Source: a bacterium (GTDB lineage Bacteria > SZUA-79 > Acidulodesulfobacterales > Acidulodesulfobacteraceae). From it: 57,443 nucleotides of DNA. The position numbers and the translations under genes were made by a program. Positions 1 through 57,443 of this stretch are shown one piece after another; within the stretch, counting starts at the first letter, position 1; the number at the start of each line of letters is the position of its first letter. The stretch is from NCBI GenBank assembly GCA_021825865.1, contig JAKAFU010000001.1, forward strand, positions 1-57,443, read 5' to 3'. The notes beneath the pieces were generated by a model. That model was not told the origin of the DNA. It worked only from the letters and a program-made list of their open reading frames with translations, and made no database searches.

Positions 1-445
1 CGGCGTTCTCGGAAAAGTTCACGCATGTCTTAAGCCTAAAGGCAGGATTTTATTTCAGATGGGCGGACGCGGCAATGTAGGCGAAGTATTAAATGCCGTT
101 AAATTAGTCGGCAGCAAACAAAATTGGAGCAGTTATTTTGATAATTTAGTTACGCCGTATTATTTTTACGATATAAAAGACTATGAAATATGGCTTCAGG
201 AAAATCATTTTAAGCCTCTGCGTTTGGAATTGATTGAAAAAAATATTAAACATTCAGGAGAAGAAAGTTTTAAGGGCTGGTTAAGAACTACTTGGTTTCC
301 TTTTACAGACAGATTGCCTGAGGCGTTAAGGGAAACTTTCCTTGACGAAGTGTCGGAAACTTATAAAATTGAACATCCTGCCGATAAATCCGGCGCCATT
401 AATGTAAAGATGGTTCGTTTGGAGGTCGAAGCGTACGCCGTCTAA
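1..445 (+). CDS. SAM-dependent methyltransferase, C-terminal part (trans-aconitate methyltransferase-like)
   Basis: The gene runs in from the left edge: the frame is open from base 2 and ends at TAA 443-445, so only about 147 residues are visible. They begin just before the motif 'LKPKGRILFQMGGRGN', which matches the post-motif III strand of Tam-type methyltransferases (usually LKPGG..F.QMGG.GN). The rest fits the C-terminal half of that family, with a 'TTWFPF..RLPE..R..F' segment. Such enzymes transfer a methyl group from SAM to a small carboxylic acid in the cytoplasm. The substrate cannot be read from this part, and the SAM-binding motif I lies outside the window. An ATG at 59 is internal and is not the start. 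Confidence 0.75.
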   Translation, partial: GVLGKVHACLKPKGRILFQMGGRGNVGEVLNAVKLVGSKQNWSSYFDNLVTPYYFYDIKDYEIWLQENHFKPLRLELIEKNIKHSGEESFKGWLRTTWFPFTDRLPEALRETFLDEVSETYKIEHPADKSGAINVKMVRLEVEAYAV

Positions 446-511
446 ATTTTATATATTGACATCAATTTGAATTCTTTTAAAATTATGGTCAAAATTAAAG
501 GAGCATTTATT

Positions 512-862
512 ATGCCTAAAGCAAAAGCTTTAGTGATTATCTCATCAGGCAGTAACGATTCTGCAAAAGTCAAAGTAGGACTTAATTTAGCATGGAGGAC
601 AAAAAACAGCGGAGCATTTGAAGACGTGAAACTTATATTTTTGGGACAAGGAGAAGAATTTATCGCAAAAACGGATGATAAAGAAATACTTGAAGCGTAT
701 GAACAGGTTCTCGCAAATAATATCGTCCCTCAGGCTTGTGTTAAGGTAGCCGAAGCATACGGCGTATCTAATATTTTAATAAATAAAAAAATAGAACTTG
801 TTCGGGCTGCGGGGTCAATAGCGCTATTTATGGCTGACGGATATCAGCCTTTAACTTTTTAG
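512..862 (+). CDS. DsrE-family-like small protein
   Basis: A 116-residue soluble protein. An upstream in-frame ATG at 467 exists, but ATG 512 has a clear AAAGGAG eight bases before it and begins the conserved fold (MPKAKALVIISSG...). The alternating hydrophobic strands, 'VKLIFLGQGEEF' in the middle and 'GSIALFMADGYQPLTF' at the end resemble DsrE/DsrF-like proteins, which form small oligomers and often handle sulfane sulfur. Only one Cys is visible ('PQACVKVAEAYG'), at the position where active DsrE-like proteins often carry one. A second DsrE2-type protein lies near 22 kb. The family call is by fold pattern and a sulfur-transfer role is inference. Confidence 0.6.
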   Translation: MPKAKALVIISSGSNDSAKVKVGLNLAWRTKNSGAFEDVKLIFLGQGEEFIAKTDDKEILEAYEQVLANNIVPQACVKVAEAYGVSNILINKKIELVRAAGSIALFMADGYQPLTF

Positions 863-944
863 TTTATTTTAATGCATAGTCAATATATAATAAAACAATA
901 TTCAACTTAATCCTGCTTTCATGTGAGAGTCTTAAGAGGTAAAA

Positions 945-1355
945 TTGGAAACGGATGCTATATCTATCAGAACGCCGGAAACAGAATGGATACCCGCAAG
1001 CTCTATTTACGGCGAAAGCGTATTATATGAAGATAAAGAAATAGTTTTTGTAAAGCAGCTGACAAACAGGCTTGAAAAAGGGAAAGGGGTAGCGTATTTA
1101 ATTAAATTTATTCCTCCCGAAGGCAAGATAATCAGAACGGTAGCCATTGCCCGTTCCGACGAGCATGTTTATATACTTGAAGGCGGACACTGTTTCAGAA
1201 ACGGAGAACAGAGATGATTTCTGGGAGATTACGTATTGAATCCAGAAGGTCATCCTCATGCCAATCTGGTCAATATCGAAACCGTAGCCCTTGTAATATG
1301 CACCGGAGCAACGGATGAGGTAAAAGAGATAACGGTAATAGAACCGAAACCTTAG
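945..1355 (+). pseudogene. ChrR-like cupin interrupted by an in-frame TGA
   Basis: TTG start at 945 after AGAGGT. The frame reads 90 codons to TGA (1215-1217), then continues open in the same frame to TAG 1353-1355. The downstream part still reads as cupin: 'FLGDYVLNPEGHPHAN', followed by a last strand 'VALVICTGAT'. The first part has 'VYILEGGHCFRNGE'. Together they make a complete single-domain cupin of about 136 codons, of the kind used as metal-binding sensor or anti-sigma domains. A second partial copy at 6826-6958 has a Leu codon (TTA) after the matching Arg codon, one base away from TGA. So the stop may be a point mutation, a sequencing error or recoding. No SECIS-like hairpin was recognised by eye. 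Confidence 0.6.
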
Positions 1356-1378
1356 TATAAATATTAGGATATAAAATT

Positions 1379-2098
1379 ATGAATTTATTTTCAAAAAACG
1401 CTAAACTTAAATCGCTTTTAGACAATCTTCATTTAGAGAATGAAAAGCAGTTAATATTTCAGGCAAGGAGTCAATTTAACGGAACGGACGAAGAATTTCA
1501 AGAATTATTAGCTAAATATAATGTATATAACCCAATTGAAAAAGGTAAACTGCTTGAAGAATACAAAATAAAAATTCAAAGCGAAGAACTTGCTCTTTCC
1601 GTCTCTTCCGAAATGGGATTATTCTTGTTTTCGACAGCCATGATTGCAAAGCCGAAAATAATATTAGAACTTGGAAGTTCTATCGGAGTTTCCACGCTTT
1701 ATTTTGCCGAAGCGCTCAGACAGCTTAATAATGACGGTTATGTAATAGCAACCGAATTAAGTAAGAAAAAATGCGACATTATTCAAAAAAATGCCGAATC
1801 ATCGGGTTTAGACAGATATATAAAAATATTTCAGGGAAATGTCTTTGATACGATTAAAAATATCAATGAAAAAGCAGATATTGCTTTTATAGATATATGG
1901 GCATCGGGCTATTTGGATATTTTTAAGGCGATAAGGCATCTATTAAAGACTGGCTCCATATTTATAGCCGACAATATGTTTTCTGCCGGTAAAGATGCAG
2001 TGCCCTTTAAAGAATATCTTGATAAAGATGAAACGGTACATAATATAACTTTAGATTTTGAATCCGGAGTGGAATACGGCATTATTTTGCAACAATAA
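1379..2098 (+). CDS. SAM-dependent O-methyltransferase (family 3 / YrrM-like)
   Basis: A 239-residue class I methyltransferase. SAM motif I is 'ILELGSSIGVSTLYFAEAL' (about residues 98-116), followed by an acidic strand end 'VIATELSKKK' and the motif 'ADIAFIDIWASGYLDIFKAI', then 'GSIFIADNMF'. These match the cation-dependent O-methyltransferase family that includes caffeoyl-CoA methyltransferases and bacterial YrrM. In that family the aspartates at the FID and ADN positions bind metal. Start ATG 1379 has a weak AGGA about ten bases upstream. It follows the interrupted cupin by 23 bases and may share its transcript. The substrate is unknown. Confidence 0.8.
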   Translation: MNLFSKNAKLKSLLDNLHLENEKQLIFQARSQFNGTDEEFQELLAKYNVYNPIEKGKLLEEYKIKIQSEELALSVSSEMGLFLFSTAMIAKPKIILELGSSIGVSTLYFAEALRQLNNDGYVIATELSKKKCDIIQKNAESSGLDRYIKIFQGNVFDTIKNINEKADIAFIDIWASGYLDIFKAIRHLLKTGSIFIADNMFSAGKDAVPFKEYLDKDETVHNITLDFESGVEYGIILQQ

Positions 2099-2138
2099 GA
2101 TTAGATAAAAGCGCTTAATAAAAATTATAAAAACTGAC

Positions 2139-2609
2139 ATGATTATCAGCGACTATAAAACGCTCGAAGAAATACTTAACGTTTCTAAAATAGGAGTGCT
2201 TGGACTGTTTAACGGAACGTCGCCGTATACCGTTCCGGTTAACTTCGTCTATCATGAAAAACATATCTATTTTCATTCCGCGGAATCCGGAACCAAGATA
2301 GATATTTTAAAACGTAACCCAATCGTCAGCTTTTTGGTTTTTATAGACAGAGGCATTCTTGCAAATAAAATTCCGTGCAAAATAGGACAGTCTTTTAAAA
2401 GCGTTATGATAACGGGGGAAGCAGCTATCGTTGGCGATATAAAGGAAAAAAAAGACGCAATGGAAGCCTTAATTAAAAAATATGTTCCCGAAGGCGGATA
2501 TATCGTATTAACCGAAGAAATGGTCAAAAATCATAAATCTAAAAACAATAGAAAAGCCGCCGTCATTAAAATAAAAATAAATGAAATTATCGGAAAAGAA
2601 AGACCGTAG
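2139..2609 (+). CDS. Pyridoxamine 5'-phosphate oxidase-like flavin-binding protein (NimA-like)
   Basis: A 156-residue split-barrel protein. The segments 'IGVLGLFNGTSPYTVPVNFVYHEKHIYFHSAESGTK' (about residues 17-52, quoted in pieces: 'PYTVPVNFVYHEKHIYFHSA' is the core) and 'NPIVSFLVF' match the FMN-binding barrel of the PNPOx/Nim family. Members reduce or shield against nitro compounds, or simply bind flavin or haem. The gene sits 40 bases after the methyltransferase and runs convergent with the LysR gene downstream. No strong ribosome-binding site is visible before ATG 2139. The family is well supported; the substrate is not. Confidence 0.75.
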   Translation: MIISDYKTLEEILNVSKIGVLGLFNGTSPYTVPVNFVYHEKHIYFHSAESGTKIDILKRNPIVSFLVFIDRGILANKIPCKIGQSFKSVMITGEAAIVGDIKEKKDAMEALIKKYVPEGGYIVLTEEMVKNHKSKNNRKAAVIKIKINEIIGKERP

Positions 2610-2753
2610 TCTAATTGCCGGCTGTATAGGAATGGAAGCGTATATGCAGCCAAACGGGAATATCGGCTTGTATTTGTCGTTGCAAGAAATAATCAAAATA
2701 TTGTGTACTGAGTTTTTTGGCTACCGAGTTTTTCCGCTATCGCGTATAATTAT

Positions 2754-3599
2754 TTATTTAAGTTCTTTCGCTAATTTTAAAAAATTGGATAAGGCTTTTG
2801 TCATAAGAGTATCCTTTCTTTTTATAAATACCGTCGTCATTTTGCCTCCGCCGTCCGAAAGCGGTATTATTTTTAAGTTTTTATATCCCTTTTCTTTTAC
2901 GACTGAGCGCGGCAGCATGGTTACGCCCATTCCGGCGGAAACGCAGGCAAGTATGGCTTCTATAGAGCCGAATTCAAATATCTTATAAGAAAATATGCCA
3001 GAGCCTTCGTAAAATTTTTCAAGCCTTTTTCTGTAAGCGCATCCCTTTTTAAAAACCACTATATTTTTATCCGTTAAATCAACAGTCTGTTCATTTGAAA
3101 GTATTACAAGTTCTTCTTCGAATACGGAATGTTCTTCGATATCGGGATGTTCTACCGGACCTCCGACGAAAGCTCCTTCTAGTTCATAATTTAAGACTTT
3201 TAAAAGCAATTCTTCAGTTGAACCGCTTACAAGTTTTAAAGCGGACATTGGAAAGTTTTTATTGTAGGCTATGAGGATAGGCGGCAATTTCACGGCGGCG
3301 GCGGTTTCCATAAAACCGACTGCAATGCCGGCATTATCGCCTGATGTTTCTTTTACCGCTTTTTCTGCTTCTTTTTCGATATTAACTATCTTTTCCGCAA
3401 ATGAGAGCAATATTTTACCGGCAGGGGTCAAAACAATTCTTCTTCCGGTTCTGTAAAAAAGAGGTGCGTCAAGCTCTCCTTCAAGCTGTTTTATTCTTGC
3501 CGAAACGTTCGACTGGACATAGTTGAGCTTAACAGCAGCCTTTGTAACGCTTTCTTCTTTCGCAACCGCATAAAATATTTTTAAAATATTCAAATCCAT
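2754..3599 (-). CDS. LysR family transcriptional regulator
   Basis: A 281-residue regulator. The N-terminal winged helix-turn-helix is complete: 'LNILKIFYAVAKEESVTKAA' followed by 'NYVQSNVSARIKQLE', residues 1-60. A periplasmic-binding-type effector domain begins at about residue 90, with 'VGFMETAAAVKLPPIL', and carries on to the C-terminus. LysR regulators usually control a divergent neighbour. Here the divergent side (3600-4280) holds only a short coding remnant, so the target gene seems to be lost or distant. The domain end 'SVVKEKGYKNLKIIPL' is typical of the CysB/CynR-like fold. The effector is unknown. Confidence 0.9.
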   Translation of the reverse strand: MDLNILKIFYAVAKEESVTKAAVKLNYVQSNVSARIKQLEGELDAPLFYRTGRRIVLTPAGKILLSFAEKIVNIEKEAEKAVKETSGDNAGIAVGFMETAAAVKLPPILIAYNKNFPMSALKLVSGSTEELLLKVLNYELEGAFVGGPVEHPDIEEHSVFEEELVILSNEQTVDLTDKNIVVFKKGCAYRKRLEKFYEGSGIFSYKIFEFGSIEAILACVSAGMGVTMLPRSVVKEKGYKNLKIIPLSDGGGKMTTVFIKRKDTLMTKALSNFLKLAKELK

Positions 3600-3835
3600 A
3601 TTAAATTATTGTTCATTAAAATTACTATGTTTAAAATATTTAATTATATTTAAATTATCATCATTATAAATGATTAATAGTATCAATAATAATCGTTTGT
3701 AATAACAAAGTCAATAGTATATTCTATATTTAAGTCCATATTATAACATTCTAAATGGATTTGGTTATTAAAAGCTACATAAAATAGAAAAATAATTAAA
3801 GATACAATTGAATGGACGGCGAATAAGCATCTATT

Positions 3836-3979
3836 GTGCAATTAATATATGCTTCATATGCTAAATTAACTTATACTGGTTCCGTTACCGCCGAAGAACT
3901 GCACAGGGCTATATTGGTAACTCAGGTGCGGTTCGGCAGGGTAATAGGAACGGATGAATGGGTCGGCAGCTTAAAATAG
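3836..3979 (+). pseudogene. Short coding remnant, 47 codons
   Basis: From a GTG at 3836 the frame stays open to TAG 3977-3979. It has a protein-like composition in its second half, including 'TAEELHRAILVTQVRFGRVI' and the ending 'DEWVGSLK'. Upstream of GTG 3836 the same frame meets TAA, and no ribosome-binding site is seen. I do not recognise the family. It is most simply the last part of a gene whose start was deleted, lying divergent from the LysR regulator. It could also be chance open frame. Confidence 0.3.
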
Positions 3980-4281
3980 GAGGTTAATGGTAGAATATCG
4001 GAATTATAGGAATTATATTATTTTGACCTTTATAATTTCATATATTAATTTAAAATTTTACGGCTGAGGTTTATACGACTGATTTAATTTATATGTTTTA
4101 ATTATTTTATAGTTGACAGAAGCAAATGAACGAAAATGCGGGAATACTTTTGACTACATAGTTTTAAAGTTCTATTTTAATAGAAAAAAGCTGATTTTCC
4201 TGAATTTTAGTACGAATATTCGGGAGCAGCTGGAGGTCATCAAGACATTATTATCATGTTTATTATTTGAGGTTGGTTTTT
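3980..4281. other. Intergenic stretch before the DMT permease
   Basis: About 300 bases of AT-rich DNA. An open frame (TTG 4113 to 4355) overlaps the start of the permease by 74 bases, but its translation resembles nothing and it has no ribosome-binding site, so it is not called. No RNA gene, repeat or clear promoter is seen. Confidence 0.4.
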
Positions 4282-5199
4282 ATGAAGCGCTTAAAGTTTA
4301 CTATATTGATTATACTGACTACTGCACTTATGGGGTCAGCTTTTTCAGTAATTAAAATGGGTGATATGTATGCATCGCCTTTAATGTTTGCGGCGATACG
4401 TTTCATTCTGGCTGGGCTGTTGTTATCTTTAATTGTAGGACTCATGCGTATGCCTCATCCAAAACATTCAAGCGAATGGTTTTACGTTGCATTGATTGGA
4501 TTTTTTCAAACAACAGGTGTTTTTGGAGCTATTTTTTTGAGTTTGCGCACCATTAGTGCCGGAGAATCATCTATTTTAATATTCGTAAACCCCATATTAG
4601 TCGTTTTATTTAGTGCGTTTATCGGCATAAAATATCGTTTGATTCAGTGGATTGGAGTCGTTGTCGGCTTTATCGGAGTGGTAATACTAATTGGATTTCA
4701 CCCTTATTATCAAGTAGGCGTATGGATAGCACTGTCAGGTGCGGTATTTTGGGCTATAACCACATTATTAGTTAAGCGGGTTGCCGGTTTTATAAACATT
4801 TGGGTACTTACCGCTTATCAAATGCTGATTGGCGGAATATTGCTGCTTTTTATCAGCGAAATTTTCGGGCATCCGCATATCGTTTTCAATTTTTCATTTG
4901 CTTTAATTGTTCTTTGGCTTGCTATTATGAGTTCCATTGTACAATTTGGAATTTGGTTTTATTTAATTCAGAAAAATAATCCCGGGAAAGTCAGCTCTTT
5001 TTTATTTTTAGCTCCGCTATTCGGAGTTTTGTCCGGATTAATTTTATTAAGCGAACCGGTTACTTTGCAAATGATTATAGGCGGTTTTTTTATTTTAACA
5101 GGTATATTTCTTGTCAATAGACCTGAATCTCGCCGGATATCATCAAAAAAAACAGAAATGGAAGAAAAAGCAGAAATGGAAACGGAAGGTAATCTTTAA
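4282..5199 (+). CDS. EamA/DMT superfamily permease
   Basis: A 305-residue integral membrane protein with about ten predicted hydrophobic helices in two repeats, as in EamA (RhaT/YdcZ-like) drug/metabolite transporters. Typical signatures are 'FSVIKMGDMYASPLMFAAIR' near the N-terminus and 'ALSGAVFWAITTLLVKRV' at the start of the second repeat. The ending is 'LTGIFLVNR' followed by a charged tail rich in Glu and Lys. ATG 4282 is preferred over TTG 4267 because GAGGT lies eight bases before it. Members export amino acids or other metabolites from the cytoplasm; the substrate is not predictable. Confidence 0.88.
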   Translation: MKRLKFTILIILTTALMGSAFSVIKMGDMYASPLMFAAIRFILAGLLLSLIVGLMRMPHPKHSSEWFYVALIGFFQTTGVFGAIFLSLRTISAGESSILIFVNPILVVLFSAFIGIKYRLIQWIGVVVGFIGVVILIGFHPYYQVGVWIALSGAVFWAITTLLVKRVAGFINIWVLTAYQMLIGGILLLFISEIFGHPHIVFNFSFALIVLWLAIMSSIVQFGIWFYLIQKNNPGKVSSFLFLAPLFGVLSGLILLSEPVTLQMIIGGFFILTGIFLVNRPESRRISSKKTEMEEKAEMETEGNL

Positions 5200-5408
5200 A
5201 TAATTGCTTAAACACATAATTGATGCAGTAATCTGCTATATTTATAGATTTATTTACTAAATCTTATAACAGTATTTTGGCTAAATTTGTTTTTGATTAA
5301 TCAGGTTTTACTTTATGCTTTTGAAATTTAATTAAATTAATTGAAATTGACATAAATAATCTTTAAGGAGTAAAAAAAGTACCTGATTTATTTATTTACT
5401 ACTCCCAT

Positions 5409-5999
5409 TTATGTCTGCTGCAGTCTATTAAAAATTTTATCTTTTTGAGATACAATAATTTTAGTTTTGCCGTAACTGTATGATAAAAGCCATAAGAACG
5501 ACAGATAGCTTCCAAGGATTTCAATTAAGAATATTAAACCGCCGGTCCAGAAAAATAAAAGTCTTGCCAAAATGTTTAAAATTAATGAGCGCCAAAACAT
5601 GCCCCACCACAAACTTATCGCAATATTCCAGGTCAGAGGCATATTTAAAATATTGCCGCTATGTTCTATGAAAAAATTGGATTCTCCGCCGTCATAATAA
5701 AAACTTTTTTTAAATATGCTTCCCTTGAAAAGCCATACTCCGAAAACAAACATCGCGATAAAAAAAATTAAAAGAAACGGCATTAATAGCGCTGTTTTAA
5801 CATCGTGCATAGGTAAGTGCCGCAGGTGATTTTTTAATATTTCGGCAAATATACCGCCTCTTTTTGTTCCGAAAATAAATTTCGACGCAATAAGTAAAAT
5901 AATGCCGATAAATACCATAAACAGCCATAATTTCCAAGTATATCTCCACCATAAATGCAAAGCAGGATAAACAGATTTTTTAATATTTTCAATATTCAT
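5409..5999 (-). CDS. Membrane protein of unknown function
   Basis: A 196-residue protein with four likely membrane segments, around 'LWLFMVFIGIILLIASKFIF' (residues 24-43), 'ALLMPFLLIFFIAMFVFGVW', 'NIAISLWWGMFWRSLILNIL' and 'LFFWTGGLIFLIEILGSYLS'. Tryptophans cluster at the membrane borders ('LHLWWRYTWKLW'). There is a GGAGG about 14 bases before ATG 5999. No family is recognised. Its neighbours (DMT permease convergent on one side, a gene-poor zone on the other) give no clue. Confidence 0.6.
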   Translation of the reverse strand: MNIENIKKSVYPALHLWWRYTWKLWLFMVFIGIILLIASKFIFGTKRGGIFAEILKNHLRHLPMHDVKTALLMPFLLIFFIAMFVFGVWLFKGSIFKKSFYYDGGESNFFIEHSGNILNMPLTWNIAISLWWGMFWRSLILNILARLLFFWTGGLIFLIEILGSYLSFLWLLSYSYGKTKIIVSQKDKIFNRLQQT

Positions 6000-6173
6000 A
6001 ATAAATAAAACATCCTCCAGTTTTTTGTTTATTTTTATCTATTATACTATATATAAAAATGCCTTAAATCACCGATATAAATTAATAATTAAATTGGACA
6101 TTTAATTATTTTATAGTATTTTGTAAATATGTTGCAGTAAAAAATACAAACGGGAATAAGGAAATAAATAAAT

Positions 6174-6302
6174 ATGTCTTTAATTGATTCGTTTACAGCA
6201 TGTTTATTTTCGCCTAAAGCTGGATTGCAAATTTATGAAAAATCATTTACTATTTTATTAGTGTGGGTTATTATATTAATACATTTAATTAATAACCATT
6301 AA
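6174..6302 (+). CDS. Possible 42-residue membrane miniprotein
   Basis: ATG 6174 to TAA 6300-6302 encodes 42 residues. It begins 'MSLIDSFTACLFSPKAG' and ends with one hydrophobic helix 'FTILLVWVIILIHLI'. An AAGG lies about 12 bases upstream. It may be a genuine single-pass miniprotein or a leftover of a larger gene, since this zone has several remnants. No family is recognised. Confidence 0.3.
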   Translation: MSLIDSFTACLFSPKAGLQIYEKSFTILLVWVIILIHLINNH

Positions 6303-6355
6303 GCAATTATTTTAGATTTGGATATTAACCTGTGATGCTTGAATTAGAGGATGTC

Positions 6356-6677
6356 ATGAAATTCAAATCTGTTTTTAAAAATGCGCGCAAGTTTTATTTA
6401 TTAATTAATTGTCATTTTGCTTGTCTTTACCGTTACACCGTTTGTATTATCAGGCTGTCATATTTCAAGATTTTCAAGTTCAGGCTCTTCGAGTTCAACA
6501 ACAGCCTTGGGTGACAAATGGGTGACAAATGTGGGCAGCAATAATGTTACTGAGCTAAGTCCGTCAGGGACTTTAATCGGCACTTATGTAGTTGGCAGTG
6601 TTCCAAATGATATTACAATCGAACTTTCAGGCAATAATGGAGAATATTTTCCGTATAAGGGTCCTGAATGGCCATAA
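6356..6677 (+). pseudogene. Broken lipoprotein with a beta-propeller (NHL/YVTN-like) start
   Basis: ATG 6356, after GAGG, starts a charged signal-peptide n-region, 'MKFKSVFKNARKFYLL'. A frame change near 6400 then leads to the hydrophobic core and lipobox 'VFTVTPFVLSGC' (cysteine near residue 30). After the lipobox comes a Ser-rich linker and a single repeat, 'WVTNVGSNNVTELSPSGTLI', typical of exported beta-propeller proteins that carry many such repeats. The frame stops at TAA 6675-6677 after one repeat. A tandem copy of GGGTGACAAAT at 6510-6532 sits just before the repeat. Frameshift plus truncation indicates a pseudogene of a secreted multi-repeat lipoprotein. Confidence 0.6.
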
Positions 6678-6762
6678 TTATTTATTTCAAACCCCTATTT
6701 AGAAATTTATTTTCGGATTAGCTTTTAAATACTTACGGCTTTAAACAATGCCGTTTACGCCG

Positions 6763-6825
6763 GAATGACTTTGAGAAGATTTATCGTTTCGCTCTCTAAG
6801 GATGTCATTCCTGTTAAAGCAGGGT
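6763..6825. repeat. REP/MITE-like inverted repeat
   Basis: GGAATGAC (6763-6770) is mirrored by GTCATTCC (6803-6810), followed by TGTTAAAGCAGGG. The right end resembles the widespread bacterial palindrome GTCATTCCTGCGAAAGCAGG. It directly abuts the duplicated cupin fragment, so it may mark a rearrangement junction. Confidence 0.4.
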
Positions 6826-6958
6826 AATTAAATTCGTTCCTCCCGAAGGCAAGATAATCAGAACGATAGCCGTAGCCCGTTCCGACGAGCATGTTTATAT
6901 ACTTGAAGACGGACACTGTTTCAGGAACGGTGAGCGGAGATTATTCGGTCATAGATAA
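6826..6958 (+). pseudogene. Partial second copy of the cupin gene
   Basis: Bases 6826-6941 match 1099-1214 of the interrupted cupin at all but about ten positions by eye (roughly 91%). The copy covers the central strands up to 'GHCFRNGERR', then reads 'LFGHR' and stops at TAA 6956-6958. It lacks the beginning and end of the gene and has no start. Where the first copy has TGA, this copy has TTA (Leu) after the same Arg codon. It is a dead fragment left by duplication, bordered on the left by a REP-like inverted repeat. Confidence 0.7.
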
Positions 6959-6972
6959 TTAAAATAAAAATA

Positions 6973-7194
6973 TTATTGATTTTTAGCTTTTTCGCTCATA
7001 TAAGCGAATATATAATCATTAAGCGCTTTATTATCGTTTCTTATTGCTTTGCGGCAGTCTTTAATTTCCTTGCGCAGAATAGCTATTTCCGCTTTTAAAT
7101 CTTGTTTCATATCTTTAATTTTAATGTCAATATGGGTAAAAAAAGCTGTAATAACGGCTGCAGTAGTTAAAACTATTACTATAACTGTAGTCAT
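6973..7194 (-). CDS. Small membrane-anchored coiled-coil protein
   Basis: A 73-residue protein: one N-terminal membrane helix ('VIVIVLTTAAVITAFFTHI'), then a charged heptad-like helix ('DLKAEIAILRKEIKDCRKAI') and a short tail. AGGAG lies about ten bases before ATG 7194, so translation is likely. Such small proteins are common beside integrated elements and in metabolic islands; no function can be named. It lies between the cupin remnant and the tRNA gene. Confidence 0.6.
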   Translation of the reverse strand: MTTVIVIVLTTAAVITAFFTHIDIKIKDMKQDLKAEIAILRKEIKDCRKAIRNDNKALNDYIFAYMSEKAKNQ

Positions 7195-7308
7195 ATATAA
7201 AACTCCTATGAATTATTATAAATTAATTTATAAAAAATCAAATCGAATTTTTAAAGTTAACGTAATATCGTAAATATTATGTTGCTACATTACGTAAAGG
7301 ACAGAACA

Positions 7309-7503
7309 TTATTTACCTTTCTTCTTCTTATGCTTCCTTATGATTTCTAACGCCCTTTCGTATTCTTCTTCTTTAATTTCTTCCTTAACTATAAAATCTT
7401 TGTGACGAAATGTGACAAATTTGTGACGAAAAACGCTATAAAAATTATAAAATTTATGCAAAATATAATCAATATAAAATTGCTTGATTATGTCTGGAAT
7501 GGC
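7309..7503 (-). pseudogene. Open frame remnant ending in a charged helix
   Basis: On the minus strand the frame is open for 64 codons (7503 to TAA 7309-7311). The C-terminal part, 'KEEIKEEEYERALEIIRKHK', is strongly protein-like and helical. The upstream half carries the repeated peptide 'RHKFVTFRHK', encoded by the TGTGAC repeats. There is no ATG and no ribosome-binding site; TTG 7461 is the only common alternative start. It is probably the tail of a lost gene near the tRNA attachment region. I do not recognise the family. Confidence 0.3.
7401..7431. repeat. Three TGTGAC(G/A)AA repeats at helical spacing
   Basis: TGTGACGAAA, TGTGACAAAT and TGTGACGAAA start at 7401, 7411 and 7422, about one helical turn apart. 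They may be a protein-binding array or internal repeats of the remnant frame on the other strand. Confidence 0.4.
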
Positions 7504-7524
7504 TTATTTCCTGCGATTTTTGAA

Positions 7525-7542
7525 TGGCTGGGGGAGAAGGAT
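7525..7542. repeat. Direct repeat of the tRNA-Gln 3' end (att-like)
   Basis: TGGCTGGGGGAGAAGGAT at 7525-7542 is identical, over 18 bases, to 7617-7634. The second copy is the CCA end, acceptor strand and part of the T stem of the tRNA gene. This is the footprint expected of integrase-mediated insertion at a tRNA 3' end. Confidence 0.6.
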
Positions 7543-7616
7543 GACTCCCTTCGGTCGTGATCGGTTTAAATTACTGAATATTATAAACTACAGTTATTTT
7601 TTAACAGGTTTTTAAC

Positions 7617-7690
7617 TGGCTGGGGGAGAAGGATTCGAACCTCCGTAATGGGAGTCAGAGTCCCAGGTCCTGCCGCTAGACGATCCCCCA
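7617..7690 (-). tRNA. tRNA-Gln (anticodon CTG)
   Basis: A 74-base cloverleaf on the minus strand. Acceptor TGGGGGA pairs with TCCCCCA, followed by discriminator G and an encoded CCA. The anticodon stem is TGGGA/TCCCA with loop CTCTGAC, giving anticodon CTG, which reads CAG. The T arm is GGAGG-TTCGAAT-CCTTC with one G-U pair. A T-G first pair, a G discriminator and this anticodon all agree with glutamine. The 3' end is repeated at 7525-7542. Confidence 0.95.
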
Positions 7691-8039
7691 ATTGTTGTTT
7701 GGTGCGGATTTATTCGTTATGTATTGTAATTAATTTATTGCTTGCCTTTTTTGCGTACTGAATATTGCATATTACACATATGTTATGTAACATATTAGAG
7801 AACATTTAGAACATCTAATTAACTTTAACTCTATAACTCCTATGCTGCATTTTATGCATATTATATAATATACCGACGTAATTCGCAAGTTTTTATTAAA
7901 CATAAACTGAACTCGTCGATTTTTTATTAAAATTTTATGCCTTATTTCTGACGAATATATTTATATTGCTGCAGTAATATGAACGAATTACCATTTATTG
8001 CTTATTTTGCTGTGTTTATTTTTAAATGTTTTTTAATGT
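7691..8039. other. Intergenic stretch upstream of the tRNA gene
   Basis: About 350 bases of AT-rich DNA between the tRNA promoter side and the end of the 8.0-kb gene. No open frame, RNA gene, repeat or clear terminator was recognised. Confidence 0.4.
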
Positions 8040-8486
8040 TTATTTTCCGAAATATTTAAGAATCCCTTTTTTGCCCTTTTTTATAACAGGCTTATAGCTT
8101 TCAAGATCGGCAATATCTTCAGGCTGCTCAATCGAAACTACAATCCATGGCGGAGGTGTTATAATAGAACAGCTGCTTCCTCCTGACATCTTAGGATGAT
8201 ATATTTTAATTGTGTCAGGATTGTCGGAGGTATGGACATAAAACCATCCGCAAACCTCATCAAGAGCTCTGATTTCATCAGAACGTTCTTTTAAAAAAAT
8301 GCCTGCTTCTTCTGCGCTGAGCTCCACCGTCGGTTCGTCAAGCTGCGTATAATTATAATACCAATTTTTATTAGAATTTTTTACCCTTTCTACCAGAAAA
8401 TCTATTTGTTCCCATTTTAATAATCCCGAAAAAGACAGCGTGTCTATTTTCCATGTTTTATTATTTTTACTATTCTTGTTGTCCAT
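8040..8486 (-). CDS. Conserved-looking protein of unknown function beside amrS
   Basis: A 148-residue soluble protein. Visible features are 'WYYNYTQLDEPTVELSAEEA', 'VCGWFYVHTSDNPDTIKIYH', a Gly/Ser/Cys turn 'MSGGSSCSIITPPPW' and a basic end 'KKGKKGILKYFGK'. No known domain is recognised. It begins 31 bases after the radical SAM gene on the same strand, so the two are probably co-transcribed. The only Met in frame is the first residue (ATG 8486); no clear ribosome-binding site precedes it. Confidence 0.6.
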   Translation of the reverse strand: MDNKNSKNNKTWKIDTLSFSGLLKWEQIDFLVERVKNSNKNWYYNYTQLDEPTVELSAEEAGIFLKERSDEIRALDEVCGWFYVHTSDNPDTIKIYHPKMSGGSSCSIITPPPWIVVSIEQPEDIADLESYKPVIKKGKKGILKYFGK

Positions 8487-8517
8487 ATTATATTAAGGAG
8501 ATTATATAAATAATAGA

Positions 8518-9561
8518 TTATTTAAAAACACCAAATATTTTATATCCGCAAAATTTACAATTGCCTTCCGACGTTATATTATTTGCAATTATATTATAAC
8601 CGCTCCTTTCAATCAATAGTTTTTTGCATGACGGACAATATGTATTCTCGAATTTTTCAGAAATTACATTGCCTATATAAATATAATTTAATCCGGCATT
8701 TTTGCCTATATTATAAGCGTTAGCCAAACTTTTTTCATTTGTGATATGACCGTCTTTCATTTTATATAACGGGAAAAATCTTGAAATATGCCATGGAATA
8801 TCTTTATTAACAGAATTAATAAAATCGGCTATTGATTTAATTTCTTCATCGTTATTATTGTAGTCGTCAATTAATAATGTTGTTAATTCTAAATGAACAC
8901 CCATTGAATAAAATTCTTTTATGGATTCCAAAACCGGCTTTAGCGTGCCGCCGCATACCCGCCTGTAATTCTCATCTTTAAAAAATTTAATATCAACATT
9001 TGCGGCATCGAGCAGACCTTTCGTTGCTTCTGCAGACTCATGCGTATAATATCCGTTAGTTACAAAAATATTTTTCAATCCGGCTTTATGAGCAAGACGC
9101 ATAGTATCCAGACTGTAATCAAAAAACACCGCCGGGTCAGTATATGTATAAGAAATAGAAGAAGCACCCGAAGCTAAAGCTTTTTTAATAATTTCCTCAG
9201 GCAAAGTTCTTTTTATATTATTAAAATAATTTAAAAATTCCTCATAATTTTCATCCCGGTACGTTTGAGAAATATCCGCATTCTGACATCCAAGACATCT
9301 GAAGTTGCATCCCGGGGAAGCAATAGAATACGAAAAACTGCCGGGTAAAAAATGAAAAAGAGGTTTTTTTTCAATCGGGTCAACACTTTCTGCGACAATT
9401 ATTCCATAATTTATTGAGTACAGGCTGCCATCTTTATTTGTTATAGTTTTACATACTCCAAGTTTATTTTCTTTGATTTTGCACCTGTGGGCACATATCA
9501 GGCACACGAGATAATCCGGTCCGCTTTTAAACAGGCTTATTTTTCTTAAATTGTCTTCCAT
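8518..9561 (-). CDS. amrS: AmrS-type radical SAM enzyme (AmmeMemoRadiSam system)
   Basis: A 347-residue PflA-like radical SAM protein. The cluster motif is CxxxCxxC in 'ASPGCNFRCLGCQNADIS', which coordinates the [4Fe-4S] cluster that cleaves SAM. The N-terminal 'VCLICAHRCKIKENKLGVC' and the middle 'NIFVTNGYYTHESAEA' and 'DAANVDIKFFKDENYRRVCG' are typical of the AmmeMemoRadiSam enzyme. That protein is usually linked to AmrA and AmrB; neither is seen here. An extra Cys4 zinc-ribbon-like tail (CPSCKKLL ... CKFCGYK) follows the usual end. The substrate is unknown. It precedes the unknown 8.0-kb gene by 31 bases. Confidence 0.85.
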   Translation of the reverse strand: MEDNLRKISLFKSGPDYLVCLICAHRCKIKENKLGVCKTITNKDGSLYSINYGIIVAESVDPIEKKPLFHFLPGSFSYSIASPGCNFRCLGCQNADISQTYRDENYEEFLNYFNNIKRTLPEEIIKKALASGASSISYTYTDPAVFFDYSLDTMRLAHKAGLKNIFVTNGYYTHESAEATKGLLDAANVDIKFFKDENYRRVCGGTLKPVLESIKEFYSMGVHLELTTLLIDDYNNNDEEIKSIADFINSVNKDIPWHISRFFPLYKMKDGHITNEKSLANAYNIGKNAGLNYIYIGNVISEKFENTYCPSCKKLLIERSGYNIIANNITSEGNCKFCGYKIFGVFK

Positions 9562-9640
9562 AATTATTTTCCATAATAAGCAATCGTTTTCTATATTTAT
9601 TTATATTTGTTTATATTTATTAATTTCTATTGTTCTAATA

Positions 9641-11605
9641 TCACATTACGACAGTATTCCTTCCATTTTCTTTAGCTTTATATAAATTTGCATCGGCAGT
9701 TTTGAAAAGTTCCTCAATTATCGATATATTTTCATCAGCGTAATTTTCGCCATGCCAGCTCTGTTTGATGCTTACTTTATTTGACACATTTTTATTCTTA
9801 TTTTCACCATCTTTTAACAATTGTACTTCCGTATTTATAGCAGGGCCGAGTGCATTTATTTTATATTTACCTTTTTTTATTTCTGCATCATCAATATCTG
9901 CTGCCTCAGGTAAAAAAGAAGAGCCTCCTATGGAAACGGTCAAATTAACCTTAATATTCTCAATACCGTTAGGCATATAAACTTTATGAGCAACAAAATT
10001 ATTAAATCTATTTAGAAGAACAGCGGCGTTATCTTTGTCGGTTTCCGGTAAAATAACGATAAATTCGTCACCGCCGTACCGTGTAATCAGGTCCTGTTTT
10101 CTCATAAATAATTTCCGCAAATCATCTGCAAATTCTTTTAATATGCTATCCCCGATATAATGACCGTATGCATCGTTAATCTCTTTAAATTTATCTATGT
10201 CTATTATGCCAAAAGACAAAGGAGATTTATTTCTTATAGCCCTGCTTATTTCCATTTTGGCAAATTCGTACATAAATCTGCGGTTGTATATGCCGGTTAA
10301 TGAGTCGGTAATCGCTAATTCTTTATTATATTCTATTAATATTAATTTAGCAAAAAAAGGAGCGGCTATATTAATTATTTCGGTAATTAGTCCTTGGATA
10401 TTTTTTGAAAAAAAAGCATCGTAATCTGATTCCGCGTTTACCGACCCGCTAATGCATCCCGATATCTTGATAGGATAACAGTTATAACTTCCGTCAGTAC
10501 CGTGAAATTCACAATTATCAATAAAAGAAACCTCTTTTTTATCGTTATCATTTAATACATTTTTTAATGCTGCATTTGCGGTACCGCAAACATTTTCTCC
10601 AGATATTGTAAATTGCTCATCGGTTTCGTCAACCGCGACAGATTCATCATATTTCAATCTGTTATAAACTTCAGCGCCGCTGATATTATTATTTTCTGTA
10701 TATGTATGACGTTGACATTGTTTATTATTGACAATTATATTGTCACGGAACAGCTTACAATTTCCGACATACTCCGTATAATCTACAGGATGCGAAAATA
10801 CAGGTTTTTTATCTCTTAAATATATCATAGAAGTCAGCGTTTTTTTATGCAGCGAATCAAATATATTGATATGTATTGATTTTATTTTCTCTATTTTATT
10901 AGCTTTTATAGAAAATAAAGCTTCTGCGAATATCTTTAACGCATATTCTATGCAATAAGCTAAAGACAAATTATATGCCAAATTATTTATCAGATTAAGT
11001 TTTTTATTTAATTTTTCTAACTTTAACGAACTATTTAATTTTTCAAATAATTGCTGCATCTCATATGTAGCCGCAAACAAAGTCATAGCGTTTTTATAAA
11101 AATCTGTATCATTTTTAAAAAAATCTTTATTTCTTCCGGCAACGCCGCTGACCGCCAGAAATCTATTGCCGTTTGCACCGTTAAAACTATATAATATTAT
11201 ATCCCTGACATCCATTTTTTTAAAAACTTCCGTTGCGTTTTCATCATCTAAATAATTAAAAATTCCCAGAATATTTTCAGATATTTTAATTTTAACAAAT
11301 TTTGTAGGTTCAGGCGCGATAGAGCTGACTTTTATATTTTTATCCCAATTATCTGAAAAAACAGCGTTTTTAATTTTTTTACTTAAAATATCATAAATTA
11401 TAAATTCAGTAAAATCTGTATCTAATAATTTATCTATTCCGTTCAGAATTTCTTTCCGTATAAATATTCCAAACCGGTTTTCTGTTTGACTGTTGACTTC
11501 TGCGCCGCTGTAATTGTCGCTGTTAATTATCATATTCAATGTTTTTTCCGCTGCGTTAGTCAGCCATATTAATCTTTCATTATTTATTTCTTTATTGTTT
11601 TTCAT
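9641..11605 (-). CDS. Diguanylate cyclase (GGDEF) with large cytoplasmic N-terminal region
   Basis: A 654-residue protein. The C-terminal GGDEF domain starts near 'AITDSLTGIYNRRFMYEFAK' and has the full active-site motif 'RYGGDEF'. An allosteric I-site RxxD (RKQD) lies five residues before GGDEF, so it should make c-di-GMP from two GTP and be product-inhibited. Between 'LTVSIGGSSF' and 'LFKTADANLYKAKENGR' there is an insertion of about 60 residues that typical domains lack. The first 430 residues have no membrane helix and may contain a degenerate GAF-like sensor. It lies 79 bases upstream of amrS. YajQ at 38.2 kb is a possible c-di-GMP binder. Confidence 0.9.
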   Translation of the reverse strand: MKNNKEINNERLIWLTNAAEKTLNMIINSDNYSGAEVNSQTENRFGIFIRKEILNGIDKLLDTDFTEFIIYDILSKKIKNAVFSDNWDKNIKVSSIAPEPTKFVKIKISENILGIFNYLDDENATEVFKKMDVRDIILYSFNGANGNRFLAVSGVAGRNKDFFKNDTDFYKNAMTLFAATYEMQQLFEKLNSSLKLEKLNKKLNLINNLAYNLSLAYCIEYALKIFAEALFSIKANKIEKIKSIHINIFDSLHKKTLTSMIYLRDKKPVFSHPVDYTEYVGNCKLFRDNIIVNNKQCQRHTYTENNNISGAEVYNRLKYDESVAVDETDEQFTISGENVCGTANAALKNVLNDNDKKEVSFIDNCEFHGTDGSYNCYPIKISGCISGSVNAESDYDAFFSKNIQGLITEIINIAAPFFAKLILIEYNKELAITDSLTGIYNRRFMYEFAKMEISRAIRNKSPLSFGIIDIDKFKEINDAYGHYIGDSILKEFADDLRKLFMRKQDLITRYGGDEFIVILPETDKDNAAVLLNRFNNFVAHKVYMPNGIENIKVNLTVSIGGSSFLPEAADIDDAEIKKGKYKINALGPAINTEVQLLKDGENKNKNVSNKVSIKQSWHGENYADENISIIEELFKTADANLYKAKENGRNTVVM

Positions 11606-11715
11606 AATCTTATTGGTATATATAATAATATATAAGAATATTGAAATTAATTTTAAATTATATAACGTTAAACTTTTATTTTAATTATATTATATAATAT
11701 TTATTAAACTTATTT

Positions 11716-11829
11716 TATACTTAAATTATACAGCTATTTTATTTTTTAGTTAAATTTTAATATAAATTATATTATACTTAACCTTATACAGCTTTTTTAT
11801 TTTTTAGTTAAATTTTAATATAAATTATA
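11716..11829. repeat. Two tandem 57-bp AT-rich repeats
   Basis: A unit starting TATACTTAA and containing TTTAGTTAAATTTTAATATA occurs at 11716-11772 and again at 11773-11829 with only a few changes. It lies between the diguanylate cyclase and the IclR gene, both of which are transcribed away from it. It could hold duplicated regulatory sites or be simple slippage. Confidence 0.7.
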
Positions 11830-12065
11830 TTATAATTGAATGTATAAATTTATCTTTTATAATATAATGTACAAGGTGCCGGTCATGCAAAATTATAAAA
11901 ATTTGTTTTATTTATAAATGACGGATGACAAACAGGGTCTGTTTATTTTTGGCAAACAGCATACTTAGCACTATAATTAAATAATAAACTTTTAAATCAG
12001 TTTGTACATAAACTTATGAATCAACTTATAAATAAATTAAAATTATGAATTACGAAGAGGACAAA

Positions 12066-12959
12066 ATGGTTACGCCCGTAAAAGACATTAGAAAAACTAA
12101 GGAAACAATAAACACTAAAGAAACAAAAGAAACAATTCACAAGGGGAAAAAAGACAAAACTAACTATATTATAAAAACAGTTTTAAACGCATTTGAACTG
12201 CTTGAAGCTTTTAAAGGCGATAAATCTGAACTAGGTGTTAGTGAATTAAGCAAGATATTAAAACTGCACAAAAATAAAATATTCAGGCTTCTTGCAACAC
12301 TAGAATACAAAGGATACATAGAACAGGACCCGTTCACGGAAAATTACAGACTCGGGCTGAAAAGTCTTGAACTTGGTCAATCTTTTATCCATCATCTCAG
12401 GCTGCTGAGCATCGCAGAACCTGTATTAAAAGTGCTTGTAAATAATGTTAAAGAATCCGCCTATGTAGGTGTCATAAGGGAAAAAAATGTCATATATTTA
12501 GACATAATCGAAGCAGACCAGGTTTTAAAAGTTGCTTCAAGGGTTGGAAATATGCTGCCTATATATGCCACTGCTATCGGTAAATGTCAGGTAGCATTTG
12601 AATCTAGGGATGCTATAGAAAAATTATTGCCTTCGGAATTAAAACCTTATACCAAAAATACTATAACAGATAAAAATAAATTATATGAAGAACTTGAAAA
12701 GGTTAAAAAGCAAGGTTATGCAGTAGATAACGAAGAATTAGACAGCGGTATCATATGCATAGGCGTTCCCTTAAGAGACTATACCGACCATATAATCGGC
12801 GGGATATCTATTTCGGCGCCGCTTATAAGAACGACAAAAGAACGGTTGGACAACATAATTATTCCAATGACTATTGCGGCAGCTAAAACAATATCGGCAA
12901 AACTCGGGTATGAAATCAAGAAAAAAATTGAAGAGAGTAAAAATGACGAATTATTGTGA
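12066..12959 (+). CDS. IclR family transcriptional regulator
   Basis: A 297-residue regulator. The winged helix ('LGVSELSKILKLHKNKIFRL ' then 'LATLEYKGYIEQDP', about residues 50-95) is followed by the IclR effector domain with 'SAYVGVIREKNVIYLDIIEA', 'LPIYATAIGKCQVAFE' and 'GYAVDNEELDSGIICIGVPL', all hallmark segments. ATG 12066 has GAAGAGG eight bases before it and is preferred over ATG 12045. The protein has an unusually long Lys/Thr-rich N-terminal tail of about 35 residues. The effector and target are unknown; no catabolic operon is adjacent. Confidence 0.92.
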   Translation: MVTPVKDIRKTKETINTKETKETIHKGKKDKTNYIIKTVLNAFELLEAFKGDKSELGVSELSKILKLHKNKIFRLLATLEYKGYIEQDPFTENYRLGLKSLELGQSFIHHLRLLSIAEPVLKVLVNNVKESAYVGVIREKNVIYLDIIEADQVLKVASRVGNMLPIYATAIGKCQVAFESRDAIEKLLPSELKPYTKNTITDKNKLYEELEKVKKQGYAVDNEELDSGIICIGVPLRDYTDHIIGGISISAPLIRTTKERLDNIIIPMTIAAAKTISAKLGYEIKKKIEESKNDELL

Positions 12960-13084
12960 AATTCATTAAATCATTAAACGTAATAAAATAAAAAATAACT
13001 ATAAAATTACCATTGCTATAAAAAATAAAGACCGGAAATTTATTTTTTTATGCAATAATTCAATATCAATAATCTGCAACAATA

Positions 13085-13113
13085 TTGTTTTTGTTATTGA
13101 TTTGCGGTATAAT
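13085..13113 (+). promoter_or_regulatory. Sigma-70-like promoter
   Basis: TTGTTT (13085-13090), a 17-base spacer and TATAAT (13108-13113) lie about 195 bases before the small gene at 13309. A 13-codon frame starting GTG 13136 lies in the leader. Confidence 0.5.
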
Positions 13114-13308
13114 CGTATATATGGAGTGTTAACCGTGATTCTACTATTATTGTCTCACTGCCTTAAAATAGCTTAAAATTAAATAAAAGTTAAAATATCA
13201 TCTGTAAATATTTTTATTTAGGGCGGTTGATTTAAAAAGATTTATTATATTTATTAAAATTATGTAAATAGACGCTAAAATTTAAAATTAATTTGGAGGT
13301 ATTTGATT

Positions 13309-13578
13309 ATGTTGTTAAAAGATGAAAAATCATTCAGAGAAAAAAGATCTGATTTTAGACATAGAATAGTCGATGCGTTTTATGACAGGGTTCCTGCCGA
13401 TGTAGTCGAACATGTCGGCAATGCCAACAAAGAAGTTATTTTTGCCGTTGAAGGGTTATTTAACGGTGTCATCAAGAGGATTGACAACAGGGTTGAAAAA
13501 ACTAAAGTAAGACAGGCTAAAAAAAGTAAAGGTGAAGACCCTGACGACTTTGAAGATACGGATAGTGACGCAAAATAA
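13309..13578 (+). CDS. Small charged protein of unknown function
   Basis: An 89-residue soluble protein. ATG 13309 follows GGAGG by nine bases, so expression looks strong. The sequence is mostly helical: 'FRHRIVDAFYDRVPADVVEH', then 'NKEVIFAVEGLFNGVIKRID', a basic stretch and an acidic end 'DPDDFEDTDSDAK'. No family is recognised. It is a single-gene unit, with its own promoter-like hexamers upstream and a strong hairpin terminator at 13731. The acidic tail and amphipathic helices could suit a phasin-like or regulator-binding protein, but that is a guess. Confidence 0.7.
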   Translation: MLLKDEKSFREKRSDFRHRIVDAFYDRVPADVVEHVGNANKEVIFAVEGLFNGVIKRIDNRVEKTKVRQAKKSKGEDPDDFEDTDSDAK

Positions 13579-13730
13579 ATATGAAATAAATATGCAAGAT
13601 GCGGAATTAAACATCAAAATTATTTAGATTAATATTTAATTTATACATTTAATTTTGTACATTTATATATAGTGTTGAGTTATGTTTAATACATATATAT
13701 ATTGATATATATATCGGCACATATCGTTAA

Positions 13731-13777
13731 AAAAATACCGCTTAGCTATTCAAATTCGATAACTAAGCGGTATTTTT
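13731..13777. terminator. Bidirectional hairpin terminator
   Basis: A perfect 15-base stem, AAAAATACCGCTTAG (13731-13745) with CTAAGCGGTATTTTT (13763-13777). The A and T runs at its ends serve both strands, between the small gene and convergent cydB. Confidence 0.85.
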
Positions 13778-13872
13778 GTTTCAAGAAAACCAAGTGCTTT
13801 AATAAAGCCAAGTAAATTTTTTTCACTTAAATCATTTAATGATTAAATAATTTAAGCCATTAAATTAAATCT

Positions 13873-14898
13873 TTAATAGCTGTCTTCGTCCAATTTAACC
13901 TTAAGCCCAAATTTCTTATAAGCATAAATTGAATATAATATAACTAAAGGCAGTCCGATTAACGTTGCTATAAGCATAACTACAAGCGTAAGTTCGTTAG
14001 ATGAAGAATTAAACGGCGTAAGGCTGTAGCTGCTCTTAATAGTAGAAGGCACAATGTCCGGAAACAAACCGACTGCAGCGCTTGCAATAGTTCCGACTAT
14101 GCTTAAAACTGAGAACATGAAAGGTCTTGTGTCGCTGTTTGATTTCATAGCCAATATGACGCCTATTGCTCCTATCAGCATTATTGCCGGTAAGATATCT
14201 CCTAAAATACCCAGACTGTTATTAAGAAGTCTCGGCGCAAATATAGGAGAAATCAAAAGAAAAATAATCGTAAATATTATATAGGCATAAGCAAATTTTG
14301 TTCCGTAATTTCTTGCCCTTTTCTGCAGTTCCCCTTCGGTCTTCATAACAAGATAAGCAGAACCGTGCATTAAGAACATTGATAACGATACAAGTCCGCC
14401 GGCAATTGCAAAAATGTTCAGCAAACCGAATAATGATTCAAAATCCACATGTTCTTTATTTAAAGGAATGCCTCTTAATAAATTAGCCAAAGCAACACCG
14501 AGCAAAAGCCCTATGCCGAGTCCCGTCACCGTTATAACAATTTCCCAGCGCTTTTTCCAGCTTTCATCTTCTACCCTGCTTCTGAATTCAAATGAAACCG
14601 CCCTGAATATTATCAACCATACAACAAGCATCATTGCAAGATAAAAACCGCTGAATACGGAAGCGTAAACCTGCGGAAAAGCAGCGAAAATCGCACCGCC
14701 GCCTAAAATAAGCCATACTTGATTTCCATCCCATACGGGACCTATAGAATTTATTACAATTCTTTTCTCTCTGTCGTCTTTAGCGATGAACGCCAGCAAT
14801 GAACCTACCCCGTAATCAAACCCGTCCATCGTAGCCCACCCTAAAATTATAACGGCTATAAGTATAAACCAGAGTATTTGTAAAAATTGAAAACTCAT
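13873..14898 (-). CDS. cydB: Cytochrome bd oxidase subunit II
   Basis: A 341-residue membrane protein with about eight to nine helices. 'ILGWATMDGFDYGVGSLLAF' near the N-terminus and 'NSIGPVWDGNQVWLILGGGA' are the classical CydB signatures. With CydA it forms the quinol oxidase that reduces O2 to water at high affinity without pumping protons. It starts two bases after the cydA stop codon, so the two are translationally coupled. A hairpin terminator follows at 13731-13777. No CydX-like miniprotein is seen directly downstream. Confidence 0.96.
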   Translation of the reverse strand: MSFQFLQILWFILIAVIILGWATMDGFDYGVGSLLAFIAKDDREKRIVINSIGPVWDGNQVWLILGGGAIFAAFPQVYASVFSGFYLAMMLVVWLIIFRAVSFEFRSRVEDESWKKRWEIVITVTGLGIGLLLGVALANLLRGIPLNKEHVDFESLFGLLNIFAIAGGLVSLSMFLMHGSAYLVMKTEGELQKRARNYGTKFAYAYIIFTIIFLLISPIFAPRLLNNSLGILGDILPAIMLIGAIGVILAMKSNSDTRPFMFSVLSIVGTIASAAVGLFPDIVPSTIKSSYSLTPFNSSSNELTLVVMLIATLIGLPLVILYSIYAYKKFGLKVKLDEDSY

Positions 14899-14900
14899 AA

Positions 14901-16283
14901 TTATGCCTCCTTCGGTTTAGTATTTGTTTCATCTTTGCCTTCCAGTCTTCCTTTGAGTTCTCTCTTAAACAGAAACAAGGCAAATGATAATAAAATTAGA
15001 TAAATTGTTACGAACATCGTTATAGATATAATTAAATCAGGTACGGTCACATTCTTGGAAACTGAATTTTGTGTTTCTAACAGTCCATAAACAGTAAACG
15101 GCTGTCTGCCTATTTCCGTAGTGCACCACCCCATTTCAAGCGCCAGAAGCGGCAAAAAAGTCGAATACCATAGCACTTTCAAGAAAAACTTATTATCGTA
15201 CAATCTATCTTTCCAGTAAAGTATTATAGCAATCAGCATAATGCCCGCCAGGTAAAAACCTATATACATCATAATATGGAACGTGGTATAAACCGCATCT
15301 ACCGGAAACATGGAGGGTTTCAAATTTGTTATATGGTCTTTATGCGCAATATATTTTATTGCACCGTCAAGCCCCATCACCTTGCTATATGGATTCCCTG
15401 TCGCCAGCATACTTAAAAGATACGGAACTTTTACCGCAAAATAATTTTTTTGCTGCGCTTCGTCAGGTATCGTGAATAATACTTCGGGAGCGTCTTTCTG
15501 CGTATGCCATTGCGCCTCCATCATAGCAAGTTTTGTCGGCTGATATTTGACAACCTCTTTAGCGCTCACGTCACCTAAAATAATCTGCACTACGGAAATA
15601 AATATTCCTGCAATTATCGCAACTTTTAAAGCCTTCCGCATAACCATATCTTTATTATTTTTAATTAAAAACCATGAAGCGACCCCCGCCATAAAAAATG
15701 CGCCGTATTCCCACGCACCCATAATAGTATGGGTAAATTCCGCCGGAAAATAAGGATTAAACACGACATGTAAGAAATTAGTCATTATGGGCTTTCCGTT
15801 TACAATTTTATAACCGGCCGGCGTCTGCATCCATGAATTTGCTACTATAATCCAAACGCCTGAAAGGGCTGAACCAAATGCGGTAAGTATCGTGGAAACC
15901 CAGTGTGCTTTCGGAGACAGCCTGTTCCAGCCAAATAACATAACACCGACAAAAATAGATTCCATAAAAAAGGCAAAGAGCCCCTCTATTGCAAGCGGCG
16001 AGCCGAAAATAGTTCCTACAAAAGCGGAATATTGAGCCCAGTTCGTTCCGAATTGAAATTCCAAAACTATTCCTGTAGCCACCCCTACAACAAAGTTTAT
16101 TGCAAATATCTTTACAAAAAATCTGGTAATTTTAAGGTAATCTTCGTTCTTGGAATAAACATAAATCCCTTCCGTTATAACGAGTAAAGCACCCAGCCCT
16201 ATAGTTAAAGGGGGGTATAAAAAATGGAAAAAAGCCGTTAGCCCAAATTGAATCCGGGCAAGAATTAGTGCATCCATAAACAA
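14901..16283 (-). CDS. cydA: Cytochrome bd oxidase subunit I
   Basis: A 460-residue membrane protein with about nine helices. The N-terminal 'RIQFGLTAFFHFLYPPLTIG' carries the haem-ligand His of the family. 'GSPLAIEGLFAFFMESIFVG' and the quinone-site region near 'YTTFHIMMYIGFY' are also present. The conserved motif usually written GRQPW reads GRQPF here ('CTTEIGRQPFTVYGLLETQN'). The length fits the short Q-loop type. It is the first gene of cydAB; a seven-copy heptamer repeat lies about 100 bases before its start. Confidence 0.96.
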   Translation of the reverse strand: MFMDALILARIQFGLTAFFHFLYPPLTIGLGALLVITEGIYVYSKNEDYLKITRFFVKIFAINFVVGVATGIVLEFQFGTNWAQYSAFVGTIFGSPLAIEGLFAFFMESIFVGVMLFGWNRLSPKAHWVSTILTAFGSALSGVWIIVANSWMQTPAGYKIVNGKPIMTNFLHVVFNPYFPAEFTHTIMGAWEYGAFFMAGVASWFLIKNNKDMVMRKALKVAIIAGIFISVVQIILGDVSAKEVVKYQPTKLAMMEAQWHTQKDAPEVLFTIPDEAQQKNYFAVKVPYLLSMLATGNPYSKVMGLDGAIKYIAHKDHITNLKPSMFPVDAVYTTFHIMMYIGFYLAGIMLIAIILYWKDRLYDNKFFLKVLWYSTFLPLLALEMGWCTTEIGRQPFTVYGLLETQNSVSKNVTVPDLIISITMFVTIYLILLSFALFLFKRELKGRLEGKDETNTKPKEA

Positions 16284-16379
16284 TCAACCTCCGTTAAAAT
16301 TAATAATTAATTTTTTTAAATTAAATTAAAAACGACGTTTAATATTAAACATTAAATACCGGATATCAGACATCAAATA

Positions 16380-16428
16380 TTAGATATTAGATATTAGATA
16401 TTAGATATTAGATATTAGATATTAGATA
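16380..16428. repeat. (TTAGATA)7 microsatellite upstream of cydAB
   Basis: Seven perfect tandem copies of TTAGATA fill 16380-16428. The array lies 97-145 bases before the cydA start codon, in its promoter region. Seven-base units slip readily during replication, so copy number may vary and change promoter spacing. Confidence 0.9.
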
Positions 16429-16743
16429 TCAAAATTTATTCATATCAGTAATTATTATCGGTTGACAATAATTATAAAACAATAGAAAACGATAATCAAT
16501 AAAAAAAATTAATTAAAAGGTTTTATTTTAAAAATTATAAAAATATATCTGCATAGTTTCAGATATTACGGTAGGCATTAATCTTGCGGATTTATTATTC
16601 AAAAAAATTCAGCAAGGTTAATAAAAAAAGAAAAGGCGCACATATGTTCGCCTCATCTGCATATATTTAATTTTATATATACCATGTAATAATAAAAATA
16701 GACGACAGACGGCGTTAAAGCCAATATATGAAGATGATACTAA

Positions 16744-16794
16744 ATTTATCACACCCCCTTTTATTTATTGTTAATAAACGGGAGTGTGATAAAT
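16744..16794. terminator. Hairpin after the 21-codon gene
   Basis: ATTTATCACAC (16744-16754) pairs with GTGTGATAAAT (16784-16794), extended inward by CCC/GGG after one mismatch. It starts eight bases after the stop codon of the 21-codon gene on the minus strand. It has no clean T run. Confidence 0.6.
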
Positions 16795-16801
16795 ACTGTC
16801 T

Positions 16802-16867
16802 TTATTTGCTTTTTGTTTTCGGCGGTTTTGTTTTTGTGCCTTCTCCTTTTTTTGAAGCGCATGCCAT
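16802..16867 (-). CDS. 21-residue Lys-rich miniprotein
   Basis: ATG 16867 to TAA 16802-16804. The peptide starts MACASKKGEGT and ends in a Lys/Thr/Pro-rich tail (seven of the last twelve residues are Lys). A near-perfect AAGGAGGTGAT lies just before the start, the strongest ribosome-binding site in the window, and a stable hairpin follows the stop. The combination of ideal translation signal, isolated transcript-like unit and hairpin argues for real expression. No family is recognised. A basic peptide could bind nucleic acid or membranes, but nothing in the sequence decides this. Confidence 0.55.
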   Translation of the reverse strand: MACASKKGEGTKTKPPKTKSK

Positions 16868-17121
16868 ATGAATCACCTCCTTCATGTTAAACTAACTTAA
16901 TATATTTAATATTTAAGTTAATTATTTTATCATATTAATATAATATATTGGGCTGCCGGCATAATAAACGGTTTTTTTTAATATATAAGTTAATATATTC
17001 TAATATCTCATTAATAATTACTATTCTGATATAAACACTTTTCATTAATTATATTATACCGCTATTTTTTTATTTTGGAGTCAATTAAAAAAATATGTTT
17101 CATAATCTCTTATTTTTATTT

Positions 17122-18891
17122 TTAAATTTCTATAATCATAGGGAAAATAAAAGGCTGTCTGTCGATTGTTTTATTCAAATATTTTTTCATAACCCTTCTG
17201 ATTTCATCTTTTACTTTTACCCAGTCTATATTTTCGCCCTTTTCTTCCTGATTCAAACGTATAATATTTAAGACCTGACCGTTTAAATCTTTATATAGGC
17301 TTTTAAAATAGTCTTCAAAAACAAATCCTTTTGATGTTATCTCCGGTCCGGAAATAATATTGGCTGTTTTGGAGTCAACAACTAATACTATTATTATCAT
17401 GCCGTTTTCAGATAAATGCGCCCGTTCTTTCAATGTTCCGGTTTCAACATCGCCTATGCCTTTTCCGTCGACAAATATTCTGCCTGAATAAACTTTATTT
17501 CCTTTTGTTAGACAATTGCAGGCATCCAAATTTAAAACATCGCCATTTTCGATAGTAAATATATTTGCAGAACTTATGCCCATGTCGATTGCCACTTTTT
17601 TATGCTGATAAAGATGCCGAAGCTCTCCATGTATAGGTATAAGATATTGCGGCTTTGTTATGTTCATCATGAGTTTCAGCTCTTCTTTGCTTGCATGACC
17701 GGACACGTGAATTGCGGATATTTTTTCGTATAGAACCTCAGCACCCTTTTTATATAAATTATTTATAATTTTCGTAATTGCTTTTTCATTGCCGGGTATA
17801 AACTTTGATGACAGAATAACAAGGTCATTATTTTTTATTTTTATAAACTTGTGGTCGCCGACGGAGATTCTGGATAAGGCGGACATTGGTTCACCCTGCG
17901 TTCCTGTCGTTAATATCAGCATTTCTTCCGGTTCAAAATACGGCAAGGCTTCTTCGTCTATTAAAATATCTTCATAATAATCTAAATAACCAAGTCTTTT
18001 CGCAATTCTTGTATATGTTATTAAACTTCTGCCGCTCATTAAAACTTTCTTATTAAATTCCCTTGCCAGTTCCAACAGCTGCGAAGTCCTGTGAATATTG
18101 GAAGCAAAAAGGGCTATGATTATCCTGCCTTTATGGTCCCTGAAGACATTTCTGAATGTTTTTTTAATATCTTTTTCAGAGATTGTAAAACCGTCTTTCT
18201 CAACATTTGTAGAATCTGAAAGAAGAGCTAAAACGCCTTCGTCTCCGTAATATGCCAGCCTGTTAATATTGGTAATTTGGGACTGCTCCAAAGACTGGTC
18301 TAATTTAAAATCTCCTGTATGAATAATAACCCCGAACGGGGTTCTGATAGCAAGGCATGCGCCGTCTATTATAGAATGTGCTACGCTTATAAATTCTACG
18401 CTAAAATCGCCAAGAGTGATTGTGCCGCCGGTTTTAACGGTAAACAAATAAAATTTAGTAGGTAAATCATGTTCTTTTAATTTTTCTTCAAGTATGCCGA
18501 GGGTAAAAGGGGTTCCAAATATAGGAATGTTAAATTCTCTTAAGAGATATGGAATCGCGCCTATATGGTCTTCATGTCCGTGCGTCAGCAGCAGCCCGCG
18601 TATTTTTTCTTTTTTACTGTACAAATAGTTAAAATCGGGGATTACCATATCAATCCCGAGCATATAGTCTTCAGGAAACATTAATCCGCAGTCGACTATG
18701 ATAATATCGTTTTCAGTCTCATAAATCATCATATTAAGACCTATTTCGCCTAAACCTCCTAGCGGAATAATCTTTAAACTATTTTTAGTATCAGAATTAT
18801 TTTTTAAATTATTTACGGTACCGTTTACCAAATTACTTACCGCGCTTACTGTGCTTACTGCATTACTTGCCGCGCTTGTCATAATATTCAA
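17122..18891 (-). CDS. rnj: Ribonuclease J
   Basis: A 589-residue metallo-beta-lactamase / beta-CASP nuclease. The zinc motif is 'LLTHGHEDHIGAIPYLL', with 'LIVDCGLMFPED'-type strands before it. 'HTGDFKLDQSLE' and 'GLLSDSTN'-like 'LLSDSTNVEKDG' follow, then the beta-CASP region and the terminal 'IHVSGHASKEELKLMM' and 'LIPIHGELRHLYQHKK'. RNase J processes and degrades mRNA from the 5' end or internally, with Zn or Mn. The first 40 residues are a Ser/Asn-rich extension not usual for the family; conserved sequence starts at 'LKIIPLGGLGEIGLN'. It is followed 98 bases away by plsC, which is read separately or with it. Confidence 0.95.
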   Translation of the reverse strand: MNIMTSAASNAVSTVSAVSNLVNGTVNNLKNNSDTKNSLKIIPLGGLGEIGLNMMIYETENDIIIVDCGLMFPEDYMLGIDMVIPDFNYLYSKKEKIRGLLLTHGHEDHIGAIPYLLREFNIPIFGTPFTLGILEEKLKEHDLPTKFYLFTVKTGGTITLGDFSVEFISVAHSIIDGACLAIRTPFGVIIHTGDFKLDQSLEQSQITNINRLAYYGDEGVLALLSDSTNVEKDGFTISEKDIKKTFRNVFRDHKGRIIIALFASNIHRTSQLLELAREFNKKVLMSGRSLITYTRIAKRLGYLDYYEDILIDEEALPYFEPEEMLILTTGTQGEPMSALSRISVGDHKFIKIKNNDLVILSSKFIPGNEKAITKIINNLYKKGAEVLYEKISAIHVSGHASKEELKLMMNITKPQYLIPIHGELRHLYQHKKVAIDMGISSANIFTIENGDVLNLDACNCLTKGNKVYSGRIFVDGKGIGDVETGTLKERAHLSENGMIIIVLVVDSKTANIISGPEITSKGFVFEDYFKSLYKDLNGQVLNIIRLNQEEKGENIDWVKVKDEIRRVMKKYLNKTIDRQPFIFPMIIEI

Positions 18892-18989
18892 TTACCTCGT
18901 CATTATTTATTTTAAAATAAAATTAATTTTGCTATTTTCTGAAATTTATCGCCTAAATTTTGAAATACAATTTGAGTTAATTCTTTTAT

Positions 18990-19757
18990 TTAGCTAAAAA
19001 ATTCTTTATTTATATTCTCAGCTACATTTTGAATTAAATCAGAAGTTGATTTTGCGTTATCTGCCTCGATTAAAACGGGTTTTAATACCTTAAACCGTAC
19101 TGTTTTTCCTCCATAAATCCTTAACGAATTTTTTTTTAAAATATCAAATGTACCCATTATAACAACCGGCAAAATAGGCAAATTTAATATTTCAATAAAT
19201 CTTTTCAATCCGGCTGTTTTAAAATCTTTTAATTTTCCGTCATCGGAACGCGTTCCTTCAGGGAAGATAAGAATTGATAGGGCAGCGTTTTTTTTATTTT
19301 TCTTTTCTGAACCTGAAATATTTTCAGGAGCTTTATTGCTGATGTTAATTTGATTAAATACCGATAAAGTTTTCTTCAAATTTTTTCTGTCAACTGAAAT
19401 ATAGCCTAATCTTTTCATGCTCCAGCCTAAAAATGGTATCTTGAATAAAGATGATTTTGCAACAAACTTGAAATCTACATTAAGCAGCGACAGCAGAATA
19501 AAAATATCAACATAGCTTTGATGATTGGAAACTATAAGATAGGAACATTTACTGTCAATATTTGACAAACCGTCAGCGATAACCTTAATATTTAGCAGGT
19601 ATAAGATTGTTCTTGCCCATAGCCTTGCGACATTTTGAGCCTTCCTCCCTGATGAATCAAAGAAAGAAATTGCTATAGCGGCGGTTCCGAAAAATATAGT
19701 ATTAATAATTATAATAAACCAGTAAAAAAAGCTGTATAATATATCTTTGAGCTTCAT
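18990..19757 (-). CDS. plsC: 1-acyl-sn-glycerol-3-phosphate acyltransferase
   Basis: A 255-residue membrane-associated acyltransferase. An N-terminal hydrophobic helix is followed by the catalytic HX4D motif in 'VSNHQSYVDIFILLS' and the substrate motif 'LIFPEGTRSDDGKLKDFKTA'. The enzyme adds the second acyl chain to lysophosphatidate in phospholipid synthesis. A Lys/Asn-rich insertion ('ISGSEKKNKKNA') before the FPEGTR motif is lineage-specific. It lies upstream of the RNase J gene on the same strand, 98 bases apart. Confidence 0.93.
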   Translation of the reverse strand: MKLKDILYSFFYWFIIIINTIFFGTAAIAISFFDSSGRKAQNVARLWARTILYLLNIKVIADGLSNIDSKCSYLIVSNHQSYVDIFILLSLLNVDFKFVAKSSLFKIPFLGWSMKRLGYISVDRKNLKKTLSVFNQINISNKAPENISGSEKKNKKNAALSILIFPEGTRSDDGKLKDFKTAGLKRFIEILNLPILPVVIMGTFDILKKNSLRIYGGKTVRFKVLKPVLIEADNAKSTSDLIQNVAENINKEFFS

Positions 19758-20152
19758 ATACGCATCATCTTAGAAAATAAACTTTAATTTTAACCTTTTT
19801 AATAATTTAAATTTTGTTTTTTCATATTAAATTTATAAACTGCAATAAAAAGAAAGTAATTATAGCTAAATCAAATATATTATACAATATTATTAATACA
19901 ATAATGAAAATTTAATATATTTGTAATATATTTTAAATAAAAAATTCAAACAACTGTAACTTGATTATTTATCGTTTCTATTTTATTATCAATAATAGAC
20001 TTTATAAAGGCCGGAACAAATTCGCACTGTAATGATAAAATGATAATGATTTATTGCATGATATAATAAAAACATTTTTCAGACTGAATAAATAAAAAAA
20101 TAATTACTTTAATTTTAATTATGTTAGAATTAATCAAGTTGACGGAGGTCTT
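19758..20152. other. Divergent intergenic region plsC-ssb
   Basis: About 395 bases of AT-rich DNA between two outward-facing genes, so it should contain both promoters. TATAAT at 20062-20067 is the best -10 for ssb but lacks a convincing -35. No other feature was recognised. Confidence 0.4.
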
Positions 20153-20665
20153 ATGGCAAGTTTGAACAAAGTACAATTAATAGGCAATTTAGGTAAAGAC
20201 CCTGAACTGAGCTATACTCAGGACGGCTTAGGTATTCTAAAATTTACCATAGCTACAAGCGAAACGTATAACGATAAAAACGGTGAAAAGGTTGATAATA
20301 CAACATGGCACAATGTCGTATTATTCGGAAAACTAGCTGAAACTTTGGCTAATTATCTCACTAAAGGCAAACAGGTTTACGTTGAAGGAAAGATTAGGAA
20401 TAGTTCGTATGACGACAAAGAGGGCATAAAACGTTACCGTACCGATATCGTGGCAAGCAGCGTGATTATGCTTGGCACTAAAGGTTCCGCAAATGACTTT
20501 GAACAGTCACCCGACCAGCGCAGCGGCGGCGCTCCTTCTGCAAAATCTTATAGCGGCGGCGGATACGCTAAAGGCAAAGCTAGTAACCAGAATAATAATG
20601 CCGATTATGAACCTGCAGGACAATCGCTTGGTAATTCATCGGATGATGAGGATGTGCCGTTTTAA
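20153..20665 (+). CDS. ssb: Single-stranded DNA-binding protein
   Basis: A 170-residue protein with the OB fold of bacterial SSB: 'LNKVQLIGNLGKDPELSYTQ', 'WHNVVLFGKLAETLANYL' and 'GKQVYVEGKIRNSSYDDKEG'. A Gly/Ser/Asn-rich disordered linker follows, then the acidic tip 'DDEDVPF', which recruits replication and repair partners. ATG 20153 has GGAGG seven bases before it. A rho-independent terminator follows at 20703. The tail begins normally and nothing is odd. Confidence 0.96.
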   Translation: MASLNKVQLIGNLGKDPELSYTQDGLGILKFTIATSETYNDKNGEKVDNTTWHNVVLFGKLAETLANYLTKGKQVYVEGKIRNSSYDDKEGIKRYRTDIVASSVIMLGTKGSANDFEQSPDQRSGGAPSAKSYSGGGYAKGKASNQNNNADYEPAGQSLGNSSDDEDVPF

Positions 20666-20702
20666 AAAATACCTACTACCTATCTGTAAATTATTTAATT
20701 AT

Positions 20703-20730
20703 AACTCCCTGAATTTAGGGAGTTTTTTTA
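20703..20730 (+). terminator. Rho-independent terminator of ssb
   Basis: AACTCCCT (20703-20710), loop GAATTT, AGGGAGTT (20717-20724), then a run of T. Confidence 0.9.
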
Positions 20731-20817
20731 TTTTATATTTATATTTTTTTGTAAATAATTTTAACAACACGACTTTCCGCTCTCCAATGAATAACACTCA
20801 AAATGTGAAATAAATAA

Positions 20818-20961
20818 ATTCATCAAGTTATTACCGCGTGGGCTAGAAGCGTTTACATCGGTCAGCATTTAGACGGTTCATCCAGAATAAAAATTTCTAT
20901 CGGCAATTTAAGAAAGGGAAACCTTAATTTATTAATTATAAAATTTAATTTTTTTATTTGA
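20818..20961 (+). pseudogene. Short unrecognised coding remnant
   Basis: The frame is open from 20818 to TGA 20959-20961. The stretch 'ITAWARSVYIGQHLDG' followed by 'SSRIKISIGNLRKGN' looks protein-coding, but there is no start codon and the frame runs into the promoter of the next operon. Family not recognised; probably the tail of a lost gene. Confidence 0.25.
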
Positions 20962-21005
20962 CAAGGGATTTTTTTATGATATTATATTAGTAAACGTTAG
21001 CTAAC
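20958..21005 (+). promoter_or_regulatory. Promoter of the TusA/TetR/DsrE2 operon with TetR-like operator
   Basis: TTGACA (20958-20963), 16-base spacer, TATTAT (20980-20985). A perfect 10-base palindrome GTTAGCTAAC (20996-21005) lies where transcription should begin. It is a good candidate operator for the TetR protein encoded second in this operon. Confidence 0.65.
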
Positions 21006-21048
21006 TTAATAGAATTTAATTTAAATTTTATTTTTTTTAAGAGGCGTT

Positions 21049-21276
21049 ATGGAAGAAAAAATTCTTGATTTTAGAGGGAGATGTAATTTCCCCGCGTTAA
21101 TTATAGAAGCTAAAAAATTATTAATAAGCTTAGAATCCGGGGATAGAATTTGCATTTTAACGTTTGATCCGAATGCAATAAACGATATAAATGCTTTTTG
21201 TAGGCTTACAAAAAATGAGCTCGTTAAAACGGAGCATGAAAATGAAGAATATAAATTTATCATTCGTAAATTTTGA
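21049..21276 (+). CDS. TusA-like sulfur carrier with altered CPxP motif
   Basis: A 75-residue TusA/SirA-fold protein. The expected 'D.RG..CP.P' region reads 'LDFRGRCNFPALIIEAKKLL': the active-site Cys (Cys12) and the second Pro are kept, but the first Pro is Asn. The rest aligns with the TusA protein encoded at 22542, including 'NAINDINAFCRLTKNELVKT'. TusA proteins carry a persulfide on the Cys for thiouridine, molybdenum-cofactor or dissimilatory sulfur pathways. It is first in an operon with TetR, DsrE2 and a canonical TusA. AAGAGG lies four to five bases before ATG. Confidence 0.75.
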   Translation: MEEKILDFRGRCNFPALIIEAKKLLISLESGDRICILTFDPNAINDINAFCRLTKNELVKTEHENEEYKFIIRKF

Positions 21277-21343
21277 TAATTAATCGGTATTTTTATACTT
21301 TATACTTTAAGGATATTAAGGATATTAATGATGAGGATACTTG

Positions 21344-21991
21344 ATGAAACTAAAAGGTTCAGTTGATAAAAATAAAGTTAAAAAAAGACTCAAAGGGGAA
21401 GATAGAAAAAAAGAGATTATTTCTGTTGCGAAAAGGTTATTCGCTCAAAAAGGGTTTTATGGTGTTACCGTTGACCAGATTGTTGATGCTATAGGAGTAA
21501 GTCCCGCTGTTTTGTATCGTTATTTTTCCTCAAAAGAATCTCTTTATAATGCCATTTTAGATGAAATTTCGTGTAAAAGGGAAGATTATATCGCAGCAGT
21601 ACTGGAAGAGTCCGATGATTACGGAAGTATCTTAAAAAGAATGAGTCTTTTATATGTAAAAAGCATTGAAAAGGAACAGGATTATCTAAGAATGGAATTA
21701 TATAGCGGATTAGAAGGAAATAAAGCAATAGTAAATTTTTTTGAAAACAGATGGAAGCCTTTTATGGATTTAATAGAAGATTGGCTTAAAGAGGAAGTAA
21801 CGACAGGTAAGTTAACCAAATCAGATATTAAATCTTTATGTCTGTTATTTCAAGGAATGATCAGGGAGGCGCTATACGCAAAATTTATATATAAATCTTC
21901 CTATTATGAAGATATTTCTATATACGATTTAATTCACAAACTTCTTGACCAATTTATAAATAACATTAACTGCATTAAAAAACATCTATAA
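21344..21991 (+). CDS. TetR/AcrR family regulator of the sulfur-relay operon
   Basis: A 215-residue regulator. The DNA-binding domain is 'IISVAKRLFAQKGFYGVTVD' then 'QIVDAIGVSPAVLYRYFSSK' (about residues 25-65), with an all-helical ligand domain after it. TetR proteins generally repress their own operon and release DNA on binding a small molecule. It sits between the TusA-like gene (67 bases before) and dsrE2 (20 bases after). The palindrome at 20996-21005 is the likely operator. ATG 21344 is preferred to TTG 21341, with AGGA just upstream. Confidence 0.9.
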   Translation: MKLKGSVDKNKVKKRLKGEDRKKEIISVAKRLFAQKGFYGVTVDQIVDAIGVSPAVLYRYFSSKESLYNAILDEISCKREDYIAAVLEESDDYGSILKRMSLLYVKSIEKEQDYLRMELYSGLEGNKAIVNFFENRWKPFMDLIEDWLKEEVTTGKLTKSDIKSLCLLFQGMIREALYAKFIYKSSYYEDISIYDLIHKLLDQFINNINCIKKHL

Positions 21992-22011
21992 AAATTATGG
22001 AGGAAACTATT

Positions 22012-22491
22012 ATGGAAAAAATGCCTGAACAAAAAAAAATGTCTATTATTGCAATTCATGGAACGCTAGATATGGCTTATCCCCCGCTTATTCTTGCTTC
22101 TACTGCTGCAACGCTTGATATTCCGACAACTATATTTTTTACATTCTATGGATTAAACATTTTAAGAAAAGATGCTACTACTTCTTTAAAAGTTGCCCCA
22201 TTAGGCAATCCTGCGATGCCGATGCCTGTCCCTAATATTATCGGAGCAATTCCGGGCATGACTAATATGGCTACTTATATGATGAAGTCAATGATTAAAA
22301 AACACGGGGTCGCCACAATTCCCGAATTAATTAGCTTATGCCAAGAAACAGGGGTCAAACTTATAGCATGTCAAATGACGGTTGATCTTTTTGGATTTAA
22401 AAAGGAAGACTTAATCGACGGTATTGACTACGGCGGAGCTGCTATGTATATGGAAGATGCTTCTACCTCTGATATTACGCTGGCTTTTTAA
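22012..22491 (+). CDS. DsrE2-type membrane-associated sulfur-transfer protein
   Basis: A 159-residue DsrE/DsrF/DrsH-like protein. ATG 22012 has GGAGG eight bases before it, so the upstream ATG 21997, which overlaps that site, is not used. Hallmarks are 'MSIIAIHGTLDMAYPPLILA', 'PTTIFFTFYGLNILRKD' and the C-terminal Cys motif 'GVKLIACQMTVDLFGF'. The central region rich in Gly, Met and Pro ('PLGNPAMPMPVPNIIGAIPG') is typical of DsrE2. In sulfur oxidisers and reducers DsrE2 works with TusA, passing persulfide sulfur between carriers. Its position between two TusA genes agrees with that. Confidence 0.85.
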   Translation: MEKMPEQKKMSIIAIHGTLDMAYPPLILASTAATLDIPTTIFFTFYGLNILRKDATTSLKVAPLGNPAMPMPVPNIIGAIPGMTNMATYMMKSMIKKHGVATIPELISLCQETGVKLIACQMTVDLFGFKKEDLIDGIDYGGAAMYMEDASTSDITLAF

Positions 22492-22541
22492 TATTTTTAT
22501 ATTTATTGAATTAAAAATTTAATAAAGAGGAGGTGACAGAT

Positions 22542-22775
22542 ATGCCGTTAAATATTTCAAAAACTTTAGATGCTTCGGGATTAGGGTGTCCCTTACCAAT
22601 CGTTAAAACAAAAAAGGAAATTGACAATTTAAGTTCTGGCCAGATCCTAGAAGTTATATCAACCGACCCGGGTTCAAAAAACGATATGACAGCATGGTGT
22701 AAAAGAACAGGCAATGAATTAATAGAATTTGCAGAACAAGGCGGAAAGTTTCAATTTTATGTAAAAAAAGGTTAG
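22542..22775 (+). CDS. tusA: TusA sulfur-carrier protein
   Basis: A 77-residue TusA-family protein with the canonical motif 'LDASGLGCPLPIVKTKKEID'; Cys16 is the persulfide-carrying residue. The second half 'EVISTDPGSKNDMTAWCKRT' also fits. ATG 22542 follows GAGGAGGT by seven bases; the GTG overlapping that site is rejected as start. It is last in the TusA-like/TetR/DsrE2/TusA operon, so a TusA-DsrE2 relay is the natural reading. Whether it serves tRNA thiolation or energy metabolism cannot be decided here. Confidence 0.9.
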   Translation: MPLNISKTLDASGLGCPLPIVKTKKEIDNLSSGQILEVISTDPGSKNDMTAWCKRTGNELIEFAEQGGKFQFYVKKG

Positions 22776-22898
22776 TATTATGTCCCGCAGACTTTAAATA
22801 AAGATGCGTAAAATTGATTTTGTCCGTTAAATGCTTTCTTACGGGTATATTTGAACGATATAGTCAGCCTGCAAGTATGCATTTATTTAATAATATTT

Positions 22899-22958
22899 TT
22901 AGCCCCGATTGATTAGATTTTCTTCTTCTTTTATTTTATTTCAATAAATCGGGGCTAA
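22899..22958. repeat. 12-bp inverted repeat after the sulfur operon
   Basis: TTAGCCCCGATT (22899-22910) is exactly mirrored by AATCGGGGCTAA (22947-22958). The loop is 36 bases and pyrimidine-rich. No T run follows, so termination is possible but not certain. Confidence 0.7.
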
Positions 22959-23044
22959 TCCATAATTAAATAGGGTTTAAACCTATTTTTTTATTTTTTC
23001 CGCTCGTCTTTTTTAGTATCAGGCAAAGTAATATCGGCAGTTTT

Positions 23045-23632
23045 TTATTTGCCTTCAATATTGCAGTTGCCGTGTAAACATGCGTCTTCCGCCTCAGCGT
23101 CCGATGAAGCGGTTTCCGCAGGCTCTACATTTACTTTTATTTTTTTATCGCGAACTAATTTGCTCACAAAGTATAAGGCGCTGTCTTCCGTTATTTTTAA
23201 TTTATCGGCGATAGCTGAAGGATTTATTTGGCCTTCCGCTTTAATGATATTCAATATCTCTTTTTCTACTTCCGATACCCAGTCTTCAAATAATGCCTGC
23301 ACTTCAGGGGTGGCAAGACTTGCTATTTTTGCCGTGGCTGCAATAGACTCCCTCATTGTTTTGCACATTTCCATAGGATTGAAATTTTCATCTTTCATTT
23401 TGCCCATCATATTACTCATCATACCCATGCCCATTTTCATAGGATTGGCGTTGCTTCCCTGTTCTTTTTCATTATCAGCTTCATTTGTCTGATGGGAATC
23501 CAATGTCTTATTCATCATCGTTTTACCCATGTGATGCATTTTACCGCCCATGCCGTTATTGCCGCCGGACATTTTATCTTGCATCATATTTTCATTCATA
23601 TCGCCTTTACAGCCGCATCCGTTATTTTTCAT
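23045..23632 (-). CDS. Met/His/Cys-rich metal-binding protein with winged-helix C-terminus
   Basis: A 195-residue soluble protein in two parts. Residues 1-85 are low-complexity and metal-rich: Cys6 and Cys8, then 'NGMGGKMHHMGKTMMNKT' and 'NPMKMGMGMMSNMMGKMK', as in copper- or silver-binding sequences. Residues 100-170 form a helical and winged-helix-like unit ('EKEILNIIKAEGQINPSAIA' and 'DKLKITEDSALYFVSKLVRD'). The tail ends 'CLHGNC' plus five residues. It is 92 bases downstream of ArsR on the same strand. A metal store, chaperone or metal-controlled regulator is plausible. I know no named family with this layout. Confidence 0.7.
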   Translation of the reverse strand: MKNNGCGCKGDMNENMMQDKMSGGNNGMGGKMHHMGKTMMNKTLDSHQTNEADNEKEQGSNANPMKMGMGMMSNMMGKMKDENFNPMEMCKTMRESIAATAKIASLATPEVQALFEDWVSEVEKEILNIIKAEGQINPSAIADKLKITEDSALYFVSKLVRDKKIKVNVEPAETASSDAEAEDACLHGNCNIEGK

Positions 23633-23684
23633 AATAATGTCTCCTGTTTTTATTTATATGTTTAGTTAGTTCATAAATTGTTAA

Positions 23685-23701
23685 TTCATATTACATATGA
23701 A
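23685..23701 (-). promoter_or_regulatory. Inverted repeat, candidate ArsR operator
   Basis: TTCATAT-TAC-ATATGAA, a perfect 7-3-7 inverted repeat between the arsR stop codon and the start of the Met-rich gene. It shares TTCATA half-sites with the larger repeat in front of merA. Confidence 0.5.
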
Positions 23702-23724
23702 CATTTATTTTATTTTTTAGATAA

Positions 23725-24045
23725 TTAATTGCATTGACACCGGCATTTGGAAACCATGTTTTGTTTATTATTGCCTCCGTATTTTTCGAATTTGCTTATT
23801 AAATTAATTAATTCATCATCGCATAACTCATTGAAAACAAATGTAGATTTGCGTGAAGTCTTAATTAAACCCGCTTCTCGCAATACTCTAAGATGAAATG
23901 ACACTAAAGGCTGCGACATCCCTGTAGTTTCAATAATCTGCGAAACGGTGCGAGAGCCGCTTTCTAATGAAAATAATATTTTTACCCTGTTGGTATCGCT
24001 CAATAATTTAAAAACCTGCGATATTTTTTCCGTAATATCAGCCAT
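23725..24045 (-). CDS. ArsR/SmtB family metal-responsive repressor
   Basis: A 106-residue winged-helix repressor: 'VFKLLSDTNRVKILFSLESG' and 'TVSQIIETTGMSQPLVSFHL ' (recognition helix) then 'RVLREAGLIKTSRKSTFVFN'. The usual ELCVCDL metal motif of ArsR is missing from the DNA-binding helix. Instead the C-terminus ends with the Cys cluster CRCQC (Cys101, 103, 105), a likely soft-metal site such as Hg, Cu or As. Family members leave their operator when metal binds. It stands before the Met-rich gene and 3 kb from mer genes whose promoter region has an ArsR-type 12-2-12 repeat. Confidence 0.9.
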   Translation of the reverse strand: MADITEKISQVFKLLSDTNRVKILFSLESGSRTVSQIIETTGMSQPLVSFHLRVLREAGLIKTSRKSTFVFNELCDDELINLISKFEKYGGNNKQNMVSKCRCQCN

Positions 24046-24106
24046 CCTAAGTCTCCGATTGCATTAATTATTATATTTCAAAATTGTTAGTATAAATATT
24101 AATTTA

Positions 24107-24124
24107 TATAAGTAATTATTTATA
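24107..24124 (-). promoter_or_regulatory. Imperfect palindrome upstream of arsR
   Basis: TATAAGTAATTATTTATA, eight of nine positions symmetric, 62-79 bases before the ArsR start codon. It could be an autoregulatory operator, but AT-rich palindromes arise easily here. Confidence 0.3.
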
Positions 24125-24202
24125 TGATATACCATTGTTTTATATTATGTCAAGTAAAATTTATATTTTTCAAAAATAGATTTAGGAAATTGTCTATTTA
24201 TT

Positions 24203-26710
24203 TTATTTTTGCCAAATAATTTTATTAAATTCCAGTGGCGTTAAAACTTTTGGATAATAAGGTATAACGCGAAGGGTATAGTTATCAATAGGGCGATCAT
24301 TCGGAACCGCTGTCTCATAAATAAATTCATTTATATATCCGGAAGCACTGCCGATATTCGTCATTTCAGCCTTGAACGGCTCATCGTTTTCATCTCCGGA
24401 CGCAAAAACTTCTACTTTAATATCCAGCGGTTTAACGGCTCCGAGCCGTATAGCGCACTTGACATTATAATATTCCTCTTTTTTTTCAAAGATTGGTATT
24501 CCAATATGAATTTCGTTCCAATTTTGTTCAAGTCTTTTCTTCCATTCATTAATAGTCAGAGCAAGTTTTCCGCCTAATGCATTTCTTTCCTCATATAAGG
24601 ATGATAATGGAAGGTAAGCTTTTTTAACATATTCTTTCATCATTCTGAATGTAGAATATTTCGGCGTAAGAAGAAACATGCTCTGCCTTATCTTTTCAAT
24701 CCATTTCATCGGAAAGCCGTCTTTATTTCTATCAAAAAATTCAGGGACTATAGACTCCTCTAAAAGTTTATACAGTGATTCGGCATCCTCTTTGTCGTTA
24801 TTATAATATTCATCGGAAGAAGAATGTTTACCGATAGCCCACCCCAGTTTTTCAGAATAGGCTTCTGCCCACCAGCCGTCAAGAATGGAACAGTTGAGTC
24901 CTCCATTGGCAATTATTTTCATTCCGCTGGTTCCACTGGCTTCAAGCGGACGTCTTGGATTATTAATCCATAAATCTATACCTCCCACTATTTTTTGTGC
25001 AATATCCATATCATAATCTGACAAGAAAAAAACCGTATTACTAATTTCAGGGTCTTGAGCAAACTGTATCCATTCTTTAATTAATAGTTTTCCCGTGAAA
25101 TCGCCGGGATGAGCCTTTCCGCTAATTAAGATACGCACAGGTCTATTTTGACTTTTAAGAATATTTTTAAGCCTTGTTTTGTCGTACAGTAGAAGGGTCG
25201 GTCTTTTGTATCCTGTGAATCTGCGAGCTAAACCGATATATAAGGCATTAGGATCAAGAAACGAAGGCTCCTGATTAATACGGCAGCAGCCTTTCATTTT
25301 ATTTATGTGATTTTTAATATCGTCAAGCATAGAAAGTTTATTATTCATTCTGAATTTCCAGATTTCCGCATCAGTCATTTTATTAATGAAATCAAACGAT
25401 TCTTGGGAACATTTTTCTATTAAGGACTTTGTATCATTTTTAGTCAATAATTTTTCGGATATACTTGAAATCCATGTAGGCGTGTGAACCCCGTTAGTAA
25501 TATAAGTAACCGGCACATCTTTTATCGGCCACCTCTCAAATAATCCGGAAAATAAATTCCTGCTTACTTCGCCGTGGATTTTACTTACCCCGTTAATAAA
25601 ACCGCTTCCCCGTATGGCTAAATATGCCATATTAAAAGGTTCGGTAGAATTTTCCGATGAAACTTTACCCATATTAATAAATTCTTCATCCGTAATTTCG
25701 CATCTTTGTATATAATATGAAAGATAATTGCGGATAAGCGACGGTTCAAAGGTGTCAAAGCCTGCCTGCACAGGGGTATGAGTGGTAAAAATATTGCCTG
25801 CTCTTGTAACAGTCAGTGCTTGCCAGAAATCCGCGGAATTATTATCCTGCATCCAAGTATATGCGCGTTCAAGCACAACAAAAGCCGCATGTCCCTCATT
25901 CATATGGCAAATGTTTACGTCAATACCGAGTGCTCTGAAAACTTTAAAACCGCCGATTCCAAGAATAATTTCTTGAATTAATCTGATTTCTCTGCCTGCC
26001 TCGTATAAATCTCCGGTAATTCCTCTATCTATTGAAAGATTTACAGGATCATTAGAATCAAGTAAATATAAAAGCGTGTTTCCTATTTTTGCTATCCATA
26101 CCCTTAGCATGACAGTTCTATCTGGCAACGTTACAGACACGCGCAGCCATTCGCCCGATTTGTTTCTGCACGGTATAACTGGAAGGGAGTGCGGGTCATT
26201 GTAAGGATAGACTTCAATTTGTTCGGAAGAGCCGTTGATTATTTGACGAAAATATCCTCTTTGATACATTAGACCGATACCTGCAAGAGGCACTCCTAAA
26301 TCTTCTGCAGTTTTTAAATAGTCGCCTGCAAGTATTCCAAGACCGCCGGCATAAAGCGGAAGAGATTCATCTAATCCAAATTCCATGCTAAAATAAGCAA
26401 CAGTTTTAAGATCATTTTCTTTATAATTTTCTTTAAACCAGCCCGCGGCGTTATCCGTTTTTACCCAGTCGTGTTTTATCTGATTAAAATTTTTCATAAA
26501 ATCAGCATTTGAAGATAATTTTTTTAAATCATCTAAAGATACCGTTTGCAGAATCAACCATGGATTGTGCGTTAAATACCACAGAGTAGGGTCTATTGTT
26601 TTAAAAAGTTCATCGGCATCATGATTATACGTCCAGCGAAGGTCAAAGACAATATCGTTAAGAAATTCAAGTCCTGCAGGTAAATTGCGCATCAAATAAT
26701 GTTCAAGCAT
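24203..26710 (-). CDS. glgP: Alpha-glucan phosphorylase (GlgP, DUF3417 type)
   Basis: An 835-residue GT35 phosphorylase. The N-terminal DUF3417-type domain starts 'NLPAGLEFLNDIVFDLRWTY'. 'VAYFSMEFGLDESLPLYAGG' and 'LGILAGDYLKTAEDLGVPLA' are characteristic. 'GYKRPTLLLYDKTRLKNIL' carries the phosphate-binding Lys/Arg, and the PLP Lys lies in 'LEASGTSGMKIIANGGLN'. The enzyme releases glucose-1-phosphate from glycogen or maltodextrin using phosphate. The length fits this type, slightly shorter than in muscle or E. coli GlgP. Metal genes lie on both sides; no other glycogen gene is in the window. Confidence 0.96.
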   Translation of the reverse strand: MLEHYLMRNLPAGLEFLNDIVFDLRWTYNHDADELFKTIDPTLWYLTHNPWLILQTVSLDDLKKLSSNADFMKNFNQIKHDWVKTDNAAGWFKENYKENDLKTVAYFSMEFGLDESLPLYAGGLGILAGDYLKTAEDLGVPLAGIGLMYQRGYFRQIINGSSEQIEVYPYNDPHSLPVIPCRNKSGEWLRVSVTLPDRTVMLRVWIAKIGNTLLYLLDSNDPVNLSIDRGITGDLYEAGREIRLIQEIILGIGGFKVFRALGIDVNICHMNEGHAAFVVLERAYTWMQDNNSADFWQALTVTRAGNIFTTHTPVQAGFDTFEPSLIRNYLSYYIQRCEITDEEFINMGKVSSENSTEPFNMAYLAIRGSGFINGVSKIHGEVSRNLFSGLFERWPIKDVPVTYITNGVHTPTWISSISEKLLTKNDTKSLIEKCSQESFDFINKMTDAEIWKFRMNNKLSMLDDIKNHINKMKGCCRINQEPSFLDPNALYIGLARRFTGYKRPTLLLYDKTRLKNILKSQNRPVRILISGKAHPGDFTGKLLIKEWIQFAQDPEISNTVFFLSDYDMDIAQKIVGGIDLWINNPRRPLEASGTSGMKIIANGGLNCSILDGWWAEAYSEKLGWAIGKHSSSDEYYNNDKEDAESLYKLLEESIVPEFFDRNKDGFPMKWIEKIRQSMFLLTPKYSTFRMMKEYVKKAYLPLSSLYEERNALGGKLALTINEWKKRLEQNWNEIHIGIPIFEKKEEYYNVKCAIRLGAVKPLDIKVEVFASGDENDEPFKAEMTNIGSASGYINEFIYETAVPNDRPIDNYTLRVIPYYPKVLTPLEFNKIIWQK

Positions 26711-26787
26711 AATCCCTCCGGGTTATATCTATCTTATACCATATAAATGTAAATGCTTCTCTATTTTTTATTTTTATGTGTTGCGGT

Positions 26788-27267
26788 TCAAATTTTCGGC
26801 CATTTCATAAAAATATGCCCTTTTAAGAAATATAAAAAGGTAAACATAACAATAGTGATACCTAAAGAGGAAAAAAACATAATCCTGTTACTTTTGTCAG
26901 CTTTAGAGCCTGGTTGTTCACATTCACATTCTATCTCATTACTTAAATTATCTTGATTGTTTTGGCTTGCTTTTAACGAAATTTTCTGTAATTTTTGTCT
27001 TTTAAGTTTTGGTCGTATAAAAACAAAATAGAAACTTATTGCCAGACTTAAAATATTTAATATAATAAAATAATTTGTAAAATGAGCAAGTCCTTTTAAG
27101 GCAGAAGAAAATCCGCCAAAAGAACCTGCGCCGGCGGCGCTTATGCCTAATGCGCTTAAAACTAACGGCGCCCAGCAGCATGTTCCGCCTAATATTGCAA
27201 AAATCGACGGGATAACAGCTGCAATTTTAGTTTTTTCTTTTATAGGATTATTTTCATTGCTATTCAT
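26788..27267 (-). CDS. merT: MerT-like mercuric transport protein
   Basis: A 159-residue inner-membrane protein with three or more helices. The first helix carries the paired cysteines Cys30-Cys31 in 'ILGGTCCWAPLVLSALGISA', typical of MerT. A second Cys pair follows in the charged loop 'SNEIECECEQPGSK' before the last helix. In MerT these pairs hand Hg(II) across the membrane to MerA. GGAGG lies before ATG 27267. It follows the 84-residue gene by 14 bases and merA before that on the same strand, so the three probably form one operon. Confidence 0.8.
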   Translation of the reverse strand: MNSNENNPIKEKTKIAAVIPSIFAILGGTCCWAPLVLSALGISAAGAGSFGGFSSALKGLAHFTNYFIILNILSLAISFYFVFIRPKLKRQKLQKISLKASQNNQDNLSNEIECECEQPGSKADKSNRIMFFSSLGITIVMFTFLYFLKGHIFMKWPKI

Positions 27268-27281
27268 AGATTGACCTCCGA

Positions 27282-27536
27282 TTAGCTTTCCGGTTCCAGA
27301 AAATTTTTCATCTCTTTTACATCTCTAACAATCACTTTCCACCACCAGTTAAAAACTTCGACCTTGTCGCTTAATTCATTAACTTTATGTTCAATGAATG
27401 TTGTATTTTCATAGTTTGTAAAAAGTTTTTTTACATCCCCGTCATAATTATATATTTCTTCCAAATAGTCTTTAATATTATCTATTTCTATCAATAAACT
27501 TTGAATGGTATCTTGAAAATCTTCATTTTTATCCAT
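27282..27536 (-). CDS. Small acidic protein between merA and merT, unknown function
   Basis: An 84-residue soluble protein, rich in Asp/Glu and helical, with a Trp-rich segment 'KVEVFNWWWKVIVRDVKEMK' near the C-terminus. There are no cysteines or histidines suited to mercury binding apart from one His. AGAGGTGG precedes ATG 27536. It lies 37 bases after merA and 14 bases before merT, so it is an operon member. The WWW motif on a helix suggests a peripheral membrane contact. No family is recognised. Confidence 0.65.
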   Translation of the reverse strand: MDKNEDFQDTIQSLLIEIDNIKDYLEEIYNYDGDVKKLFTNYENTTFIEHKVNELSDKVEVFNWWWKVIVRDVKEMKNFLEPES

Positions 27537-27573
27537 TGTTCTATTCCACCTCTTATATTAACAAATCTAGTTT

Positions 27574-29274
27574 CTATGCGCAGCAGCTAAGTTTACTGAC
27601 GTCTTTAGTAAAACTCTGAGCAGCTAATTTAAGCCCTTCCGCCATAGTCGGATAAACGCCGATTTCCTCGCCGATTTGCTGAATCGTATAACTATTTTGC
27701 AAATAGACGCTTGCCTGCTGGATTGTTTCCGACGAGTTGTGCGCCAGCATATGAATTCCTAAAACTTTATTGGTTTTCTTATCCGCTATCATCTTTATTA
27801 AACCCTCAGTTTTAAAAATAGCCTGAGCTTTAGGAACGTATTCGACAGGAAAAACTACTTTAACTACATCATAGCCCTCTTTGATAGCCGCTTCTTCCGT
27901 TAATCCGACCGAAGACACTTCCGGGTCGGTAAATGTAGTATGCGCAACGAAAGAATAGTCGGCTTTAATATGTCTGCCGTGAAGCATATTATCGGCGGCT
28001 ATCTTGCCGTCATACGCAGCAGTCGTAACTAATCTCGTTATGCCAGTAACGTCTCCGCATGCGTAAATATTTTGATTGGCAGTTCTAAGTTCGCCGTCAA
28101 CTTTAATATAGCCCTGTTTGTAAGTTTCTACTCCGACCGCTTCCAAATTTAAATTTTCTGTATTTCCTACAACGCCCGTAGCCATTAAAAATTCATTAAA
28201 ATTAACCGTTTTTAAACCCTCTTCGGTTTCTATATCGGCATATTTTTTGCCGCCGTCTTTATAAAGGCGTTTTATTGAAGAATTAAGTAAAAATTCTATA
28301 CCTTCTTTTTTTAAAATATTCAAAAGCGCTTCCGATATTTCCGGCTCTTCATTAAGTAAAATCCTGCCGGAACGGCCTACTACTATCACATTGGAGCCAA
28401 ATCTTCTAAACATCTGCGCAAATTCAAGCGATACCGCCCTTGTGCCAAGTATTAAAAGAGTTTCAGGCAGATAATCCAGATTTAATATTTCTTCGTTTGT
28501 AAGATAGCCGACATCTCCCAATCCGTTAATGTCTATTATCAGATTTGTAGAACCGGTTGCAATAATGAATTTATCCGATGTAATTTTATAAGAGTCAACC
28601 CTTTTATCGTTTGGGATAACTTCAACTGAATTTTTTGATGCGAACCTTCCTTCGGCTTCTATAAACGTAATATTGTTATAACCCCTTAATACGTTATAAT
28701 ATTTCATTTCCCGCAAGCTGTTAAGAAGTTCGGTTTTTCTTTTTATGAGTTCTTTTATGTCAATATGCGTCTGCTTAGTTTCTATACCTTTAAATTTATT
28801 GCTTAAAGGTTCATAATATATTCTTGCGGCTTCCAGAAGATGCTTCGAAGGGACGCAGCCTCTGTTTAAACAGGTTCCGCCGATAACCCAGTTTTCAATA
28901 ACGCACACTTTTTTGCCTTCATCTGCAAATTTTATAGCCGATGAAAAAGCGGCGGAGCCTCCGCCTACGACTATTAAATCATAATCATAATTATGTCCGC
29001 TGCCTGTTTGACCGCCTTCAGATTTTGCCGTTTTTTTAACTTCTGTTTCGGAAACATCCGCCGTTTCATAAGCTAAAGGCGTATACCCAGCTTCTTCTAT
29101 GTTTTTCTTTATATCTTCTACATTTATATCGTCAAGTGCTAAAATAGTACTTTCGCCTTTTGATAAAGAGGTATCTGCATCCATTACGCCTTTTACTTTA
29201 TTAATTGCTTTATTGACCGAAACAACACAGTGTTCGCAAGTCATACCCTTAACATTCATTTTTATTTTCTTCAT
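27574..29274 (-). CDS. merA: Mercuric reductase with N-terminal HMA domain
   Basis: A 566-residue flavoprotein. Residues 1-68 are an HMA domain with 'VKGMTCEHCVVSVNKAINK'. The FAD/NADPH disulfide oxidoreductase core follows: 'YDLIVVGGGSAAFSSAIKFA', redox pair 'IGGTCLNRGCVPSKHLLEA', 'AYDGKIAADNML', and the dimerisation domain. The C-terminus ends 'KLSCCA', the vicinal Cys pair that delivers Hg(II) to the active site. This matches the canonical MerA length and motifs. It reduces Hg(II) to Hg(0) in the cytoplasm. A 12-2-12 inverted repeat sits 18 bases before its start codon. Confidence 0.95.
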   Translation of the reverse strand: MKKIKMNVKGMTCEHCVVSVNKAINKVKGVMDADTSLSKGESTILALDDINVEDIKKNIEEAGYTPLAYETADVSETEVKKTAKSEGGQTGSGHNYDYDLIVVGGGSAAFSSAIKFADEGKKVCVIENWVIGGTCLNRGCVPSKHLLEAARIYYEPLSNKFKGIETKQTHIDIKELIKRKTELLNSLREMKYYNVLRGYNNITFIEAEGRFASKNSVEVIPNDKRVDSYKITSDKFIIATGSTNLIIDINGLGDVGYLTNEEILNLDYLPETLLILGTRAVSLEFAQMFRRFGSNVIVVGRSGRILLNEEPEISEALLNILKKEGIEFLLNSSIKRLYKDGGKKYADIETEEGLKTVNFNEFLMATGVVGNTENLNLEAVGVETYKQGYIKVDGELRTANQNIYACGDVTGITRLVTTAAYDGKIAADNMLHGRHIKADYSFVAHTTFTDPEVSSVGLTEEAAIKEGYDVVKVVFPVEYVPKAQAIFKTEGLIKMIADKKTNKVLGIHMLAHNSSETIQQASVYLQNSYTIQQIGEEIGVYPTMAEGLKLAAQSFTKDVSKLSCCA

Positions 29275-29291
29275 TGTTTTCTCCCAATATA

Positions 29292-29317
29292 ATATTCATA
29301 ATAAGTATTATGAATAT
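29292..29317 (-). promoter_or_regulatory. Perfect 12-2-12 inverted repeat upstream of merA (ArsR/SmtB-type operator)
   Basis: ATATTCATAATA (29292-29303), AG, TATTATGAATAT (29306-29317). The geometry is the classical ArsR/SmtB operator, 18 bases upstream of the merA start codon. Half-site TTCATA recurs in the inverted repeat before the Met-rich gene at 23685. Confidence 0.65.
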
Positions 29318-29363
29318 ATGTTTTTAATCAGTTAAGATGTTATTAATATTAAATATTTACCCA

Positions 29364-29391
29364 AAAAACAAGAAAGACGGCTCGTCTTCCT
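29364..29391 (-). terminator. Terminator after merP
   Basis: On the minus strand GAAGACG-AGC-CGTCTTTC is followed by TTGTTTTTT. It separates merP from merA, which then needs its own promoter. Confidence 0.7.
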
Positions 29392-29452
29392 AAAATTTAA
29401 TTTAAAAAATGGTTTATTGCCTTTAATAAGTTTTAATAATTTTTTAATTTTT

Positions 29453-29698
29453 TTAACAGCATACTCCTGTATTTTCTTCCAATAATTCAACATATTCTTT
29501 CGGTTTATAACCTGCAATCGTCAAATTATTTTTTATCTCATCAATATTTGCACTCTCAGATAGAGATATAACCGCCGTATTATCTTTTAAAGAAACCTTC
29601 ACTTCTTTTACCCCTTCAACCTTTTTTATTGCTTTATTTACGGAAACGATGCAGCCCCCGCAGGTCATACCTGTTATCCCAATCTTAATCTTTTTCAT
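29453..29698 (-). CDS. HMA-domain metallochaperone (MerP/CopZ-like)
   Basis: An 81-residue soluble HMA domain with 'GITGMTCGGCIVSVNKAIKK' (Cys13 and Cys16 bind the metal) and an unusual vicinal Cys pair at the very C-terminus ('TGVCC'). There is no signal peptide, unlike classical periplasmic MerP, so it should act in the cytoplasm, perhaps handing Hg(II) or Cu(I) to MerA. AAGGAGG lies seven bases before ATG 29698. A MerR-type promoter lies directly upstream. Confidence 0.85.
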   Translation of the reverse strand: MKKIKIGITGMTCGGCIVSVNKAIKKVEGVKEVKVSLKDNTAVISLSESANIDEIKNNLTIAGYKPKEYVELLEENTGVCC

Positions 29699-29763
29699 AA
29701 TAAAACCTCCTTTTTAATTATTTTATTTATTCCTTATTAAAGATAAAGCATCCATATATTTTA

Positions 29764-29795
29764 ATTATAAACCTTATAGTATACTATAAGGTCAA
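29764..29795 (-). promoter_or_regulatory. MerR-type promoter with perfect 22-bp palindrome
   Basis: On the minus strand, -35 TTGACC (29790-29795) and -10 TATAAT (29764-29769) are separated by 20 bases (or 19 to TTATAA). The spacer holds a perfect palindrome, ACCTTATAGTA and its mirror, at 29771-29792. Overlong spacer plus palindrome is the signature of MerR-family activators (MerR, CueR, ZntR). No merR gene is in the window. Confidence 0.85.
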
Positions 29796-30000
29796 GTTAA
29801 ATTTGCAGAATATTAAAATATAATTTAGCGAAGATATTACCGGTTAAATTATTATTCGTCATAAAAATCGGTTGCGTCCTTAAACTTTCCATATTATGTA
29901 ATTTTATTGTAAAAAAATGCCATATTATTATCTAAAATATAATTATTTTTATATATTTAAGACAATAAAAAGTTTACTTTATTAATTTAACTAAGTTAGG

Positions 30001-30459
30001 TTATAAAAATAAAATCTTAGGAGGGTGGTCTATATTGAAAGAAAATATTGATGAAAAATTTTCATTATAAAGCTTAAATTTGCTGGTTAAGATATTATAG
30101 TCTGAATTAAGGTTAGTTCTTTTAAGAAGAGTATATGATGCAAGGGTATAAGTAGGACATAATTGTAATTCCGATGAATATTTATTTATAGTGGACAATT
30201 TTTCTTTATAAAATAATCCTTGATGGATAATATATTTATTAAATTTTGCTGATTTTAAATAACCATGAGATTTATGCGGAGATTCATGCGCCAATTCATG
30301 CGATTCGCCGGAAAAGCAATTTGAATGGCTATAACACGGAGGAACAACGAAAATGCCTAAAACTTGCGCAATAAATAAATAAATTTTATATGGTATATTT
30401 ATTATGATATTTATAATTGCTTTTACTGTTTCTATTTCTACGTTTATCAGTTGTTTTAT
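30001..30459 (-). pseudogene. His/Cys-rich small exported protein, start codon not found
   Basis: The minus-strand frame is open for 152 codons, from 30459 to TAA 30001-30003. It holds a hydrophobic helix ('AIINIIINIPYKIYLFIAQV'), then a His/Cys-rich stretch 'CYSHSNCF' and 'ESHELAHESPHKSHG'. The end is 'FNIDHPPKILFL'. This layout resembles small exported proteins seen beside metal-efflux genes. The only usual start is TTG 30294, which lies after the hydrophobic helix and has no ribosome-binding site. A start lost from ATG to ATA, or an unusual start, is likely. The neighbours are mer genes and a SHOCT protein. Confidence 0.4.
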
Positions 30460-30503
30460 TTAAATAAATCTTTTTAGATTATCGATTTAAACCGCTCACA
30501 TAA

Positions 30504-30773
30504 TTAGTTTATTATATCTTTTTTCATCCGTTCAAATTCTTCTTTTGTTATTTCTCCTTTGGCATATCTTTTATTTAAAATGTCTAATGCGGATTCTGAA
30601 TTATTATGCATATTATGATGAGTGTAATGCCTGTCGTCGTCATGCCCGTATCTCCAGCATCCGCCGTTAAAACCTCCCCTGCCAAATACCATAAATACTA
30701 CAAACAGCATTACTATTATTCCGACGATAGGAAATATCCACATCCCGCTGCCCCAAAAAAAATATGGTCCCAT
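30504..30773 (-). CDS. Small membrane protein with SHOCT domain
   Basis: An 89-residue protein: one N-terminal membrane helix ('WIFPIVGIIVMLFVVFMVFG'), a Gly/His/Asp-rich loop ('YGHDDDRHYTHHNMHNN'), and a C-terminal SHOCT motif 'ALDILNKRYAKGEITKEEFE'. SHOCT ends are common on small membrane proteins near metal-resistance genes and may mediate oligomerisation. The His-rich loop could bind metal. AAGGAG precedes ATG 30773. The adjacent His/Cys-rich remnant lies downstream on the same strand. Confidence 0.85.
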   Translation of the reverse strand: MGPYFFWGSGMWIFPIVGIIVMLFVVFMVFGRGGFNGGCWRYGHDDDRHYTHHNMHNNSESALDILNKRYAKGEITKEEFERMKKDIIN

Positions 30774-31047
30774 ATTGTAATTCTCCTTATGTTTATTTGT
30801 TTAAAATATTAAAACATAGCTATTTAACTCGTTTTTAAATTTGCTATTATCTATATATAAATACATAGATAATCTATACTATATTCCGTTTCTCTGTCTA
30901 ACTGCTTTTAATTTTATAGTCTTAATTTTGTAGTTAAATTTTTTAAATTTATTAATATCTATTATACAATACAATATATGCCATATACCATAGTTTCAGT
31001 TTTTATTTTTAATGCTCATATTTATATAATATCATATGTCCACATTT

Positions 31048-31081
31048 TATCAATATTTATTTATATAAATAAATATTGATA
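31048..31081. repeat. Perfect 34-bp palindrome
   Basis: TATCAATATTTATTTAT (31048-31064) is followed immediately by its exact reverse complement (31065-31081), with no spacer. It lies between the divergent SHOCT and MtrA-like genes, 25 bases upstream of a promoter. Confidence 0.9.
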
Positions 31082-31105
31082 TTTATGATAAATTAAACTT
31101 CCACA

Positions 31106-31134
31106 TTGAAATAATTATAAAAATCTGTTAAAAT
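31106..31134 (+). promoter_or_regulatory. Sigma-70-like promoter of the MtrA-like gene
   Basis: TTGAAA (31106-31111), 17-base spacer, TAAAAT (31129-31134), 25 bases after the 34-bp palindrome. Confidence 0.6.
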
Positions 31135-31157
31135 TTATTAATAAGGAGAATAAAAAT

Positions 31158-31211
31158 ATGGGACAGTATCATTTCTTTGGTATTCTATATAAAATAAATA
31201 GATTATACTAA
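31158..31211 (+). CDS. 17-codon leader ORF
   Basis: ATG 31158 follows AAGGAG by ten bases and runs 17 codons (MGQYHFFGILYKINRLY) to TAA 31209-31211. The main gene starts 47 bases later with a poor ribosome-binding site. A leader peptide that controls translation is possible; a chance ORF is not excluded. Confidence 0.35.
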   Translation: MGQYHFFGILYKINRLY

Positions 31212-31258
31212 CATTAACAATTTTTAATTTATAGGATTTAAAGATTAAAGATAGAGAT

Positions 31259-32395
31259 ATGGATACGCAGAGTATTATAGAAATAGATGAAACATATAAT
31301 AAAATCAGGAGTGAACTTTTTAGGGCTATAAAATTAAAAAAATGTAAAAAGTGCGGGTGCATGATTTATGGTTTGAACGATATTATTGAAAACCTTAAAG
31401 TAATAGGAGATGATGCCTCAAACGATTTAATAAATGAAGTAGAAAAATTAAAATTAGAGCTAAAACAGATCGAGTATTCATGTCTTGGCTGTAAACACTG
31501 TTATCCTGCAGCGGCTATTAATTATCTGACCGATGCGCTCATATTGCAAATTCAGAATTCTGTTAATCAGACGGGTTCCGTAAATTCTTTAGAATTTTTA
31601 AATTCATGGCCTGTTTCCCCAGGCGAGTATAATAATTTTTGTGACGGAACAGGATGCCCAATCGCAGTATCCACTCTTGCCAGTTTAGATTTATACGACA
31701 ATTTATCAAAGTTAAAACCAAAAGGACTTTGCATTATAGGAAAAACTGAAACTGAAAATATCGGAATAGATAAAATTATAAAAAATACTGTAACTAATCC
31801 AACACTGCACTATTTAATAGTATCGGGAAAAGAATCGCAAGGCCATTACAGCGGTCAATCGCTTATATCTTTATATGAAAACGGCGTTGATAAAAACATG
31901 AGGATTATCGGTTCAAACGGCAAAAAACCGATTCTTAAAAATATAAGTTATGAGGAAGTAGAAAATTTTAGAAAACAGGTTAAGGTTATAAACATGGTCG
32001 GCTGCGAAGATGCAGGTGAGATTGCGGTTAAAATAAGCGAACTTTTGAAAGACTTTGAAATTATAAAACCCTCTGAAATTGTTAATAAGACTTTTGTCTT
32101 GCCTTCTGTAAAAAAAATAATTGCAAAAAAACCGAAAAAGATAAAATTAGACAAAAAAGGATATTTCGTGATAATACCTTCATTTGCGAACAAACTGATA
32201 ACAGTTGAGTTTTATAATTATCGCAACGAATTATTAAATGTCATTGAAGGGGATAACGTTTATTCAATTTATTCAACAATAATAGAAAAAGAATTAATTT
32301 CCGAGCTGACACACGCCGCCTATATCGGGAAAGAATTAGAAAAAGCAAAATGGTGCATTAATTACGGTGTCAAATATATTCAGGGCGAAGCGTGA
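31259..32395 (+). CDS. MtrA-like (tetrahydromethanopterin S-methyltransferase subunit A family) protein with Cys-rich N-terminus
   Basis: A 378-residue soluble protein. Residues 29-34 hold CxxCxC and residues 75-81 hold CxxCxxC, a probable Fe-S or zinc site. The centre is an MtrA domain: 'CPIAVSTLASLDLYDNL', 'IGKTETENIGIDKIIKNTVT', 'LIVSGKESQGHYSGQSLISL' and 'GVDKNMRIIGSNGKKPILKN'. The His in GHYSGQ is the most conserved candidate cobalamin-contact residue. The last 90 residues fit a DUF4346-like end ('YFVIIPSFANKLITVEFYNY'). In methanogens MtrA binds the corrinoid of a methyltransferase. Bacterial homologues are of unknown role. No other Mtr subunit is nearby. Confidence 0.8.
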   Translation: MDTQSIIEIDETYNKIRSELFRAIKLKKCKKCGCMIYGLNDIIENLKVIGDDASNDLINEVEKLKLELKQIEYSCLGCKHCYPAAAINYLTDALILQIQNSVNQTGSVNSLEFLNSWPVSPGEYNNFCDGTGCPIAVSTLASLDLYDNLSKLKPKGLCIIGKTETENIGIDKIIKNTVTNPTLHYLIVSGKESQGHYSGQSLISLYENGVDKNMRIIGSNGKKPILKNISYEEVENFRKQVKVINMVGCEDAGEIAVKISELLKDFEIIKPSEIVNKTFVLPSVKKIIAKKPKKIKLDKKGYFVIIPSFANKLITVEFYNYRNELLNVIEGDNVYSIYSTIIEKELISELTHAAYIGKELEKAKWCINYGVKYIQGEA

Positions 32396-32495
32396 TTTTA
32401 GACATGCGTTAAGTTCTTAATTCTAAACCTGCTTCTGCGATTAATCCTTTATCATTTATATAGTACGGAAATTACAAAAAAATTTAAAAATTTGT

Positions 32496-32552
32496 TTGAT
32501 TTATTTTTTTATACATAATATAATCTGATTATATACTAACCGTTTAGTATAT
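32496..32552 (+). promoter_or_regulatory. Promoter plus TetR-type operator of the redox cluster
   Basis: TTGATT (32496-32501), 17-base spacer, TATAAT (32519-32524). Just downstream a perfect 9-base inverted repeat, ATATACTAA-CCGT-TTAGTATAT (32531-32552), overlaps the expected transcription start. This fits repression by the TetR protein encoded at 33341. Confidence 0.75.
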
Positions 32553-32620
32553 TGTTAAACTTTAACTTATATATACAATACAAAAAAATATTAAAATGTA
32601 AATGGGGAGGGCAATTTACC

Positions 32621-33283
32621 ATGGAACTGTTTGAAGCAATACTCACTCGTTCATCTAAAAGAGATTTTGAAGACAGACCGGTACCTAAAGAAACAATAGA
32701 TAAGATTTTATCGGCATCCTTGAGAGCTCCGTCATGGGCAAATTCTCAGCCGTGGGAGATTGCGGTTTCTACCGGCAAAACCAGCGATATAATTAAAAAA
32801 GAAATATATGAACGGGCGTCGAAGGACGACCCCGGATGTCCGGACTTCCCATTTCCCGAATGCTGGCCTGAACCTCAGGCAAAAAATATGTTTGAATCAG
32901 GTAAACACCGGTATGAAGCACTCTGTATAGGCAGGGATGATACCGCTAAAAGGTTGGAAACGGTACTGTCAAATTATTTATTTTTCGGTTCTCAAACCGC
33001 AATTTTTATATATATCGATGAAAAGCTGACGAACTGGTCAATTCTTGATTGCGGAATATTCATACAAAATATTCTTTTATGCGCTCACGCTGCCGGACTT
33101 GGCGCCTGCCCCCAGGCTTATCTCGTAAGGTATCCGGATGTTTTAAGAAAAACGCTTGAACTGCCTGAAAGCAAAAAATTTCTTCTTGGAATTTCTATCG
33201 GCTTTTATAAAAAAGATAGTATAATTAATAATATTGAAACGTCAAGGGTAAAATTAAATGATGCCGTCAGATATTATGATTAA
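32621..33283 (+). CDS. Nitroreductase family protein
   Basis: A 220-residue FMN-dependent oxidoreductase. It begins 'MELFEAILTRSSKRDFEDRP', with 'SASLRAPSWANSQPWEIAVS' (FMN binding) and 'LAHAAGLGACPQAYLVRYPD'-like 'CAHAAGLGACPQAYLVRY' near the end. ATG 32621 follows GGGGAGG by ten bases; the upstream ATG at 32552 falls in the operator. A Cys/Pro-rich insertion ('DPGCPDFPFPECWPEPQ') sets it apart from NfsB. It is first in a TetR-regulated cluster with an aldo/keto reductase and a second nitroreductase, so it probably reduces reactive electrophiles such as quinones or nitro compounds. Confidence 0.9.
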   Translation: MELFEAILTRSSKRDFEDRPVPKETIDKILSASLRAPSWANSQPWEIAVSTGKTSDIIKKEIYERASKDDPGCPDFPFPECWPEPQAKNMFESGKHRYEALCIGRDDTAKRLETVLSNYLFFGSQTAIFIYIDEKLTNWSILDCGIFIQNILLCAHAAGLGACPQAYLVRYPDVLRKTLELPESKKFLLGISIGFYKKDSIINNIETSRVKLNDAVRYYD

Positions 33284-33340
33284 ATTGTTTTCAGCTTGGA
33301 AGATATAAGCTCATTTCTTGCTGCCGGTTAATTTATATGG

Positions 33341-33955
33341 ATGATAATGATGCATAAAACGGAAATTAAACGAAAGGAAATTATAGATGCCGCTTTTGAA
33401 CTTATGCTGTCTAAAGGTTATGAAGGTACGTCTATTCAGGATATAACCGACAGCATACAGGCAACTAAAGGTTTGTTTTATCATTATTTTGATTCTAAAA
33501 AAGAAGCCGCAGCAGCCGTGATAGAAGAAGCTATAAAACCGGCTTATTACGAATTTTGGCGTCACACGTGGGATGAAATGTACGGCGGCGGAGAAAATCC
33601 CTTAGAAAATATTATAGCCGTTATTGAAAAACTTTATAAAAGAAAAGCCGAAGAATTTTCGCAAACCGGCTGTCCATTAGGTAATCTTATACTTGAATTG
33701 TCGGCAAAAGATTTATCTCTTGCTAAGTTAACCGACGAGGTTATTTTTTTATGGCATGCGCAGCTTGAAAAAACATTGATCAAAGCTAAAGAATCTAAAA
33801 TCATAAGTCTTGATGCCGATACGGCCAATATCAGCAATTTCATAATAGCCGGTATCGAAGGGTGTATAATGCTTTCTAAATCAAAACACGATAAAGAAAT
33901 ATTAAAAGGCTGCTTCGAGATATTAAAAAATTATATAAGGTCTTTGCAGTTATAG
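33341..33955 (+). CDS. TetR/AcrR family repressor of the redox cluster
   Basis: A 204-residue regulator. DNA-binding domain 'IIDAAFELMLSKGYEGTSIQ' then 'DITDSIQATKGLFYHYFDSK' (residues 10-52), and a ligand domain with 'EEFSQTGCPLGNLILELSAK', whose Cys is in the position used by several electrophile-sensing TetR proteins such as NemR. The operator candidate at 32531-32552 lies in front of the first gene of the cluster. Start could be any of the ATGs at 33341, 33347 or 33350; none has a strong ribosome-binding site. Confidence 0.9.
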   Translation: MIMMHKTEIKRKEIIDAAFELMLSKGYEGTSIQDITDSIQATKGLFYHYFDSKKEAAAAVIEEAIKPAYYEFWRHTWDEMYGGGENPLENIIAVIEKLYKRKAEEFSQTGCPLGNLILELSAKDLSLAKLTDEVIFLWHAQLEKTLIKAKESKIISLDADTANISNFIIAGIEGCIMLSKSKHDKEILKGCFEILKNYIRSLQL

Positions 33956-34005
33956 AAAATAAGAAGAATGGAACTAAATTTTATTTTATAACGGAGGTAA
34001 CTGCT

Positions 34006-35049
34006 ATGCAATATTCTAATCTCGGCAAAACAGGTCTTAAGGTATCACGGCTTTGCTTCGGCGCTATGACATTCGGGTTTAATTTCAGAAATATCGGAGC
34101 AGTCGGACAGGAAGATGCCAATAAAATGGTTAGATACGCTTATGAAAACGGAATAAATTTTTTTGATACAGCTGATGTTTATTCTTATGGGCAATCTGAA
34201 GAAATAACCGGAAACGCCCTGAAACAGCTTGATATTCCGCGGGAAAAATACGTCATTGCAACAAAAGTAAGGTCGCCTTTGAGCGAAGAAGCTATGAGCG
34301 GAAAAGGGGATGTTAACAATGTCGGGCTTTCAAGAAAACATATTATAGAAGCATGTAATAACAGTTTAAAACGGTTAAAGGTTGATTATATCGACCTTTA
34401 TCAGGTTCACGGCTGGGATTTATCCTCGCCAATAGAAGAAGCATTGGACGCCTTAGACTCTCTAGTAAAACAGGGTAAAGTATTATATCTCGGGGTTTCA
34501 AACTGGACTGCCCGCCATATTATGAAAGCTCTTTATCTCGCCAAAGCTAATAATTATCATACTTTCGTATCTCTTCAGGCATATTATTCGCTTGCCGGAC
34601 GAGATTTAGAGCATGAGCTTTTACCGTTATGCAACGAAGAAGGGCTCGGCGTGCTTCCGTGGTCGCCGCTTTCCGGAGGATTTTTAACCGGAAAGTACAC
34701 AAAAGATAATACAAAACCCAAAGGCGCAAGAAGAAGCGAATTCAACTTTCCTCCTATAGATGAAAGAGGTTATGACACAATTGAAGTATTGAAAAAAATT
34801 TCTGCACAGAAAAATGTTTCAATACCGCAAATAGCTCTAAGCTGGCTTTTGCATCAAAAAGGCGTAACATCGGTGATTATAGGTGCAAATAAAATGCCTC
34901 AGCTTGAAGACAATATTAAATCAATAAATGTAGAGCTTACAAATGAAGAAATAGAGGAACTGTCAAAAACAACTGCGCCAAACAAGTTATATCCTCAATG
35001 GATGGTAGAATGGCAAAATAACAGAGCAAGTTTTAATTTCAGCAGTTAA
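34006..35049 (+). CDS. Aldo/keto reductase
   Basis: A 347-residue NADPH-dependent reductase of the YajO/Tas-like group. 'LGKTGLKVSRLCFGAMTFGF' opens the barrel, 'NGINFFDTADVYSYGQSEEI' carries the catalytic Asp and Tyr, and 'VDYIDLYQVHGWDLSSPIEE' the catalytic His. 'HQKGVTSVIIGANKMPQLED' near the C-terminus binds the cofactor phosphate. Substrates are aldehydes and ketones. CGGAGG lies before ATG 34006. It is third in the TetR-linked redox cluster. Confidence 0.93.
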   Translation: MQYSNLGKTGLKVSRLCFGAMTFGFNFRNIGAVGQEDANKMVRYAYENGINFFDTADVYSYGQSEEITGNALKQLDIPREKYVIATKVRSPLSEEAMSGKGDVNNVGLSRKHIIEACNNSLKRLKVDYIDLYQVHGWDLSSPIEEALDALDSLVKQGKVLYLGVSNWTARHIMKALYLAKANNYHTFVSLQAYYSLAGRDLEHELLPLCNEEGLGVLPWSPLSGGFLTGKYTKDNTKPKGARRSEFNFPPIDERGYDTIEVLKKISAQKNVSIPQIALSWLLHQKGVTSVIIGANKMPQLEDNIKSINVELTNEEIEELSKTTAPNKLYPQWMVEWQNNRASFNFSS

Positions 35050-35241
35050 ACTTAACGGCAACAGTGCGCAAAATTTGTAGTAAAATTTATAAGATATGCG
35101 GATTAATTGATTTTTTTTAAAACTATATTCTAAACTTTTTGCGTTATTAAATTTATAAATGAAATATAACGTTCTAAAAATATTAAGCAATATTAATATT
35201 TAATATTAAAAATCGTTGCGCTGGAGGGATATAACATCATT

Positions 35242-35838
35242 ATGGAATTAACAGAAGCTATTAAAACACGGCAAAGTATAAGAAAATTCACTGATGAAGA
35301 CGTAAATACAGACAAAATCTTAGATATTATAGATATTGCATCAAATGCCCCAAGCGGCGGGAATGCTCAAAATTGGTTTTGCATAATAATAAAAAATAAG
35401 AATATTCTTAAACAAATGTGCGATAAAACTGAAACCGTATATAAAAAAGCTGCGGGAAAGGCAGCTCCAGGTTATTACACTTTTTTTACGGAATCACCGG
35501 TTGTTCTTGCTATCGTCGAGAAACCGTATGAAGGTTCTTTAGATGCCATATTAGAAAAAACCGACAAAGAAAGAAATTATATAAGAAAATTTATAGTAAA
35601 CCCGGGTTTACAGAATGTTTCCAGCTTTATAACCCATATTCTGCTCCTTATCCATGATGCCGGTCTCGGTGCATGCTGGATGACGGGACCGCTAATCGCC
35701 AAAGAGGAAATTGAAACAATTTTAGGAATTAACAAACCTGACAATCTTGTTGCATTAATACCTGTCGGAAATAGAACAGAAAGGCATTCAAAAACAAAGA
35801 GGAAAGATATTTCTGAGATTATAAGAATAGTGGATTAA
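35242..35838 (+). CDS. Nitroreductase family protein (second)
   Basis: A 198-residue FMN oxidoreductase: 'AIKTRQSIRKFTDEDVNTDK', 'ASNAPSGGNAQNWFCIIIKN' and 'LLIHDAGLGACWMTGPLIAK' are the FMN-binding and dimer segments. It is the last gene of the cluster, 192 bases after the aldo/keto reductase, so it may have its own promoter. GGAGGG lies about 15 bases upstream of ATG 35242. The substrate cannot be predicted. Confidence 0.92.
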   Translation: MELTEAIKTRQSIRKFTDEDVNTDKILDIIDIASNAPSGGNAQNWFCIIIKNKNILKQMCDKTETVYKKAAGKAAPGYYTFFTESPVVLAIVEKPYEGSLDAILEKTDKERNYIRKFIVNPGLQNVSSFITHILLLIHDAGLGACWMTGPLIAKEEIETILGINKPDNLVALIPVGNRTERHSKTKRKDISEIIRIVD

Positions 35839-35872
35839 AAATAAATTGATAATTAATTGGGGACACAACCTT

Positions 35873-36097
35873 TCAGCGTTCGGAAATTTCATAATTTAAA
35901 GGCGTATAGCCGGCATTTTCTATTCCTTTTTTGATGTCGTCGATATTTATGTCATCAAGAGCAGTAATTGTGCTGTTTTTTTGTGATAACGACGTATTGA
36001 CTTCAACTACGCCTTTTACCTTAGTAATTGCCTTGTCGACGTTAGCTGCGCAATGTTGGCATGTCATGCCGTCTATTTCTATCTTAATTGTTTTCAT
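35873..36097 (-). CDS. HMA-domain metallochaperone (second)
   Basis: A 74-residue soluble HMA domain, 'KIEIDGMTCQHCAANVDKAI', with the Cys pair of CopZ-like proteins and no signal peptide. ATG 36097 follows AGGAGGG; an upstream ATG 36148 is rejected. The second half 'NSTITALDDINIDDIKKGIE' and 'NAGYTPLNYE' is close to the HMA domain of MerA at 29.2 kb, so the two probably share recent ancestry. It stands alone between the nitroreductase and glnA. Confidence 0.88.
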   Translation of the reverse strand: MKTIKIEIDGMTCQHCAANVDKAITKVKGVVEVNTSLSQKNSTITALDDINIDDIKKGIENAGYTPLNYEISER

Positions 36098-36136
36098 GAT
36101 AAAAAAACCCTCCTGTTTAGTTTTTTTAGCTATAAT

Positions 36137-36181
36137 AATCAGGGACATGCGTCATTTTTTAAACGGCATCTGTCCCTGATT
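36137..36181. terminator. Hairpin between glnA and the HMA gene
   Basis: AATCAGGGACA (36137-36147) pairs with TGTCCCTGATT (36171-36181). It lies 19 bases after the glnA stop codon and may end glnA transcription; the T run is weak. Confidence 0.6.
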
Positions 36182-36199
36182 TTAGTCCCTAATTTTATA

Positions 36200-37612
36200 T
36201 TAGATATCGTAATACAGATGAAATTCGTACGGAACCGGCGTCATACGAACAGGATTTACATCATGCTCCATTTTATAATCAATCCATGTCTGAACAAAAT
36301 CTTCCGTAAATACGTCTCCTTGAAGTAAGAACTTATGGTCTTTTTCAAGATTTTCAAGCGCTTCTTCAAGCGAACCCGGGGCTACAGGAATAGACCTCAA
36401 TTCTTTTTTAGTTAATGTAAATAAGTCTTTGTCGACAGGTTTTCCCGGGTCTATCTTATTTATAATTCCGTCAAGACCTGCTAAAAGCAATGCCGAAAAT
36501 GCAAGATAACCGTTTGCGGAAGGGTCCGGCGTTCTGTATTCTATTCTTTTTGCGTTCGGATTGTTTGAATACATAGGTATTCTGACAGATGCGCTTCTGT
36601 TTCTGGAGGAATAAACAAAATTAACAGGCGCTTCAAAACCGGGAACTAATCTTTTATATGAATTTGTGGTTGCATTGGTAATCGCGCAAAGGGCTTTTGC
36701 ATGTTTTAAAATGCCGCCGATATAATGAAGAGCCATTTCGGATAAACCGGCATAACCTGTGCCGGCAAATAGCGGTTTGCCGTTTTTCCAGAGGCTTTGA
36801 TGAATATGCATACCGGAACCGTTATCGCCATAAAGAGGCTTCGGCATAAATGTTACCGTTTTATCGTATCTTTTAGCAACATTTTTTACTATATACTTAT
36901 ACATCATGAAATAATCGCCCATCAAAGTAAGCGGGGAAAATCTCATGTCTATTTCAGCCTGCCCTCCGGTTGCAACTTCGTGATGCGCCGCTTCAATTCT
37001 TATGCCTGCATTCTGAAGTTCCAGAACCATTTCGTTTCTGATATCGCTCTGGGTATCAATCGGAGAAACCGGAAAATATCCTTCTTTATGGCGCGGTTTA
37101 TGCCCAAGATTAGGCATTTCGTCTTTACCGCTGTTCCATATGCCTTCCTCTGAATCAATAAAATAATATCCTGAATTTGAGGTCTGGTCATATCTTATAT
37201 CGTCAAATATAAAAAATTCGGCTTCCGGACCAAAATATGCGGTATCTGCGATACCGGTAGATTTCAGATATTTTTCTGCTTTTTGAGCTATATAGCGCGG
37301 GTCTTTATCATAAAATTTTCCGGTCATCGGGTCTTTAATATTGCATGCAATAGACAGTGTTTTCGCTTCCATAAAAGGGTCTAAAAATGCTGTTTTAGGG
37401 TCAGGAATAACAAGCATATCCGATGCTTCAATAGACTGCCATCCTCTTATGCTTGAGCCGTCAAAACCAAATCCTTCCTGAAAAGAATCTTCGGATACTT
37501 CGCTGATAGGCACGACAAAATGCTGCCATGTGCCAAATAAATCGCAAAACTTCACATCAACCATCTGAACTTCGTTTTCTTTAATAAATTGCATTACTTC
37601 ATTTTCATTCAT
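36200..37612 (-). CDS. glnA: Type I glutamine synthetase lacking the adenylylation Tyr
   Basis: A 470-residue GSI enzyme with ATP, glutamate and metal motifs: '[20 protein letters not shown]', '[15 protein letters not shown]', '[18 protein letters not shown]', '[20 protein letters not shown]' and '[20 protein letters not shown]'. It makes glutamine from glutamate and ammonium. In GSI-beta enzymes Tyr397 of the KNLYDLPP motif is adenylylated. Here the matching segment is '[12 protein letters not shown]', with Phe398 instead. The PII gene lies 127 bases upstream, a usual partner. GGAGG precedes ATG. Confidence 0.96.
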
Positions 37613-37739
37613 GTTACCTCCGAAAATAATTATTGTTATTAATTTTTAAATTAGATAACGCTGCTTCATTTATACTTATATTTGCATTTATATATTATTT
37701 CTTTACATTTTTTTATATTTCTTTATTTTTTATTATTCT

Positions 37740-38147
<408 letters not shown>

Positions 38148-38208
38148 CTAATTATGTAATTTTTGCTCAACATTTAATCAATTTACAAAATTATGATTAA
38201 AACTTAAG

Positions 38209-38694
38209 CTATTCTCTAAAATTTACAAAAGATAATTCTATATTTATTTCAAAATTTTTCAAGTCTGAAATGATTTTCTGCAGCTCGTCTTTTGATTTTG
38301 AGCTAACTCTTAAATGGTCTTTTAAATTTTCAATAGTAGTTTTTGGCGATATTTTTTTGATTTCTTGAATTATAAGTTTAGAGGGCTCTTTATCTATGCC
38401 TTCTTTAATTTCTACCTCCTGTCTGACCATTCCCTTGGAAGCGTCTTCTTTCTTTTTAAAGTCCAAATATTTAATTGACAACCCTCTTTTAATAAGCCGT
38501 CCTTTAAATATATCTATAACCGCTTCAAGTTTGAAATCGTCATCTGCCAATATTTTAACAATATTCTCTTCTCTTTTTATTTCGCTTTTTGAACCTTTGA
38601 AATCGTAACGGCTTAATATTTCCTTTGAAGTTTGATTTATGGCATTATCAACCTCTTGAAGATCCGCTTTTGAAACAATATCGAAAGAAGACAT
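38209..38694 (-). CDS. yajQ: YajQ family nucleotide-binding protein
   Basis: A 161-residue member of UPF0234: 'SSFDIVSKADLQEVDNAINQ', 'SRYDFKGSKSEIKREENIV' and the C-terminal 'ISDLKNFEINIELSFVNFRE'. YajQ proteins bind nucleic acids and, in Xanthomonas, c-di-GMP with a transcription factor partner. It follows lolA by three bases, with ftsK before that, so the three are one operon. A diguanylate cyclase gene is at 9.6 kb. Confidence 0.92.
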   Translation of the reverse strand: MSSFDIVSKADLQEVDNAINQTSKEILSRYDFKGSKSEIKREENIVKILADDDFKLEAVIDIFKGRLIKRGLSIKYLDFKKKEDASKGMVRQEVEIKEGIDKEPSKLIIQEIKKISPKTTIENLKDHLRVSSKSKDELQKIISDLKNFEINIELSFVNFRE

Positions 38695-38697
38695 GGT

Positions 38698-39372
38698 TTA
38701 CTCCTTTTCATAAATTATTTTATAAGACGCAGGAAATTGAGCGCTGAATAGACTATTTTTTATGTTTTTATTAAATTTTTCATTTAAATAATAAGTTTCT
38801 ATCCTGCCCTGCATTGTGATAATTAAAATAGAATTGATTTTATAGCTGTTTTTTGCAAAATTTATATAAATTAATCTGGCACGCTGAAATTTTAAAGGCC
38901 GCAGTTCGACTTTCCATGAATTAGTTTTATGATTGTCGATTATATTGACTATTTTAAAATATTTTCTCATATTTCCGAGCAATGAGATGACATTAGGCGG
39001 AAAGCCCCCAATATTGCTATTTATATTATAAACAAGCACCTGCTTTAGTCTGCCGTTAACCGCATATAATTTTTTATTAAAATACAGTTCTTTTTGCTTG
39101 TAAGGCGATGTATATATCCATGCCAATTTATCCGGTTTTTTGTAGAAAAACATACCTTTTGAATTAATCGACTGCGAATATCCTCTTAAAATTTCTTTCT
39201 GTATAAAGTCTGCTGTGATAGAATTTATATTTGAATATTTTAGTTCTATTTTTTTTATTACGATATTATTTCCTATTGCATAAGTCTTTTTAATATTTGA
39301 CATTATTAAAACAACAACCGAAACCGATAAAATGAGCAAACACAAATTAAAATACGGCGATAATCTCTTCAC
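38698..39372 (-). CDS. lolA: Outer-membrane lipoprotein carrier protein
   Basis: A 224-residue periplasmic chaperone with a signal-anchor start ('LCLLILSVSVVVLIMSNI'). The mature part includes 'INSITADFIQKEILRGYSQS', 'GMFFYKKPDKLAWIYTSPYK' and 'KQELYFNKKLYAVNGRLKQV'-type strands, matching the LolA barrel. It ferries lipoproteins from LolCDE to the outer membrane. Its start codon overlaps the ftsK stop by four bases (ATGA), so the genes are translationally coupled. Its presence marks a diderm organism. Confidence 0.88.
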   Translation of the reverse strand: MKRLSPYFNLCLLILSVSVVVLIMSNIKKTYAIGNNIVIKKIELKYSNINSITADFIQKEILRGYSQSINSKGMFFYKKPDKLAWIYTSPYKQKELYFNKKLYAVNGRLKQVLVYNINSNIGGFPPNVISLLGNMRKYFKIVNIIDNHKTNSWKVELRPLKFQRARLIYINFAKNSYKINSILIITMQGRIETYYLNEKFNKNIKNSLFSAQFPASYKIIYEKE

Positions 39373-42101
39373 GTAATTATTCTCCCTTTATTATTTAAAA
39401 TTCCTTCGCTCTGCAGTCTTTCAATAAGCCTTGCAGCCCTGTTAAACCCGATTCTGAAGTTTCTCTGAACAAACGAAATCGAAACGTATTCCATATTTCG
39501 CTCATTAATCAGCTCAATTAATTCTTCATGTAAATTTTCATCCTGTGCATTTTCTGTAATTCTATCAAAATTATTAGATTTTTCAAACTCATTTATTAGG
39601 AGCTCTTTTTTTTGTGACGGTAAATGCCTGCCTACAATTGAATTGATGACATTCTGGATTTCGTCTTCGCTTATATATGCCCCGTGAATCCTTAACAGTT
39701 TCCCCTGCCCTGGCGGCAGGAAAAGCATATCTCCGTTACCTAACAATTCTTCTGCTCCGTTTGAATCTAAAATAGTTCTTGAATCTATCTTGGATGACAC
39801 CAAAAACGCCAGTCTTGAAGGCATATTTGCTTTTATAACGCCTGTAATGACATTAACAGACGGGCGCTGCGTCGCTATAACTAAATGTATCCCGCAGGCT
39901 CTTGCCATCTGAGACAATCTCATAATAGAAGTCTCAACGTCTTTAGGGCTGACAAGCATAAGGTCGCTTAATTCATCTATTATAATCACTAAGAATGGCA
40001 GTATCTGTTTATGATTTTGTTTTAAATATACATTATACTGTTCAATATTTCTGACTTTTGCCTCCTGCATCATTTTATATCTGTCTTCCATTTCTTTTAC
40101 AGCCCAGCTTAACGCCGCCGCGGCTTTTTTAGGGTCGCATACTACATCGGTAACAAGATGCGGCAGTCCTTCGTAAAAAGTTAATTCCAATCTTTTAGGG
40201 TCTATCATCAAAAAATTAACTTCTTCGTACGTCGCCTTAAACAATATACTGGTAATCAGCGTATTTAAAAAAACGCTTTTGCCGGAGCCTGTTGAACCTG
40301 CGACGAGCAAATGCGGACACTTTGCAAGATCGAATACTGCGTTATTTCCTTTCGGTCCTTTACCTAGAACTATAGTTAAAAGCGACTTTGAATTTTTAAA
40401 TTCTGCAGAATTAATCAATTCAGAAAAATAAACCGTTTCCCTCTTTCTATTAGGCACTTCAATGCCAACTGCCGATTTACCCTGGATAACACCGGTGATT
40501 CTTACGGATTTTGATTTTAAAGCCATGGTTAAATCTTCGGAAACTGTCTGGATTTTACCTACTTTTACACCGCTTTCCGGCTCAAATTCATACATTGTAA
40601 TAATCGGACCCGGTTCAATACCTGTGATGCGTCCTTTAATCCCAAGGTCGGATAATTTTTTTTCTATTATTTTTGCGTTTTGCGTCAACTCAATTTTATC
40701 TATTTTCTGTTTTGCGTCTAAAACTCTAATCGGCAAAATAGACGGCAGGGGAATTTCATACTCTTTATCTGCGGCGGCATCAGGCAAATTGCCGTCAGCA
40801 TTTTCGGATTTTGTTTCATTAGATTTTGTTTCATTTATTCTTTCGTCAGTCCGGCCGTCTTTATTTTTATTATTCTCATTTTTGTCATTTAGGCTGTGTT
40901 TCTCAGCATCAGCGGCCTCAGTATTATTTTCACGTTTTAATATATTCTGTTTATCGGCGGTATCGTCTTTATCTTGAACTTTGCAGTCTCTATCGGCGCA
41001 ATTTAAAAATTCTTCTTTTTTTATTTTATTATCATTGTTGAAGTTATTTTCAAATTTATCCTTCGCATACATACCTGAATCATGTATTTTAAATATAGGC
41101 ATTTCTGCATCAGTTTCTAAGTTTTTTATGTTATCCGCGTCTCCGTTTAAAATTTTATGGGAATAATTATTATCTGCAGTTTTATTAGTATCCGGCAATT
41201 GTCCTAATTTGTTATTGCCGGTCTGCCCGTTTTTTTCTTTACCGTCGTTTTCGCCTATTAAATTGGAACCGTATAATAAATCATAAGCCTCACTATTTTT
41301 GGCGTTATATTCATACTCTTTGCTATATTTTAGATCTCCGCCGTCATCATTATTATTATTATAATAATCAAATCCTTTATTCTTGTTATTCGTTCTTTTT
41401 TTGACTTTTAATTTTATTCTTAAGTTCTCCGATATGTTATAAAATTTTTCTTTCAACTTATTTAAAAAAGATTTTTTGGCTGTATTCGGCGGCATGTAGC
41501 CGTTTACTGCAATATCTGCTGTTTTAAGCCCCGGAGATTTAATTTTTAATATTGTGTATATCTTTGTTTGCAATTTATTTTTATAATCTATAGCAGCAGT
41601 AAATAATTGTTTTAAATCATAATTATCAAATAGCAATAAAAAAACTATCACATAACAAAACAAAATAACTAATATTACGCCTATTTCTCCAAGCAATCTT
41701 TCTCCTGAATTTAATAATTCTTCACCGATTAATCCGCCTCCGGATATACTGAATTTATGGTATAATGAATTTTTGTTTATCAGACTGAGCAATATTAAAG
41801 AATCGAGATAAAATAATATCAAACTTAAATAAAATTTATAGTCCTTTTTGCTTATTAATAAAATAATCCCGATAATAAAACAGATTAATATCAGCAAAAA
41901 ATAGCCGTAACCGAAAATTTGAAGCATCCACATTGAAATAAAAGAGCCGAATTCACCCCCTAAATTTACGCTGCGTTTTACGGCTATCGAATATGAATTT
42001 GAAGATATCTGATATACATTGTATGAAAGGAGGGAAATAAAACAATATACAGACGATAATATCAAAACAACTGAACTTAAAAATCTTTTATAATGTGGCA
42101 T
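39369..42101 (-). CDS. ftsK: DNA translocase FtsK/SpoIIIE
   Basis: A 910-residue protein. The N-terminal 170 residues have four or five membrane helices. Residues about 200-440 are a highly charged Asn/Asp/Lys-rich low-complexity linker. The motor has Walker A 'LLVAGSTGSGKSVFLNTLIT' and Walker B 'LPFLVIIIDELSDLMLVSPK', and 'ARACGIHLVIATQRPSVNVI'. The C-terminal gamma winged helix is present ('YVSISFVQRNFRIGFNRAAR'). It pumps chromosomal DNA during division and activates dif recombination. It precedes lolA and yajQ in an operon. Confidence 0.95.
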   Translation of the reverse strand: MPHYKRFLSSVVLILSSVYCFISLLSYNVYQISSNSYSIAVKRSVNLGGEFGSFISMWMLQIFGYGYFLLILICFIIGIILLISKKDYKFYLSLILFYLDSLILLSLINKNSLYHKFSISGGGLIGEELLNSGERLLGEIGVILVILFCYVIVFLLLFDNYDLKQLFTAAIDYKNKLQTKIYTILKIKSPGLKTADIAVNGYMPPNTAKKSFLNKLKEKFYNISENLRIKLKVKKRTNNKNKGFDYYNNNNDDGGDLKYSKEYEYNAKNSEAYDLLYGSNLIGENDGKEKNGQTGNNKLGQLPDTNKTADNNYSHKILNGDADNIKNLETDAEMPIFKIHDSGMYAKDKFENNFNNDNKIKKEEFLNCADRDCKVQDKDDTADKQNILKRENNTEAADAEKHSLNDKNENNKNKDGRTDERINETKSNETKSENADGNLPDAAADKEYEIPLPSILPIRVLDAKQKIDKIELTQNAKIIEKKLSDLGIKGRITGIEPGPIITMYEFEPESGVKVGKIQTVSEDLTMALKSKSVRITGVIQGKSAVGIEVPNRKRETVYFSELINSAEFKNSKSLLTIVLGKGPKGNNAVFDLAKCPHLLVAGSTGSGKSVFLNTLITSILFKATYEEVNFLMIDPKRLELTFYEGLPHLVTDVVCDPKKAAAALSWAVKEMEDRYKMMQEAKVRNIEQYNVYLKQNHKQILPFLVIIIDELSDLMLVSPKDVETSIMRLSQMARACGIHLVIATQRPSVNVITGVIKANMPSRLAFLVSSKIDSRTILDSNGAEELLGNGDMLFLPPGQGKLLRIHGAYISEDEIQNVINSIVGRHLPSQKKELLINEFEKSNNFDRITENAQDENLHEELIELINERNMEYVSISFVQRNFRIGFNRAARLIERLQSEGILNNKGRIIT

Positions 42102-42353
42102 AATATATTTAACTAATAAATTAATAATTTTATAATATTATTTTTTATTAAACCGGCTATATCTTTTTATATTATAGCCGTACAAATTATTATATTATAT
42201 TTTGATTTAAATGAAAGAATTAATTGCTTCGTCGGATACTGCATAGTTTAATTACCTTGGAGGTTTTTGCAAGGGGTTCTTTATCACTGCGTATGTCTTT
42301 TAGTACAAATATCTCACAATTTAAATATTTTGAAATACAAAAGCGGCGTGTGT

Positions 42354-43619
42354 TTAAATAATTTCTTCGGAACCGAAATATGATTTTAAAGCCTCAGGAA
42401 TTCTTACGTTTCCGTCTATTGTCTGATAATTTTCTATTATCGCTATCATAACCCTTGGCAGAGCAAGTCCTGAACCGTTTAACGTAGCTGCAAATTCCGG
42501 TTTAGAATCGTTTTCGCGTTTAAATTTAATATTAGCCCGCCTTGCCTGAAAAGTATTGAAATTGGAGCAGGAACTTACTTCCAGCCATTCGTTAATACCC
42601 GGAGCATAAACTTCAATGTCGTATTTTTCTGCAGCGGAAAAACTTAAATCTCCGGTGCATATTTTAACTAATCTGTGCGGTAAATCCAATCGGTTTAAAA
42701 TATCCTGAGCATCTGCTATAAGTTTAAACAGCTCTTCTTTCGCATCTTCCGGTTTTATTATTTTAACAAGTTCAACTTTATCAAACTGATGCCCCCTTTT
42801 AATACCTCGGGAATCTTTGCCTGCCGACATTTTCTCTTTTCTGAAACAGGCGGTATAAGCAGCATGGTATATAGGCAAGTCGCAGGCGTTCAGTACCTCG
42901 TTTCGGTACATATTGGTGACCGGAACTTCCGCTGTGGGCACAAACCACATATCGGAATCGGTGTCCATATACAGATTATCGGCAAACTTAGGCAATTGTC
43001 CCGTACCGATTAAACATTCCTTATTAACCATAAACGGGGAATATATTTCTTCATATCCGTGTTCAAAGATATGCGTATCAAGCATAAAATTAATAACTGC
43101 TCTTTGCAATTTAGCGAAAGAATTCTTTAGAATATAAAATCTTGTGCCGGATATTTTTACGCCACGGTTAAAATCTATATACCCCTTAGCCTCTCCAATT
43201 TCATAGTGAGTTTTTACTGTAAAATCAAATGTCTTTTTCTCATTGAAATACGATACCGGTATATTTTCAGAGTCATCTTTGCCGACCGGAACTTCCGGGT
43301 CAGGAAGGTTTGGAACCTCAAGCATGAGATTATCAAACTTTTGCTCTATGTCTCTTAGTAAATCTTCTTCTTCTTTTATTTGTAAATTGATTTTTTTGAC
43401 ATCTTCTTTTTTTGATTGAATAATAGATGCATCTTTTTCTTTTGCAATTTCTGACGATAGTGTTTTTCTTTTATTCCTTAAATTTTCAACAATAAATAAT
43501 TTATTTCTTTTTATTTCGTCAAGTTCGTAAATCTCATCTATCGGAGCATCAATAAAAAGCTTCTCAATCTCTTGTTTTACGAAATCTCTTTGTTCCCTTA
43601 TCAATTTTATATCAAGCAT
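42354..43619 (-). CDS. serS: Seryl-tRNA synthetase
   Basis: A 421-residue class II synthetase. An N-terminal coiled-coil arm (residues 20-110) binds tRNA-Ser. Motif 2 is 'AAYTACFRKEKMSAGKDSRG', with the family signature 'LEVSSCSNFNTFQARRANIK' and motif 3 'NGSGLALPRVMIAIIENYQT'. It charges tRNA-Ser with serine using ATP. It starts five bases after the atpC stop codon, so it is transcribed with the ATP synthase genes. Confidence 0.97.
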   Translation of the reverse strand: MLDIKLIREQRDFVKQEIEKLFIDAPIDEIYELDEIKRNKLFIVENLRNKRKTLSSEIAKEKDASIIQSKKEDVKKINLQIKEEEDLLRDIEQKFDNLMLEVPNLPDPEVPVGKDDSENIPVSYFNEKKTFDFTVKTHYEIGEAKGYIDFNRGVKISGTRFYILKNSFAKLQRAVINFMLDTHIFEHGYEEIYSPFMVNKECLIGTGQLPKFADNLYMDTDSDMWFVPTAEVPVTNMYRNEVLNACDLPIYHAAYTACFRKEKMSAGKDSRGIKRGHQFDKVELVKIIKPEDAKEELFKLIADAQDILNRLDLPHRLVKICTGDLSFSAAEKYDIEVYAPGINEWLEVSSCSNFNTFQARRANIKFKRENDSKPEFAATLNGSGLALPRVMIAIIENYQTIDGNVRIPEALKSYFGSEEII

Positions 43620-43624
43620 ATTAA

Positions 43625-43870
43625 TTACCCTTTTAATAATATGCTTATCGTATTATCGCTAAATTCAACAAAGCCTTCTTTAGCGTCTATTTCATTATGC
43701 TCATCTTTTATTTTATATTTTATTTTACCTTCATTTAAAAATGAAATAAAATTAATATGCCCCGGTAAAATACCCTCTATACCGCATTTAGCAGGAATTT
43801 CACAGTAATCTACATCATTACTTTCAATTAAAATCTTTTTCGTGGTTACAACTTTTAATTTTAACGGCAT
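43625..43870 (-). CDS. atpC: ATP synthase epsilon subunit, N-terminal domain only
   Basis: An 81-residue epsilon subunit. The N-terminal beta-sandwich is recognisable: 'PLKLKVVTTKKILIESNDVD', 'CGIEGILPGHINFISFLNEG' and 'EGFVEFSDNTISILLKG'. It ends there, so the C-terminal helical hairpin (about 50 residues) that inhibits ATP hydrolysis in most bacteria is absent. Short epsilon subunits occur in some lineages, so this is unlikely to be a frameshift. It lies 173 bases after atpD and five bases before serS. Confidence 0.9.
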   Translation of the reverse strand: MPLKLKVVTTKKILIESNDVDYCEIPAKCGIEGILPGHINFISFLNEGKIKYKIKDEHNEIDAKEGFVEFSDNTISILLKG

Positions 43871-44043
43871 ATTATTTTTTTACGAATTAATTTTAATTAT
43901 TTTTAAATTTTATTTTGTTTAGCTATTTCCTAAATTCTTGCAAGATTAATTAGTATCATTTTTGCTTTGCTTAATAACTTAGTCTATTGTGACATTATCT
44001 TGCATAACAATATTCGGACATTAAAACTATTATTACAGAATCT

Positions 44044-45450
<1,407 letters not shown>

Positions 45451-45468
45451 CTACAATCCTCCAAGGAA

Positions 45469-46335
45469 TTATTTAAGCGCGTTAGCTCCGTTCACTAAAT
45501 CTAATATTTCAAGCGTAACAGCAGTCTGTCTGGCTTTATTGTATGAAAGAGTTAATTTATTTATCAATTTTCCGGCATTTCTAGTAGCATTATCCATAGC
45601 GTTCATTCTGGATGCCTGTTCGCCGGCATTAGATTCAAACAATCTTATATCTATTTCAACTTTTATATAATCATTAAATATTTTGCTTAAAACTTCCTCA
45701 TCGTTTGAATCGGGTTCAATTACGTAATCTTCGGCATTTGCATTCTCTCTCGTCTTCTCAAAAGGAAAGAGCTTTCTACAGTCAGGTTTCTGATTTATAG
45801 GAGAAAAATATCTGCTTGAAATAATATGTAATTCATCTATTTCTCCGTTTATAAAATCTTCAGTAACAATTTTAGATAACTCTTCCGCTATACTGCTTTC
45901 TTCTTTTTTAACGGAGGTACCGGAATTAAAATTAATTTGATAACCGTGTCTTTTAAAAAAATCAGCCCCTTTTTTACCGGCAATATATAAATTTATATTA
46001 TTATTTTGAAGATTTCTTTTTTTTATATTGTCCAATACTTCTTTAAATATATTGACGTTAAATGCGCCGCAAAGCCCTCTGTCCGAAGTTATAACAATAA
46101 AACCTATATTATTAATTTTTTCTCTGATTTGAAAAAGCGAACTATTTCTAAGCAATATATTATTTGTCATATTAACGACAACCTGTTCGTAAGCTGTCGC
46201 ATACGGCTTAAATTCATTCATAGCAAGCTGGGCTTTTTTCAATTTTGCGCCTGCAACCATCTTCATGGCTTTTGTTATCTGCCTGGTATTTTTAACGCTT
46301 CCTATTTTTCTTTTTATAGATTTTAAATTTGCCAT
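45469..46335 (-). CDS. atpG: ATP synthase gamma subunit
   Basis: A 288-residue rotor stalk subunit: 'IKRKIGSVKNTRQITKAMKM' at the N-terminus, 'VITSDRGLCGAFNVNIFKEV' in the middle, and the C-terminal helix 'NARNAGKLINKLTLSYNKAR'-type 'NATRNAGKLINKLTLSYNKA'. The two terminal helices form the coiled coil that turns inside alpha3beta3. It lies between atpA and atpD in the usual order, 24 bases after atpA. Confidence 0.96.
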   Translation of the reverse strand: MANLKSIKRKIGSVKNTRQITKAMKMVAGAKLKKAQLAMNEFKPYATAYEQVVVNMTNNILLRNSSLFQIREKINNIGFIVITSDRGLCGAFNVNIFKEVLDNIKKRNLQNNNINLYIAGKKGADFFKRHGYQINFNSGTSVKKEESSIAEELSKIVTEDFINGEIDELHIISSRYFSPINQKPDCRKLFPFEKTRENANAEDYVIEPDSNDEEVLSKIFNDYIKVEIDIRLFESNAGEQASRMNAMDNATRNAGKLINKLTLSYNKARQTAVTLEILDLVNGANALK

Positions 46336-46359
46336 ATATTTTTATTTTTATATAATTAA

Positions 46360-47871
46360 TTAATCTTCAGCAAAAAGCGGCTTAAATTTATCTAACGCAG
46401 AAATCAACTTTTGCTTTATATCGTCGTCAATCTGCTTCTTTTCTCTAATTCCTTCTAATATATCAGAATTATTATTTTCTATATACGATAACAGTTCCTG
46501 TTCGTATTTCCGCAGTGAAGAGGTTTTATAGCCCTTACAGTATCCGTTGTTTGCAGCGAATAATATAATAACTTCCTTTTCAACAGGCATAGGTTTATAC
46601 TGCTCCTGTTTTAATAGCTCAGACATCATAATGCCGTTTGCTATCATTTCTTGCGTGATTTTATCAAGGTCGGCGCCAAATTGCACAAATGCGGCCAGTT
46701 CCCTATACTGAGCCAACGATAACCTTAAACCGCCGGCAACTTGTTTCATTGCCTTAATTTGCGCATCGCCTCCGACTCTTGATACTGACATACCTGCATT
46801 AACAGCCGGTCTAATACCTGCATAAAACAGATCTGTTTCTAAGAATATCTGACCGTCGGTAATAGAAATAACGTTAGTCGGAATATAAGCCGATACGTCC
46901 CCTGCCTGTGTTTCGATAATAGGCAGTGCGGTTAATGAACCGCCGCCCAATTCGTCGTTTAATTTTGCCGCCCTTTCTAATAATCTGGAATGCAGATAAA
47001 AAACATCCCCCGGATACGCTTCTCTACCAGGCGGTCTTCTTAGAAGCAGAGAAAGCTGCCTGTAAGCTACTGCATGTTTTGAGAGGTCATCATAGACAAT
47101 AAGACAATGCATCTTGTTGTCTCTAAAATATTCTCCCATAGTCGCTCCGGTGTATGGAGCAAAATATTGAAGGGTTGCAGGATCGCTTGCATTAGCCGCA
47201 ATTATTGTCGTGTACTCCATTGCTCCTTCCTGGAACAATTTGTCGTAAATAACGGACACGCTGGACTGTTTTTGTCCTATGGCAACATATATGCAATAAA
47301 TCCCTGAATTTTTCTGGTTTATAATTGTATCTATGGCAATTGCAGTTTTACCTGTCTGTCTGTCTCCGATAATAAGTTCTCTTTGACCGCGACCTATAGG
47401 AATAAGAGCATCTATAACCTTGAGCCCCGTATACATAGGTTCATTAACTTTTTTTCTTTCTACTATACCGACGGCTTTTCTCTCAATCGGTGAATATGCC
47501 TTGGCATTAAGGGGACCTTTCCCGTCGATGGGTCTGCCTAAACCGTCAAGCACCCTGCCTATAATTTCTTTTCCTACCGGAGCCTGAGCGATATTGCCGG
47601 TTCTTTTGACTACGTCTCCCTCTTTAACTCTGTAATCTTCTCCGAGAATTGCAACACCGACGTTATCTTCTTCGAGGTCCAAAACGTATCCGAAGATGTC
47701 CGGAGTAAATTCCAGCATTTCGCCGGACATAACATTGTTTAAACCGTATATTTTTGCAACTCCGTCACCGACCGATAAAACAATTCCTACTTCACTCGTA
47801 TCTATGCTTTTCTTATATGTTTCTATTCTTTTTTTAATAATTTCCGTTATTTCCGAGGCTTTAATTCCCAT
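46360..47871 (-). CDS. atpA: ATP synthase alpha subunit
   Basis: A 503-residue F1 subunit with Walker A '[20 protein letters not shown]', '[20 protein letters not shown]' and '[20 protein letters not shown]'. ATG 47871 has AAGGAG nine bases upstream; the TTG at 47877 is too close to that site. The start lies 11 bases inside the end of atpH, a typical coupled overlap. The C-terminus '[14 protein letters not shown]' is normal. Confidence 0.98.
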
Positions 47872-48442
47872 ATACAAAAGCTCCTTGTTTTAAAAATGCC
47901 GCTATGTTTTTAATTTGTGTCATTATGCTTCCGTCAAATATTTTTCCGTTAATTTTTATTAAAAATCCGCCTATTGCACCGGGTTCTGTAATCTCTTCCA
48001 AGACAACTTTCTTGTTTAATTTACTTTCAATTTTTTCCTGCACCATTTTTAATTCATTGCTGCTAAGTTTTTTGCCGGAAATAACAGTCATCTTGACTAA
48101 ACCGTTTTTTTCATCTTTAATTTTTACAAATTCTTCAAAGATATTATTCATGGAATTAATTCTTTCATTTTCAACTAATAAAGAAAGAAACTCCGTCAAA
48201 ATATTATTTATTGATAAATACTCGCTTAAAATATTTATCGTATTAATTCTTTCTTTTTTGTCGATAAACGGCAATCCGATATATTCTTTAAAATCAGAAT
48301 TGTTTTTATCGTTATAGTAGTCTGCTATTTTCCTGAAATCGGAATAGGTACCCTCAATATCATTTTTTTCAAAAGACACCCCTATAAGAGCATTCGCATA
48401 TCTTTTTATTAAAACCGTGTTGTTATCAGACAATTGCTTCAC
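47861..48442 (-). CDS. atpH: ATP synthase delta subunit
   Basis: A 193-residue peripheral-stalk subunit. The N-terminal helical domain starts '[20 protein letters not shown]', and the C-terminal part has '[20 protein letters not shown]' and '[19 protein letters not shown]', which are the conserved delta/OSCP segments. It overlaps atpF by 17 bases and atpA by 11 bases, so the genes are tightly coupled. Confidence 0.93.
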
Positions 48443-48899
48443 CTATATTTTCAATCAATTTTTTATTTATTTTCTCTTGCAGTTCAGGAGTCAGCTCGTC
48501 AAGTATAATTTTTTGGGCTAATTCCATAGACATGCTTATCGCTTCTTCGTACAATTCCCGTTTTTGCCTGTCTAATTCAGTCTGCGCTAAAACTTCATAT
48601 CTTTCGTATATTTTAGCGGCAGTCTTCTTTGTCTCTTCAATGATCCTCTCTTTTTCTATTGCAGCTTCGGATTTAGCTTTTTCTTTAAGTAAATCCATTT
48701 CTTTTTTAACCTCTTCAAGCTGTTTTTTTGCATCCGACAAAAGCGTCTGCGCACGTTTTTCCGATTCCTCGGCTCTATTAAGCGCTTCTATAATATCTGC
48801 TTTTCTTTTATCAAAAAAAGGAGCTATGTATTTAATAAGTATATAAGCCAAACCTGCGATAAGGATAAGAGTATCAAATATACGCCAGAATATTTCCAT
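48426..48899 (-). CDS. atpF: ATP synthase b subunit
   Basis: A 157-residue stator subunit: an N-terminal membrane helix ('IFDTLILIAGLAYILIKYI') and a long right-handed coiled coil rich in Glu/Lys ('LNRAEESEKRAQTLLSDAKK'). The C-terminus '[20 protein letters not shown]' binds delta. A b' paralogue lies 23 bases upstream, as in phototrophs, delta-proteobacteria and some others. The a and c subunits are not in this operon. Confidence 0.9.
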   Translation of the reverse strand: MEIFWRIFDTLILIAGLAYILIKYIAPFFDKRKADIIEALNRAEESEKRAQTLLSDAKKQLEEVKKEMDLLKEKAKSEAAIEKERIIEETKKTAAKIYERYEVLAQTELDRQKRELYEEAISMSMELAQKIILDELTPELQEKINKKLIENIGEAIV

Positions 48900-48922
48900 T
48901 ATTGTATTGTTGTATTATTAAA

Positions 48923-49348
48923 TCAATCTATTATTTTATTAACTATTAATTTTGATATTGCAGGCGATTCTGCTTTAATTGAATCATAAATTGAACCTCT
49001 GGATTTTTTCATTTCTTCTATTTTTTTGTCAAAGCTTTCTATCGCTTCTTTCCTGCTTGTTTCAAGCATTTCATTTGCCTCATCCGTTGCCGACTTATGA
49101 AAATCTTCCCTAATCTTATTAAGAAATAATTTATATTCTTTTTTTTCGTCTTCAATATTTTTCAGGATATTTTCAACCGATGTCTCGTAATCTTTCTGTT
49201 TGCCTATATTTGAATCAAGCATGTCTCGTCTTTTTTTAATTATATCTCTTACCGGCTTAAACAAAAAAATATTTATCAGATAAGTAAAAATTAAAAAAGC
49301 CGCCGCTTCAAACAGCAACCCCTGCCATGTAATGACTAATTCTTTCAT
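48923..49348 (-). CDS. atpF': ATP synthase b' subunit
   Basis: A 141-residue stator subunit, first of the operon. The N-terminal helix is 'LLFEAAAFLIFTYLINIFLF', followed by 'KPVRDIIKKRRDMLDSNIGK', the conserved junction of b-type subunits, and a coiled coil to the end. The heterodimer b/b' holds F1 still relative to F0. Upstream is about 200 bases, enough for the operon promoter, then parB. Confidence 0.88.
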   Translation of the reverse strand: MKELVITWQGLLFEAAAFLIFTYLINIFLFKPVRDIIKKRRDMLDSNIGKQKDYETSVENILKNIEDEKKEYKLFLNKIREDFHKSATDEANEMLETSRKEAIESFDKKIEEMKKSRGSIYDSIKAESPAISKLIVNKIID

Positions 49349-49556
49349 TAGTAAATAGAGTTATTAAGAGTTAATTTCGAATTAAAGTTTAGTTAGGACT
49401 TTACACCGATATAATCGTATCATTTTTTATTTTTAAATATTTTTCAATATCTATTAGATACGATTAAGTTATCTTAAATATCATAATTTCCTTACTAAAG
49501 TCAAGTAAAATTTATTTCCGTAAATATTTATATATGATTTTTAATTTGCTAATAAA

Positions 49557-50531
49557 TTAAGCAAGCAGCGATTCAATAATTTTTTCCAGCTGACTATCGG
49601 AATTAAACTTTATTTCTATATTACCTTGAACTTTATTCTTGTAATTATTAATTTTATAGTTAATTTTTATCTGAGCCTGCAATTTTTCGAAAATTTTATT
49701 TTCATAATCTTTTATCTGAGCCTGCAAAGCTGAAAACTTTTTATCCGATGAACTGTCCGCATCTTTATTTTTAGTTCTGTTTTTTGCGTTTATAACCGGA
49801 ACATTGACTGTCTTCAAATTTTTTACATATTCTTCCACTTCTCTTACGGTCAGTTTTTCCTTGTCTATTTTATCGGTAAGGGATAATGCTTCGGTTTCGG
49901 ATAAACCTATTAAATTTCTTGCGTGCGACGGCGATATGACCCCGTTAATGATATTTTCTTTCATCTCGGGGCTTAATGACAATAATCGCAGCATATTAGT
50001 TATAGTTGCTCTGTCTTTTCCAATTTTTGCAGACAGTTCTTCATGGGTCAGGTTAAATTCGTCTATCAGTCTTTTATAGCATTGAGCCTCTTCTATGACG
50101 TTCAGGTCCTGACGCTGAATATTTTCTATCAGCGCTATCTCAATAGCTTTAGAACCTGTAAAATCTTTTATTATTGCCGGAACAGTTTTAAAATTGAGCT
50201 GCTTTGCAGCCCTATATCTTCTTTCGCCTGCAATAAGGTCATATATTACGCCGCCGGTGCCGGCTTCCGTATTTTCTGCGGATTTTGTTATGAGCAGAGG
50301 CTGAATGATTCCGTTTTCTTTTATTGAATTTTTTAATTCTTCAAGTTTTTTATCATCAAAATATATTCTCGGCTGATAAATTCCGGTTTTTATTTTATTT
50401 ATATCTATCTCAAATATTTTATAATCGGAAGTTTCGGCGTTTTCGCCGTTATCGGACAGCAAAGCACCAAGTCCTCTTCCAAGAACATTCCGCTTGATTT
50501 TCAAAGTTTTATCCTGCTTATGCTCAAACAT
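49557..50531 (-). CDS. parB: Chromosome-partitioning protein ParB
   Basis: A 324-residue CTP-dependent clamp protein. The N-terminal ParA-contact segment 'LGRGLGALLSD' is followed by 'IYQPRIYFDDKKLEELKNSI' and the CTP-binding motif 'AGERRYRAAKQL' (residues 101-112). The helix-turn-helix that reads parS is 'LTHEELSAKIGKDRATITNM'. A charged linker leads to the C-terminal dimer domain. It lies 148 bases downstream of parA on the same strand. parS-like sites occur at 52273 and 55423. Confidence 0.97.
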   Translation of the reverse strand: MFEHKQDKTLKIKRNVLGRGLGALLSDNGENAETSDYKIFEIDINKIKTGIYQPRIYFDDKKLEELKNSIKENGIIQPLLITKSAENTEAGTGGVIYDLIAGERRYRAAKQLNFKTVPAIIKDFTGSKAIEIALIENIQRQDLNVIEEAQCYKRLIDEFNLTHEELSAKIGKDRATITNMLRLLSLSPEMKENIINGVISPSHARNLIGLSETEALSLTDKIDKEKLTVREVEEYVKNLKTVNVPVINAKNRTKNKDADSSSDKKFSALQAQIKDYENKIFEKLQAQIKINYKINNYKNKVQGNIEIKFNSDSQLEKIIESLLA

Positions 50532-50679
50532 TTTTTAATATAAAAAAGTTATCTACAATTATCGGTTATCTATAATTTTATTGCTTTTTATTTTATTTAT
50601 TTTCTTGATATTTTATTATATGATATCTATTTTCCGCCATAACGAAAATACAACAGCTATAAATTATGCAGCTGCGTAT

Positions 50680-51456
50680 TTACGCTGCTCTGTTCAAAAT
50701 TTCCTTGGTCAATTCTAAATAGCTGCTCGCTCCTTTGGAATTAATTTCATATAAAATAATGGGTTTGCCGAAACTTGAACTTTCCGGCAATTTAATATTT
50801 CTCGGTATAACATTTTCATAAATTTTATCACCGAAATATTTCTTAACTTCATTTATTATCTGATGGGTCAAATTCATTCTCGGGTCGTACATTGTAAACA
50901 AAACGCCTTCAATCGTCAATTTTTTGTTCAGCTTCTGATTTACTATTTTTATTGTATTCATAAGTCTTGATATTCCTTCCAGCGAATAATATTCGCACTG
51001 CATAGGTATAATGGCGCTATCGGAAGCAACTAAAGCGTTAATGGTAATAAGTCCTAGCGATGGAGGTGTGTCGATAAAAATAAAATCAAAATCTGCCGAA
51101 ATTTTTTCTATTATATTTTTCTTCAGCAGATACTCTCTGTCTTCAATATCTACAATTTCAACCTCTATGCCCGCTAAATCTGAAGAAGAGGGAATCACGA
51201 ACAAATTTTTCATTTCAGTAGGCAAAATAGCTTTTTTTGTATTGGCAGAATCAAGTAAGCAGTTGTAAACCGTAAGCGTATTTTTATCGCTTCTGCTTAT
51301 CTGGATATTTAATCCGCTGGTCGCATTTGCCTGAGGGTCTGCATCGATAAGCAAAACTTTTTTTTCAAAAGCGGCAAGACATGCAGCGACATTGACGGCT
51401 GTAGTGGTTTTGCCGACTCCTCCTTTCTGATTGGAAATACAGATAGTTTTAGCCAT
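50680..51456 (-). CDS. parA: Chromosome-partitioning ATPase ParA (Soj)
   Basis: A 258-residue deviant Walker ATPase. The signature 'CISNQKGGVGKTTTAVNVAA' holds the Walker A Lys pair, 'VLLIDADPQANATSGL' the A' motif, and 'DFIFIDTPPSLGLITINALV' Walker B. It lacks an extra N-terminal DNA-binding domain, so it is of the chromosomal Soj type. It segregates the origin region with ParB. It sits 25 bases after rsmG, the usual origin-proximal order. Confidence 0.97.
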   Translation of the reverse strand: MAKTICISNQKGGVGKTTTAVNVAACLAAFEKKVLLIDADPQANATSGLNIQISRSDKNTLTVYNCLLDSANTKKAILPTEMKNLFVIPSSSDLAGIEVEIVDIEDREYLLKKNIIEKISADFDFIFIDTPPSLGLITINALVASDSAIIPMQCEYYSLEGISRLMNTIKIVNQKLNKKLTIEGVLFTMYDPRMNLTHQIINEVKKYFGDKIYENVIPRNIKLPESSSFGKPIILYEINSKGASSYLELTKEILNRAA

Positions 51457-51481
51457 ATATATTGAAATCTTAAGTTAAATC

Positions 51482-52204
51482 TTACTTATTCGTTATCTTA
51501 AAATTCACGATTTGTTTAAATTTTTTATCTTTGTCATTATTATTTTTATACATTAAAATTTTATCAATGTAAAGACTTTTATCGTCATATTTTCCGTTTG
51601 CTACTGCATTAGCATCTTTCGGATTCGTTAAAAATAATATTAAATTTAACGGCGGTTCAAAATTTTTCATCTTTAAAGAGTCTATCAAATGAAATAATTC
51701 GTTTACATTGAACGCCGCCCTTGTAATTATTGCGTTAACTTTTGGCAATTCATATATTTTATATATATTTTCATTGATGCAGTAAAAATTTTCAAAACCC
51801 AGCTTTCTTGCCGCATATCTCTGAAAAGCGCATTTTTTCAATACCGATTCAATCGAATATAACGCCGCTTCCGGATTAAAAATTTTTAATATTATTCCCG
51901 GCAAACCGGCTCCGGAACCTATATCTAATAATTTCAGGTTATTTTCTCCATAAAAACCGCCGTCCAGTATTTTAAATACCATTAATGAATCTATTATATT
52001 TCTTTCTATAAATTCAAACGGCTCCGTGATAGCAGTAAGATTGATTTTTTTATTCCATTCTATCAATTCTTTATAAAAAATATAGGTTTTTCTCAGCGGT
52101 TCTCTTATTTTGCCCGATGCCGCAGTTCTGCTGAAAATTATTTTATTTAAATCTTTTTTATATAATGATTCTTTTAAATATGCGATAAATTCATTTTCAT
52201 GCAT
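51482..52204 (-). CDS. rsmG: 16S rRNA m7G527 methyltransferase
   Basis: A 240-residue RsmG (GidB). The SAM motif is 'NLKLLDIGSGAGLPGIILKI', followed by 'ALYSIESVLKKCAFQRYAAR' and 'NAIITRAAFNVNELFHLID'. 'ELIEWNKKINLTAITEPFEF' is also typical. It methylates G527 of 16S rRNA. It leads the rsmG-parA-parB series near the probable origin. The N-terminus is about 30 residues longer than E. coli's. Confidence 0.95.
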   Translation of the reverse strand: MHENEFIAYLKESLYKKDLNKIIFSRTAASGKIREPLRKTYIFYKELIEWNKKINLTAITEPFEFIERNIIDSLMVFKILDGGFYGENNLKLLDIGSGAGLPGIILKIFNPEAALYSIESVLKKCAFQRYAARKLGFENFYCINENIYKIYELPKVNAIITRAAFNVNELFHLIDSLKMKNFEPPLNLILFLTNPKDANAVANGKYDDKSLYIDKILMYKNNNDKDKKFKQIVNFKITNK

Positions 52205-52272
52205 TTTATATTCGGTTATATTCTGCAGTCAAAATTAATTAATTTAATTTACTAAAAGATATTTGTTTCATT

Positions 52273-52288
52273 TGTTTCACATGAAACA
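52273..52288. promoter_or_regulatory. parS-like site
   Basis: TGTTTCACATGAAACA matches the consensus TGTTTCACGTGAAACA at 15 of 16 positions. It lies 70 bases upstream of rsmG-parA-parB. Confidence 0.9.
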
Positions 52289-52438
52289 TTAATAATTAAT
52301 GATTTAAACTTAATCGGCTATTTATCCCATAACTAAAACAAGAGGCTTGCATAACTATTTTTTTGGTCAAATGAAACATTTTTGCTGCTGCTATACATAG
52401 TATAGCTTACAAATGTATAATACAAAAAAATATTTTTA

Positions 52439-52467
52439 TTGTTTAACAAAACGTAATGTGATATTAT
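52439..52467 (+). promoter_or_regulatory. Possible promoter of the outer-membrane protein gene
   Basis: TTGTTT (52439-52444), 17-base spacer, TATTAT (52462-52467), about 200 bases before the start codon at 52665. A weaker pair lies closer, so the choice is uncertain. Confidence 0.35.
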
Positions 52468-52664
52468 AACGCGAAGAATTGAGAGAACAGTTTTAATTTT
52501 AAATTGCTCAATTATTTTGACTATTTTAATATTAATAACAGTACATAACGCCACAATGCTTCAAGTTTCCATAAAATTGTAATATATTTATGAGAGTTCT
52601 GCAACATTATTTATACTATAATAAAACAAAATTAATTAAATTTATTGTAAGGAGAAAGTTTAAA

Positions 52665-53222
52665 ATGAAAAACAAAAAGTTTATCGGATTTTTTATTTTT
52701 ATTGCTTTAGTCGCATTTATTGCGCTTAAGCCTGGCAAAGCCAATGCATACGGTTTAAACTACAGCAAGTTTTATGTTGCCGTTAACGGCGGTTTGAGTT
52801 CAACATCCCTCGGCGGCGGTCTTTCGTCAAAATCCGGCGGAACCTATAATTTTACACTTGGCGATAATTATCATATCAATAATATAGTCATCGGCGGAGG
52901 TGCTCTGCTGGGTTATGCCGACAACGGCAGCTACAGCGGATTCAATGTTAATTCCGTATATTACGGAGCTTTCGTAAAGGGCGGATACGATTATGAAAAT
53001 TTTACTCCTTTTGTAAAAGTAGGATACATTGGATATTCTTATTCTACTTCCAATAATACCGTTAGTTACAGCATAAGTTCCGAGGGCGGCGTTTTATACG
53101 GAATAGGGGTAAAATATTCTTTTACAAGAAATTGGGGTGTAACGGCTCAATACATGGGCGCGTCGCTATCAAGCAGCTATAGGGAAAACAACTATTTAAT
53201 AGGCGTTGATTACAGTTTCTAA
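52665..53222 (+). CDS. Outer-membrane beta-barrel protein
   Basis: A 185-residue exported protein. The signal peptide 'FIGFFIFIALVAFIALKPGK' ends at ANA|YG. The mature part has alternating Gly/Ser/Tyr-rich strands such as 'INNIVIGGGALLGYADNGSY' and 'FTPFVKVGYIGYSYSTSNNT', and ends 'YLIGVDYSF'; a C-terminal Phe is the outer-membrane insertion signal. The size suits an eight-stranded OmpA/OmpX-like barrel. ATG 52665 follows AAGGAG by ten bases. Function could be adhesion or small-molecule passage; not decided. Confidence 0.85.
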   Translation: MKNKKFIGFFIFIALVAFIALKPGKANAYGLNYSKFYVAVNGGLSSTSLGGGLSSKSGGTYNFTLGDNYHINNIVIGGGALLGYADNGSYSGFNVNSVYYGAFVKGGYDYENFTPFVKVGYIGYSYSTSNNTVSYSISSEGGVLYGIGVKYSFTRNWGVTAQYMGASLSSSYRENNYLIGVDYSF

Positions 53223-53363
53223 TAAATTATTAATACTGGACAAATATTATATTACGTTATCATAATATATTTATAAATCAGATTACCGGTCTATAATGGC
53301 CTGCTGTAATTACGGTCAAAATGACCGGTGATTTGATTTTAATAATTTTAATATATTTAATAT

Positions 53364-53393
53364 AAAATACTGCGGCATTTTATGCAGTATTTT
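53364..53393 (+). terminator. Rho-independent terminator
   Basis: AAAATACTGC (53364-53373) pairs with GCAGTATTTT (53384-53393) over a ten-base loop. An earlier 7-bp stem, ACCGGTC/GACCGGT (53285-53329), lies nearer the gene. Confidence 0.75.
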
Positions 53394-53692
53394 ATCCCTC
53401 ACATACTTATTCCTTTCCTATAATTTCATGTATCTGACATCTTTAGTTTTTTAGCGGAAACCAATTTTCATTTTAAATTACTTATAAAAATTTTTGTATT
53501 CTTTTTAACTGTATTAAATATACTGCATTAATATTATATTGTAGCCCTTCCTTAACAAATTTTTAATATTTAATTAATAAAATTTTAATAAAATTTAATA
53601 TTTGATTAATAAAATTTTTAATATACTGAGATTAAGTTGCATTTGAATATACTAAATTTATAAAAAAATAAAAAAATGAGGCGGTATAAATT

Positions 53693-54742
53693 ATGAAAAT
53701 AAAATTTATATTTAATCAAAACGGTTTTAGCGGATTATTCGGTTTAATATCAGGTATTATTATAATAAGTATACTGAGTGCCGCATCATTATCTATCAAT
53801 AGCGGAATAATCAATACAAATGAAATGAATAAGGTAATTAATATCGTCAATTCGCTCATTAAGGCGGAAAATTCAGCAATAAACAATTATTTTATTAAAA
53901 ACGATTCATCGCAAACAGGCTCAAATTCTGATAGCAGCGCCTATCAGAACGGTGATAAATTTTATACGCCGCTAAGCAAATTAATTTCTTATAATTATTT
54001 TGCTTCCGGAATTTTAGCAGAATATGGAGGGTTAAGATCTGGAATAATAGGCAAAAACGGGAATCTCGAAATAAACGGTATTCCAATTGCAATAAGACTA
54101 TTTAAACTGTACGTTAGCGGTATATATTATTTTGAGATTATGATTTATCCCGTTAATGGAAATTTAGCAGGATTTACAAATTATGTTAAAGGCATTGCAG
54201 AAGGTATTGACGACAGATTCGGGGGCGATAATACCGTAACGATATATTCCAGCAATAACAAAATATGGCATCATGGTTTACTTGCTTCAAAAATAGTTTA
54301 CATTTCTAACATAACAGGTTTATTTTTTAACGACCTACCGCCTAATTCGTCTCAAACCGGAACAGAAAATACAGACGGATATACAGGTAAGACATTTTAT
54401 ATAAATTTTGCGCAGGTTTATGCAAATTTTAATCCATACGCAGGTCTTTACAATGACGGTCCTTCATCTAGTGCCGGATATACAGAGTGCGGGAACAATA
54501 TAGTAATTACAAATATAACCGACAACCTTGTTTATTCCAATGCCGAACTGACTGCTTCAACGGAAAATTATTTTGGCACTACTTATACATGGTATAACTA
54601 CTGCAGCGGCGGAATACCTTATAATTACAATGCATCATTGCTATCAAGCTGGGAAAAAATTTACAATAATGAAAACAACGGTTCAAGCTATGTATATCTT
54701 TCGCCGTTTCCGGCAAATTTACTGCCGGAAATACAATATTGA
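53693..54742 (+). CDS. Pseudopilin-like surface protein without Glu5
   Basis: A 349-residue protein. After a short basic start, 'FNQNGFSGLFGLISGIIIIS' resembles the prepilin peptidase site (G|F) followed by a pilin transmembrane helix, but the Glu expected at position +5 is Phe. The remaining 310 residues are predicted extracellular, rich in Asn, Tyr, Ser and Gly, with three Cys near the end ('ECGNNI' and 'WYNYCSGG'). This could be a minor pilin or tip adhesin, or a pseudopilin of the GspK kind, which also lacks Glu5. No pilus genes are adjacent. It has no strong ribosome-binding site except GAGGCGG upstream. Confidence 0.55.
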   Translation: MKIKFIFNQNGFSGLFGLISGIIIISILSAASLSINSGIINTNEMNKVINIVNSLIKAENSAINNYFIKNDSSQTGSNSDSSAYQNGDKFYTPLSKLISYNYFASGILAEYGGLRSGIIGKNGNLEINGIPIAIRLFKLYVSGIYYFEIMIYPVNGNLAGFTNYVKGIAEGIDDRFGGDNTVTIYSSNNKIWHHGLLASKIVYISNITGLFFNDLPPNSSQTGTENTDGYTGKTFYINFAQVYANFNPYAGLYNDGPSSSAGYTECGNNIVITNITDNLVYSNAELTASTENYFGTTYTWYNYCSGGIPYNYNASLLSSWEKIYNNENNGSSYVYLSPFPANLLPEIQY

Positions 54743-54808
54743 CAGTAAAGAGTTTTTGGTATAACCCTGTCCATCTGGATGAATATTGACTTTAATAATT
54801 TCTTATGA

Positions 54809-55200
54809 CTAATATAATAAAAGCATATTTAACAAATTTACTTCATTTGAAATATTGAAATATTTATTATTGAAAATTATATTGAAATTTGTAGCGTCTG
54901 TTCCTCCGTAACATATTGCCCATGGAAATGCTGCATATTCCGGTACTACGGGCAAAATCATATTTCCTTTAGAAAATGCCTGCCTCAAATTTTCTAACTA
55001 TAAATCTACATATCTCAGCGGCTCAGAAATATCATTATGATTATATGCATTTGATAAATAATTTTTGCATTGTTCAGGCTCTTCTCTTGCCGTCCATTAG
55101 TGAATTGCAGATATTATGCCGGCAGCGCAACCCATATTTTATCAGAATTTATTTTTGCCTAATTTGTTTAAAACATTATCTTTGCCATTATTTAAAAAAG
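54809..55200 (-). pseudogene. Decayed gene with several in-frame stops
   Basis: One minus-strand frame from about 55200 to TAG 54809-54811 reads as protein but contains at least four stops. Pieces include 'NMGCAAGIISAIH', stop, 'WTAREEPEQCKNYLSNAYNH', 'NDISEPLRYVDL', stop, 'LENLRQAFSKGNMILPVVPE' and 'YAAFPWAICYGGTDATNFNI'. I do not recognise the family. The steady protein-like sequence between stops shows an old gene that has lost function. Confidence 0.55.
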
Positions 55201-55541
55201 AATTTTGCCAAAAAATAATTTGCAGATGCAAAACGTTTATTAAGACCAGAACAAATTAAGCTTTTTAGCATTATTAAACAATACTTTTTTATTTTTCATG
55301 ACTTTACTATAATTAATCCAATTCTTTACCGTTTTGTCATTCATACTATGTCCTGATATTTAAGTGCATAATGAACATTTTTTGATTTAATTATATGTCA
55401 AAACTATAAATGTATTTTATAATGTTTCATGTGAAACATTATAAATATTTTAATTTTAAAATAATTTTATATAAATGGAGACAGAAAAATATTTTTGAGA
55501 TTTATTTTTTTAATTGAATTATAATTTGTCTTACTCATTAA
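55201..55541. other. Intergenic region with parS
   Basis: About 340 bases of AT-rich DNA. It contains the parS-like site at 55423; no gene was recognised. Confidence 0.5.
55423..55438. promoter_or_regulatory. parS-like site (second)
   Basis: TGTTTCATGTGAAACA, 15 of 16 consensus positions and the exact reverse complement of the site at 52273. Flanking AA/TT extend the symmetry. Confidence 0.88.
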
Positions 55542-56600
55542 TTAAAGATTATTTTTACAAATATTTTCAACGCTTTTTTTAATATCGTCTTCAAGCCCTT
55601 GTTTTCTTAAATCCCGATTATAATCGCTATGATTTATCGCCCTGGACCCGGCTGAATAAAATTTTTTATTATTATCGGCGTCATCATTAATAAATTTATC
55701 TATTTGATGTTTAATATTTTTTATCATTGATTCTATCAATTGCAAAATATCTTTTTTTGAAATAATTTTATTTTTAATGTCTATATATATTTTTTCAAAT
55801 TCGATATATACATCATTGTTTTTAACAAAAAAATCAATTTTGCCTGAGCTTAAATAATTCTGAGCCAGAAATATAATTCTTAAGGCATTTATTGCTTCTT
55901 TAATGTCGTACCCGTATATATCTTTATATACTATCGTATTTGAAGTATAGTTGTCTTTAGCGATATTTAATCTTTTATTATTTGCAAGACCTATAAATGA
56001 ATTAAAATTTTTTTCATAATTCAACAAAATAAATTGTTTAATCTCTTCTAATAAATTTGATAATAAACAATCATAACTCCGGAAAATAGTCTGAATATTT
56101 TTTTCATGAAAGGCAGCGTTATTTTCAAAAATTAAGTTCAGTTCATCCGGAAAATAAATACTCCCGCAAATTAACGGCTCGATAAACTTTACGTTCCCGT
56201 TCATTGCATGATGTATAAATTCGTGAAACGGCGTTATAAAAAAATCATAATTTGCTTCAATTACAGAATATCTTATAAATTTATTATGGAAAAAATTGTG
56301 AAAATTAGGATAGTAAACTATAAAAAAATCATAATCGCTCTCACAGCTTTGCAGCCCATAATTTCTTGAACCGTAAAACGCGATAAAAGCGATATTAAGT
56401 TTTTGAGCGTCGTCTTCACCAACTCTATTTTTATTCTTTTTCTTGTCTGAATGAGGTGAAGCAGCATAACTAAGAGCAGCGGCAGGCATATTGCAATAGC
56501 TTGCTGCAGCTATATTATTAGAAAGGCTTTTTATAATATTGTGAAAAACGTATGACTTTACGAAACCGCCATAAATTTTATCTTTATCATCAGATGACAT
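55542..56600 (-). CDS. RlaP-type nucleotidyltransferase (PF10127-like)
   Basis: A 352-residue protein of the polymerase-beta superfamily. The active-site motif GSxxY is 'AFYGSRNYGLQSCESDYDFF', with the two catalytic Asp in SDYD, as in the RlaP family of predicted RNA-repair or antibiotic-type nucleotidyltransferases. 'DFFITPFHEFIHHAMNGNVK' and 'FIEPLICGSIYFPDE' follow, also typical. The first 60 residues form a Ser/Ala/Lys-rich extension that is unusual. It has no RtcB or RtcA neighbour, and the substrate is unknown. Confidence 0.75.
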   Translation of the reverse strand: MSSDDKDKIYGGFVKSYVFHNIIKSLSNNIAAASYCNMPAAALSYAASPHSDKKKNKNRVGEDDAQKLNIAFIAFYGSRNYGLQSCESDYDFFIVYYPNFHNFFHNKFIRYSVIEANYDFFITPFHEFIHHAMNGNVKFIEPLICGSIYFPDELNLIFENNAAFHEKNIQTIFRSYDCLLSNLLEEIKQFILLNYEKNFNSFIGLANNKRLNIAKDNYTSNTIVYKDIYGYDIKEAINALRIIFLAQNYLSSGKIDFFVKNNDVYIEFEKIYIDIKNKIISKKDILQLIESMIKNIKHQIDKFINDDADNNKKFYSAGSRAINHSDYNRDLRKQGLEDDIKKSVENICKNNL

Positions 56601-56692
56601 ACCGCTATTTTATCACTATGCGTTAAAATATTGCAACAGTTGAAATTACATAAATCATTTACGGTATATATCGCTTAGCATACGGTTTCTTA

Positions 56693-57178
56693 TCACTTTA
56701 GGGATTCTAAATAAGCCGAAATGTTATAAATCTGTTTGCCCGTCAGGTATCCGTACTTAGGCATTACGGCATAAAACTTTTTTCCGTCTATTTCAACTTT
56801 TGAACCTGTCTTAAAGTATCTGTCGGGATTTAATATAACCTTCATAGTCCAGCTGAATCTTTTACCTAATTTTCCATAAGAGCTGAGATTGGGCCCGAGA
56901 GTACCGCCGTTTCCGTTAACAGTATGACAAGTTATGCAGCTGTAATAATTAAAAAGATATTTGCCTGAGCTAACGTCGGGATTTGCGAAACATGTTTTTG
57001 GAAACATTAGATTGAAGCCAGCGATAATAGAAAAAATGAAAAATAAAAACATAAAAATAAATTTAAACTTGAAATAATTTTGTTTGTTTTCTTTATTTCG
57101 AAAAATTAACAAATTATTAAGGAGTTGCATAATATTGCCACTAAATCCTACCATACCTCTTATTTTACCTTCTATCAT
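56693..57178 (-). CDS. Monohaem cytochrome c
   Basis: A 161-residue exported cytochrome. A basic N-terminus is followed by one hydrophobic segment ('FIFMFLFFIFSIIAGFNLMF') that can be a signal peptide or anchor, and the haem motif CxxCH in 'YYSCITCHTVNGNGGTLGPN'. The axial Met is probably in 'FYAVMPKYGYLTGKQ'. 'PDRYFKTGSKVE' and the final 'QIYNISAYLESLK' match class I c-type cytochromes of the cytochrome c oxidase or nitrite type. AGAGG lies before ATG 57178. Likely a periplasmic electron carrier. Confidence 0.9.
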   Translation of the reverse strand: MIEGKIRGMVGFSGNIMQLLNNLLIFRNKENKQNYFKFKFIFMFLFFIFSIIAGFNLMFPKTCFANPDVSSGKYLFNYYSCITCHTVNGNGGTLGPNLSSYGKLGKRFSWTMKVILNPDRYFKTGSKVEIDGKKFYAVMPKYGYLTGKQIYNISAYLESLK

Positions 57179-57299
57179 TTTTGTGCCTCTATGTTTCTAT
57201 TTATTAAATTTTAAACGATTATATGTTTAATTTAATTATTTGTTTTTTATATCAGCCAGTTTTAAAATTAATTTAATAATGCTGCACTATTTTTAATTA

Positions 57300-57443
57300 T
57301 TATTTACTTGTTTTAATTGAAACTTCGACCATCATACCCGGTTTCAGAATATGATTTTTATCATTTAAAATCCTTATTCTTACCGGAAGCCTATGAGTAA
57401 CCTTTGTATATGTACCGCTAGGATTATTTGTGGGTATCAGCGC
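57300..57443 (-). CDS. Membrane-fusion protein (HlyD/EmrA-like), C-terminal end
   Basis: The gene enters from the right edge; 47 residues are visible, ending at TAA 57300-57302. They read 'NNPSGTYTKVTHRLPVRIRI' and 'LKPGMMVEVSIKTSK', which matches the last beta-barrel of EmrA/HlyD-type periplasmic adaptors (V.QR.PVRI...L.PGM.V...I). Such proteins link an inner-membrane efflux pump to an outer-membrane channel. Upstream parts lie outside the window. Confidence 0.8.
   Translation of the reverse strand, partial: ALIPTNNPSGTYTKVTHRLPVRIRILNDKNHILKPGMMVEVSIKTSK

Follow-up and report, generated by a model that had tools for sequence, protein, structure and literature searches.

An MtrA-like bacterial protein with a Cys-rich front domain: predicted corrinoid binding and a possible tie of its relatives to metal(loid) handling

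The gene, its domains and its surroundings

The window, a stretch of 57,443 nucleotides of bacterial DNA (Acidulodesulfobacteraceae; contig JAKAFU010000001.1), carries a gene of 378 codons with an ATG start, whose product joins a Cys-rich front domain to a domain of the MtrA family and a C-terminal DUF4346 domain (Table 1). It is a genuine gene. That it is no chance reading frame follows from orthologues with 92% identity in a sister species and 76% in a related genus, and from the retention without exception of six Cys and of H196 in 74 aligned homologues. In a Pfam search residues 115-264 match MtrA (PF04208, E 3.2e-39), and residues 297-375, which form an alpha/beta domain reached from the MtrA domain through a linker, match PterinBD-DUF4346 (E 4.5e-18). 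The latter bears out the DUF4346-like end proposed in a first-pass annotation made from the sequence alone. The CxxCxC and CxxCxxC motifs which that annotation placed at the front are both present (C29/C32/C34 and C75/C78/C81); its description of them as paired clusters of an MtrA-like protein holds as to their presence, with the refinement that their place is not inside the MtrA domain but in a separate N-terminal domain of about 110 residues.

Table 1. Features of the MtrA-like gene and metal-related genes of the window
Feature	Position	Strand	Basis or remark
Entire gene, encoding Cys, MtrA corrinoid and DUF4346 domains	31259..32395	+	378 aa; Pfam, homologues
Helical Cys domain at the N-terminus, residues 1 to about 110	31259..31588	+	AlphaFold models
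CxxCxC cluster C29/C32/C34 (C29KKC32GC34)	31343..31360	+	invariant in 74 homologues
CxxCxxC cluster C75/C78/C81 (C75LGC78KHC81)	31481..31501	+	invariant in 74 homologues; C75 is an in-frame TGA in four relatives
Predicted MtrA-fold corrinoid-binding domain, residues 115-264	31601..32050	+	PF04208 and fold match to 5laa/9qtr
T165-E166-N167, counterpart of MtrA Thr53-Glu54-Asn55	31751..31759	+	alignment; roles from PMC4915002; invariant
H196, counterpart of lower cobalt ligand His84 of MtrA	31844..31846	+	alignment, PMC4915002; invariant
GKKPILKN in place of the MtrA energy-coupling meander GAIPF-Y/F-xEN	31919..31942	+	alignment, PMC4915002
PterinBD-DUF4346 domain	32147..32383	+	Pfam; common to TIGR00284 dihydropteroate-synthase-like proteins
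MerT-like membrane protein	26788..27267	-	under Pfam cut-off; context only
HMA domain fused to MerA-like reductase, vicinal Cys pair at end	27574..29274	-	context only
Stand-alone heavy-metal-associated (HMA) protein	29453..29698	-	context only

The metal-related genes of the window lie about 1.6-4.5 kb from the MtrA-like gene on the opposite strand and do not form one operon with it. HMA-MerA and MerT-like genes are also found a few kb from the orthologue in the sister genome, and the neighbours of the nearest orthologues are mixed. The host genome has a corrinoid metabolism of its own, with genes of the CobB/CobQ type and a corrinoid methyltransferase of the MetH type.

The corrinoid pocket and the distance from methanogen MtrA

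In the cobalamin-bound structure of MtrA the lower cobalt ligand is His84, held by a hydrogen bond from Glu54, and Thr53, Asn55, Gly57 and Asn64 touch the cofactor, Thr53 at the nucleotide tail and Asn55 at a ring amide (PMC4915002). The residues that align with these (H196 within GHYSGQ, T165, E166, N167, G169 and N176) are invariant in the 74 homologues, and are kept also in divergent copies from Planococcus and Paraburkholderia. An AlphaFold2 model of the window protein has a mean pLDDT of 87.6; its residues 115-280 superpose on cobalamin-bound MtrA with a Z of 22.7 (22-23 across 5laa, 5l8x and 9qtr; the structure alignment excluded one relative, L085, with an in-frame TAG). The first reading as an MtrA-like corrinoid protein, made to depend on the His of GHYSGQ being near the cofactor pocket, is borne out here by fold, lower-ligand His and pocket residues alike. 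MtrA-type corrinoid binding by the window protein is a prediction well supported by sequence and model, and a corrinoid methyl carrier is its likeliest chemistry.

Several features set it apart from the MtrA of methanogens, which it is not. The host genome (about 90% complete) lacks MtrH (PF02007), which matched in methanogen controls, and the window has no further mtr gene, in keeping with the first remark that other Mtr genes are missing nearby. Its score against TIGR01111, 127.7 bits, is far under the curated cut-off of 249.15. The meander GAIPF-Y/F-xEN, the segment of MtrA proposed to couple demethylation with sodium pumping (PMC4915002), is replaced by GKKPILKN, with G-[RK]-[RK]-P-[IVF]-L-[RK]-N at this position in most homologues. 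A DUF4346 domain is found instead of the C-terminal membrane helix of complex-bound MtrA. Cytoplasmic archaeal homologues of MtrA also lack this helix. What the protein has in common with MtrA (PF04208, TIGR01111) is the Rossmann-type corrinoid domain, the counterpart of His84 and the TEN/G/N residues of the pocket, and what is added is a Cys domain at one end and DUF4346 at the other.

Current databases label such proteins as methanogen MtrA or as DUF4346 protein. The nearest full-length model, NF002128 (PRK00964.1-6, named MtrA), is matched by all 74 homologues and by residues 12-378 of the window protein, at 346.4 bits against a cut-off of 568. Its name implies a methanogen function which the context of the window gene does not support. 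The dihydropteroate-synthase-like family TIGR00284 is matched by residues 281-376 only, its C-terminal part (41 bits, cut-off 256.65); on the strength of its Pfam name and of being shared with this family, DUF4346 may bind a pterin. MtrA domains outside methanogens, where the full Mtr complex is absent, have been described for Asgard MtrA-like proteins and MtrAH fusions, but those occur with, or fused to, MtrH and are predicted to transfer methyl from methyl-H4MPT and not to handle metals (PMC11291895).

Relatives: metal(loid) genes, membrane partners and spread

Full-length homologues are spread over many bacterial phyla, Thermoplasmatota, Nitrososphaerota and one Methanomassiliicoccales archaeon, and the spread is sparse (7 of 386 sampled genomes, 3 of 30 in the window's own phylum). 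In the tree the window clade is on a long branch beside sequences from Kryptoniota and Elusimicrobiota, and this placement taken together with the patchy distribution suggests horizontal transfer. Viral contigs gave 24 pattern matches, none of them a relative. In the Methanomassiliicoccales copy an in-frame TAG (L085:8943-8945) is at the position of the invariant Tyr319, beside a masked stretch; it could be a pyrrolysine codon, the mark of a pseudogene or a sequence error.

One clade of 24 loci, mostly from Nitrospirota and Deferribacterota (L026, L036, L037, L043, L046, L050 and 18 others), has the gene immediately before parA-parB and in the same orientation. None of these loci has a metal gene within 5 kb. 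(The window also has a parA-parB pair, at 49557-51456, about 18 kb from the MtrA-like gene.) The remaining 62 loci are different. Counting ArsR, MerR, CsoR, P1B-ATPase, RND, ACR3, CDF, ArsP/SO_0444, ChrA and ArsA, 25 of the 62 have at least one metal gene within 2.5 kb, against 0 of the 24 parAB loci. Their metal-gene density is 0.143 per kb up to 2.5 kb from the gene and falls to 0.031 per kb between 2.5 and 5 kb and 0.025 per kb between 5 and 8 kb, a ratio inflated by the choice of query proteins from among near neighbours; an unselected Pfam tally goes in the same direction but is weaker (ArsR, 9/148 near and 3/150 far). Family scans confirm Cd/Zn/Pb-type P-ATPases, ACR3, ArsR, CsoR and MerR among the neighbours, and the systems encoded imply differing metals: Cd/Zn/Pb, As or Cu. 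In Paraburkholderia a divergent MerR regulator adjoins the MtrA-like gene. At two loci (L044, L059) signal peptidase II-like genes are upstream, near ArsR, P-ATPase and corrinoid genes, an arrangement which we take to be reminiscent of lead-resistance (pbr) operons.

Three small Planococcus plasmids have ArsR/SmtB and HMA genes with the MtrA/DUF4346 gene, and on two of the three an annotated heavy-metal P-ATPase is immediately before it; the order ArsR-HMA-P1B-ATPase-MtrA is found on these Planococcus plasmids. The Planococcus copy at L010:7350-8726 has an extra, metallothionein-like linker (with repeats such as ACGCDDDSC) between its Cys and MtrA domains. Such a linker, and the metal context at large, would suit a resistance protein that binds metal as a chaperone or sink and keeps its MtrA fold as a relic without methyl transfer, but a relic would hardly be expected to retain the full corrinoid pocket, down to the His that ligates cobalt and the Glu that partners it, in bacteria and archaea alike, and we consider that very improbable. 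A metal(loid) role of the family is moderately supported. A literature search returned no paper tying MtrA-like proteins to metal resistance, and no mention of DUF4346.

A recurrent companion of the MtrA-like gene encodes a Cys-rich membrane protein of about 150-180 amino acids with an invariant CxxxxCCGSP within a hydrophobic stretch and, often, a terminal Cys pair. It accompanies the MtrA-like gene in nine loci, adjoining it, mostly with an overlap of a few bases, in L004, L042, L048, L051, L071, L076, L079 and L081 and standing a few genes off in L041, and is fused at the N-terminus in six more (L016, L033, L039, L068, L085, L093), the fusions spanning four phyla with one of them archaeal. 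Pfam gave no match for it, and the PDB none of significance. Kinship with the MerT-like protein of the window was considered, and no relation was found. There is some likeness to the Mer system (MerT/MerP/MerA), where a membrane protein with a Cys pair is beside a cytosolic protein that transforms metal, but the present partner lacks a convincing sequence match to MerT and the fused gene has no reductase. It also occurs without MtrA: on Pelobacter propionicus plasmid pPRO1 an unannotated copy (L139:5001-5348) is between DUF302 and a heavy-metal P-ATPase. The pPRO1 island also has ArsR and signal peptidase II, with no MtrA gene nearby. A second partner, of about 125 amino acids, is found in nine places (for example L071:7091-7471, L016:7135-7500 and L039:746-1120), and in many cases its gene and the corrinoid gene share a few nucleotides; it has an LGC[EQ]DxC motif and weak similarity to CcmE/OB-folds.

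An ordinary one-carbon carrier, passing methyl from a pterin to the corrinoid and on to a thiol acceptor such as homocysteine, would account for the parAB-linked clade being maintained without metal genes and for a DUF4346 domain common to the dihydropteroate-synthase-like family, and its methyl donor would be of the kind used by methanogen MtrA, which receives its methyl from a pterin (PMC4915002). The metal loci would then reflect backup of metal-sensitive enzymes under metal stress. Such housekeeping accords poorly with presence in so few of the genomes sampled, with metal cassettes on plasmids, with fusion to a Cys-rich membrane protein and with a MetH already in the genome. We think it unlikely.

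The Cys domain, selenocysteine and a candidate chemistry

The six Cys (29, 32, 34, 75, 78, 81) are invariant in the 74 homologues, which come from many phyla. The N-domain has no Pfam or PDB match and no Fe-S family over cut-off, and a fold search gave no Foldseek match below E 0.7 (the best VIA Z, 6.1, is meaningless for a helical bundle). Its AlphaFold model has isolated bridge residues, 32 and 73, consistent with two Cys clusters side by side.

Four relatives (L054, L083, L090 and L091) have a TGA codon where the first Cys of CLGCxxC, equivalent to Cys75, would be encoded. Reading continues past it for about 303 residues with 48-59% identity to the Cys-containing homologues, and substitutions between L090 and L091 after the TGA are mostly at third codon positions (34/13/59). 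In all four genomes SelB scores over its cut-off and a tRNA-Sec exceeds the gathering score. Short hairpins, putative counterparts of a bacterial SECIS, fold after the TGA at each of the four loci, and three of them have GGUC some 20 nt downstream of it; an Rfam search of the four loci gave no match. At three of the four there is no metal gene nearby. The selenocysteine form singles out Cys75 as the residue of first interest.

The same Cys domain could instead hold an Fe-S cluster that reductively reactivates the MtrA-bound corrinoid, making the protein a self-activating methyltransferase whose substrate may be no metal, in line with the electron-linked methyltransferase suggested in the first-pass annotation. 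Six invariant Cys would serve such a cluster, the modelled bridge residues fit two adjacent Cys clusters, and the top PDB sequence matches of the domain are PsaC-type 4Fe-4S motifs, all of them insignificant. Against it, selenocysteine at position 75 would be an unusual Fe-S ligand, no Fe-S family scores over its cut-off, and an Fe-S cluster alone leaves the metal neighbourhoods and the membrane-protein fusion unexplained. This seems to us quite unlikely.

Methyl transfer with a soft metal or metalloid is the simplest reading to give every part a role. A soluble carrier of MtrA fold would bind its cobamide base-off, His196 being the ligand and Glu166 standing behind it, while the conserved TEN pocket would take the nucleotide tail. 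The Cys domain (Sec/Cys in some relatives) would hold the soft metal or metalloid, DUF4346 possibly binding a pterin or another methyl partner. Methyl would then move between the corrinoid and a metal(loid) bound by thiolate or selenolate; either an ion would be methylated or an organometal demethylated, and in many relatives delivery or removal of the ion would fall to the Cys-rich membrane protein. Methyl transfer, its direction, metal as the substrate and cofactor binding are what we infer, and the handling of metal(loid)s by such a methyl carrier is proposed tentatively, with a probability of about 0.4. For the window copy we infer the role by homology.

The nearest functional analogy for the family is the HgcA/HgcB pair of mercury methylation. 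HgcA is of the CFeSP-type corrinoid family, as against the MtrA type here; the window protein does not match the HgcA family (NF040863), and no HgcA is present in the host genome. Co-occurrence with HgcA as an explanation is rejected, HgcA being present in only 1 of 18 carrier genomes tested. The likeness is one of architecture, since in HgcA/HgcB too a corrinoid domain is combined with a membrane domain and with a partner rich in Cys (PMC7305189), and possibly of function. Selenocysteine forms of HgcA/HgcB are known (PMC13188914).

Metal-gene enrichment near the relatives, the CCGSP membrane partner with its fusions and the TGA at Cys75 are new in this analysis. The metal-gene neighbours and the selenocysteine of relatives point to an undescribed, B12-dependent handling of toxic metals. 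Rather doubtful is the wider proposal of a widespread, horizontally spread corrinoid family, separate from HgcAB and MerB, that would methylate or demethylate soft metal(loid)s by passing methyl between an MtrA-fold cobamide and an ion at a Cys/Sec site, with a dedicated Cys-rich membrane protein coupled to it and with the selenocysteine members as a new selenoprotein family. (MtrA, PF04208, PF14251 and NF002128 are all absent from a 2026 review of prokaryotic selenoproteins.) If the family does act on metals, organometal chemistry would have a second corrinoid route next to HgcAB, with a bearing on the biological methylation or demethylation of mercury, lead, cadmium or arsenic in cases that have no genes assigned to them.

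A tRNA-Sec is encoded in the host genome too (G000:C3:29230-29321), although the window copy has Cys at position 75.
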